Of a stretch of DNA of 39,338 nt, positions 1-39,338 are shown piece after piece. The position numbers and the translations under genes are program-made. Source of the stretch: a virus; IMG/VR virus record IMGVR_UViG_3300018876_000038, positions 1 to 39,338 of that record; one strand, written 5' to 3'. Each line of letters opens with the position of its first letter. Within the stretch, counting starts at the first letter, position 1. The notes beneath the pieces are model-generated. The model had not been told where the DNA came from, searched no databases, and was given only the letters and a program-made list of their open reading frames with translations.

Positions 1-1
1 A

Positions 2-328
2 CTTCAAGATTGGTTTCAAGAATATGGTAGAAGAGGTGGAGTACCGTTATTTAACAAAAAGGAAATGGACGGCATTTTTGCATCTATTGCTAAAAAGACA
101 CCTGCTCCTTTTGATTTTATAATTTACAGAACTTCAAAAATAGAGCAAGATGGCGTTAATTCATATACAACAGAGAAAGGAGCATATTTAGATTGGGCTC
201 AAGGTGTTGAAAGAGCTTATTTAATTCCTAAAGGAACTCCAATCATTTTTGCCGATGCCGATGCCGATGATAATGAAATTATTTGGATGCCTACTAAATC
301 AGATTTAACTAAATATAAAATATCGTGA
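2..328 (+). CDS. 5'-truncated protein, ADP-ribosyltransferase-like C-terminal region
   Basis: The reading frame is open from base 2, so the gene begins outside the window and only its last 108 codons are visible. The internal ATG at 65 is probably not the true start. The fragment has the order expected of R-S-E-type mono-ADP-ribosyltransferases: a strand ending Y-R (fragment residues 42-43), a SYTT stretch (54-57) in place of the STS motif, a LIPKGTPI strand (74-81), then a D-N-E (90-92) followed by a hydrophobic strand and a final YKI. T4 encodes such enzymes (Alt, ModA, ModB) to modify host RNA polymerase and other host proteins, and Alt is carried in the capsid. The match is by motif order only, the N-terminal half is missing, and S54 would need to align with the catalytic serine. 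It could instead be a structural protein of unknown fold. The stop overlaps the next start (GTGA). Confidence 0.55.
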   Translation, partial: LQDWFQEYGRRGGVPLFNKKEMDGIFASIAKKTPAPFDFIIYRTSKIEQDGVNSYTTEKGAYLDWAQGVERAYLIPKGTPIIFADADADDNEIIWMPTKSDLTKYKIS

Positions 329-864
329 AATTTATAAAGACATTTGAAGACTGGAAAGGAGTTTCGCCTGAATTAAAAGCGCATATCGATGAGGATTTGG
401 ATTTAACAAATTCTCTGTTTAGATTGGGTAGCGATGCCTACTGCAAATTATTCGAGGAGGTTAAACAATATTGGGATGAGGGTAATATTATTCTTAAAGG
501 ACCTTCTGGTTGGATGGCTAAAAATCTTGAAGTTGGCAAAGATGCTGTTTATAAAGAACGTGGAGGAAATCAAATCAAAGTTAAACTCGACAGTCCTAAA
601 AGAGGAGGTAAGGCTAAATTTATAGTTTATCGTAATAGTGGAAGAACTGATAAAGAGGGTAATATTGTTGCTAAGAAAATTGAATGGGGAGACCCTTCAA
701 CTACAGTAAAGAACGACGATCCTGGACGTGCTGCTAATTTTTGGGCTCGACATGGCTGTGATAAAGCAGCTAAAATGGATCCAATGAAGGCAGGATTTTG
801 GGCATGCTATGGACCAACTCTTTTCTCAAAACAATTAGGAATTAAAAGTGATCAGCCATGGTAA
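325..864 (+). CDS. DUF5872-like phage protein with capsid-targeting-like N-terminus
   Basis: This 179-residue protein starts at a GTG that overlaps the preceding stop. The choice is supported by the N-terminus MKFIKTFEDW, which matches the starts of two nearby genes (1205 and 1418). The C-terminal part has a GDP (about 133-135) followed by a block of the form R-x-x-N-F-W-A-R-H-G-C-D and, further on, GFWACYGP. This resembles the GDP...RRxxFRARHxC...YWSC pattern I associate with DUF5872-type proteins of large phages and viruses. The middle is rich in Lys and Gly. The biochemical role is unknown. If the N-terminus is a T4-type capsid-targeting peptide, the protein would enter the prohead and could be cut by the prohead protease at an I-x-E site (I21-D22-E23). 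The family assignment is from memory of the motif and is moderately uncertain. Confidence 0.7.
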   Translation: MKFIKTFEDWKGVSPELKAHIDEDLDLTNSLFRLGSDAYCKLFEEVKQYWDEGNIILKGPSGWMAKNLEVGKDAVYKERGGNQIKVKLDSPKRGGKAKFIVYRNSGRTDKEGNIVAKKIEWGDPSTTVKNDDPGRAANFWARHGCDKAAKMDPMKAGFWACYGPTLFSKQLGIKSDQPW

Positions 865-1208
865 ATCCGGATTGTAAATGTAAAGAATGTAAATGTGGAA
901 AAGAGTCAATGGAGGAAATGATCCGTAAAATTGACGATAACACAAAACCGTTTGTTGAAACTATTATATCTGATAATGAAGTTATCAGAGAGTTTACTAC
1001 AGGTTATCCTGATCATTTATATAAATGGCATGCAGATCCAGAAGACAGATTAGTTGAAGTATTAGAAGATTCTGATTGGAGATTTCAATATGATAATGAA
1101 TTACCAATTCCAATGATTGTGGGTGTCGATATTAAAATTCCTAAAGGAGTAATACACAGAATCATACCCGGTAAATCAGATCTTAAAATTAAAATATATA
1201 CTTCATGA
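858..1208 (+). CDS. Small cupin-like protein with N-terminal CxCxxCxC cluster
   Basis: This is a 116-residue protein overlapping the upstream gene by 7 bases. Residues 6-13 form a CxCxxCxC cluster, which looks like a metal-binding or metallothionein-like tail. The rest, with YKWHADPEDR, a D-N-E-L-P turn, IPKGVIHRIIPGK and a final KIKI strand, resembles a family of about 90-residue single-domain cupin-fold proteins common in marine T4-like phages. In cupins the IPKGxxHR segment is the second motif and its His usually contributes to the metal site. No substrate can be inferred. It lies between two genes with capsid-targeting-like N-termini but lacks that motif itself. The gene is confidently real from the overlap pattern and codon use; the cupin fold is a moderate inference. 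Confidence 0.65.
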   Translation: MVNPDCKCKECKCGKESMEEMIRKIDDNTKPFVETIISDNEVIREFTTGYPDHLYKWHADPEDRLVEVLEDSDWRFQYDNELPIPMIVGVDIKIPKGVIHRIIPGKSDLKIKIYTS

Positions 1209-1360
1209 AGCACGTAAAACTATTTGAAGAATTTACAGTAAACCTGGTGAAATGTGATAACTGCGATTGGGAATGGAAGCTAGAGGATGGTGGTGACGAT
1301 TTGTACATCTGTCATGAGTGCGGTCATGATAATACACCAACACTGAATAAAGAGCAATAA
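1205..1360 (+). CDS. 51-residue zinc-ribbon protein
   Basis: A short gene starting in an ATGA overlap with the preceding stop and ending at TAA 1358-1360. The translation begins MKHVKLFEEF and continues with two CxxC knuckles, CDNC and CHEC, separated by about 17 residues including the turn DGGDD, then GHDNTP. This is a small rubredoxin/zinc-ribbon type module. Very similar short CxxC...DGGxD...CxxCGH proteins occur in many large phages. The first ten residues match the N-termini of the genes at 325 and 1418, so it may be a capsid-associated protein, although it lacks an obvious prohead-protease site (no [I/L]xE nearby). Its function, whether nucleic-acid or protein binding, is unknown. Confidence 0.75.
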   Translation: MKHVKLFEEFTVNLVKCDNCDWEWKLEDGGDDLYICHECGHDNTPTLNKEQ

Positions 1361-1378
1361 AATACATTTTAATTTAAA

Positions 1379-1388
1379 GATATATAAT
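1379..1388 (+). promoter_or_regulatory. Candidate phage late promoter (GATATATAAT)
   Basis: The AT-rich 57-base gap before the 1418 gene holds GATATATAAT, 29 bases upstream of the ATG. The same element recurs before many gene groups in the window and resembles the T4 late promoter TATAAATA. No separate -35 element is visible. Assigned by recurrence only. Confidence 0.4.
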
Positions 1389-1417
1389 TAAAATATAATA
1401 AAATAATACATAAAATT

Positions 1418-1891
1418 ATGGCTAAATTAAAATCATTCGAACAATACATTTCAGAAATGGACAGATCTGAAGAGATTGAAGATACTGTTGTAAAAACAGG
1501 AGAACCAGAAGAAAAAGATATCGAAGAGGTAGAAGACGATGCTGAAGAGGTTCAAGCTAACGAATCTGAAGAATCAGAAAATAAGGAAGAATCTTCTGAA
1601 GAAGAGATGGTTCCAGTTTCTGAAATGCTAGAAAATTGCTATGCAAACGTTAAAGAAGAGGCTTCTGTTTGGGAATCTGATGCGCATGACGATCATACAA
1701 TCGAAACATACATGATTGAAAATGCTGCACTAGTCGCTACACTTGCTGCAAACACTCTTAAAGAAATGAAGAACGAAAGTTCTAATGAAGCTTATGAGGC
1801 TTGTTTAAACCAAATGGTTGAAGCTTATACAAAAAAGATGAGCGAAATGAAGGAATCTTCAAATAATCCAGGTGCTGAATTAGAAGATTAA
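1418..1891 (+). CDS. Very acidic protein, candidate packaged or prohead-core protein
   Basis: A 157-residue protein. The N-terminus MAKLKSFEQYISE closely parallels the T4 internal-protein targeting peptide (MKTYQEFIAE), and I11-S12-E13 followed by M14 fits the T4 gp21 prohead-protease rule of cutting after [I/L]-x-E. Residues about 14-65 are extremely rich in Glu and Asp and probably disordered. Residues about 66-150 look helical, with regular hydrophobic spacing and several Met. In T4-like phages such acidic helical proteins act as internal or scaffold-core components. It has its own candidate promoter upstream and a strong terminator hairpin starting 18 bases after the stop, so it may end a transcription unit. 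The stop is the tandem TAATAA. The exact role is unproven. Confidence 0.75.
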   Translation: MAKLKSFEQYISEMDRSEEIEDTVVKTGEPEEKDIEEVEDDAEEVQANESEESENKEESSEEEMVPVSEMLENCYANVKEEASVWESDAHDDHTIETYMIENAALVATLAANTLKEMKNESSNEAYEACLNQMVEAYTKKMSEMKESSNNPGAELED

Positions 1892-1908
1892 TAAAAACTA
1901 AACTTTTT

Positions 1909-1948
1909 AAAAAGTCTATATATAATATAACATATATAGACTTTTTTT
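1909..1948 (+). terminator. Rho-independent-type terminator with 15-bp stem
   Basis: Bases 1909-1923 and 1932-1946 are perfect reverse complements, with an 8-base loop (AATATAAC). The right arm runs into seven T (1942-1948). The stem is AT-rich apart from a central GTC/GAC. The T tract directly abuts the ATG of the dCMP deaminase gene at 1949, and the left arm plus loop contain the ATATATAA promoter-like element, so termination and initiation signals overlap here. Confidence 0.7.
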
Positions 1949-2464
1949 ATGCCTAGAATCCCGATAGAAATAACATACATGCAAGTTGCTTACCAATTTG
2001 CGAAACTAAGTTATGCTAACCGAAGAAAGGTTGGTTGTATAATTGTAAAAGATAACCAAGTAATATCTTTTGGTTATAACGGAATGCCACACGGATTTGA
2101 TAATAAATGTGAAGAGGACGACATTAAATATTATGAAAATCCAGATATTGCGCTAGAGTTAATCGAAGATCACGGATACGATTGTGAAAACGGATGCTGT
2201 ACTAAAAAGAATGCGATCACAAAACGAGAAGTCCTACATGCTGAATCAAATGCAATTATGAAAGTTGCCAAATCAACAATGAGTTGTGAAGGAGCTACAT
2301 TATATACTACAACCTGCCCTTGTTTTGATTGCGCAAAATTAATTATACAAGCAGGTATTTCAAAAGTATATTACACAGAAGATTATAGAGATATGGGAGG
2401 CGTTGAATTATTACAGCGTGCCGATATTATTGTTGAACAAGTAAACGCATGGAATGAGCATTAA
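1949..2464 (+). CDS. dCMP deaminase (zinc-dependent)
   Basis: A 171-residue member of the cytidine/deoxycytidylate deaminase family. It converts dCMP to dUMP in the cytoplasm and so feeds dTMP synthesis during phage DNA replication. Visible hallmarks are KVGCIIV (28-33), FGYNGMPHG (41-49), the HAE motif (97-99, with zinc-ligand His97 and catalytic Glu99) and CPCFDC (123-128, with zinc ligands Cys125 and Cys128). Between the GYNG and HAE motifs is an insert of the kind seen in T4 Cd. It carries C54, C79, C83 and C84, which could form a second structural zinc site. The length is close to T4 Cd. The ATG at 1949 directly follows a T tract with no ribosome-binding site; an ATG ten codons later is a possible alternative. 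It overlaps the next gene by 11 bases. Confidence 0.93.
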   Translation: MPRIPIEITYMQVAYQFAKLSYANRRKVGCIIVKDNQVISFGYNGMPHGFDNKCEEDDIKYYENPDIALELIEDHGYDCENGCCTKKNAITKREVLHAESNAIMKVAKSTMSCEGATLYTTTCPCFDCAKLIIQAGISKVYYTEDYRDMGGVELLQRADIIVEQVNAWNEH

Positions 2465-2645
2465 TAAAATTTATTTACCAGAAGTCAAGGTACTAAAGAA
2501 ATATTTAAAAGAAAATGGAAGTGAAAGATTCTATTATACCTATATTAGAAAGAGAGAAGCTTTTATTGGGGATTCAAATAGTGTTAATTTTGTAGATCAA
2601 TTTTGCAAAACATACTTTAAAGATGATAACCAGAAAGCTATTTAA
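2454..2645 (+). CDS. Small hypothetical protein
   Basis: A 63-residue reading frame whose ATG lies inside the last codons of the dCMP deaminase gene, an overlap style typical of this window. The product is rich in Lys, Tyr and Phe, with a predicted helical N-terminal half (residues 8-20) and an aromatic YYTYIRKREAF stretch in the middle. I recognise no family. Support is the tight coupling to the upstream gene and the lack of any better frame in 2465-2640. It could be translated together with the deaminase. Confidence 0.5.
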   Translation: MSINKIYLPEVKVLKKYLKENGSERFYYTYIRKREAFIGDSNSVNFVDQFCKTYFKDDNQKAI

Positions 2646-2700
2646 CGCACTTAGGAAACATTTTAAAAAAAATGAATATAACTATAAAAATAAAGATATA

Positions 2701-3240
2701 ATGTCAGAAACTAAAGAACAGTTAAAGCAGTTTCAATGGAAGAAGGGCGATAATTTTGGAGAAATCGTTACTGTAGAATCAGAAGATAAAGATTTTTATT
2801 ACTTTAAAAATGGTAGTAGAATTTTTAAAAATGTGTTGTCTGAATTTATGGAACCTATTGTTGATGGTGTCGTTCCCCTACCGGGTGCTGATAAACTAGG
2901 AGGTGTTAGTAAAAATATAAACACTCCTAAATCAAATCCTATCAAAGAAACTACAAATCAAATTGTAGAAGAAAACCAAGAAACTAATCCACCGAGTGCA
3001 ATTGAACAATTGGTTGAAAGGCTTTCTAAAAAGAACATCGAGAAATTCGAAACATCGTTAAATTTAAATATACCAACAAAGGATATTTATACAATGTTAA
3101 TTGAAAACTCAGAAGAGGATCCAAAGGAATTAATTGATACTATTGCAAAAGTTGCAGTGTCGAAAATTGAGATAAATAAACTACAAGAATATTTAACAGA
3201 AGAAATTACTAATTTCATAAACAATTATTACAATGAGTAA
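2701..3240 (+). CDS. Hypothetical protein, beta-rich N-terminus and helical C-terminus
   Basis: A 179-residue protein when started at the ATG at 2701. An upstream in-frame ATG at 2623 would add 26 mostly basic residues and overlap the previous gene by 23 bases. I prefer 2701 because 2646-2700 is A/T-rich like the true leaders here, and MSETKEQL is a typical start. Residues about 10-55 (WKKGDNFGEIVTVE, then FYYFKNGSRIF) look like a small SH3-like barrel. A Pro/Asn-rich linker follows, and then a helical region with ENSEEDPKELIDTI. No family recognised. It lies in a run of small overlapping genes between dCMP deaminase and the first tail gene. Confidence 0.65.
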   Translation: MSETKEQLKQFQWKKGDNFGEIVTVESEDKDFYYFKNGSRIFKNVLSEFMEPIVDGVVPLPGADKLGGVSKNINTPKSNPIKETTNQIVEENQETNPPSAIEQLVERLSKKNIEKFETSLNLNIPTKDIYTMLIENSEEDPKELIDTIAKVAVSKIEINKLQEYLTEEITNFINNYYNE

Positions 3241-3625
3241 AGGAAGCACAATGTCAAGAAGACAAAGAAGAGGACAGTTCAGAGCAGCTGGGTATTTAAA
3301 AATTAAAAACATGTTTGGCAGATTTTCAGAACAAGGAAGAGCTTGGTATGATAAAATGGCAGCTGACGGAAAGGCAGCACATGAAGCGCATGTTAATAGA
3401 GTTAATGATGAACGAGAAAACCAATTGCAGACGATTCTTAATGGTTTAATCGAAACTTGGGGTTCTATGGGATATAATAAAGAAGAAATTTCAAAGTTAG
3501 AAGAAGCATTTGCATTGGATTCAATCAAGGATAAAAATACTTATAGGGAAGATAAAAAAGAGGCTAGAAGATTAAGAAAAGAGGCTCAATCATCTCTAAA
3601 AGCAAGATTAAATGCAAACAATTAA
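3233..3625 (+). CDS. Hypothetical basic helical protein
   Basis: A 130-residue protein overlapping the preceding stop by 8 bases. A second in-frame ATG at 3251 (MSRRQRRGQF) is a plausible alternative start. The N-terminus is strongly basic (SRRQRRGQFRAAGYLKIKN). The middle is helical and rich in Ala, Glu and Lys, and the C-terminus is again basic (KKEARRLRKEAQSS). Such composition suits a nucleic-acid-binding or small structural protein, but no family is recognised and no catalytic motif is visible. The next gene begins within its final codons. Confidence 0.65.
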   Translation: MSKGSTMSRRQRRGQFRAAGYLKIKNMFGRFSEQGRAWYDKMAADGKAAHEAHVNRVNDERENQLQTILNGLIETWGSMGYNKEEISKLEEAFALDSIKDKNTYREDKKEARRLRKEAQSSLKARLNANN

Positions 3626-3920
3626 AATAACACTAGCTGATAACGGTGTAATTAAAACAGTAATTGATGATAACATTAATGCTGCTGGAGAATCGTTTGA
3701 AGCAACAAATGTACATGAATTTGATACTGTTGAAGACAAAATTAAATTCATTGAAGAATTATGTATGGATATTGGTTTATCCTTTGGTAATTCTAAAAGT
3801 AAAGAGCAGATTAAGGTCATCACAGACTGGGGTCAACATTATAAGCCGACACCTAAAGAGGCTCTAGAAAAAATACGCAACCTTCAAGTTCAATTAGAAA
3901 ATCTGAAGACTGCAATATAA
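3612..3920 (+). CDS. Hypothetical protein
   Basis: A 102-residue protein with a 14-base overlap with the upstream gene. The N-terminal half appears beta-rich (TIKITLADNGVIKTVIDD), followed by an alpha segment containing DKIKFIEELCMDIG. The C-terminus ends in a probable short coiled coil (EALEKIRNLQVQLENL). No family recognised. The neighbouring overlaps suggest co-translation with the 3233 and 3926 genes. Confidence 0.62.
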   Translation: MQTIKITLADNGVIKTVIDDNINAAGESFEATNVHEFDTVEDKIKFIEELCMDIGLSFGNSKSKEQIKVITDWGQHYKPTPKEALEKIRNLQVQLENLKTAI

Positions 3921-3925
3921 GATAA

Positions 3926-4327
3926 ATGATTAATCAAACAATAGAATGCGTATGGTGTTCTTCAAAAAGAGAGTTTAATAAATTTGTTAGAGACGTTGAT
4001 CGAAAATCAACAAAGATCGTAGATCACGTCTCTATCAAAAATAAGCTCATGAAGTCAGACCCGTACTCAGAAGACCCTAGTGATTCTGTTGTTGGACTTT
4101 CAATAATATCCGATATTAACAGGTTTTTTACTCAAAAAAACCACACAAAATTAATTTATTTATTTAAGAACTTAGACACTAATACTGTTTCTAATTTTAT
4201 CTCTTTTATTTCGGATATTAGTGATCATCATGTCGAAATTTCATTAGTAATTATTGATAGAGAAGATTACCCACAGTCTGGAGTCCTATCTCAATTCGAG
4301 AATGTTAAGTTTATAAAAAATGATTAG
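3926..4327 (+). CDS. Hypothetical alpha/beta protein
   Basis: A 133-residue protein following the previous stop by 5 bases and ending in TAG, overlapping the next start by 8 bases. It contains two hydrophobic strand-like segments, KLIYLFKNLD and VEISLVIIDRED, separated by a helix. The pattern recalls the core of P-loop NTPase-like folds, but no Walker A motif is visible, so no ATPase is claimed. The N-terminal CVWCSS has a CxxC pair. Function unknown. Confidence 0.6.
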   Translation: MINQTIECVWCSSKREFNKFVRDVDRKSTKIVDHVSIKNKLMKSDPYSEDPSDSVVGLSIISDINRFFTQKNHTKLIYLFKNLDTNTVSNFISFISDISDHHVEISLVIIDREDYPQSGVLSQFENVKFIKND

Positions 4328-4907
4328 ACATAAATTATTTTCTAAAGGAGAGTATATACATGCTCTAATTACAAATTCTAAATTTCCAAATGTTTTAATT
4401 CCGGTAAGATGCATAATTCATGATGTTGAGTTTAACGACAAAATGCCAAGGTACCAAATTAGAATAATTAGAATTTATGATGACGTAGATTTTCTAAAAA
4501 GATATATGTTTGGTATGAAATACGACAAGTCTTTTAGTGGTGGATATACTAAATTTAATTTATCTAGAAAGAGATTTAAAACTAGAAAAGAACTTGAAGA
4601 TCATATTAATTCTAATTGGGAATCTTATTTAATTGTGGTTGATTCGGTAATGTGTTCTAAGACACATACTGAAATAATTGAGTTATATACAAATATACAA
4701 GATTTTTTAATAGAGAGAAAGTTTAAAGAATTATTTGAGCTTTCTAATAGATCTACATATTCTTCTGGAAAATACTTCTATAAAAGTAGGGGTATTTTTG
4801 AAGCACACCTTAAGAAATTTTTAGGTGAAAGGTTAGATCCGGATCCAGAATACTTCAATAAATTATTATTTAAACCTAAATCCAGAGAGCTTGATGATTT
4901 AGAATAG
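4320..4907 (+). CDS. Hypothetical protein
   Basis: A 195-residue protein starting inside the last codons of the previous gene and ending in TAG. Residues 1-60 appear beta-rich, with a possible small barrel (HALITNSKFPNVLIPVRC, then YQIRIIRIYDD). The middle has FKTRKELEDHIN, and the C-terminal third is helical with many Lys, Phe and Tyr, ending RELDDLE. I see no catalytic or metal motif and recognise no family. It is the last gene before the first clear tail gene, from which it is separated by a gap with a promoter-like element. Confidence 0.6.
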   Translation: MIRHKLFSKGEYIHALITNSKFPNVLIPVRCIIHDVEFNDKMPRYQIRIIRIYDDVDFLKRYMFGMKYDKSFSGGYTKFNLSRKRFKTRKELEDHINSNWESYLIVVDSVMCSKTHTEIIELYTNIQDFLIERKFKELFELSNRSTYSSGKYFYKSRGIFEAHLKKFLGERLDPDPEYFNKLLFKPKSRELDDLE

Positions 4908-4920
4908 TCAAGGTAATGTG

Positions 4921-4931
4921 GATATATATAA
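4921..4931 (+). promoter_or_regulatory. Candidate late promoter before the tail cluster (GATATATATAA)
   Basis: This element sits in the 48-base gap before the first tail gene, 24 bases upstream of its ATG. It belongs to the recurrent GATATATAA class. Bases 4921-4927 and 4939-4945 can also pair (GATATAT with ATATATC), so a weak hairpin is an alternative reading. Confidence 0.4.
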
Positions 4932-4955
4932 AAAATAAATATATCTACAGAATCT

Positions 4956-6803
4956 ATGGGATTTAAAAGTTTTTCAAACGATCTTGGTAAAGGGAGTATT
5001 AAAGCTGCTAAAGATGCACTTGGTATCGCAGGTGATCCTGAAGAAATTAGTGCAGAAGACGCTAAATTAAAAAAGCAGATTGATGAAACCTCAGGCGTTG
5101 ATTGGACATTAGTTGATCTTGAGAATCCAGACGGTGTAATTAATGAATTTGTTAAATCAAACATTAAAAACATTATAAAGGGAAGTGCTATTCAAAAATC
5201 TAATCTTGAATCGACAAGCACAAACTCTAGACCAATCCCATTTGCTGAACCTGCTGACGGCAAAAAATCATATTATGTAAAGGACGTAGATTCTATGAAG
5301 TATAAGAGTACTGCTGCAGGAGGTACCAACAAGAAAGGCCATAATAAAGATGGTACTACAAAAGGAGCTGAAATCAGTGAAGGTGCTAGACCATACTCGA
5401 TATTTAATAGATTTTCACTTGTCAATTATAGGGGTAATCAATTAACTGGAGTCTCTAAAGGATATGATTCTACTAGTGGACAATATCACAAGATTAATCA
5501 AGAAGAATTGGTTAATCCAAGTGCTTCCAAAATTATAGAAATAACAAGTAGAGATGGAGAAAATAGAGGGTACAAATATGACTACTCTGATTTTGCATTA
5601 GCTAGATACTATGGAAAAATAGCAAATAATCAGATGATTACTCTTAGAAGATTTGCATTCCCAGTAACTGATGATATTATAACTCCTAAAATTTTAGGCG
5701 ATGACGGAAAAATGATAGATAATAAGCATCCTGATATTGCTCGCGCTATAACTTTTTTGGGAGAGACTCCTGGAAATAAAATTGAAGACATATTAAAATT
5801 CACACATGGTTACAAATGGAAGAACGCTGAAGCTGATGTACAAACACTACAAAGTCAAAGAGGACAGAGTGGTGGTAAATTTGGAGCCCTTGTAAATGGT
5901 AGTACATTTTTATCAGCCGCTTCAAACGCATCTGCTGGAAAAGACGCCGTAGCATCTAATTCTGCTGAAAAAAATGCAGGGTATGATGCGTTTTCAAATA
6001 CATATCCAAACCATGTATTCGGACCTCTTAATGTTATTAAAGATACTCTTGTTAGAGAAAAAGGATTAACATTTGAACAAGAATTTACACTTAAATTTGA
6101 ATATGAATTAAGAAGTTTTGGTGGTGTTAACCCTAAAATTATGATGTTAGACCAAATGGCTAACATACTGGCTTTAACATTTAATACTGCACCTTTCTGG
6201 GGAGGAGCTGTTCGATATACTGGAGGTGGCGGAGCTGCCAGACCTTTAGGAGATCTTGCTAAGCTAAAAAGCGGTGATTATACTGGATTTTTAGGTTCTG
6301 TTATGAAAGACATGGGTGATATGTTTAAGAGTGTTGGTACTGGAATATCGAACTTAATGAAGGGTAAGGATTCAAAGCTTTTAAATAATCTTGTTGGTGG
6401 TTCATTAATGAAAATGTTTAATACACCCCAAGGAGGACAGGCAGCTAACGCCTTACTTACTGGTGATCCTACAGGTGCATGGCATGTAACTATTGGTAAT
6501 CCATTAAATCCAATAATGGTTGTTGGAAATCTAACATGTCAAAGTACAGATATACATTTTGAAGGAGGAACTGGGGTTCAAGACTTTCCTGAAAGAATGG
6601 TAGTTACTATTAAATTAAAACCAGGAAGGCCTAGAGATAGAGCTGAAATTGAATCAATGTTTAACGCTGGTAGAGGTAGATTTTATCTAACACCAAACGA
6701 TGGAGTTGATATTAATGAAACTTCAGATACAAGTGCATATGGTAACAAGGATCGTAAAGGTAATGCATATGTCGATAAATTTAGAAAATTAGCAACAGGA
6801 TAA
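4956..6803 (+). CDS. Tail-tube-like baseplate protein (gp48/gp54-type candidate)
   Basis: A 615-residue virion protein. The clearest signature is at residues about 508-590: a GAWHVTIGNPLNPI segment, a VVGNLTC strand, DFPERM, then KPGRPRDRAEIESMFNAGRGR. This pattern (hxxTIGNPxxPIxxxxNL...GRPRDxxxIExMFxxGxGR) is one I associate with tail-tube or tube-initiator proteins of large myophages, equivalent in role to T4 gp48/gp54 at the junction of baseplate and tube. It is about twice the length of those T4 proteins; the extra part includes a Gly/Ala/Ser-rich middle (about residues 300-345). It opens the baseplate gene cluster and overlaps the gp53-like gene by one base. Role inferred from motif and neighbours. 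Confidence 0.7.
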   Translation: MGFKSFSNDLGKGSIKAAKDALGIAGDPEEISAEDAKLKKQIDETSGVDWTLVDLENPDGVINEFVKSNIKNIIKGSAIQKSNLESTSTNSRPIPFAEPADGKKSYYVKDVDSMKYKSTAAGGTNKKGHNKDGTTKGAEISEGARPYSIFNRFSLVNYRGNQLTGVSKGYDSTSGQYHKINQEELVNPSASKIIEITSRDGENRGYKYDYSDFALARYYGKIANNQMITLRRFAFPVTDDIITPKILGDDGKMIDNKHPDIARAITFLGETPGNKIEDILKFTHGYKWKNAEADVQTLQSQRGQSGGKFGALVNGSTFLSAASNASAGKDAVASNSAEKNAGYDAFSNTYPNHVFGPLNVIKDTLVREKGLTFEQEFTLKFEYELRSFGGVNPKIMMLDQMANILALTFNTAPFWGGAVRYTGGGGAARPLGDLAKLKSGDYTGFLGSVMKDMGDMFKSVGTGISNLMKGKDSKLLNNLVGGSLMKMFNTPQGGQAANALLTGDPTGAWHVTIGNPLNPIMVVGNLTCQSTDIHFEGGTGVQDFPERMVVTIKLKPGRPRDRAEIESMFNAGRGRFYLTPNDGVDINETSDTSAYGNKDRKGNAYVDKFRKLATG

Positions 6804-7294
6804 TGAAGAGTCTTTTTGAAAAACCAATATTAGATGGTAAACTTAGGATGACACAACCATCCCTAGTTTTTGTACCCGACATTCAAGTAATAGCTGAACA
6901 TATTGTCGAATCGGATGAGATATGTCGAATAGACTTAATATCTCTTAAATATTATAGAGATTCTAGCTATTCTGACTACATATTAAAATATAATGGTATA
7001 TCGAATCCATTTTCAATTAATGAAGGAGATGTTCTATTAATACCGACAAACGAATCTGCTACAACTAGAGTTATTCCGTTTAAGGAGGTTAATGCAAACG
7101 AAGATAAACTTTCCATTAGAGATCAATTTATTAATACTAAAAGACTTAGTAAGAAAGACGCTAAAAGGGTTGAGTATCTTCAAAGAAAGGCTGCTCAAAA
7201 GATTAATGGATCTAAGGAGATATTACCACCTAATATTAGAAAATCAGGAGACGCTCCGAATATTTCAATTGGAAATGGAACAATAACTATTTAA
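6803..7294 (+). CDS. Baseplate wedge protein, gp53/LysM-like
   Basis: A 163-residue protein. Residues about 42-82 form a LysM-like unit: RIDLISLKYYRDSSYSD, then ILKYNGISNPFSINEGDVLLIP. In T4 gp53 and related phage wedge proteins this fold links wedge subunits in the baseplate. T4 gp53 is somewhat longer (196 residues). The C-terminal 70 residues are basic and probably extended. The ATG overlaps the preceding stop by one base, and the tandem stop TAATAA leads directly into the next ATG. The location between a tube-like protein and the hub protein supports the call. A general LysM baseplate protein is the alternative. Confidence 0.7.
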   Translation: MKSLFEKPILDGKLRMTQPSLVFVPDIQVIAEHIVESDEICRIDLISLKYYRDSSYSDYILKYNGISNPFSINEGDVLLIPTNESATTRVIPFKEVNANEDKLSIRDQFINTKRLSKKDAKRVEYLQRKAAQKINGSKEILPPNIRKSGDAPNISIGNGTITI

Positions 7295-7297
7295 TAA

Positions 7298-8803
7298 ATG
7301 GCATCATTAGATAATCACATTTTAACCATATTAGAACCCACAATCGAATTAGATAAAGTTGAGTTTGATTCATTTAAAGAGGGTGAAGGTAATGAGAAGG
7401 CGAATACAAGTCACGATTATAATGTATTAGTTTCTATTAATGGGTATACCTTTTCAGATGAAAACATTAAGAATATGGTTCTTAAAGTTACTGGTAGAAT
7501 ACCAACAATCGATCTAGTATTGGAGGACACATTAGGCTTATTTAAAGCTGACACATACCCAAGAGACGGTGATGTTATAAACGTTAGGTTGGGTGCTAGA
7601 CAAAAAGAAACATATAAAGATATTAGAATTGATTTTGATATTGTAGAAGTTAATTCACCTAAAGGAAATCCACAAGATCCGGATCGTAGAGGAATTAAAT
7701 ATACGTTTTCTGGTAGAATGAAGGTACCGGGATTGTATGCTGATATTTCAAAATCATATGGTAAAGGAACTTCATTAGACCATATTGAATCTATAGCAAC
7801 TGATCTTAAATTAGGATTAGCGACAAATATAGATTCTTCTGATGATGAAATGAATTTATTTATAGCATATGACTCAATAGACGATGTTATGGGTGATCTT
7901 GTAAAACATTCGTACATAGATGATGATTCTTTTCAGACGTATTCAATAGATCCATACTACTACATTAACTTTGTAAATATGAATTTACTAATGGAATCTG
8001 AAGAGACTTTCGAGGATGCACTCGCTGCACTTGACATTTCTATGGAAGATATGCAAACTAGTGTTGACACTAACGAATCAAATAATATGAAAGCTCCATT
8101 ATTACTATCAACACATAATAGATATACTGGAACGAGCATGCACATATCATCATATGCTTTACAAAATAATGCAGGATCGAATCTTAAAAAGAATGGTTAT
8201 AAACAAACTTTAAAATTCTATGAAAACGATTCGGAAGAGGGATTAGTTAGTTTTGATATTGAACCAGTTTCTAGTAAGAAAATGAAAGATATCGAAGAGC
8301 CTATGAAGGGTAGAAGGGGAGAGGACCGATATAAACAAGAAGTTAAAACAAAATGGATGGGTAGAAAAAACTCAGATCCTGAAACTTCAAATATTCATTT
8401 AAATTATGAATTTGCTGCAATACAAAATGCACAAAATCTAGATGAACTTGGTAAAATGACTCTTCAAATTGAATTGGCGACAATAAACCCAGCAATACAT
8501 AGATACCAAAAAATACCTATTATAATATTTAAAGAACATGCAGATGATATCGGTGCTGATAAAGTTATTAAAGACAGAAAAAAGGAACAAGGATTTGATG
8601 TTGAGGCAGACGATCAAACTGAAGATATTCCACAGGCAGGAACTGTTGTTGCCGATGAATTTTTAAGCGGGTATTATGTAGTCGGAGGTATTGAATATGT
8701 ATATAAGGCTAATTTTCCTTCGGTTGCACAGAAGATAACACTTCTTAGAAGAGAATGGCCTAGTAGGATTAACAACATTAATGAAGACACTGTCGCTTCT
8801 TAA
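7298..8803 (+). CDS. Baseplate hub protein, gp27/gpD-like
   Basis: A 501-residue protein. Features fitting the gp27/late-control-D hub fold are an N-terminal beta domain with INVRLGAR-type strands (YPRDGDVINVRLGARQ, about residues 87-103), a region containing GRMKVPGLYAD, helical LDHIESIATDLKL, and a C-terminal barrel segment GYYVVGGIEYVYK followed by ITLLRREWPSR (about 458-490). Hub proteins form the ring at the tail tip that carries the spike and joins baseplate to tube. A very acidic central segment (about 240-262) precedes the second half. It lies between the gp53-like gene and a tube-associated gene, with the spike one gene further on, as expected for a hub. The exact T4 equivalence needs structural comparison. 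Confidence 0.68.
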   Translation: MASLDNHILTILEPTIELDKVEFDSFKEGEGNEKANTSHDYNVLVSINGYTFSDENIKNMVLKVTGRIPTIDLVLEDTLGLFKADTYPRDGDVINVRLGARQKETYKDIRIDFDIVEVNSPKGNPQDPDRRGIKYTFSGRMKVPGLYADISKSYGKGTSLDHIESIATDLKLGLATNIDSSDDEMNLFIAYDSIDDVMGDLVKHSYIDDDSFQTYSIDPYYYINFVNMNLLMESEETFEDALAALDISMEDMQTSVDTNESNNMKAPLLLSTHNRYTGTSMHISSYALQNNAGSNLKKNGYKQTLKFYENDSEEGLVSFDIEPVSSKKMKDIEEPMKGRRGEDRYKQEVKTKWMGRKNSDPETSNIHLNYEFAAIQNAQNLDELGKMTLQIELATINPAIHRYQKIPIIIFKEHADDIGADKVIKDRKKEQGFDVEADDQTEDIPQAGTVVADEFLSGYYVVGGIEYVYKANFPSVAQKITLLRREWPSRINNINEDTVAS

Positions 8804-8810
8804 AAATAAT

Positions 8811-8819
8811 AATATATAA
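8811..8819 (+). promoter_or_regulatory. Candidate late promoter or start-proximal element (AATATATAA)
   Basis: This element lies in the 19-base gap between the hub gene and the next ATG (8823), only three bases from the start. If it is a promoter the transcript would begin within the gene; it may instead be an A/T-rich translation-initiation leader. Confidence 0.22.
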
Positions 8820-8822
8820 AAT

Positions 8823-10001
8823 ATGTCAGATTTTAAAAACATAAAGGACTTTAAAAAGGGTTCGTTGAGTAGATACCCGTATCAAGACCCAACGTATCTT
8901 TCGTTTGTATTATTATTTGATTTCTTTGATTCTGAAAATTCTCCGCTATTATCAAAAACTGCTGAACAATTTTTAGAAAAATTAGCAGATGGTAATGAAT
9001 ACTATGCCGAAAAACTGGAAGCATTAATTAATTTTAAACAAGCGCTAGCTACTATAAATAACAATATGCCGTGGTATTGGCAAGGTTTAGAAGGGCTTGA
9101 AAGACTTCAAAAATACGATCCAACTAAAAATTACTGGGGTGGGGATGACGCAATATTAAAAATAACTACACTAGAATCTATTAACTTGACAGTCGCTGGT
9201 TTAATGCACTTATACAAAAAAGCTGTTTTTGACGAACAAAAATGGAATTGGGTATTACCTGTTAATTTAAGAAAATTTAGAATGTGGGCTTATGTTACTG
9301 AGATTAGAACAATTAAAAATATGTCTAAGCCAAAAATTAATGGTATAAACAAAGATGCCCTTAGAGGATTTCCAGATAATTTTAAACCATCTATTGATAT
9401 TGAAAATGACAATCTTGGAATTTCAGGACAAAACGCTAGACCATACTTTATGTTTGGTTTAACCTATTGTGAATTTGATATGATGTCAGGTTCTGATTTT
9501 TTATCTGGGCTATCTAAAAATCCAGAAGGAGCTGCTGTTGGTGAATTACAAATCAAATATGAAAATGTTGAAAAGATTGAAGCAAGAGTTCTTAATGGTA
9601 TAATTGAATCTAGTTTTGGAGGAGATAGATTATCTCCAGCACCTGATTCTGAAAATAAAAGTTTCGATAGCTTAGGAGATTTCTTAATAGATAAAGCAAC
9701 TGACAAAATAGGAGGCGCAATTAGTGGAGCAACGGAAGATTTAAAAAGACTTGCTCAACAAAAGAAGAATGAAATAGTACAAGAGGTTAGAAATAGAACT
9801 GTAAATAGAATACCAACATTTGAGAATGTTTTTCAAAATGCTCTTAAAAAAGTAGACGACGCAACGACAGTTGATAACCAAAGAAAATCTATAGGTAACG
9901 CAATTCAAGCAAATGCATATGACTCAGTTCCTCCAACCGGAGAGACAAGAGCGGCTTTAGATGCTGCCGCTGAAAGAGCACTTGGTAACGTAAACGATTA
10001 A
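8823..10001 (+). CDS. Tail-tube-associated baseplate structural protein
   Basis: A 392-residue protein. Residues 82-162 carry a block I associate with tube-initiator or tube-like proteins of large myophages: PWYWQGLEGLERL, then a D-A-I-L-K-I-TTLESI-L segment, a FDEQK turn, LPVNLRKFRMWAYVTEIR. The C-terminal 120 residues are helical, charged and Ala-rich (IDKATDKIGGAISGATEDL). Together with the 4956 protein it may form successive rings between hub and tube, as gp48 and gp54 do in T4. It lies between the hub and spike genes. The assignment is based on motif and context, not on a firm family match. Confidence 0.6.
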   Translation: MSDFKNIKDFKKGSLSRYPYQDPTYLSFVLLFDFFDSENSPLLSKTAEQFLEKLADGNEYYAEKLEALINFKQALATINNNMPWYWQGLEGLERLQKYDPTKNYWGGDDAILKITTLESINLTVAGLMHLYKKAVFDEQKWNWVLPVNLRKFRMWAYVTEIRTIKNMSKPKINGINKDALRGFPDNFKPSIDIENDNLGISGQNARPYFMFGLTYCEFDMMSGSDFLSGLSKNPEGAAVGELQIKYENVEKIEARVLNGIIESSFGGDRLSPAPDSENKSFDSLGDFLIDKATDKIGGAISGATEDLKRLAQQKKNEIVQEVRNRTVNRIPTFENVFQNALKKVDDATTVDNQRKSIGNAIQANAYDSVPPTGETRAALDAAAERALGNVND

Positions 10002-10013
10002 CATTAATTAAAA

Positions 10014-10700
10014 ATGGCTGAAGGAAGAGACGATATTAAAGGCACACATTGGATTGGCGAGGTTGTGGACAACACAGATCCTAAAAATCTGGGAAGATGT
10101 CGTGTTAAGGTGTTTGGCAAATTTGATGATCTTCCAGATGAAGCTATTCCATGGGCAACTCCAATGAATAGAGATTTTGTAGGAGCACATCATACACCAA
10201 ATATTGGTACTGTAGTTGCTGTCAGATTTGACAACGGTAACATCTATCATCCAGAGTATTGGTTTCAAATAGATCAAAGTAAAGATTTAAAGGCGGACAT
10301 CCTAGATAACTCAGCATCACCACATGATGTTGTTTCTTTAGTTTATGATTCTACAAGAAATGTAAGAATATACCATTCAGAAGAGGATGGTTTAGTAATC
10401 ACTAGAGGAACTGGCGCAAAAGAGAGACCTATAATTCAATTAGATGAGAATGGAATAATTAAAATATCTTCAGACGATAAAATATTTTTAGATGCTGGAA
10501 ATGTTTATCTATCAAACACTGGAGAATCCTCAGAAGATACTAGCGAACCAACTGTTAGAGGAAAATCTTTAGAGGCATTTCTTAATATTTTTAAAGATTT
10601 GTATAATAGTCATATACATCCAACTCCTACTGGACCGAGCGGTAAGCCGATTATTCCATGGAATCCAGTGCATCCCCCGTATCAACAAGAAAATAAATAG
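10014..10700 (+). CDS. Baseplate central spike, gp5/gpV-like OB-fold protein
   Basis: A 228-residue protein. Residues about 10-90 are an OB-fold: WIGEVVDNTDPKNLGRCRVKV, PWATPM, GTVVAVRFDNGNIYHPEYW. Residues about 115-165 are short alternating beta strands typical of the triple-stranded spike stalk (VRIYHSEEDGLVIT, IIQLDENGIIKISS, KIFLDAGNVYLS). The C-terminus has SHIHPTPTGPSGKPIIPW, a common ending of phage spike proteins. The spike sits under the hub and pierces the outer membrane. Unlike T4 gp5 there is no lysozyme domain between the OB-fold and the stalk, so cell-wall digestion must be supplied elsewhere. It ends in TAG. Confidence 0.82.
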   Translation: MAEGRDDIKGTHWIGEVVDNTDPKNLGRCRVKVFGKFDDLPDEAIPWATPMNRDFVGAHHTPNIGTVVAVRFDNGNIYHPEYWFQIDQSKDLKADILDNSASPHDVVSLVYDSTRNVRIYHSEEDGLVITRGTGAKERPIIQLDENGIIKISSDDKIFLDAGNVYLSNTGESSEDTSEPTVRGKSLEAFLNIFKDLYNSHIHPTPTGPSGKPIIPWNPVHPPYQQENK

Positions 10701-10710
10701 AATATATAAT
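10700..10710 (+). promoter_or_regulatory. Candidate late promoter (GAATATATAAT)
   Basis: Located 19 bases before the ATG at 10730, in the 29-base gap after the spike gene. Between it and the start lies AAAGGA, one of the very few Shine-Dalgarno-like sequences in the window. Confidence 0.38.
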
Positions 10711-10729
10711 CCTATAAACTAAAGGAATT

Positions 10730-12892
10730 ATGCCTGCAAACTGGCCTACATTTATTAATAACGTTTCCAATAAACTAGCGAGTAGAACTCTTAAAGGTCC
10801 TATTGAAATGGGTAAGTTTGTTGCACGTGAATACTTTAAGGCAGTCGCAACTTCACAAACTTTATTTGGTAATATACATGTTCCTGGTCAATTTTTAGTT
10901 TTACAAGGAAATGATCCTGGTGTTGAAAGATTAGTTCCAATAGCAACATATCCTCCACCAATTGGTAATCCTGATCCTAATGATAGACCAGATTATCCAA
11001 CCGAATTAATCAACCCGGGATTTGGCTCTGGCCCAGTTTTAGGGTTTACAAAGGCTTTTTCTGAATTACACTCTGAACTTAAGCAAGAATCCCCAGCAGT
11101 CCATGAACCAGTTTCTGAACCAACTGTGGAGGAAAAGTTTACAATTGAAGAATATTCTGATTTTGAAGAGGGTTTTCCAGTAATTAAACCATTTAATCCA
11201 ACTTGTGAATTGGAGGAGTGGATTGAAAAAAATAAATCTGATCTAGGAACATTTAAATTTTATGAATATTTTAAAAAGAATAAATTCATAGAAGAAATTG
11301 TTAGTGGAGCGAATGGAAGCATTGATACAACAGCATCAAATAATTTAATTAAATTAGCTGAAAATATATTAGTTTCTACCATTCCTGTTGACAGTGACAC
11401 TCAGAGTAATATTGTTGAGAGAAAAATAACATTTAAAGGAACTGAAGGCGGTGCTCCATATACATTTAAATATTCAATAGATGGGGTTGTCCAACCTGAT
11501 TTAAAATCTGATGATATTGATGGTGTTGCATATTTAAATTTACCAGAATATGCTGAAGGAAATCCTATAACTTCAAATTATGAATTAATTAGTGTCATTG
11601 GTAAAAATGGAATAGAAGGTAAAGTCAACCAAGTGATCACTGTAGTTATGGATCCCGATTTTATTGATAAAGATTCTTTAAAAAATGGTTTTGCTGTGAA
11701 TCAAGATGGTGAAGCTCAATCAATAGGTTTTTTTACAAATGAATTAAATTTACAAGAAGAAAATACACAAGGCGATGAATTAAGTAATGAACTTGTGGTC
11801 GAAAAAGACCCAAATGAAATTTGTAAAATACCGGACATGTTACAAGAGCAGATTATAGCAGAGACTGCAAAAAGAATCTGGTATGAATTTGATGGCACAA
11901 ATGCATATTATGATTTTATAGAATCTCTCAATTACCATACGGGATCTATAGATTCTATGTGTAAAAGCGTCAAGAATATCTTAGATATAATGTTATATGA
12001 TAATTATGAACACAACATTAAAGCGGAATTAGACGAAAAATATAAAGATACTTTTAAAGTATTATACACAGCAGATGGTAATAGAATTGGAACTTCTGAG
12101 CAATATAAAGCTAATAAAGAATTTAATGACAATCTAGAAAAATTTATACTTAGTGAAACTACTAGAATATATGACGAAAGAAAGGCCAATCTAATAGAAA
12201 GGGTAAAATCTGAAAATAACTTAAACAGACATATTTTCCAAGAAACTCATGAGATGAATAATGAGTCCATCCCAGAGTGGTTAGATGAGAAATATTTATT
12301 AGCATTCACATACATTAATATACTTGATAAGGGATTTTCTTGGCTAGGAGATACTCAAGAATCTGTAAGGCAATCAAATATAGAGAATACACTATATTCT
12401 AGGCTTGACTTGAAGAAAAACATATACGAAGATGAGATTGCACAGTTTGCTGATCTTAAAAAGAAATGGATCGAGTCGGTTATTGAGGAAGAAAAAGCAA
12501 AAGCAGCGGCTGAAGAGGCAAATGAAAGTAGTTATATGGATCCATATGTTATTATGGCGGAAGCAACTATCAATTATTGGAAATCCACAACATCACAGCC
12601 CTTCTCAATGTCACCACCAATACCTTTATGTAATGTTCCTATTCCTGGGACATATATACCGATATATTATGGAAGTAAGACGAGATTAGCAAATGATCTT
12701 AGAAAGGCATGGAATTCTGGAAAATCATTTAGTAAGCCGGGACAAATACGAGCTGCAACAACACAAGTTGCAACTGCAGTCGCAGCAGCACATGCAAGAC
12801 ACTTAGCTCAATTAAAATTTATATATGTTGGTCAATTAACGGTAGGAGTTGTTACAATACCTATGATTGGTTTTTCACCTACAGCATTTTAA
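10730..12892 (+). CDS. Large tail protein with SprB-like Ig domain
   Basis: A 720-residue protein of unknown exact role, next to the spike gene and therefore probably a tail-tip or baseplate component. The N-terminal 115 residues appear structural (VPGQFLVLQGNDPG; a Pro-rich YPPPIGNPDPND). Residues about 228-310 look like an Ig/PKD-type beta domain with KITFKGTEGGAPYTFKYSIDG, close to the GGxPPYTFxYS pattern of SprB-type repeats in Bacteroidota surface proteins. The section 370-610 is highly charged and helical. The last 110 residues include PPIPLCNVPIPGTYIPIYYG and a helical Ala/His segment (VATAVAAAHARHLAQL), followed by a hydrophobic stretch that may be membrane-active. It could be a tail-tip chaperone, an adaptor or a puncturing-associated protein. 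No T4 equivalent recognised. Confidence 0.6.
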   Translation: MPANWPTFINNVSNKLASRTLKGPIEMGKFVAREYFKAVATSQTLFGNIHVPGQFLVLQGNDPGVERLVPIATYPPPIGNPDPNDRPDYPTELINPGFGSGPVLGFTKAFSELHSELKQESPAVHEPVSEPTVEEKFTIEEYSDFEEGFPVIKPFNPTCELEEWIEKNKSDLGTFKFYEYFKKNKFIEEIVSGANGSIDTTASNNLIKLAENILVSTIPVDSDTQSNIVERKITFKGTEGGAPYTFKYSIDGVVQPDLKSDDIDGVAYLNLPEYAEGNPITSNYELISVIGKNGIEGKVNQVITVVMDPDFIDKDSLKNGFAVNQDGEAQSIGFFTNELNLQEENTQGDELSNELVVEKDPNEICKIPDMLQEQIIAETAKRIWYEFDGTNAYYDFIESLNYHTGSIDSMCKSVKNILDIMLYDNYEHNIKAELDEKYKDTFKVLYTADGNRIGTSEQYKANKEFNDNLEKFILSETTRIYDERKANLIERVKSENNLNRHIFQETHEMNNESIPEWLDEKYLLAFTYINILDKGFSWLGDTQESVRQSNIENTLYSRLDLKKNIYEDEIAQFADLKKKWIESVIEEEKAKAAAEEANESSYMDPYVIMAEATINYWKSTTSQPFSMSPPIPLCNVPIPGTYIPIYYGSKTRLANDLRKAWNSGKSFSKPGQIRAATTQVATAVAAAHARHLAQLKFIYVGQLTVGVVTIPMIGFSPTAF

Positions 12893-12900
12893 ATTAAATG

Positions 12901-12910
12901 GATATATAAT
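12901..12910 (+). promoter_or_regulatory. Candidate late promoter for the S1 gene (GATATATAAT)
   Basis: A clean copy of the recurrent element, 42 bases upstream of the S1-like start, in a 60-base gap. The leader from there to the ATG is A/T-rich and ends in a poly-A run, with no Shine-Dalgarno sequence. Confidence 0.42.
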
Positions 12911-12952
12911 TAGAATTTAATACTTATTTTTAACTTTTAAACAAAACAAAAA

Positions 12953-14269
12953 ATGTCAAAAGACGTAAAACAAAAAAAACCAAGAATCGGAGAATTATCT
13001 AAAAAATTAGTACAAGAAGTACCGGTAAATGAAGCTGATGTTGAAGTAATTGAGGCTAAAGAAGATGTAGATTCTACATCACAATTCTATGACGATGAAG
13101 GAAACTTCATGTGGGACGCTTATGAAGCAACATGCCCGTCACAAACAAGAAAACCAAATCCACATATTAAAACTAGAAGGGGTGAAAGGGTTTATTCTAG
13201 AGAATCATATGCTCAGGAGCTTTATGATTTAATGGACAACTATTACCAGTCTAACGGAGAATCTTTAATATTTAAAGTAAATATTGGTGAAACTCTTTCA
13301 GGAACAGTTATTGGAGTCGACACTCAATGGTGTTCAATCGATGTCGGTTATAGAGAATCGGTATATGTTGATATGACTAAAGAGTCTGAGATATCAAGGT
13401 CTAAATTGGTACCAGGTTCTTCAATTGATGTTCAAATCACTGGAGATCAGAAATCAAATCGAAGAGGATTTATACTAGGATCAGTAGAAGCTGGTATTAA
13501 AGCAGCAACGACTAGAGAAATTCTATCATCTATTGAAGAGGGTAATACAGCATATGTTGGAGTTGTTAAAAACATGATTCAAAATGGAGGGTATATTATT
13601 GATATCCAAGGTGTAGAATGCTTTATGCCAGGTTCATTAGCTGGAATTAATAAGCTAGTTGATTTTGAATCTATCATCAACACTGAAATGTATGTCGTAC
13701 CTGTAAGTTACTCACCAGAAAAAGGAACTATCGTAGTTTCACACAGAGCGTACTTACAAGCTTTAATTCCAAATAAAATTGAAGAAGTATCTTCAGATCT
13801 AACAGTTGTTAGGGAAGGTAATGTTACTGGATCTGCTAAATATGGTGTATTTGTTGAATTTGAAGGTTGTCTTACCGGGATGATTCACATAAATGATCTA
13901 GATCCTGAAACATTAAAATTACATAAGTCTAGAGAGATTAAACCAGGAGACCAAATTCAATTTAAAATCAAAGAGGTTATTAGTAATAATAAAATTACGC
14001 TAACTCAAGTTGAACAACAAGAGGTCGTAGATCCTTGGAAATTAATTTCTGAAAAATATACGTCATTCCCTGTTGAGGTTGCAGGCGTTGTTAAGTCTAC
14101 TAAAGACTACGGTATATTTTTAGATGTTGGTGAAGGTGTTGTTGGGTTGCTCCACATATCAGAACTTCCAGAAGGATTTGACAAATCAACAATCCAAAAG
14201 AATGATACAATCACAGTTAAAATAACCAGAATAGAAACTGAAACTAGAAAGGTATTTTTAGAACTATAA
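12953..14269 (+). CDS. Ribosomal protein S1-like protein with four S1 domains
   Basis: A 438-residue protein. After an acidic, probably flexible N-terminus (1-105) come four S1 OB-type RNA-binding repeats at about 110-178, 196-265, 283-352 and 370-438. Repeats 3 and 4 are textbook: GNVTGSAKYGVFVEF with GMIHINDL, and GVVKSTKDYGIFLDV with GLLHISEL. Bacterial S1 binds mRNA leaders and helps load them on the 30S subunit; it has six repeats in E. coli. A phage copy could bind phage mRNA, replace or compete with host S1, or act in RNA protection. It sits inside a baseplate cluster with its own promoter-like element and a strong terminator, so it is probably made late and in quantity. It could act away from the ribosome; no N-terminal S2-binding element was identified. 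Confidence 0.88.
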   Translation: MSKDVKQKKPRIGELSKKLVQEVPVNEADVEVIEAKEDVDSTSQFYDDEGNFMWDAYEATCPSQTRKPNPHIKTRRGERVYSRESYAQELYDLMDNYYQSNGESLIFKVNIGETLSGTVIGVDTQWCSIDVGYRESVYVDMTKESEISRSKLVPGSSIDVQITGDQKSNRRGFILGSVEAGIKAATTREILSSIEEGNTAYVGVVKNMIQNGGYIIDIQGVECFMPGSLAGINKLVDFESIINTEMYVVPVSYSPEKGTIVVSHRAYLQALIPNKIEEVSSDLTVVREGNVTGSAKYGVFVEFEGCLTGMIHINDLDPETLKLHKSREIKPGDQIQFKIKEVISNNKITLTQVEQQEVVDPWKLISEKYTSFPVEVAGVVKSTKDYGIFLDVGEGVVGLLHISELPEGFDKSTIQKNDTITVKITRIETETRKVFLEL

Positions 14270-14294
14270 TTGTTAATAACTTCTTAAAATAATT

Positions 14295-14324
14295 AAGCCG
14301 AGATTTTTTAGTCTCGGCTTTTTT
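14295..14324 (+). terminator. Rho-independent terminator after S1 gene
   Basis: Bases 14295-14303 (AAGCCGAGA) pair perfectly with 14312-14320 (TCTCGGCTT), with an additional T-G wobble closing the loop. The arm ends in a T tract (14319-14324). It is GC-rich against a very AT-rich background and lies 25 bases after the S1 stop. It isolates the S1 gene from the downstream amidoligase. Confidence 0.9.
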
Positions 14325-14353
14325 GTTTATATTTAATAGTTATTTATAATGTA

Positions 14354-14363
14354 GATATATAAC
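14354..14363 (+). promoter_or_regulatory. Candidate late promoter for amidoligase gene (GATATATAAC)
   Basis: Lies just after the S1 terminator and 30 bases upstream of the 14394 ATG. A promoter is expected here because the terminator would otherwise silence the downstream genes, which makes this one of the better-supported copies of the element. Confidence 0.48.
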
Positions 14364-14393
14364 CTAACTATAGTTTAAAAATATTATCGATAA

Positions 14394-15686
14394 ATGAATA
14401 ACTTAAATAATTCTAATATATTAGAAAAGGCTTTAGTAGGGGTTGAGTTTGAATTTTATTCAAATAAACCTATAAAAACAACAGCTAAAGAATTGGCCGA
14501 TCTTATCGGTAAAAAAATTAGAGTTGAAGATAAGGCACATAGTGATTTTGAGGTTACTTCTGATGAATTCAAGATAGAACCAGATTTAAGTGGCGGCGTT
14601 AAATTAATGGAATTAGTTACAGGCCCATTACCTTATTTTGCAGCACGTTTAATGATTATTAATGTATGTCTTTGGATTGACAAGAACGGGTATACTAATG
14701 AAAGATCTTCAATTCACTTGAATCTATCCTTTGATGGAAAAAAACTGGATGACAAGAATAGAATATCTAAAATGAATGTTCTTAAATTTATTTTAGATTT
14801 TGATGAAGATCAAGTGTTTAAGTTTTTCCCAAATAGAGAAAATTCAGCGTATGCCAAATCAATAAAATTCGTTATACCAAAGGATGATTTTTCTATATTT
14901 GATGGTAAAAATATAAATCAACAGAATTTTATTTATCCACAAACAAAATATTACGGCATAAACTTTGAAAAAAGAGTTAAAAATTATTTAGAATTTAGAT
15001 ATGTCGGAGGTACTGATTGGCAAAAGAAAACAACAACAATACTCCATTTAATTGACAGATTTTTAGTACAATTATGGAAATCTACAGAGTCGACTCAATT
15101 CACACAACTAAATGCTATAGAATTGAATAAAATAATGTCTAAGAATCAAAATATAATTGACGCTAGAAGAGATTGGCAAACAATTAAAAAGAATTTTAAA
15201 GACACTAATTTTACAGTTGATTTAAGTGACGATCCTAAAATAGTTTCTTTATATTGGAGTAATATAAAAGAAAAGGTGGCTAAATTATTTACACATGGTA
15301 ATTTTACAAAAGGCGAAATTAACTATGATAGCGATACTGGTAGAGTACAAGTTAAAAATGGTAGATTAGATTACTGTGTCGACCTCGAAGGATATGAATT
15401 TGTGAATTGTTTTTTAAGAGGCGAATTTAGATTTTGTGATATGTTTTCATGTCAAATTGAGGGTTCTGATATAGATTCTTGTAATTTTTATTCAGGATCC
15501 CAACTAACTTCTTCAAAAATAAAAAGCTCGTACGTTCACCAAAGCTCAGTTGCTGATGATTGCTATGTTTATGGGAGCGGAGCATTTAAAGGTACTATGA
15601 ATGGTGGTATATTTAGAGAAGGAGGATATTCTAAAAAAACAACAGTTTTTAATCAAACTGAAATAATACTATCAACACCAATATAA
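14394..15686 (+). CDS. Amidoligase-family enzyme with beta-helix-like C-terminus
   Basis: A 430-residue protein. Residues about 13-230 match the amidoligase branch of the glutamine synthetase/glutamate-cysteine ligase fold (Amidoligase_2 type). Visible motifs are GVEFEF with metal-ligand candidates E18 and E20, the FKIEPDLSGG...ELVTGPL block (59-79) with D64 and E73, SSIHLNLSF (105-113) with H108, and YLEFRYVGGTDW (198-209) with E200 and R202. Such enzymes use ATP to join a carboxylate to an amine, forming peptide or isopeptide bonds. The substrate is unknown. Residues about 330-410 are a run of short Cys/Ser/Phe-containing units (FVNCFLRGEFRFCDMFSC, IDSCNFYSGSQL) resembling a pentapeptide-repeat right-handed beta-helix. 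The gene lies between the S1 homologue and baseplate genes. The family call is strong; a role in virion-protein modification is inference. Confidence 0.82.
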   Translation: MNNLNNSNILEKALVGVEFEFYSNKPIKTTAKELADLIGKKIRVEDKAHSDFEVTSDEFKIEPDLSGGVKLMELVTGPLPYFAARLMIINVCLWIDKNGYTNERSSIHLNLSFDGKKLDDKNRISKMNVLKFILDFDEDQVFKFFPNRENSAYAKSIKFVIPKDDFSIFDGKNINQQNFIYPQTKYYGINFEKRVKNYLEFRYVGGTDWQKKTTTILHLIDRFLVQLWKSTESTQFTQLNAIELNKIMSKNQNIIDARRDWQTIKKNFKDTNFTVDLSDDPKIVSLYWSNIKEKVAKLFTHGNFTKGEINYDSDTGRVQVKNGRLDYCVDLEGYEFVNCFLRGEFRFCDMFSCQIEGSDIDSCNFYSGSQLTSSKIKSSYVHQSSVADDCYVYGSGAFKGTMNGGIFREGGYSKKTTVFNQTEIILSTPI

Positions 15687-15701
15687 AAATAATATAATAA
15701 A

Positions 15702-16532
15702 ATGAGTGATATTTATATAGGAAGTAGCGACAACACACAAGATCCTCAATTTGATAACAATGCGTGTTTCAACACGTTTGTTAACGAATTAGCAGATGAA
15801 ATCACAGGTTCTTGTATGATTCCGATGAATCTTCCGAAAAAAGAGGTTCAAAATATAGTTAAGCGTGCAAAAAAGTGGTTTTATAAAAATTATGAATATT
15901 CTGTTAGAGAAAACTTCATAGTTCTTCCACAGTCATTGTTTAAATCTGAACATTTTAAAAGAACAAGAAGTTTTACGTTTGAGCCACCAACCGATGGTAG
16001 TGGCGGTGAAATCTTTTCAGTATTTGCATGTGCTCCAGTTGGCGCAAACTGGGGAGGAAGTATGGATATTAACTTTACTCAAGGTGATTTTGCAATTGAA
16101 AGAATGATGTTAGGTGGAACATACGGTGGTTCTAAAACTGGATATGCTGCTGAAAACTTGCAATACTATGTAATTAATGAAAGTTTCTTTGATTTAGCAC
16201 GTCAAATTATTCACAACCCTATAAGTTTTCAATATAGTCAATTAACACATGAATTGAGATTCACTGGTGAAACTCCATATAAAGATGTTGTTCTTGAGGT
16301 TTATGAAACTATTCCAGACTGTGCTCTTTTTAGTGATGAAGCCTTTTTTAGATACTGTGCTGCGAAGATTAAAATTTCTTTAGGACAAAAACTTGGAGTA
16401 TTTGGATTTACTCTTCCTGGAAATATTCAAGTAAATGCTGATTTAATTCAAGGAATGGGTGAAGGTGAACTAGAGGCAGTAATTGAAGAAATCAAGTCAG
16501 ATGAGGGTACTGACTGGATGATGCACTCTTAA
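15702..16532 (+). CDS. Putative virion structural protein
   Basis: A 276-residue protein located directly before gp25. Residues about 44-75 are helical with a basic, aromatic segment (KRAKKWFYKNYEYSVREN), followed by beta-rich sequence (FIVLPQSLF; RSFTFEPPTDG). A Gly-rich loop region (GGSMDINF, MLGGTYGGSKTG) precedes a LRFTGETPYKDVVLEVYETIP strand pair and a helical YCAAKIKISLGQKLG. I associate this layout with tail or neck structural proteins of large myophages but cannot name a T4 equivalent. The acidic C-terminus ends MMHS. It follows the amidoligase by 15 bases and may be co-transcribed with it. Confidence 0.65.
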   Translation: MSDIYIGSSDNTQDPQFDNNACFNTFVNELADEITGSCMIPMNLPKKEVQNIVKRAKKWFYKNYEYSVRENFIVLPQSLFKSEHFKRTRSFTFEPPTDGSGGEIFSVFACAPVGANWGGSMDINFTQGDFAIERMMLGGTYGGSKTGYAAENLQYYVINESFFDLARQIIHNPISFQYSQLTHELRFTGETPYKDVVLEVYETIPDCALFSDEAFFRYCAAKIKISLGQKLGVFGFTLPGNIQVNADLIQGMGEGELEAVIEEIKSDEGTDWMMHS

Positions 16533-16537
16533 AATTT

Positions 16538-16548
16538 GAATATATAAC
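16538..16548 (+). promoter_or_regulatory. Candidate late promoter or leader element before gp25 (GAATATATAAC)
   Basis: A copy of the recurrent element three bases before the gp25 ATG at 16552. As at 8811, the closeness to the start leaves open whether it drives transcription or is an A/T-rich initiation leader. Confidence 0.25.
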
Positions 16549-16551
16549 AAT

Positions 16552-16905
16552 ATGGAATTTTATATAAAGAATATAGATGACAGTCAATTTGATCCGGATT
16601 TTCTCCAAACTGAGGAAGAAATCGCAATGCTATTAACGCAGATTGAGACTTGTCTTTTTACAAGAAAGGGCGAGGTTTTAGGAGACGAAAGATTCGGAGC
16701 AAACTTAGAAGATTATGTATACTCTTTTATGTATAATGATGACATGTTAAAAAACGTTATACTAGAACAATTTGGTGATTATATTCCTTTAACATATAAA
16801 TATAACACTCAAGTTGAGGTAGAATTTTTAGGACAAACTGAGAGAAATGTTGTGTTTGTTGACATAACTGTAGACAACAGATATAAAATAGAGGTCTACA
16901 TATAA
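16552..16905 (+). CDS. gp25: Baseplate wedge protein gp25-like
   Basis: A 117-residue protein of the gp25/GPW family. The family signature is at residues 37-57: TRKGEVLGDERFGANLEDYVY, in which a Gly-Glu turn and a FGxxLxxYV segment are typical. A C-terminal beta part follows (QVEVEFLGQ, VFVDITVDNRYKIEVYI). The size is close to T4 gp25 (132). In T4-like baseplates and related injection systems gp25 sits in the inner wedge, bridges to gp6 and gp53, and helps start sheath assembly. It is followed at once by the gp6-like gene, the order seen in T4. Confidence 0.85.
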   Translation: MEFYIKNIDDSQFDPDFLQTEEEIAMLLTQIETCLFTRKGEVLGDERFGANLEDYVYSFMYNDDMLKNVILEQFGDYIPLTYKYNTQVEVEFLGQTERNVVFVDITVDNRYKIEVYI

Positions 16906-16924
16906 AATTAGAATAAATAATAAG

Positions 16925-18745
16925 ATGGCAGAATTTAAATTTTTATCGACGGCTAGAATTAAAGCTAGTGAAATGATCGCAGATACTCGATCTTATATTG
17001 CTAGGGTGTATGGTCGTGCCGGTGAGTTATTTACTACAGCATCTCCATTTTCTCAAATATTAGATGTTTTATCCCAAATATCACAATTGATATTTTATTA
17101 TATTGAAGATTCTACAGTTGAACAAAATATTTTAACAGCAAATAATCCAGAATCAATATATGGTTTATCAAGACTTGCAGGACATGATTCATTTAGGGGT
17201 TCTGCTGCAATTGGAGAAATTCAAGTAAGATTAAATACGTCTGCTGGAAATGAAATAGCAGGAGATGCTCTAAATATTCCAGCAAATACTATTATTAAGG
17301 CTGAAAAAAATGGACTTGAATATATTTTAAGAACTAATCAAGACCAATTTAGAATTGAAAAAAGCAATTCAAACTATATAACAATACCGGTTATTCAAGG
17401 TAAAATTGAATCTCAAACCGCAACTGGAACCGGAGAAAGTTTACAATCTTTTAATTTTATAATAAAAGGAAACACAGACCATCATCACGTTAGAGTCACA
17501 GTTAATAGTGAATTGTGGACTAAATATGATTCTTTATATGATATGAAGGTTGGTACAAAGGGGTATCTGGTAAAGACTGGTATAACTGGAGGACTTGATA
17601 TTTATTTTGGAAATGGTTCTTTTGGAGAAATCCCAGTAGAAGGTGCAACTATAGATGTTGAATATTTAGTAAATGATGGATCTTTAGGTAATTTAACAGG
17701 ATCAAGAGATATTAAATTTAAATTTGAATCTGAGGGATTTGATTCTATCGGCGAAAGTTATGATTTAAATAAATTATTAGAAGCTAATTTTACAGCTGCT
17801 CCAAAAATGGGATCAGATCCTGAGAGTACTGAGTTGACAAAATTATTAGCTCCACTACAATCACACTCATTTGTGTTAGCAACTCCAGATAATTATGAGG
17901 CATTTTTATCCAAGTATGGAATGTTTTCATACTTAGATGCATATAACACAACAGACGATGGATATATTGATGACGATAACGTTATATACTTATTCATGTT
18001 GCCTGATACAAAAAGAAAAATAACTAAAAATAACGATTATTTTAATATTCCAGTAGATGAATTCTTTTTCTCAGAAGACGAGAAGAATGGAATACTTTCA
18101 ACATTAGAAAATAGTGGAAGGCAAATGGTTACGACTGAAGTAAAAATAGTCGAACCTAAGGTTCAATATTTTAGAATGGATGTTAAAGTTAGATATTTTG
18201 AAGGTTACAGTAAATCAAATCTTCATTCAGAAATTAGAGCAAAGATTTCCGATTATTTAATTAATATTACTCGTAGAGATCGTTTACCTAAATCAGACAT
18301 TATTGCACTTTTAGAAGGCGTTGAAGGAATAGACTCAGTAAATGTTATGTTTACTTCTGAAAAAGAAGAAACAGCAAGAAGACTTGGGTATTATGTTTCT
18401 GAAACAGTAACTGTAACACCAAGTACGCCAACACTAGAAGGTATCGGAAATGGAAAACAAAAATATGTTTTCTTTAAAAGAACGGTTACCAAAAATCAGG
18501 TTAATTTTGAACCAGGTGCACCGCTACCGGAGAATGTAATTAACTTAGATTCTTTTGGCGATATTATTCTTGAAAAAGAAGAGGTTGCTCTATTTAGAGG
18601 TGGTTGGCAAGATAGATCTGGTTCTATTATACCAGATGACGCTAGAATGGGAGAACAAGCAGCACTTTCAGTTTACTTTGAAGAACCTGCAATTAAAAAC
18701 ACTGTATTTACGAAATTACAGGCACAAAATAGAAAAGCATTGTAA
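16925..18745 (+). CDS. gp6: Baseplate wedge protein gp6/baseplate J-like
   Basis: A 606-residue protein following gp25. The N-terminal 130 residues are helical (AEFKFLSTARIKASEMI...LDVLSQISQLIFYYIEDS), typical of baseplate J/gp6 proteins. A beta-rich core follows, containing DIYFGNGSFGEIP, TIDVEYLVNDGSLGN and FVLATPDNYEAF. Then comes the conserved alpha/beta C-terminal domain with EVKIVEPKVQYFRMDVKVRYFEGYS, IRAKISDYLIN and LEGVEGIDSVNVMF. Gp6 forms the ring of wedge dimers at the baseplate core. The last about 110 residues are an extension rich in Glu and Pro. The length is close to T4 gp6 (660). Its stop shares one base with the next start. Confidence 0.83.
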   Translation: MAEFKFLSTARIKASEMIADTRSYIARVYGRAGELFTTASPFSQILDVLSQISQLIFYYIEDSTVEQNILTANNPESIYGLSRLAGHDSFRGSAAIGEIQVRLNTSAGNEIAGDALNIPANTIIKAEKNGLEYILRTNQDQFRIEKSNSNYITIPVIQGKIESQTATGTGESLQSFNFIIKGNTDHHHVRVTVNSELWTKYDSLYDMKVGTKGYLVKTGITGGLDIYFGNGSFGEIPVEGATIDVEYLVNDGSLGNLTGSRDIKFKFESEGFDSIGESYDLNKLLEANFTAAPKMGSDPESTELTKLLAPLQSHSFVLATPDNYEAFLSKYGMFSYLDAYNTTDDGYIDDDNVIYLFMLPDTKRKITKNNDYFNIPVDEFFFSEDEKNGILSTLENSGRQMVTTEVKIVEPKVQYFRMDVKVRYFEGYSKSNLHSEIRAKISDYLINITRRDRLPKSDIIALLEGVEGIDSVNVMFTSEKEETARRLGYYVSETVTVTPSTPTLEGIGNGKQKYVFFKRTVTKNQVNFEPGAPLPENVINLDSFGDIILEKEEVALFRGGWQDRSGSIIPDDARMGEQAALSVYFEEPAIKNTVFTKLQAQNRKAL

Positions 18746-19014
18746 TGGATATCACTAAAAATTTATTTAAGGTACGTAAAAAGAAAAATTACGATGTTAG
18801 GCGAAATATTTTAGATAATCGTAAAAATATTCCTAATACATATAGGGACAACGTTTTATTAAATTCTCTTTCGGGTCATATTCAAAGAAATCCTAATTTA
18901 TCAGATTTTTTAGTTATGATACAACATGTAATTGCAGATATAATTGATAGTGTTTCATATTTAAGATCTTACAAATCTTACACTATTAAAAAAGATGACA
19001 AAAAAGTAAAATAA
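18745..19014 (+). CDS. Small hypothetical protein in baseplate operon
   Basis: An 89-residue basic protein whose ATG overlaps the gp6 stop by one base and whose tandem stop TAATAA leads directly to the next ATG. The N-terminal third is rich in Lys, Arg and Asn. Residues 45-75 are amphipathic helix (FLVMIQHVIADIIDSVSYL). No family recognised. Its invariable-looking coupling between gp6 and the large wedge candidate suggests a small baseplate component or assembly factor. Confidence 0.68.
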   Translation: MDITKNLFKVRKKKNYDVRRNILDNRKNIPNTYRDNVLLNSLSGHIQRNPNLSDFLVMIQHVIADIIDSVSYLRSYKSYTIKKDDKKVK

Positions 19015-19017
19015 TAA

Positions 19018-22000
19018 ATGGCAATTCAGAATCTAAGATTTTTTGATAATGATTCAAATGACCTAAACCTATTGTTTAATCAGAACGATTTGGTATGGGA
19101 AGGCGTATGTTATTTGCCTGAAGTTTCTACTGGATTATATGAAACCCTTTCAATACACATTCTTGAAAAGGTTGAAACTTCTCTTGGAAGCGAAAGAGTC
19201 GTTACTCCAATTTCTAACCTAATAGGATCTCCTAAATATGTGGCTGAATTCTTAGATGATTATGAATTTAGTGATGACATATTTTTATATGGCGCCACTC
19301 AAAGAGACGGTGATTTATTTGTTGAAAAGAATAAAACACAGGAGGTACCAGTTTTAGATTCTAGTTATTATAGTAGCACGAACCCAGCAAATGGACTCAC
19401 GATAGCGCAACCTAATGTAACATCAAATGCCGTAACATATAATATAGCTTTAAGTAGTAATGATGAAGGATATCACACTAGAATACTAAGGATATACCAA
19501 CCAGATACTAATGGTGGAAGCGATCTTGAGATTGCTAGAATTAGAATTTATGGTGAAGTTGTTGGCGAAGATGAAAGATTGAAAGTTCTTTTATCTAACA
19601 TGGGTATGTTACTAGAGGAGAGCGACTATTTCATATTTAAAAAATCAGACGTTAAAGAACTTTCTACTGATTGGAAGATTTTAAATGAAAAGAGAAAGGA
19701 ACTACTTTTACAAGCTTCACAAATCAAACCGTTTGTCGGAACATATAAAGCTCTTTTAAATGCAATTGACTTTTTTGGATATGATAAAATAACCCTTAAA
19801 GAATATTGGCTAAATATTAATGAACAAAGCGAAAACTTTGGTAAATTAAAAGCAGTTGCTGTACCTAACCAAAAAGAAGTTGGTTTTTTAGCTAACAAAA
19901 ACAACGGTAACCAACTACCAAATTCAAATCAAAAGAAAACTTCAAGATTTTCTTTAGTATATAGATTGAATGAAGCTGATGGTGGAGTTGATGAATGGGA
20001 TATCCCAACAGTCAAAGAATCTTTAGACTTTTCGCCAGATGAAGTTCTTATAAAACTATATGGACTAAAAAGAAAATTACAAAGAGATTATTTACCGCTA
20101 CAAGCAAAAATAGTCGATATTACTGGAGAGGGCGATTATTTCTCTCAATTTAATATGAATGTTTGGAATAACCAACATGTTATTAAAGACCAAACTGCTG
20201 GTGTTAATGTTGAATTTAAAAGGTACCCGGAAGAAAGACAATTATTTATCGAAGATTTAAGAAAGGTTGATTATAGATTAACCGGCTTGGATCAAGATTT
20301 TAATGAGTTAGCGAATGAATATGAGATCGTAAATGTATCTTTTTTAAATAACTCGATTATCACTGGATTCGAGGATCATATTTTGAGAATAACCGGCGAA
20401 GATTTAACACAAGAGTGTACTCTAGATTTTTCTTATTTAGAATCTACAACAACTAGAAAATATGTAAGAATATTAGACGTATCCTTTGACGGTACTGACA
20501 CTGTTATAACAACTAACGGTGCTATTAACCCAGCATATACTATGTCTGGGCCTTCAAATATTGAAATATATTTAAATGTATCTGAAAGTGTTTGTAATTC
20601 AATTGATCTTTTTTATACAAAATACTATGATGTTAATTTAGACACATTCAATACGATTGCTGGTATACCGGTAGGTGCACCAGTTATATTAAATGTAGAA
20701 TCTTATAATGATATGTGGAATGAAGCAAACTTCTCTTGGATGGATGCTGAAGACACAGGAGACGATCATTTAGAATGGAATAATTGGTGGAAAGGAAACA
20801 TATATGAAGTTGAGTGGATTGTCACGGGACCTAGAGGATATCAAAAAACTTTTAGAGGTGATTTAGAATCTCACTCAAAAATACCAGTTGTTTTACCTTA
20901 TGCTGGTGATTATAGTATCGAATTGGCTTTATACGATTTATTTAATATTAGAAGTTCATTTAGAGAAACCAATTATATTAACGTAAAAAATAAGAATGTT
21001 GAGATTTACGGTATTTCTCAAAAGGCTCTTCCAAAATTAAATTGGAATCAATATAGATATTCATGGAATAACGTTGGGTCGGATTGGAATCACTCAACAG
21101 AGCATTTAGACGAGGTTGATGATATAATTGCAACATACTATTTAACTCTAGATAGAGCAAATTATATTCATGACGCGAATGATGTTGGTGGATATGAATT
21201 TTCAACGGTTAGAAGATATGCAGATACAGCAAGTCTAACTGGTTTTAGTGAAACAACAGGACCATACAGATGGAATGAATTAAAGCCACATGTGTGGAAT
21301 GACGGTCAAGATATTGATTGGAATATGACAAGGGTTGGTAGTGACATTAATGCATCTTTTAAAATGAATGTTAGTGTTTCAAATGGACACTCAAATGGTC
21401 ACTTCTTTCAAATCATACAAAAACACCCAGTTTCAAATCAATTAATTACCGACTCTTATATAATTACATCAGCCTACCCAGTTAATCCATCAGACATAAA
21501 TGCTTGGTTAAATGTATCAGCTGAATTAAATGGTTTAGATCCGGAGGACCACCCAATAATTACTAAGTTTAATTTTAATGCCATTTTAGTAGATAATGAT
21601 GGTGATGGTACCTTAGATACATGTGATTACATATTAGCAGTTGGAAAAGAACCTTCAAGATCTTATGAATATGAAGATGTTTTATTTAATAACGTATTAG
21701 GTGGAGAAATATTAGCAGGGTCTAAACAACACCACGAATGTTATAATCCAACATTTTTTGATTTAGAATTAATTGACACTCATAAAGAATTAAGAATGTT
21801 AAATCACTTAACGCTTTCTTATGATACAACAAATATGCCTGGTATAGTTTCTCAAAAATGGGTGTTGAAAAATAATACACTAAATATTGAGGATATATAT
21901 TATAATAATAAGTGGCTAACACACCTATTCAAGCATAAGGGAGAATATTCAGTTGAGTTAGAACTTATGGATGTTAATGGAAATATAAATACAACAAATA

Positions 22001-22023
22001 AAAACATAATTAAAATTATTTAA
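19018..22023 (+). CDS. Large baseplate wedge candidate (gp7-sized)
   Basis: A 1001-residue protein. By position (directly after gp6) and size it could be the counterpart of T4 gp7 (1032 residues), but I do not see decisive gp7 sequence motifs. Residues about 558-660 and the C-terminus look like PKD/Ig-type beta domains (YEVEWIVTGPRGYQ with VVLPYAGDYSIELAL; and GEYSVELELMDVNGN at the end). The region 570-780 is unusually rich in Trp-Asn pairs (WNEANFSW, EWNNWW, LNWNQYRYSWNN, YRWNEL, HVWNDG). A DNDGDGTLDTCD loop at residues 859-870 resembles thrombospondin type 3 calcium loops. The N-terminal third is mixed alpha/beta. It is probably a structural linker between the baseplate core and the fibres. 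Confidence 0.65.
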   Translation: MAIQNLRFFDNDSNDLNLLFNQNDLVWEGVCYLPEVSTGLYETLSIHILEKVETSLGSERVVTPISNLIGSPKYVAEFLDDYEFSDDIFLYGATQRDGDLFVEKNKTQEVPVLDSSYYSSTNPANGLTIAQPNVTSNAVTYNIALSSNDEGYHTRILRIYQPDTNGGSDLEIARIRIYGEVVGEDERLKVLLSNMGMLLEESDYFIFKKSDVKELSTDWKILNEKRKELLLQASQIKPFVGTYKALLNAIDFFGYDKITLKEYWLNINEQSENFGKLKAVAVPNQKEVGFLANKNNGNQLPNSNQKKTSRFSLVYRLNEADGGVDEWDIPTVKESLDFSPDEVLIKLYGLKRKLQRDYLPLQAKIVDITGEGDYFSQFNMNVWNNQHVIKDQTAGVNVEFKRYPEERQLFIEDLRKVDYRLTGLDQDFNELANEYEIVNVSFLNNSIITGFEDHILRITGEDLTQECTLDFSYLESTTTRKYVRILDVSFDGTDTVITTNGAINPAYTMSGPSNIEIYLNVSESVCNSIDLFYTKYYDVNLDTFNTIAGIPVGAPVILNVESYNDMWNEANFSWMDAEDTGDDHLEWNNWWKGNIYEVEWIVTGPRGYQKTFRGDLESHSKIPVVLPYAGDYSIELALYDLFNIRSSFRETNYINVKNKNVEIYGISQKALPKLNWNQYRYSWNNVGSDWNHSTEHLDEVDDIIATYYLTLDRANYIHDANDVGGYEFSTVRRYADTASLTGFSETTGPYRWNELKPHVWNDGQDIDWNMTRVGSDINASFKMNVSVSNGHSNGHFFQIIQKHPVSNQLITDSYIITSAYPVNPSDINAWLNVSAELNGLDPEDHPIITKFNFNAILVDNDGDGTLDTCDYILAVGKEPSRSYEYEDVLFNNVLGGEILAGSKQHHECYNPTFFDLELIDTHKELRMLNHLTLSYDTTNMPGIVSQKWVLKNNTLNIEDIYYNNKWLTHLFKHKGEYSVELELMDVNGNINTTNKNIIKII

Positions 22024-22024
22024 A

Positions 22025-22594
22025 ATGGCAAACATTACACAAATACTAGGTACAGATAGTTTATCTTCCTCTAGAATTATTCTTAATGATAATTTCTCTG
22101 AGTTAAACACTGGTCTTTCTGAAATTGAGGCTTTATTAGATACTGCCAACCAAGATTTAACTCTTACTGGTAAAATATCTGGTGCAGAGTTACAAATAAA
22201 TAATGGTACATTAGATACCCTTCTTGTAACTAATAATCAGGTAGTACATAATGTAGAATCTAAAGTTTCAGCAAACTTACTTATAGAAAAGGGAATCGTA
22301 AAAAAGACAGCTGCAAGTTCAGCGACAAGTGGTATCATATCGATGCCGGTGATTAATGAATATGAAGAGTCGACTTATTTTATAGACGCAACAGCTCCCC
22401 TAGCAGCATCTCCAATACTATTAAATGCTGGAGTAGAGGGTAGAGAAGTTACGTTTATTCCAGTTGGAGGTTCGGTATTATTCGATGTTACTAATATTTC
22501 AGGATATACAACAGATATTAACGTCAATGATGGAAGATCTATAACACTTAGATGTTATAATTCTATTTGGTATGTTATATCCAACAACTCATAA
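22025..22594 (+). CDS. Small fibre-like structural protein
   Basis: A 189-residue protein starting two bases after the previous stop. The N-terminal IILNDNFSELNTGLSEIEALL (about residues 18-38) is an Asn-Phe-containing helix motif also seen near the N-termini of the two long fibres at 33187 and 35496, suggesting a common docking element. Beta-rich Ser/Thr/Val sequence follows (TLTGKISGAELQINNG), then a small C-terminal barrel-like segment (VTFIPVGGSVLFDVTNISGY, ITLRCYNSIWYVI). It probably forms a trimeric baseplate or short fibre component. No specific T4 equivalent identified. Confidence 0.6.
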   Translation: MANITQILGTDSLSSSRIILNDNFSELNTGLSEIEALLDTANQDLTLTGKISGAELQINNGTLDTLLVTNNQVVHNVESKVSANLLIEKGIVKKTAASSATSGIISMPVINEYEESTYFIDATAPLAASPILLNAGVEGREVTFIPVGGSVLFDVTNISGYTTDINVNDGRSITLRCYNSIWYVISNNS

Positions 22595-22616
22595 TAAAAA
22601 CAAATAATAAAATTAA

Positions 22617-24569
22617 ATGGCTACACCATTAATAAGAATTCCGCAAGAACAGGGTGGTACCATGTACGCTTTTTCAAGCGCTGCAAGGGATTTGACAAGA
22701 GCGTATTACAACCCAGATATAAATTTTGAATACTCGAAGTTTGCGCTTTTAGATATTCCAGTTGTTGCTACGCCTACAAGCGGTGATAACTATATACAAT
22801 TTAGTAATCTATTTGATGGTGGTACAAATATACCCTATGATGACGGCACTGGTTCTGGTATAGCAGACCCAAACGCTAATATCCATTTTGCGAATACTTT
22901 TCAAAATTATGCATTAAATTTAGAAAACTTTATTTTAAATGATGATGACTTTGATCCAGTTTTGTTTGCCTCAGACTCTGAAAAAATATTCTTTAAATGG
23001 TTAAATCATATTGGTGGAATTAGACTACAACAAGCAACTTCACAAGAGGTTGCAGGTTCTTATTCAAGAGCTATAGAGGTACCCAATAATACCTCAAATA
23101 TTGGTACAAATTATAGTAGAGTTGTTCAATATATTGGAAACATTGATGTTTCTAATGATAAAAACTATAAGGGTAACGTGTACAACGAAATTTTTGTAAA
23201 CGTTCCATCTTCAGTTGGATATACTCCCAATGTTTTATTTAAATCAAACAATTATAATACAACCGCTACTGGGTACTCAATAACTCAGAATGAAATAAAT
23301 GGTAGAGTTGGACAAACCCACCCAGATCCTAAGCTAGACTTACAATCAATTGGAGATAATAACACTGGAAATATTAGTATAGATCCAGCTGATCAATATA
23401 ATTATGGAATTGAGTGGAACCCTGAAATATATGCTAAAATAGTAAATGACGCTAAATTAAGCAACTTTTTAGAATATTCTCAAAGAGGTGGTGATTTTAG
23501 ATTTAATGCTATTTTAGTATACTATGACATATATTCAAAATCAAATATCGCGAATAAAGCTACAAATCTTTATGGTATTATTATTTTAGATAATTGGAAA
23601 AACGATCCTGGAAGTACTGGATGGTATATACCTGAATTAACAAAATATAAACCTAACGACGTAACTGGATTAAATGGTAATGCGTTTGCTCTTAAATTAA
23701 ACGTTAAATTTAATACCTCTTTAGATAATGTTGGTGTTGAAAATAATATTAATGATTTTTCAACGTTCTCGATGGATATATTCTTGGACACAACAACATC
23801 TCTTGAAAATGCGGCTAGATTATTAGTAGAAGCAAATAACGCATATGCTAAAATAGCAAGTAGGGTAGATGACCTTGAAAATTTATTATTGACTTCAAGA
23901 GCACAGGATAATATTATTGATAGAATTGAATCACTTGAGTCCAATGTTGAAAATGCTGCACTAAATTACGCAGACTCTTCTTCAATATTAGATATGATAA
24001 CGTCTGTAAATGGTAGATTAAATCAAGTAATAAATGGTCAAATACCGGCAGAGATTCAATATAATACAGATGTTGTTAACGCTGGAAATGGTACATTAAT
24101 TGATAAATCTAAAAATGGAAAAATTAAAATAGTTAATTCTAATTATGGGTATTCACTACCTAAATTATATAACTATGATATTGTTTCAGGGACAAACGGT
24201 AGTTTAATTAATGCTTCTAATAAGTTTAATCCTACTACAGCCTCTTCAACTGGTATTATTGCAAGAGTTAAACCATACGAAAATCTTATTAATATTTACG
24301 TTGATTCGAGCGCGTTGAACGGAAATATAAATATATACTTAGATGATAGTATTAATCAGTGGGAAGTAGGACAGACTATTAAATTTTCTTTTAAGAATGA
24401 TTTGCCTGTTTTAGGAGCCAATAAGATTAATATTTACACAGACAAAAATAATGGTTGGATGCTTAAAGCAACTATTGATACTAATAATATATTAAGTTAC
24501 AAACCGTATCTTGAACTTATATGTATTGATAGAATAAATAAGACATTCGATCTAGAAATTATAAGATAA
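22617..24569 (+). CDS. Baseplate/fibre structural protein with coiled coil
   Basis: A 650-residue protein. The first 390 residues are beta-rich and full of Asn, Asp, Tyr and Gly, typical of virion appendage proteins. The N-terminus (MATPLIRIPQEQGGTMYAF) is reminiscent of baseplate proteins that begin with an extended arm. Residues about 394-471 form a probable coiled coil (SRVDDLENLL, IDRIESLESNVENA), suggesting a trimer. The C-terminal 170 residues are again beta-rich. The gene lies between a fibre-like protein and a 1236-residue protein and ends within two bases of the next ATG. It might have a role like that of gp8 or gp10; this is speculation. Confidence 0.6.
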   Translation: MATPLIRIPQEQGGTMYAFSSAARDLTRAYYNPDINFEYSKFALLDIPVVATPTSGDNYIQFSNLFDGGTNIPYDDGTGSGIADPNANIHFANTFQNYALNLENFILNDDDFDPVLFASDSEKIFFKWLNHIGGIRLQQATSQEVAGSYSRAIEVPNNTSNIGTNYSRVVQYIGNIDVSNDKNYKGNVYNEIFVNVPSSVGYTPNVLFKSNNYNTTATGYSITQNEINGRVGQTHPDPKLDLQSIGDNNTGNISIDPADQYNYGIEWNPEIYAKIVNDAKLSNFLEYSQRGGDFRFNAILVYYDIYSKSNIANKATNLYGIIILDNWKNDPGSTGWYIPELTKYKPNDVTGLNGNAFALKLNVKFNTSLDNVGVENNINDFSTFSMDIFLDTTTSLENAARLLVEANNAYAKIASRVDDLENLLLTSRAQDNIIDRIESLESNVENAALNYADSSSILDMITSVNGRLNQVINGQIPAEIQYNTDVVNAGNGTLIDKSKNGKIKIVNSNYGYSLPKLYNYDIVSGTNGSLINASNKFNPTTASSTGIIARVKPYENLINIYVDSSALNGNINIYLDDSINQWEVGQTIKFSFKNDLPVLGANKINIYTDKNNGWMLKATIDTNNILSYKPYLELICIDRINKTFDLEIIR

Positions 24570-24570
24570 T

Positions 24571-27500
24571 ATGAGCGCTAGCAATTCAATTTCACAATTA
24601 CTTGAACAGTTTTTAGAGTTAAACACTAACTCGCTAGAGACTTTTAATAGAATTAATGAGGCGATTACAACAGATAAAGAAACTGTTGTAATTGATCTGT
24701 TTAATAATAACACAGGCCAAATGGAGACCATCCAAATACCTGCGTTCGGTTATTTAAAGTCTGAAATTGAAAGACTTAATAAAAACATGAGTGCAATTAG
24801 CGGATTGGATGGCGCGAATGCAAATGTTAGACTTAAGGATGGCTCATATAGAACAATACACACTTCTAGACTTAAAGGTCCTTCAAAATCAATAACTTCA
24901 CTTGCTGCTCCAACTGAGTTTAGCACGAAGCTAAATGAGTTTTTTGAAGATTTCTTAAACCCACTTTTAACTGTTAATTTAGATGTTAGCGGTCAAATTC
25001 CAATCGAAACTGAGAGAGTATACACTGAAAGATTTATTTTAAATAATGAAGATGCTGCTACTCTTGAATTTTTTGAAAATGTATGGGATGGTTCTAGTGA
25101 AATTTCATATGAGGAATTCAACAACACATTAATTGAAGAGGGTCTTAAATACTATAAAGATTCTGAGGTTGTTGATATGCCAATAAGAGAAGTTCAATAT
25201 ACTGGAGCATTTGATGTTGTTAAGATAGACAACACCCAAAGAACAGCAACTATTGACGGCTCAACCCAAACTAAAACGGTTAAATTATATACGCTTAACA
25301 AATTAACTTACACAGATTCATCTAAAACACTTAAAGATACTGAAGTATTAAAAGTTGGAGATTCAGTTATTGTTAATTCTGGAAATTATGCTACCAGATA
25401 TTTGGTAAAATCGATAGATAGTTCAACAACACAGGTTGAGTTACAATTATTAGAGGGATTCGAGGCTATTAGACTTGGATCAAATCAACTTGGAATATAC
25501 AAAGACTTAGATACTAATGTTAGTATCGAGGTTAAAGTTGGTTATAACGAAAGACAAATTGTATTTGTCAAGCCTATAGATCCATTATCAAATGTACCTT
25601 CTGAAGATTTTTCTCCAGGAATCGGGTTTTTCTCTAACAACTTGGTAATTATCGATGCTGAAGGTAATAAAAAGAACTTAGCAACATACTATAGAGATGA
25701 GGTTTCTGATTTTGGTCAATTCATTAAATCATTAAAGGTAGATTACATTCCACCTGCTGGTGTTGGTATAACGCCAAATTCACCAGAATTAAGTAATGAT
25801 AATTTCAAAGTCGTTCAAATAAATAAGCACTTAACTGATAATACTACAGTCTCTAAAATTAAGCAATTAAAGGCTGATAAAATAGCAGTTGAACAAAATT
25901 TAAAACAATTAGACGAGGTTATTAAGCAGAAAAAAGCACTGTTAAATACCAAAAAGTTTGAATCTTCAACTGAAAGAGATGGACAAAAAAGTGAATTAGC
26001 ATCTTTAATTAGTGAAAGAGATTCTGAATCTAAATTATTTGCATCTATTGTAACTGAAATTAAGGCTGCTGCAGAATCTGTTGACCTTGCTAAAGTAACT
26101 CCTAAATTTAGAGTTAGAGGTTTTTGGTCAATTCCAGATGCAAAGAAGCTTGGAGATGGCATTTCACAAGAGGTTGTACAATTTAAAATTAGATATAGAT
26201 ACGTTTCTACTTCTGGTAAAACAAGTGAGGTAGAACAAATAAAATTTACAGACACTGCTAATCAGTCTGAAAAAACGGCAGCATTTTCTAATTGGGTTGA
26301 AGTTAATGGACCTGTAAGAAAAAGAGAATTAAATAGTAATGGTGTATATGAATGGGTTTTAGAAAGCGAAGAAGACGCTCAAGCTATTAACTTTAATTCG
26401 TTAGATATTGCTATTAGCTCTGGTGAGATTGTAGAAGTTATGGTAAAATCTGTTTCTGAAGCAGGATTTCCAGCAAACCCAGTGACTTCAGATTGGTCTG
26501 AAATTGTTAGAATAGAATTTCCAGAAGGAGAACTTGCAACAGACGCAATTAGTGATATATTAGGTATTAATAGTTTTGACAACCTAAAAGTTCAATTAGA
26601 TCAAGATTTAGAATCAAAAGGAGTATATACTCACGTCACTGATTCATTTACAACAAATGATAAATATTTCGCACACAACGCAAGCTCTTTAGCGTCAGGA
26701 TTTACAAATGATTCATTAGTACCTTTAAGTGTTTATGAAAAATTATTAAGTTTACAAAACGAGGTTCTAAGATTAAGAGAACTTATAGATGGAGAGGTTG
26801 GAGAATTAGTAGTACAAATTATAGACGAGGACGGTAACATCACACCAGTAACAAACAACACAACTGTTAAATTATTTGCTGGATATTACATTGATGAAGT
26901 ACCTGCTCAAGATTTCAAAGGAAGTATTGTTACTAAAAACTTTAGAATTGATTTATCGAATACTAAAGCGTCTAATCTTGAATTAATATCTAGAATTATT
27001 GGAGATACCACTAAACAAGTTTATGGTTCTAAGGTTGGAAGCCCATTTGGTTTTCCTCAAATAGATGCAACAACAGGATCTATTATAGGACCTGCAGTTG
27101 GCCCACTTGATTCAGAAATAATTAATGACGCGTATTACACAAATGAGGCTCTGTACGATCAAGTTCCTATTGTTTATCAGAATATACTATCACAGAATCA
27201 AAACATATACTCTAATGTTGGACCTGAACAGTCAATGCAATTAAGAGGTCAATGGATATACTCTAGATATAAAAATATTGCAAATGATGGAAGATTATAT
27301 ATTTCATCTGATGATAATGGAGCAAATCTAGGAGACATAGATCCACTAGATACTACAGGTTACGATAAATATGAATATGGTTTATCTTACTTAATTTCAG
27401 GGGTTGGCACAACTTCTAATGGTGGTAAGGATTATCAATCTGCTTCTGAAGCACCATATGCTACAACAACTGGGGTTGACGATTTTATATGGGCTGGATC

Positions 27501-28281
27501 ATTTAGTAGCGGGGTTCCTAATGTCACTGATTTAGGCGGAAGTAACGTAACTTATGATGATTATAGTAACGGTATTTATTTACACGTTGAACATCCTCTA
27601 TTAGAGGGTGGTTATTCAACATCAGCTACGCCGATACTTGATATACAAAGTAATGGTCTTGTAGGTATGCCAAAAACTGCAGTTAGAAGATCTACAGATT
27701 CTTATGGTAAAATGCAAACGCCAATAAGATATACAAGAACTCTTAATAATAATGGGAATGCTGGTATTAGGTTAACATCTAATAATTCATTCTCACCTGA
27801 GGATAGGTATTTATTAGGTGGACATTCGTGTGGTTCTTTCTTATATCTTTCACCGTTAAATGAAAATGACATTGTTGTCGATGCGTCTAATAAATCTGGT
27901 AAGAAGATAGTAAATGGAGGTTCTAAAAATTCAATTAGCGTTGATATGGTTTTCCAATATAGAATGACTGATTATTACGGTAAAGGTAACACTGGTAAGG
28001 GTCGTATTGGTGGGATAGTCAACAATGTGTTTGCTAACTTAACGTACTCTAAGAAAATAGGTATCGATATATTTGAAAAGTCAGGTGAAGAATTTAAATT
28101 TGATGTTGAGGTATATGCTAAATTTAGATCTGGAGGTAAAAGCATTAATAATATTACTAAATCAATGCTTTCTAGCTATAACACAAACCCTCAAATATCT
28201 TCTGGATATTCTGGAGGAGGAAGAAGAAGTTACTTATCTTACGAGAATGATTTCTCTCTACCTCAAATAGACCAATTTTAA
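24571..28281 (+). CDS. Large tail/baseplate protein with coiled coil and fibronectin-III-like domain
   Basis: A 1236-residue protein. Residues 1-80 are largely helical (SQLLEQFLELN, SEIERLNKNMSAI), and 80-420 are mixed with beta domains. Residues about 426-508 form a strong coiled coil (KIKQLKADKIAVEQNLKQLD). Residues about 511-653 look like a fibronectin type III domain (FKIRYRYVSTSGKTSEV, then NWVEVNG, VMVKSVSEAG, SDWSEIVRIEFPEG). The C-terminal 500 residues are rich in Gly, Ser, Asn and Tyr and probably fold as beta-rich fibre sequence, ending in a Gly/Ser/Arg segment (SSGYSGGGRRSYLS). The architecture fits a baseplate-peripheral or tail-fibre protein. It ends with the tandem stop TAATAA, before the longest gap of the right half. 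Confidence 0.63.
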   Translation: MSASNSISQLLEQFLELNTNSLETFNRINEAITTDKETVVIDLFNNNTGQMETIQIPAFGYLKSEIERLNKNMSAISGLDGANANVRLKDGSYRTIHTSRLKGPSKSITSLAAPTEFSTKLNEFFEDFLNPLLTVNLDVSGQIPIETERVYTERFILNNEDAATLEFFENVWDGSSEISYEEFNNTLIEEGLKYYKDSEVVDMPIREVQYTGAFDVVKIDNTQRTATIDGSTQTKTVKLYTLNKLTYTDSSKTLKDTEVLKVGDSVIVNSGNYATRYLVKSIDSSTTQVELQLLEGFEAIRLGSNQLGIYKDLDTNVSIEVKVGYNERQIVFVKPIDPLSNVPSEDFSPGIGFFSNNLVIIDAEGNKKNLATYYRDEVSDFGQFIKSLKVDYIPPAGVGITPNSPELSNDNFKVVQINKHLTDNTTVSKIKQLKADKIAVEQNLKQLDEVIKQKKALLNTKKFESSTERDGQKSELASLISERDSESKLFASIVTEIKAAAESVDLAKVTPKFRVRGFWSIPDAKKLGDGISQEVVQFKIRYRYVSTSGKTSEVEQIKFTDTANQSEKTAAFSNWVEVNGPVRKRELNSNGVYEWVLESEEDAQAINFNSLDIAISSGEIVEVMVKSVSEAGFPANPVTSDWSEIVRIEFPEGELATDAISDILGINSFDNLKVQLDQDLESKGVYTHVTDSFTTNDKYFAHNASSLASGFTNDSLVPLSVYEKLLSLQNEVLRLRELIDGEVGELVVQIIDEDGNITPVTNNTTVKLFAGYYIDEVPAQDFKGSIVTKNFRIDLSNTKASNLELISRIIGDTTKQVYGSKVGSPFGFPQIDATTGSIIGPAVGPLDSEIINDAYYTNEALYDQVPIVYQNILSQNQNIYSNVGPEQSMQLRGQWIYSRYKNIANDGRLYISSDDNGANLGDIDPLDTTGYDKYEYGLSYLISGVGTTSNGGKDYQSASEAPYATTTGVDDFIWAGSFSSGVPNVTDLGGSNVTYDDYSNGIYLHVEHPLLEGGYSTSATPILDIQSNGLVGMPKTAVRRSTDSYGKMQTPIRYTRTLNNNGNAGIRLTSNNSFSPEDRYLLGGHSCGSFLYLSPLNENDIVVDASNKSGKKIVNGGSKNSISVDMVFQYRMTDYYGKGNTGKGRIGGIVNNVFANLTYSKKIGIDIFEKSGEEFKFDVEVYAKFRSGGKSINNITKSMLSSYNTNPQISSGYSGGGRRSYLSYENDFSLPQIDQF

Positions 28282-28306
28282 TAATACTTAACTTTAATAA
28301 ATTGTG

Positions 28307-28331
28307 ATATATAGTGTATAGAACTATATAT
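28307..28331 (+). other. Intergenic hairpin 1
   Basis: A perfect inverted repeat of 9 bp (ATATATAGT with ACTATATAT) around a 7-base loop in the gap between two giant structural genes. It has no T tract, so it is not a standard terminator. It may be a structured leader, an RNA processing site or a weak DNA palindrome. All stem pairs except one are A-T. Confidence 0.45.
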
Positions 28332-28363
28332 GCACAAGAAGATTTTGTGGAATTCTTGAGTGC
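28332..28363 (+). other. Intergenic hairpin 2
   Basis: Directly abuts hairpin 1. Bases 28335-28340 (CAAGAA) pair with 28353-28358 (TTCTTG), and 28332-28334 (GCA) with 28361-28363 (TGC), separated by a 2-base bulge (AG). The loop is GATTTTGTGGAA. A tandem pair of hairpins upstream of the 1591-residue gene suggests a structured 5' leader or small RNA. Confidence 0.45.
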
Positions 28364-28384
28364 TTGTATTTCTATAATATATAG

Positions 28385-28394
28385 AATATAAATA
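28385..28394 (+). promoter_or_regulatory. Candidate late promoter (TATAAATA exact match)
   Basis: Bases 28387-28394 are TATAAATA, identical to the T4 late promoter consensus, within AATATAAATA and 13 bases before the ATG at 28408. In this AT-rich DNA a chance match is possible. If used, the leader would be extremely short and the two hairpins upstream would not be in that transcript. Confidence 0.33.
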
Positions 28395-28407
28395 TACAAA
28401 TAGAATA

Positions 28408-31400
28408 ATGAGCATTTACAGCCCAGGAGATCCAGAATATTTAGGATTTATAGACAATAATGGTGATGGTATATCTGATATAGGTGGTGCCATATCACCT
28501 ATTGAAAATAAATCGTTTGCGCTACTAAGAACAAACCCTAGATTAACCACCAATATTAAAGTTATTGTTGATTCGAATGAATCTATGTATTTAGGCTCGT
28601 TTAAGGCAAATAAGGAACTTTCAAAAGTAGAGTTTCAAAAATATCCTATTAAGTCCTCGGGTAGTTTTTCAACAGATATTGCAAAATTCTATAAAAAAAT
28701 TCCGCTGAGTTTAAGATACCAAATTCTTAAAAAATACTCCGACCTTACAGTATATTCTGATTTTGCTAATCAATATGAAACGCACTATCAATATGGGGCA
28801 ACCCATAATTCTACAAAATTATATGACGAACAATATAGATTATTTGCACCAATCTGGTTAGATAAAAATACTCCAAAGAAATTTGTAGTATATAGAGTGG
28901 AGGATGTTGACTATAAAGAAAAATACGAAGAAAACTTAGAGGGTCAAAATAATAGAGTGTTAGAACTTTTAAACAATGCTACTATTATTAAAACATTTGA
29001 TTTAACAAAAAATTCTGAAATAGGAAAATACATATATAAGCATGTAAATGATAAAGAATTTCCAAACGGTTCGATAACAATGAACTTTAAAGAAAGAGAG
29101 AAATCTTTCTATAATGGTATTGATATTGTAAAAGGAGGTTTTGCTAGTAAATCAGAAGTTCTAGACACATCATACACTTCAGTGGATTACCCTGAAATAT
29201 TAAGTAATGAAATAATAACTAAAGGTTTTGCAAGACATGGTTTGGTTTCTGCCAATATTATGAACTTAGAATTCCTGTTTGATGATTACACTGCAGAAGA
29301 TTATAAAATATACAGATATTTTGGAATTTACTGTGATGATTTTGACGAGGGTTCATTTCGTATAGATAATATTGATTCGTTAGGTTTTGTTTCACCGAAT
29401 GTGAATTCATACAAAACTTATTATAATATAGAAAACACATCACTGACAGACGTTGATATGTTATTAAATGAGGAAGATATATTAATTCCGACTTTAAATT
29501 ATATTAAAGATAAAAATGGTAAATTCTACCATGTTAAGAATGGATCTAAAAATATTAAGCAGTATGATTTACCAATTTCTTTAAATGGTTCAAGTATTTC
29601 TGATTTTAAAGGTTTTTCAAAAACTGGAAAAAGGCTTACTGCAATTAAAGGAAAATCAAAGGCAAAGGGGTTTATAAAAATTACGATTAATCAAAACCCA
29701 AATGTTAATGATAGATTTTTTATAGGGGATAAATCAGAAATTGAAATAGAGAATAATAATTTAGGTCAATTCACATTTATAGCAGATAACTCAATCCCTG
29801 CTGGATCGTTTGTTAACAATAGGTTTTCGAGTATTGGTAATCTAGAACAGGTTGCTAGTGCAATTTCGCAGTCTATAAAAAGTGTTTCTCTAATTGAATA
29901 TAAAGTGTACGTTAACGGTACCTCGATTATAATTGAAGATTTTTTAGATGGTAATAGAAGAAGACAAACTGCGTTTGGTGTGTTTAAACTAAACAACACT
30001 AATTTTATAACAATAAATGACGGTGAATTAGATACTGTTAAAATGGACCCATCTATAATTTCACAATGGGATATAATTACGCCGATAGCAGGTTCTTCAA
30101 ATAATGAATTAATTTATGTTGATTATAGAGAAATTGGAGAATTAAATATTGGTGAATATATTAAATCCAAAAATATAGATAAATTTTCTAAGATTATTGA
30201 AATTAATAAGGATCCTTTTGATGATAATTTATGGAGGGTTATTTTAGAAAAACCAGTTGAATTACCTAAAGATATGGTATTAGATTTGTATGAGATTTAT
30301 TCAACAAAACATGGTAAATTTGCAGCATACGATTTTAAAGACTTTGATTTTGATTTTTATTCAAATAGAAATTCTAACACAGGAGATATATTAAAATCAA
30401 TTAATATAGAAGGCTTAAAAACAATTTCAGTATTAAGCTATCCAGAAATCACAGCAGGAGGTGGCGTTGACGAAAATGTAGATCAAGGTTTCAATGCAAT
30501 TGTATTATATAATGTGGACGCTCAAGCAGACATTAGTATTGGTGATTTTGTTTTACTTTCAACTGGAGAAAAATTAGAAATTACTGATGTCTATTTATCT
30601 GGATATCTAACCGGGACGGCTACTTATATTGAAATAGACACAACAACACCATTACCTACAGCAATTAGTGGACAATACCCTACATTATTTTATAATGGTG
30701 GACTTAACATTGTAGGTTCGGATTACGAAGAATATACCGAACCAATTGATTATTTTAGTTGGTTGACACCAGTATTAAGTGATACCGGAGAGGATGAAGA
30801 AATTTTAGAAACTATTTTAAATGAATATGATAGACTTAATGAAAATGAATTAAAAGATACTGCTCTAAAAAGTAGAATAGTTCCTACCATTTGTAAATTT
30901 CAATTAAAGGATGCTAGCAATGCTAAAAATCTAGAGTATGTTTTAAATGCAAGTGAAGCTTTTGGTTCAGATAATATGTCACCTAATATTGAGGTTTCTT
31001 CAGAACGAAATACGGAATATTTAAATATGGAGCACTTTCATATTAATAAAATTCCTAATTATTATTTAGACTATCCAGAAATAGATTTAATGAATTATTC
31101 CACTATTAATATGGGAGGAACCTCAGAGTATTTAACACCTGATAATTTAAAGGATATTAATTTTAATTATTTTAAACACGCTCTGTTATTCAATGGTTAT
31201 TTAAAGGATGATGGTTCAATCGCTAATCCAAAGGAATGGATTGATAATAAATTAAAAGTAAACTACTCTAAATTTAGAGGAGGAAATACTCAAGGAGATT
31301 CTTCAACTGTTTTTAGAGGACTTAGATATAATTTTAAGAAAAGAAAGGAGAGTATTAAAGAAGAGCCTAGTGATTTCATAAATACTTTTGAAGTTAATGA

Positions 31401-33183
31401 TTATAAATTTGCAACGATTGTAAATTACACAGATACGTCAACTGATGAAAACACGATTACATTTGAAGTTATAAAGAATGACGTTTTCAAATTTATATGT
31501 GTCTATATAAATATTAAGGTAATTGATAATGATGTAAAGTATTTAGACAGATATTCAGTATATTCTCTTAACGATATTACTAAAAATGGAGAGGTTATAG
31601 ACACTGATATACCATTTGATATCGATATGGCGGGTTCTTCTTGGGGTTCTGTTGATGGAGAGGCTACAATAACCGCTTCCGTTTTCTCAATTGCTGATGG
31701 CAGTGCTGATTTTGAAAAATACATAACAGTAAACTCTGTTGGAGAATATTCTTGGGTTGCTTTCGAATTCGGTGGAGAAACATGGGCAATGAAAGTACGT
31801 AGAGTTATTGATAAAAACAGAATAATAGTACAGGGTTATCCATACAAATGGGACACTGTTAATAATATACCTACAACAAGTAGGCTTTCGTCTTCTGACT
31901 TTGGTTTAATTGGACTTGGAACTCAATTTACATATTTAAGTGCCGGTAGTAATGAATTCTCAAATATATTAGAACAATTAAATGCATATAACTTTGCGGA
32001 AAGATTTAATAAATACGGAGACATAGAATATACTACGATTTTAAAAGATGGAAGCATCGTTAAAGACCAATTTGTATTAAGTGTTGAGAGTGGTACTGAT
32101 TTTATAAAGCCATCACTTGTTAAGCCAAATACCGACCCTGAAAAACCTAAAGCATATCAATTAAAGTCAGGTTCTATAGGAGATGTTATTGTAGAAAGAG
32201 AAGATGGTGGTTATATTACTGTTTTAAGAAGAATGAACGGAGATTATAATCCTATTTTTAATAAAGTTGTTGGTTTTACAGACATATATACAAGCTATAA
32301 AATAGCAGAAGAGACTATTGATGAGAGAAAAAGATTGATTTATAATAAATTTAATTATCAAGGAATATCATTTGAATCTCATAAGAATAGAGAAAACTCA
32401 TTTGGATATATTGAAAATTATTTTTATCATAAAGTAAATGACGAAAATTCTAAAGGTGTATTAAAATTGTCGCAAACAACCGATAAACTACCAATATATC
32501 CTAAAATTGGAGAAATTGCGATCGATAAAAAGAATATAAATTTATTTAAATCTAAATATGCGTTTGATTTCTTTAGTAAATCTTTTTCTGCGGGTAGATC
32601 TGAATTAGTAAATGGAACTTTAAGTCCAATTGAAAAGGAAAACTTTTTTGCCTCCACAATAATGAAGGTAAAAGATTCATATGATATAACAAAATACTCT
32701 CAAAATAGAGAGGATAATATCGAATCTTTAGATAAAATTAGATTGAATAATTTAAATGAAAATTCAATACATTGGACCGAGGATGATAGTAACATATATG
32801 CTGATTTTTATTTACCAAAGGCAATATCGAATGAACTTAAAGAGGACTTTATTCAAAATCAATTCGCGACTTATGTTGATGCTATAAATTCTTTTGGTGA
32901 TAAGACTTCAATTGAAGATGATTTAGACATTTATATAGACAATAATATATCTACTAGATTTATTATAGATACAATAAGGGTTTATGGTATTGAACAGAAG
33001 GGATTTGAAACAGAATTTACGTCAGTAATTGATGTTGCGGATTTAAAATTAAATAATTATAGAGAACTAACAAATTACGCTATACAAGGATATCAAGGAG
33101 ATGCACTTAGTTTTAGACTAATATATAATAAAAGACCTGGATATTCTTACAAATTAAGAGTCCATATTAAAATACAAGCTTAA
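28408..33183 (+). CDS. Giant virion structural protein, 1591 residues
   Basis: The longest gene of the window. Near the N-terminus, residues 16-24 (DNNGDGISD) have the spacing of an EF-hand/dockerin-type calcium loop, with candidate ligands D16, N18, D20 and D24. Residues about 40-170 contain NIKVIVDSNESMYLG and an IPLSLRYQILKKYSDLTVY helix. The remainder is mostly Asn/Asp/Lys/Tyr-rich beta sequence with acidic stretches (DFKDFDFDFYSNRNS near residues 644-658) and ends in a RPGYSYKLRVHIKIQA strand. The repeated alternation of short strands and polar turns fits a long tail-fibre or baseplate-peripheral protein. I recognise no family. It lies between the 1236-residue protein and the collagen-like fibres and uses a tandem TAATAA stop followed directly by the next ATG. 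Confidence 0.62.
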   Translation: MSIYSPGDPEYLGFIDNNGDGISDIGGAISPIENKSFALLRTNPRLTTNIKVIVDSNESMYLGSFKANKELSKVEFQKYPIKSSGSFSTDIAKFYKKIPLSLRYQILKKYSDLTVYSDFANQYETHYQYGATHNSTKLYDEQYRLFAPIWLDKNTPKKFVVYRVEDVDYKEKYEENLEGQNNRVLELLNNATIIKTFDLTKNSEIGKYIYKHVNDKEFPNGSITMNFKEREKSFYNGIDIVKGGFASKSEVLDTSYTSVDYPEILSNEIITKGFARHGLVSANIMNLEFLFDDYTAEDYKIYRYFGIYCDDFDEGSFRIDNIDSLGFVSPNVNSYKTYYNIENTSLTDVDMLLNEEDILIPTLNYIKDKNGKFYHVKNGSKNIKQYDLPISLNGSSISDFKGFSKTGKRLTAIKGKSKAKGFIKITINQNPNVNDRFFIGDKSEIEIENNNLGQFTFIADNSIPAGSFVNNRFSSIGNLEQVASAISQSIKSVSLIEYKVYVNGTSIIIEDFLDGNRRRQTAFGVFKLNNTNFITINDGELDTVKMDPSIISQWDIITPIAGSSNNELIYVDYREIGELNIGEYIKSKNIDKFSKIIEINKDPFDDNLWRVILEKPVELPKDMVLDLYEIYSTKHGKFAAYDFKDFDFDFYSNRNSNTGDILKSINIEGLKTISVLSYPEITAGGGVDENVDQGFNAIVLYNVDAQADISIGDFVLLSTGEKLEITDVYLSGYLTGTATYIEIDTTTPLPTAISGQYPTLFYNGGLNIVGSDYEEYTEPIDYFSWLTPVLSDTGEDEEILETILNEYDRLNENELKDTALKSRIVPTICKFQLKDASNAKNLEYVLNASEAFGSDNMSPNIEVSSERNTEYLNMEHFHINKIPNYYLDYPEIDLMNYSTINMGGTSEYLTPDNLKDINFNYFKHALLFNGYLKDDGSIANPKEWIDNKLKVNYSKFRGGNTQGDSSTVFRGLRYNFKKRKESIKEEPSDFINTFEVNDYKFATIVNYTDTSTDENTITFEVIKNDVFKFICVYINIKVIDNDVKYLDRYSVYSLNDITKNGEVIDTDIPFDIDMAGSSWGSVDGEATITASVFSIADGSADFEKYITVNSVGEYSWVAFEFGGETWAMKVRRVIDKNRIIVQGYPYKWDTVNNIPTTSRLSSSDFGLIGLGTQFTYLSAGSNEFSNILEQLNAYNFAERFNKYGDIEYTTILKDGSIVKDQFVLSVESGTDFIKPSLVKPNTDPEKPKAYQLKSGSIGDVIVEREDGGYITVLRRMNGDYNPIFNKVVGFTDIYTSYKIAEETIDERKRLIYNKFNYQGISFESHKNRENSFGYIENYFYHKVNDENSKGVLKLSQTTDKLPIYPKIGEIAIDKKNINLFKSKYAFDFFSKSFSAGRSELVNGTLSPIEKENFFASTIMKVKDSYDITKYSQNREDNIESLDKIRLNNLNENSIHWTEDDSNIYADFYLPKAISNELKEDFIQNQFATYVDAINSFGDKTSIEDDLDIYIDNNISTRFIIDTIRVYGIEQKGFETEFTSVIDVADLKLNNYRELTNYAIQGYQGDALSFRLIYNKRPGYSYKLRVHIKIQA

Positions 33184-33186
33184 TAA

Positions 33187-35457
33187 ATGCCTATTAATAT
33201 TAAAGAAATATTTAAAAGCGACCTGGATCCAAACAGCAATGACTGGTGGTCTATAGACAAAACTGATAAGATTAATCATAATTTTAAACAGTTAACATCA
33301 GGTGGTATGACAGGACCAATGGGTGCTCAAGGATCCTTTGGTATTAGCGGGTTTATGGGGGATCAAGGGCCTCAAGGATTTAAAGGTGCTTTAGGTGATT
33401 TAGGCTCGCAGGGGAATATTGGGATTACTCAATGGGTTGTTGCTGAAGGAACGGCTTCAAACCCTCTTTTAACGGATTCTTTACATTTATTTCCGAATAG
33501 ACAACTCCCAATAGAATATGCACCGACTGCGATGAGGATTGGATATCCGAATCCTTCATCATCATTACCTGAAAGTTACTATGGTAGTGTTTTAACTTTA
33601 AACTCACCAAATATTCCTTCTACGCCATGGAAAAGAAATAATTTAAAATTAACGACTCAGTTAATTGACGCCGTTGGACATGAGACAACAAATATTAGAA
33701 CTTCAGAGCATAGATTATATAAAAGTACAACGAGCACTATACTCCCAACCGTATATGAATATGGTAGAATAAGAAGCAGTTCTCCAGGATTTATTAATAG
33801 AACTAAACTTAATTTAGGAGATACTTATTATATAGAGGGACAGACTTCGTCTGTAAAATCAGATTTAATTAAATTAAATCACCAAGAGCTTACAATAAAT
33901 AATAAGCTAACCACTAGAGATTTTTATGCAAATAAAGATTTTATGATAGAGTCGGGTGCAGCTGCCGATAAAGTTTTAATGAGTGTTAACCCAATAGGCC
34001 AAGTAAAATGGGTTGATAAATATTATGCTTTTCCTGGATATTTAGAAGGTATGGTTATATCAATACCGGATTGGGCATTTAATTCTACTAATTTTGAAAT
34101 ACAAACACAATATACACAATCTGCAAGTGGAGAACCTATTAGATTTAATTACGGTAGGGGTAAAATTGGTGGACAATATGAGGGTTGGTATTTATGTAAT
34201 GGTAAAAAATGGAATTCAAGCGCCGGTATTAACGAGACACTTGTTCCAAATATGCACTATGTTGAGTTAAATATTGGTAGCAATGATAATCAACAACAAG
34301 TTATTGATACTAATGACAGTTCTATTATGGGTGGTCACCCTATGGAAATGAACGCGATATACAAAGGTGGTAATAAATACGATATTAATTACAACAACAC
34401 GTTTCTTAATAACAATGATAGTCAAGATACTATTAATTTATTAGAAGATTCTTCGAAATCATATTCTGTTAGTAAAATGATTCATATTGTTAAATTAGGG
34501 TTTAATGATTTAGAATGGGAAGATTCAACCTCTGTGCCCCCAACTCTAAATAATATATCGTTATACGGTCCTTATAGCAATCCGGATGATACATGTAACG
34601 ACTTGACGACTAGCGCATTTAGATGGGATGGACCATCTTCTTTTGCATACTGGTCTACTTTTACATCGCCATATAAACTGTACCAATTAACAACATATAC
34701 ATACGCTCCTTCTGGATGGTATAGATTGTTTGGTGAAACCACTTGTAGATATTGGGATCAATCAACAGGTTCATTTACTTCAGCAACACCTAATACATAC
34801 TCATGTCCTGTTAGTACACAAATTTCTGCTGCATATAGCCAAGACGTTAATGGTGTTGATAATGGTTCAACTGGGTCATCTACATTATTAAATATTAATA
34901 ATACTGATTGGAGTGCGGCAACTTCAATAAAATATCCAATTTCTGGAGGATTGGCAAACGCTGGTTGGTATAGAATATATGACGCAGCGACATCAACATA
35001 CGGTTCTAGAAGATATTGGAACGGTACCAGTTTTGACGGTGAAGAAATTAACTTTAATTATGTTAATACAATTTCTTTAGGTACAGATGGCATTAAAGCC
35101 CTTACTTCAAGTACTGGTGCGATAGCATGTAGCAGCGTGTTTGGCGTAGGGGGAATAAGTTTATACGTTGCTTCTAACAACGCACCAGTTGGTTGGTCAG
35201 ATATAGGTTCTATAAACCCAACAACTGCTATAATGTTCTATGTACATAAAAACTGGGCGACTACCACTATTAAAAGGACTCCTCTTGTTAAAATAAAAAA
35301 TCAACCAGCACCTGGATCTACATCAGCAACAGTAACGTACCTTGCTGATTATACACTGGGAACGTTTAATATATTTACAGGAACTTTTGATGTAGTATCA
35401 GAATCATATCAGAACGTTGGTATTTTTAGTAATCCAAACGGAGGTGCAGACTGTTAA
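33187..35457 (+). CDS. Tail fibre with collagen-like repeats and collar domain
   Basis: A 756-residue protein. An N-terminal docking region contains DKINHNFKQL (about 27-36). A collagen-like run of Gly-X-Y triplets spans residues 40-81 (GPMGAQGSFG, GDQGPQGFKG), implying a trimeric stalk. A shaft follows, then a tail-collar-type domain around residues 325-420 (YEGWYLCNGKKW, LVPNMHY, MGGHPMEM). The C-terminal 280 residues contain two related units with GWYR (APSGWYRLFGETTCRYW and NAGWYRIYDAATST), possibly receptor-binding repeats. It is paralogous to the next gene in its N-terminus, triplet stalk and collar. It probably binds the host surface. The Cys-rich C-terminus could form disulphides. Confidence 0.78.
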   Translation: MPINIKEIFKSDLDPNSNDWWSIDKTDKINHNFKQLTSGGMTGPMGAQGSFGISGFMGDQGPQGFKGALGDLGSQGNIGITQWVVAEGTASNPLLTDSLHLFPNRQLPIEYAPTAMRIGYPNPSSSLPESYYGSVLTLNSPNIPSTPWKRNNLKLTTQLIDAVGHETTNIRTSEHRLYKSTTSTILPTVYEYGRIRSSSPGFINRTKLNLGDTYYIEGQTSSVKSDLIKLNHQELTINNKLTTRDFYANKDFMIESGAAADKVLMSVNPIGQVKWVDKYYAFPGYLEGMVISIPDWAFNSTNFEIQTQYTQSASGEPIRFNYGRGKIGGQYEGWYLCNGKKWNSSAGINETLVPNMHYVELNIGSNDNQQQVIDTNDSSIMGGHPMEMNAIYKGGNKYDINYNNTFLNNNDSQDTINLLEDSSKSYSVSKMIHIVKLGFNDLEWEDSTSVPPTLNNISLYGPYSNPDDTCNDLTTSAFRWDGPSSFAYWSTFTSPYKLYQLTTYTYAPSGWYRLFGETTCRYWDQSTGSFTSATPNTYSCPVSTQISAAYSQDVNGVDNGSTGSSTLLNINNTDWSAATSIKYPISGGLANAGWYRIYDAATSTYGSRRYWNGTSFDGEEINFNYVNTISLGTDGIKALTSSTGAIACSSVFGVGGISLYVASNNAPVGWSDIGSINPTTAIMFYVHKNWATTTIKRTPLVKIKNQPAPGSTSATVTYLADYTLGTFNIFTGTFDVVSESYQNVGIFSNPNGGADC

Positions 35458-35465
35458 TAAAATTA

Positions 35466-35478
35466 GAATATATAAATA
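35466..35478 (+). promoter_or_regulatory. Candidate late promoter (GAATATATAAATA)
   Basis: Located in the 38-base gap between the two fibre genes, 17 bases upstream of the ATG at 35496. It contains both the recurrent GAATATATAA element and the exact T4-type TATAAATA. Separate transcription of the second fibre would allow its amount to be set independently. Confidence 0.45.
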
Positions 35479-35495
35479 AATATAAAAATTAAAAG

Positions 35496-37955
35496 ATGCC
35501 AATAACTATCAACTTAAAGCAGCTTGAATACACTGATGGTGATAACCTTAAATTAGATAAGGTTAACTACAATTTCGACCAATTGGTTGCAAATGGAGGA
35601 GGTCCACAGGGAACTACGGGGGATCAAGGAGCTACTGGTTATCAAGGCTCTACCGGATATCAAGGTTTTCAAGGTGAAAAAGGAGATCAGGGTTCTCAAG
35701 GAACTCAAGGTTCTGCAGGTGCAACAAGATGGGTAAGAATTAATGGTGTTGCCGGCAATTTTACAGCAGATACATTATTACCTGCTAATGATAATACGAT
35801 AAACCCAAACGCACCAGTTGTCATTATTGGACATGTTTCTGGTGATGCAACTTATGCTGCAGAACAGGCAATAAATCCAGCATCGGGTCAAATACCTTCA
35901 CAGTTTATAATAAATAGAAAAAGCTATTTTAAATCAAATATGTCTCTAACATCGGATGATGTTGCGAATAATTCATATGATTTTAAATTAGAATCTATTG
36001 CAGATTCTTTAGGTAATATTACAACAACGCTATCACAAGGATTTTCACTTATAAATTCTCAAGGAAATATCAAGGTGTTTGCAGATACTCATGATTTTTA
36101 TTCAAATCAAACAGGAACTTCACTTTTAAATATTTCTGACGATGGTACATTTATTTCAGTAGATACTAAAGCTGAGGGAGATGTATACATTAAAAAAGAT
36201 TTATATATTGAAACAACATATTCTGGTGTTGGAAAACCAGACACTGATAAAATAGCAACTTCAGCAGATTCTTCTGGTAAAGTAGCTTTTAAAACTATAA
36301 GTGAACTTGGTGGAGGAATTCCAGTAGGTACTATAGTTGGTATATTACCAAGCATTTTCTCAGACGATAGTTACTTTATACAAGACCAATTAAGCCTATC
36401 GGTTCCTGTAAATAGTTTAATTAATTTTACAATTGGAAGTGGTATTGGCGATTATTCAGGTTGGTATTTATGTAATGGTCAGACTTGGACTGATGGTACA
36501 GACCAATTCCAAGTTCCAGATTTAAATACATATAATTATACAGTACAAGATAATACTGATACTACATCATTTACAAGTCAAGGTGGTGAGATTAAATCAG
36601 ATGCTAAAAAGACTATTATTGGTGGAGCTGAAATTGAAATGACCGCAACTTATGCTGGATCAAATACATATAATATATCAACAGTTAAAGATTTTACTGA
36701 AGATATAATTAAAGGAGAACTTGGAGGAGGAACTGATTATACAGTTAAAAAATTACCTCAAATAATTTATTTAGGTAAATCTGGTTTATACTTCCAAATA
36801 ACTGGAACACCTAGTCCAACATATACTAATACATACACTTTTAATTTTGTAGACGATACTACATATCCTGGAATTTCAATTTTACCAACAAGCTTTACGG
36901 TAAACGCACCATTCGGTGCTTTATCAGCACCACAACAAACACAACTTGCACTAGAAGCACCTACTGGATATAGGTTTACTGGCACTGGATATGATTTAGA
37001 TTGGACACTTCCTACTGGAGTTACAATACAAAGTGGCCCGACATATGGTGGTGTAGGAAACTCAACAGACGGTTGGTCAGAAGTACAATATGTTTTTAAA
37101 GTTTCTCAACAGCTTCAAAATCAAGTTAATCCAATATATATTAACTTTGAAGCCGACATGTCAGGCGCGTTAACGTTACTTAATCAAGTTGCTCAAACAT
37201 ATATTTATAACGCTAATTCTAATTGGTCATATGATGCTGCCCAACAAACTAAAACTGGTATTATAGGAGATTCAGTTGCATTAGACGCAATCACTTTAAC
37301 AGCAGACCCTGGTAGATATTTCAATGATACGATAACACCTACGGTACCTTTTGCGTTCTATGGTAGTGGAACTCAAAGAAATGACTTTATTGTTAGTAGT
37401 CATTCATATGGTGCATATAATGGAAGTGGACAAGCTACTGAATTAACATTGAATATAACTGACACTGATTTTGCTAACGAAAATGAAGTGCCCGGCGGAT
37501 TACCAAGCAGTACTGCAACTACTTTAAACTTTGGTGCAACAACATATTCAATGTTACCTACACTAAGTCCTAATGGTACTTCGGGTCAATTATTTAATGA
37601 CTCTTCAAGTGTAGTTTCACAGACATATCAAGTTACCAATAATACAGGTTCTACAATATATGTTGCTGCTTGGATTCAAAACTTTACAAACAATGTTAGC
37701 TTTCCACAATTTTCTAGCATTGGTGTAACATGGAACAGTAATTCAAAATATATTACTGGTGATGAGAATACAACTATAAACGGAATCACAACGTTAACTA
37801 CAATTAATCACCTTGGTTCGGTAAGTAGCTTAATGGAGGTTGATAATCTTTCTGGAGACAGTAGTTGGTTTGCTAAATTAATGTGGACAAATAATCCATC
37901 ACCTACACAAAATCCTTGGGATTCTGGACAAACGCAATGGTATTCATTCTTATAA
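35496..37955 (+). CDS. Second collagen-like tail fibre with collar domain
   Basis: An 819-residue paralogue of the preceding fibre. The N-terminus carries DKVNYNFDQL (21-30). Gly-X-Y triplets run from residue 36 to about 77 (GPQGTTGDQG, GSTGYQGFQGEKG), and directly after them GATRWV parallels GITQWV of the other fibre. A shaft domain is followed by a collar-type domain around residues 317-400 (SGWYLCNGQTW, QFQVPDLN, IGGAEIEMTATY), and the C-terminal about 400 residues are beta-rich, Thr/Ser/Gly-rich and unlike the sister protein. Shared stalk and collar with different tips is what is expected of fibres with different receptors. It is followed after 3 bases by the spanin-like gene. Confidence 0.78.
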   Translation: MPITINLKQLEYTDGDNLKLDKVNYNFDQLVANGGGPQGTTGDQGATGYQGSTGYQGFQGEKGDQGSQGTQGSAGATRWVRINGVAGNFTADTLLPANDNTINPNAPVVIIGHVSGDATYAAEQAINPASGQIPSQFIINRKSYFKSNMSLTSDDVANNSYDFKLESIADSLGNITTTLSQGFSLINSQGNIKVFADTHDFYSNQTGTSLLNISDDGTFISVDTKAEGDVYIKKDLYIETTYSGVGKPDTDKIATSADSSGKVAFKTISELGGGIPVGTIVGILPSIFSDDSYFIQDQLSLSVPVNSLINFTIGSGIGDYSGWYLCNGQTWTDGTDQFQVPDLNTYNYTVQDNTDTTSFTSQGGEIKSDAKKTIIGGAEIEMTATYAGSNTYNISTVKDFTEDIIKGELGGGTDYTVKKLPQIIYLGKSGLYFQITGTPSPTYTNTYTFNFVDDTTYPGISILPTSFTVNAPFGALSAPQQTQLALEAPTGYRFTGTGYDLDWTLPTGVTIQSGPTYGGVGNSTDGWSEVQYVFKVSQQLQNQVNPIYINFEADMSGALTLLNQVAQTYIYNANSNWSYDAAQQTKTGIIGDSVALDAITLTADPGRYFNDTITPTVPFAFYGSGTQRNDFIVSSHSYGAYNGSGQATELTLNITDTDFANENEVPGGLPSSTATTLNFGATTYSMLPTLSPNGTSGQLFNDSSSVVSQTYQVTNNTGSTIYVAAWIQNFTNNVSFPQFSSIGVTWNSNSKYITGDENTTINGITTLTTINHLGSVSSLMEVDNLSGDSSWFAKLMWTNNPSPTQNPWDSGQTQWYSFL

Positions 37956-37958
37956 ACT

Positions 37959-38765
37959 ATGGTAAATCCAATTAAAAATATAAACCTTTCAAAAAATGCT
38001 ATCATATTTATAGCGGGTGCTCTTTTTGTTCTAATGTTTTTAAAACAATGTAATAGTATATCTAATCTTAAGGTTGAATTAGAAAACACAGTTAAAGTTG
38101 CTGATAGAAATTATAATAATTTACTAGCAGCACAAGATTCTGTAAATACTTATAAAAATGAAAATGGAAAATTAGTTTCAGAAATTAGATCATATGAATT
38201 TGACGTAACCACTATTAAATCAGAATATAAAGATTTGCAAAATCGATATAAAAATGTTCTTAATAAAAATAGAGATTTGAGTCGTGTAAATTCTTTAATT
38301 TCAACTGATTTAAGTATTAAAGACTCTATAATTAATTCAAATTCCACAATTAAACAAGATAGTACTGGAATTACCGTTAATTTTAGTGATGATAAAGAAT
38401 GGGATAAATATAATTGGAGAACATTTAATGGTAGCTTAAGATTGGGTGTTGTTGATTCAACGTATTCTATATTAAATTCAAGATTTGATTTTAATCAAGG
38501 TATAGGTTTACAAACTGCTATTATTGAAGAGGACGGAAAAAGTATGTTAAAGATAACTACACCATACGAGGGTGTTACTTTTACAAATATAGAAAATATA
38601 AATCTTGTTAATGATCGTTTAAATCAAAGACAGGTTAAAAAAGCAGGCTGGTCAATTGGATTTGGTGTTGGTTATGGAATTAACCTAAACAACAATCAAG
38701 TAATTAGTACTGGACCAAATATTGGGGTTGGAATATTTTATTCCCCAAAGTGGTTAAGATTTTAA
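37959..38765 (+). CDS. Membrane-anchored coiled-coil protein, spanin-like candidate
   Basis: A 268-residue protein. A short N-terminus is followed by a hydrophobic membrane segment (about residues 14-28, IIFIAGALFVLMFL) and KQC at 29-31. A long coiled coil (about 34-125) follows, then a mid-domain, and a C-terminal pair of Gly-rich amphipathic strands (GWSIGFGVGYGINL and GPNIGVGIFYSPKWLRF) that ends in Phe, as outer-membrane beta strands do. A similar layout occurs in Rz-like/DUF6808-type proteins of Bacteroidota phages. An inner-membrane anchor, a periplasmic coil and an outer-membrane-facing end would suit a spanin that fuses the two membranes at lysis. Cys31 is not a convincing lipobox (LKQC). 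No holin or endolysin is adjacent in the window, so the role is tentative. Confidence 0.55.
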   Translation: MVNPIKNINLSKNAIIFIAGALFVLMFLKQCNSISNLKVELENTVKVADRNYNNLLAAQDSVNTYKNENGKLVSEIRSYEFDVTTIKSEYKDLQNRYKNVLNKNRDLSRVNSLISTDLSIKDSIINSNSTIKQDSTGITVNFSDDKEWDKYNWRTFNGSLRLGVVDSTYSILNSRFDFNQGIGLQTAIIEEDGKSMLKITTPYEGVTFTNIENINLVNDRLNQRQVKKAGWSIGFGVGYGINLNNNQVISTGPNIGVGIFYSPKWLRF

Positions 38766-38775
38766 AATATATAAA
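38766..38775 (+). promoter_or_regulatory. Candidate late promoter (AATATATAAA)
   Basis: A copy of the recurrent element in the 13-base gap before the ATG at 38779. It lies three bases from the start, so a translation leader is an alternative reading. Confidence 0.25.
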
Positions 38776-38778
38776 CAA

Positions 38779-39338
38779 ATGGCACAATCATCAAAGTTCG
38801 CAAAAATCGACGAAGATATTCTATTAGAATTTATCTACCACGATCAGAACGCATCAAATATAGATGACGTTAAAATTGAAAATGATAATAATGGAAGTCA
38901 ACTAAAATATTTAAATACGGTTGACGGTGATAATAATGCTCAAAGATTTTTAATTCATGAGCTTGGTGCTGATGTTGTAGAATTTACAGTTGAAATTGCA
39001 AATGGATATGTGTACATAAATAATTTTGCAAGTAGACAATTAATTCTTAAAAATGGTAAAACATATAAATTTGACCTAACAGACTCTACTGTAGATAATC
39101 CATCAGGATTTAATATACCTGGAGGAGCAGGTTCTTTAAATGGTGCTGGTACAATATATACGTATACTCCAACTACTAATGGAAAATATTCATACGAATA
39201 TGTTAATTTAGCCGGGACATCAATGATTGGTGGAGAAATTTCAGTGGGAGATAAGGCAAATGCACTATATGCTGTTCCATTTCAACAAACAGGAAATGAT
39301 GTTAAAACAGCACCAGGTGAAAGTGGAAGATATTATGC
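38779..39338 (+). CDS. 3'-truncated fibre-like structural protein
   Basis: An open frame begins at ATG 38779 (MAQSSKFAKIDEDILLEFIYHD) and runs off the right edge without a stop; 186 codons are visible. The sequence is beta-rich with many Asn, Gly and Thr. Residues about 85-152 (NGKTYKFDLTDSTV, then NGKYSYEYVN, SMIGGEISV) have the order of a cupredoxin-like sandwich, a pattern I have seen in marine phage virion proteins. The copper ligands of true cupredoxins are not apparent. It is probably another tail-fibre or appendage protein. Start and frame are well supported; function is not. Confidence 0.62.
   Translation, partial: MAQSSKFAKIDEDILLEFIYHDQNASNIDDVKIENDNNGSQLKYLNTVDGDNNAQRFLIHELGADVVEFTVEIANGYVYINNFASRQLILKNGKTYKFDLTDSTVDNPSGFNIPGGAGSLNGAGTIYTYTPTTNGKYSYEYVNLAGTSMIGGEISVGDKANALYAVPFQQTGNDVKTAPGESGRYY

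Follow-up and report, generated by a model that had tools for sequence, protein, structure and literature searches.

The window analysed here, a virus record of 39,338 bases that is itself a fragment, contains at positions 14394-15686, as originally predicted, an open frame of 430 codons which encodes an amidoligase continued by a C-terminal beta domain. The genes, domains and signals around this frame are the following:

10014 to 10700, + strand: baseplate spike or hub gene with an OB domain, upstream (PF04717, E 6.9e-7; phrog_37871, E 3.3e-15)
12953 to 14269, + strand: gene with two S1 domains, upstream (PF00575, E 7.6e-20)
14295 to 14320, + strand: intrinsic terminator in the gap between the S1 and amidoligase genes (11-pair stem, then a T run)
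14354 to 14361, + strand: GATATATA motif, which may serve the amidoligase-baseplate unit as a late promoter (recurrent in the window and in homologues)
14394 to 15686, + strand: amidoligase/beta-helix gene (P0001; ATG start, product of 430 residues, PF12224 above the cut-off)
14430 to 15293, + strand: catalytic domain with predicted glutamine-synthetase/GCS fold and a helical extension, residues 13-300 (AlphaFold2, Foldseek)
15303 to 15653, + strand: C-terminal beta domain, residues 304-420, with a predicted short pentapeptide-like beta-helix at about residues 330-410 (AlphaFold2 strands)
15702 to 16532, + strand: head-tail adaptor Ad2-like gene, directly downstream (phrog_211, E 8.6e-9)
16925 to 18745, + strand: baseplate wedge subunit gene, in the same run of genes as the amidoligase (phrog_219, E 1.7e-36)

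The adaptor gene starts 15 nt past the amidoligase stop, and a gene for a protein of 117 residues separates it from the wedge gene. Elsewhere in the window there are a dCMP deaminase gene (1949-2464; phrog_174, E 2.7e-52) and two adjacent large genes (33187-35457 and 35496-37955) with a collagen-like stretch near the N-terminus just under the Pfam cut-off, which are likely to encode tail fibres.

The window protein matches the Pfam family PF12224 (Amidoligase_2) with 29.8 bits against a cut-off of 22 (E 7e-7), in an alignment restricted to residues 13-66 (profile positions 3-56 of 245). The coverage of the profile is wider in relatives (positions 5-168 at locus L066 and 46-228 in Agrobacterium phage Atu_ph07), and 17 of 40 homologues match it at E <= 0.1, while PHROGs contained no match to the 430-residue protein. 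The structural comparisons were based on an AlphaFold2 model built from 40 sequences (mean pLDDT 90.9, pTM 0.83). When this full-protein model was compared with the PDB using Foldseek, glutamine synthetases came first (E 1.5e-4, probability 1.00); among viral models (BFVD) the top match was an uncharacterised phage protein, matched over nearly its full length (E 1e-36, TM 0.84), followed by many entries named amidoligase (E 5e-12 to 1e-4). The catalytic domain of a distant, mahaphage-like lineage (about 31% identity), modelled by itself, matched glutamine synthetase (E 8.6e-7) and YbdK (2.8e-4), so that the structural kinship with amidoligases and GCS enzymes for which a check had been proposed was indeed recovered. 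The TM-scores to solved structures are low (about 0.26-0.44), and the match is therefore claimed for the superfamily only and not as closeness. Neither one protein nor a profile retrieved a relative of the catalytic domain in a sequence search of the PDB, and when profiles were compared directly with E. coli GlnA and GshA no significant match resulted, perhaps because one side was a single sequence. At the superfamily level, a glutamine-synthetase-type fold of the window amidoligase is a well-supported prediction from these models.

Four motifs make up the putative active site, each listed with its counterpart in E. coli GlnA:

14439 to 14456, + strand: GVEFEF (E18, E20), conserved; counterpart GPEPEF, E129/E131
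14577 to 14624, + strand: EPDLSGG...ELVTG, residues 62-77 (E62, D64, E73); counterpart E212/E220
14709 to 14732, + strand: SIHLNLSF, residues 106-113 (H108, N110); counterpart GMHCHMSL, H269
14988 to 15011, + strand: LEFRYVGG, residues 199-206 (E200, R202); counterpart IEVRF, E357/R359

In GlnA, residues E129, E131, E212, E220, H269, H271, E357 and R359 are metal ligands or catalytic residues. As read from the GlnA sequence, they lie in the strings GPEPEFFLF, HHEVATAGQNEV, GSGMHCHMSL and RRIEVRFP, to which GVEFEFYSN, IEPDLSGGVKLMELVTG, SSIHLNLSF and LEFRYVGG correspond in order in the phage protein; the residues were paired by motif order and by the fold match, rather than by structural alignment. 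Among 109 distinct homologues, E20, E73, N110 and E200 are invariant, E18, D64, H108 and R202 are kept in 108 each and E62 in 106. All eight tested active-site positions are found together in 106/109 homologues, and the metal ligands plus the catalytic arginine (E18, E20, E62, E73, H108, E200 and R202) are kept in order in the same proportion. Since E18, E20, H108 and R202, the residues on which the original prediction had placed its case, are conserved and the fold match was found, the description of the protein as an intact-looking amidoligase stands. The window gene and four relatives give a dN/dS of 0.08-0.12 overall, low over both domains, which is an approximate figure because synonymous sites are near saturation. 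Judging from the modelled fold and the conserved motifs, most members of the family are very probably active ligases. The fold and metal-ligand motifs are shared with glutamine synthetase and with YbdK/GCS2-type ligases, from which the phage enzyme differs in its low identity (about 10%), in TM-scores of about 0.4 or less, and in showing no sign of a role on free metabolites.

One allele departs from this pattern. The amidoligase of contig L004 (2867-4156) retains an open frame of 430 codons and carries the substitutions E18K, E62K, D64G, H108Y and R202K. In DNA comparison with contig L003, the neighbouring genes are 88-97% identical and the amidoligase gene 77.6%, with the lowest identity in the first third. 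Over residues 1-240, the L004 branch has accumulated 36 amino-acid versus 14 silent-only codon changes (7 versus 12 on the window branch), and over residues 241-430 the corresponding figures are 9 versus 8 (8 versus 13 on the window branch). Hypermutation was considered as the origin of the allele and rejected, since G>A and C>T changes do not outnumber their reverses. Our reading of these substitutions, in a single contig, is that catalysis may have been lost or relaxed while the C-terminal half is still constrained. A phage whose enzyme lacks the catalytic residues indicates that the activity is not indispensable in every phage. It also lends something to a mainly structural role, in which the helix would bind a tail component and the ligase domain would be a retained or moonlighting fold: five active-site-motif residues are gone from L004 with the C-terminal half evolving normally, and a strict operon position (see below) is what a structural gene would be expected to have. 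Nevertheless, L004 is one contig, and a purely structural protein does not require the joint conservation of eight active-site positions seen in 106/109 homologues; we regard this explanation as unlikely.

The C-terminal part had been described as resembling a pentapeptide-repeat beta-helix, a likeness that holds in the modelled strand spacing and falls short in the family profiles. In the AlphaFold2 model, short strands occur at residues 349, 354, 359, 364, 370 and 375, which is the spacing of a pentapeptide beta-helix. The window protein has no pentapeptide Pfam match, and among its relatives no pentapeptide model reached its cut-off (the best Pentapeptide_4 score among those printed was 26.8 against 38 bits, at locus L075), with sub-threshold Pentapeptide_4 matches in 17 of 40 members; profiles of AlbG, MfpA and Qnr matched the C-terminal part with E-values of 0.006-0.5 only. 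The phage helix thus has in common with these pentapeptide-repeat proteins the five-residue periodicity, and differs from them in being short, irregular and under all Pfam cut-offs. A separate protein of 495 residues with W-x-x-G-x-F repeats (L163:11204-12691) gives a weak match to the profile of the C-terminal helix.

The two-domain amidoligase is found in hundreds of related contigs, phages of 462-735 kb included, according to IMG/VR scans that covered 70 loci, then the best 80 of 523 confirmed relatives, and then further distant loci. By tblastn, the named relatives are the metagenomic phages LR756500-504 and LR745206 (462-735 kb), in almost full-length alignments of 31-40% identity, and Agrobacterium phage Atu_ph07, with 28% identity over a part of the window protein (239 residues). 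The window itself is a fragment of a huge phage, probably with a Bacteroidota host, and a pattern-based search of a collection of genomes from 84,980 species confirmed no host homologue. Gene order around the enzyme recurs across the loci: the S1 gene is the next recognised upstream gene within 1.5 kb in 117 of the 154 loci with enough upstream sequence, and the adaptor gene lies within 100 bases downstream in 126 of 167 homologous loci. In order to avoid selecting on the enzyme, loci were also fetched by their adaptor and wedge proteins (the best 80, near relatives favoured), and in these the amidoligase stands directly upstream of the adaptor gene wherever there is enough upstream sequence (97/97), a count that speaks for constancy within the clade only, because many of the contigs overlap the earlier set or each other and near relatives were favoured.

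The mahaphage-like lineage (relatives of the 634-735 kb phages) has the two-domain protein, at about 30% identity, in a rearranged gene order, with the enzyme mostly divergent from the tail genes and in several orientations. Even so arranged, a homologue of a window tail gene lies within 6 kb in 33 of 36 loci, mostly a match to the window gene at 4956-6803; the three exceptions are L163, L167 and L075, where the nearest tail gene is 9.8 kb away from the enzyme in L075. The 4956-6803 gene has no family name of its own and was counted as a tail gene because it stands beside gp25-like and spike-like genes in both lineages; the tail neighbours in the mahaphage-like lineage were scanned against PHROGs, which named only some of them. 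No S1 gene was found near the enzyme in this second lineage, where a DHH-family gene often follows the amidoligase downstream. Several proteins beside the amidoligase in these loci (L076, L135, L138, L145, L155, L159 and others) have MKKYxxFxNEE-like starts, which resemble T4 capsid-targeting N-termini; such starts occur in 18 of 475 ORFs versus none at an internal control position, for a pattern set after the examples were seen and in partly redundant loci. The location within the baseplate cluster, noted at first from one window, proves on comparing gene neighbours in related phages to be far more constant than one window shows. The amidoligase is absent from phages Lak-B4, PAU, PTm1, pT24 and MaF61, four of which share baseplate genes with the window; it is therefore a trait of a clade and not a universal tail part, and tail assembly as such does not need it.

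Hairpins comparable to the window terminator are present in 56 of 92 scored homologous gaps between the S1 and amidoligase genes. All six copies of the GATATATA motif in the window are on the + strand, and five are intergenic, 35-102 nt before a gene (at 1379, 4921, 12901, 14354 and 28306). The motif is also found upstream of the amidoligase gene in homologues; it may be a late promoter. In the clade of the window, the amidoligase heads the baseplate operon and is apart from the S1 transcription unit. The placement between S1 and baseplate genes thus holds for the window as a matter of position, with an S1 link that is clade-specific and cut by the terminator. The S1 gene and the amidoligase were considered as a functional pair, which was dropped because of the terminator between them in the window and because no S1 gene was found near the enzyme in the mahaphage-like lineage. 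In some loci (L046, L050, L053, L059 and also L049), small ORFs with the start MKLTExxLREIIxEEL are inserted between the two genes.

Amidoligases (PF12224) are known in phages and already annotated there; what is new in this case is the fusion to a helix, the missing partner enzymes and the location in a tail operon. Our search, outside of which most subscription journals lay, found no description of a fusion between a pentapeptide repeat and an amidoligase. With the PF12224 amidoligases of phiEco32, LUZ24-like, tf and OM43 phages the window enzyme shares the family, the motif order ExE / E / H.N / E.R and the structural matches in BFVD; it differs from them in its solitary place within a late tail operon, in carrying a beta-helix and in that no partner was found. 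In the LUZ24-like phage UFV-P2, the early genes include the amidoligase together with genes for a COOH-NH2 ligase, a GATase and an ATP-grasp protein (PMC3890496), and in Clostridium prophages the amidoligase is paired with a gamma-glutamylcyclotransferase. A plasmid of Aliarcobacter butzleri (L177:7311-8741) has a distant amidoligase-like gene immediately after a gamma-glutamylcyclotransferase gene. The distant amidoligase of Atu_ph07 (AUZ94978) is one gene from the portal gene; by protein numbering it should be gp196 and falls within a gene cluster described by the authors on that phage as rich in virion proteins (PMC6102473). It is 500 residues long, with an extended and differently built N-terminal part, and is without the C-terminal helix.

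These systems bear on the possibility that the enzyme modifies the host by attaching amino acids or peptides to the host's proteins or surface polymers, for instance to block superinfection. Host modification has been proposed for phiEco32-type amidoligases, as cited in PMC10580990 and PMC11318856, and the family is present in many kinds of phage. However, the known systems adjoin GATase, ATP-grasp or cyclotransferase genes, and the UFV-P2 copy is in an early region, whereas the gene studied here is fixed in a tail operon. None of these partners gave a Pfam match in the 29 window proteins scanned (2454-2645 and 28408-33183 being outside the scan), and GATase_6 was absent from the 15 records searched, for a control search positive in 14/14 genomes. 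No second amidoligase or GATase partner was found elsewhere in the phage, the amidoligase part of this search being weak because PF12224 misses several true homologues. We consider host modification improbable, if less so than a mainly structural role. The tail-operon position would also suit a tail-delivered effector, which would travel in the tail or head, enter the cell by injection and act there early, and the weak relative of the C-terminal helix in the L163 protein would agree with it; no packaging mark was identified on the enzyme, and this is the explanation to which we give the least credit.

The reading that we prefer, with a probability of about 45% as a whole, is that of a late ATP-dependent ligase directed by its helix to a tail or virion protein. 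In this mechanism, the enzyme would join carboxylates to amines, a chemistry that follows from its glutamine synthetase / gamma-glutamylcysteine ligase fold. Its synthesis would fall late in infection, with its gene leading the baseplate operon. It would form an acyl phosphate from a side-chain or terminal carboxylate and then couple that carboxylate to an amine through an amide or isopeptide bond. Docking would be the task of the C-terminal beta-helix, and the partner would most likely be a protein of the tail, the baseplate or another part of the virion that is being assembled at that stage. The parts of this proposal differ in strength. The fold, the motifs, their conservation, the operon position and the long-term linkage to the tail module are computational observations, and there is good support for the enzyme class. 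Gene order and signals speak for late expression linked to the tail genes, the timing being deduced from the gene order, the terminator and the promoter motif. That the enzyme is expressed with virion assembly and serves it, and not host metabolism, has in our estimate an even chance, and the narrower claim that its target is specifically a tail or baseplate protein falls somewhat short of that. The substrate and the type of product (an added amino acid, a peptide or a cross-link) we infer. Action on a tail or virion protein would explain most economically why the position is fixed, why partner enzymes are missing and why there is a helix of a docking type, although gene position is only a guide to function. 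A bolder and rather unlikely form of it is that an ATP-dependent enzyme recruited by its helix makes amide or isopeptide bonds on the tail or baseplate proteins of huge phages, cross-linking or tagging their contractile tails. The cross-links of the HK97 capsid are self-catalysed, unlike such enzymatic cross-linking of a tail.

Should virion proteins be the substrate, the largest known phages would mature their tails with an enzymatic covalent modification of which we found no description. Should the host be the target, a modification system hitherto known from multi-gene clusters would exist here in a late form that needs a single protein. In both cases, there is one clear gene to test in a widespread group of aquatic phages, with the L004 allele as a built-in comparison.
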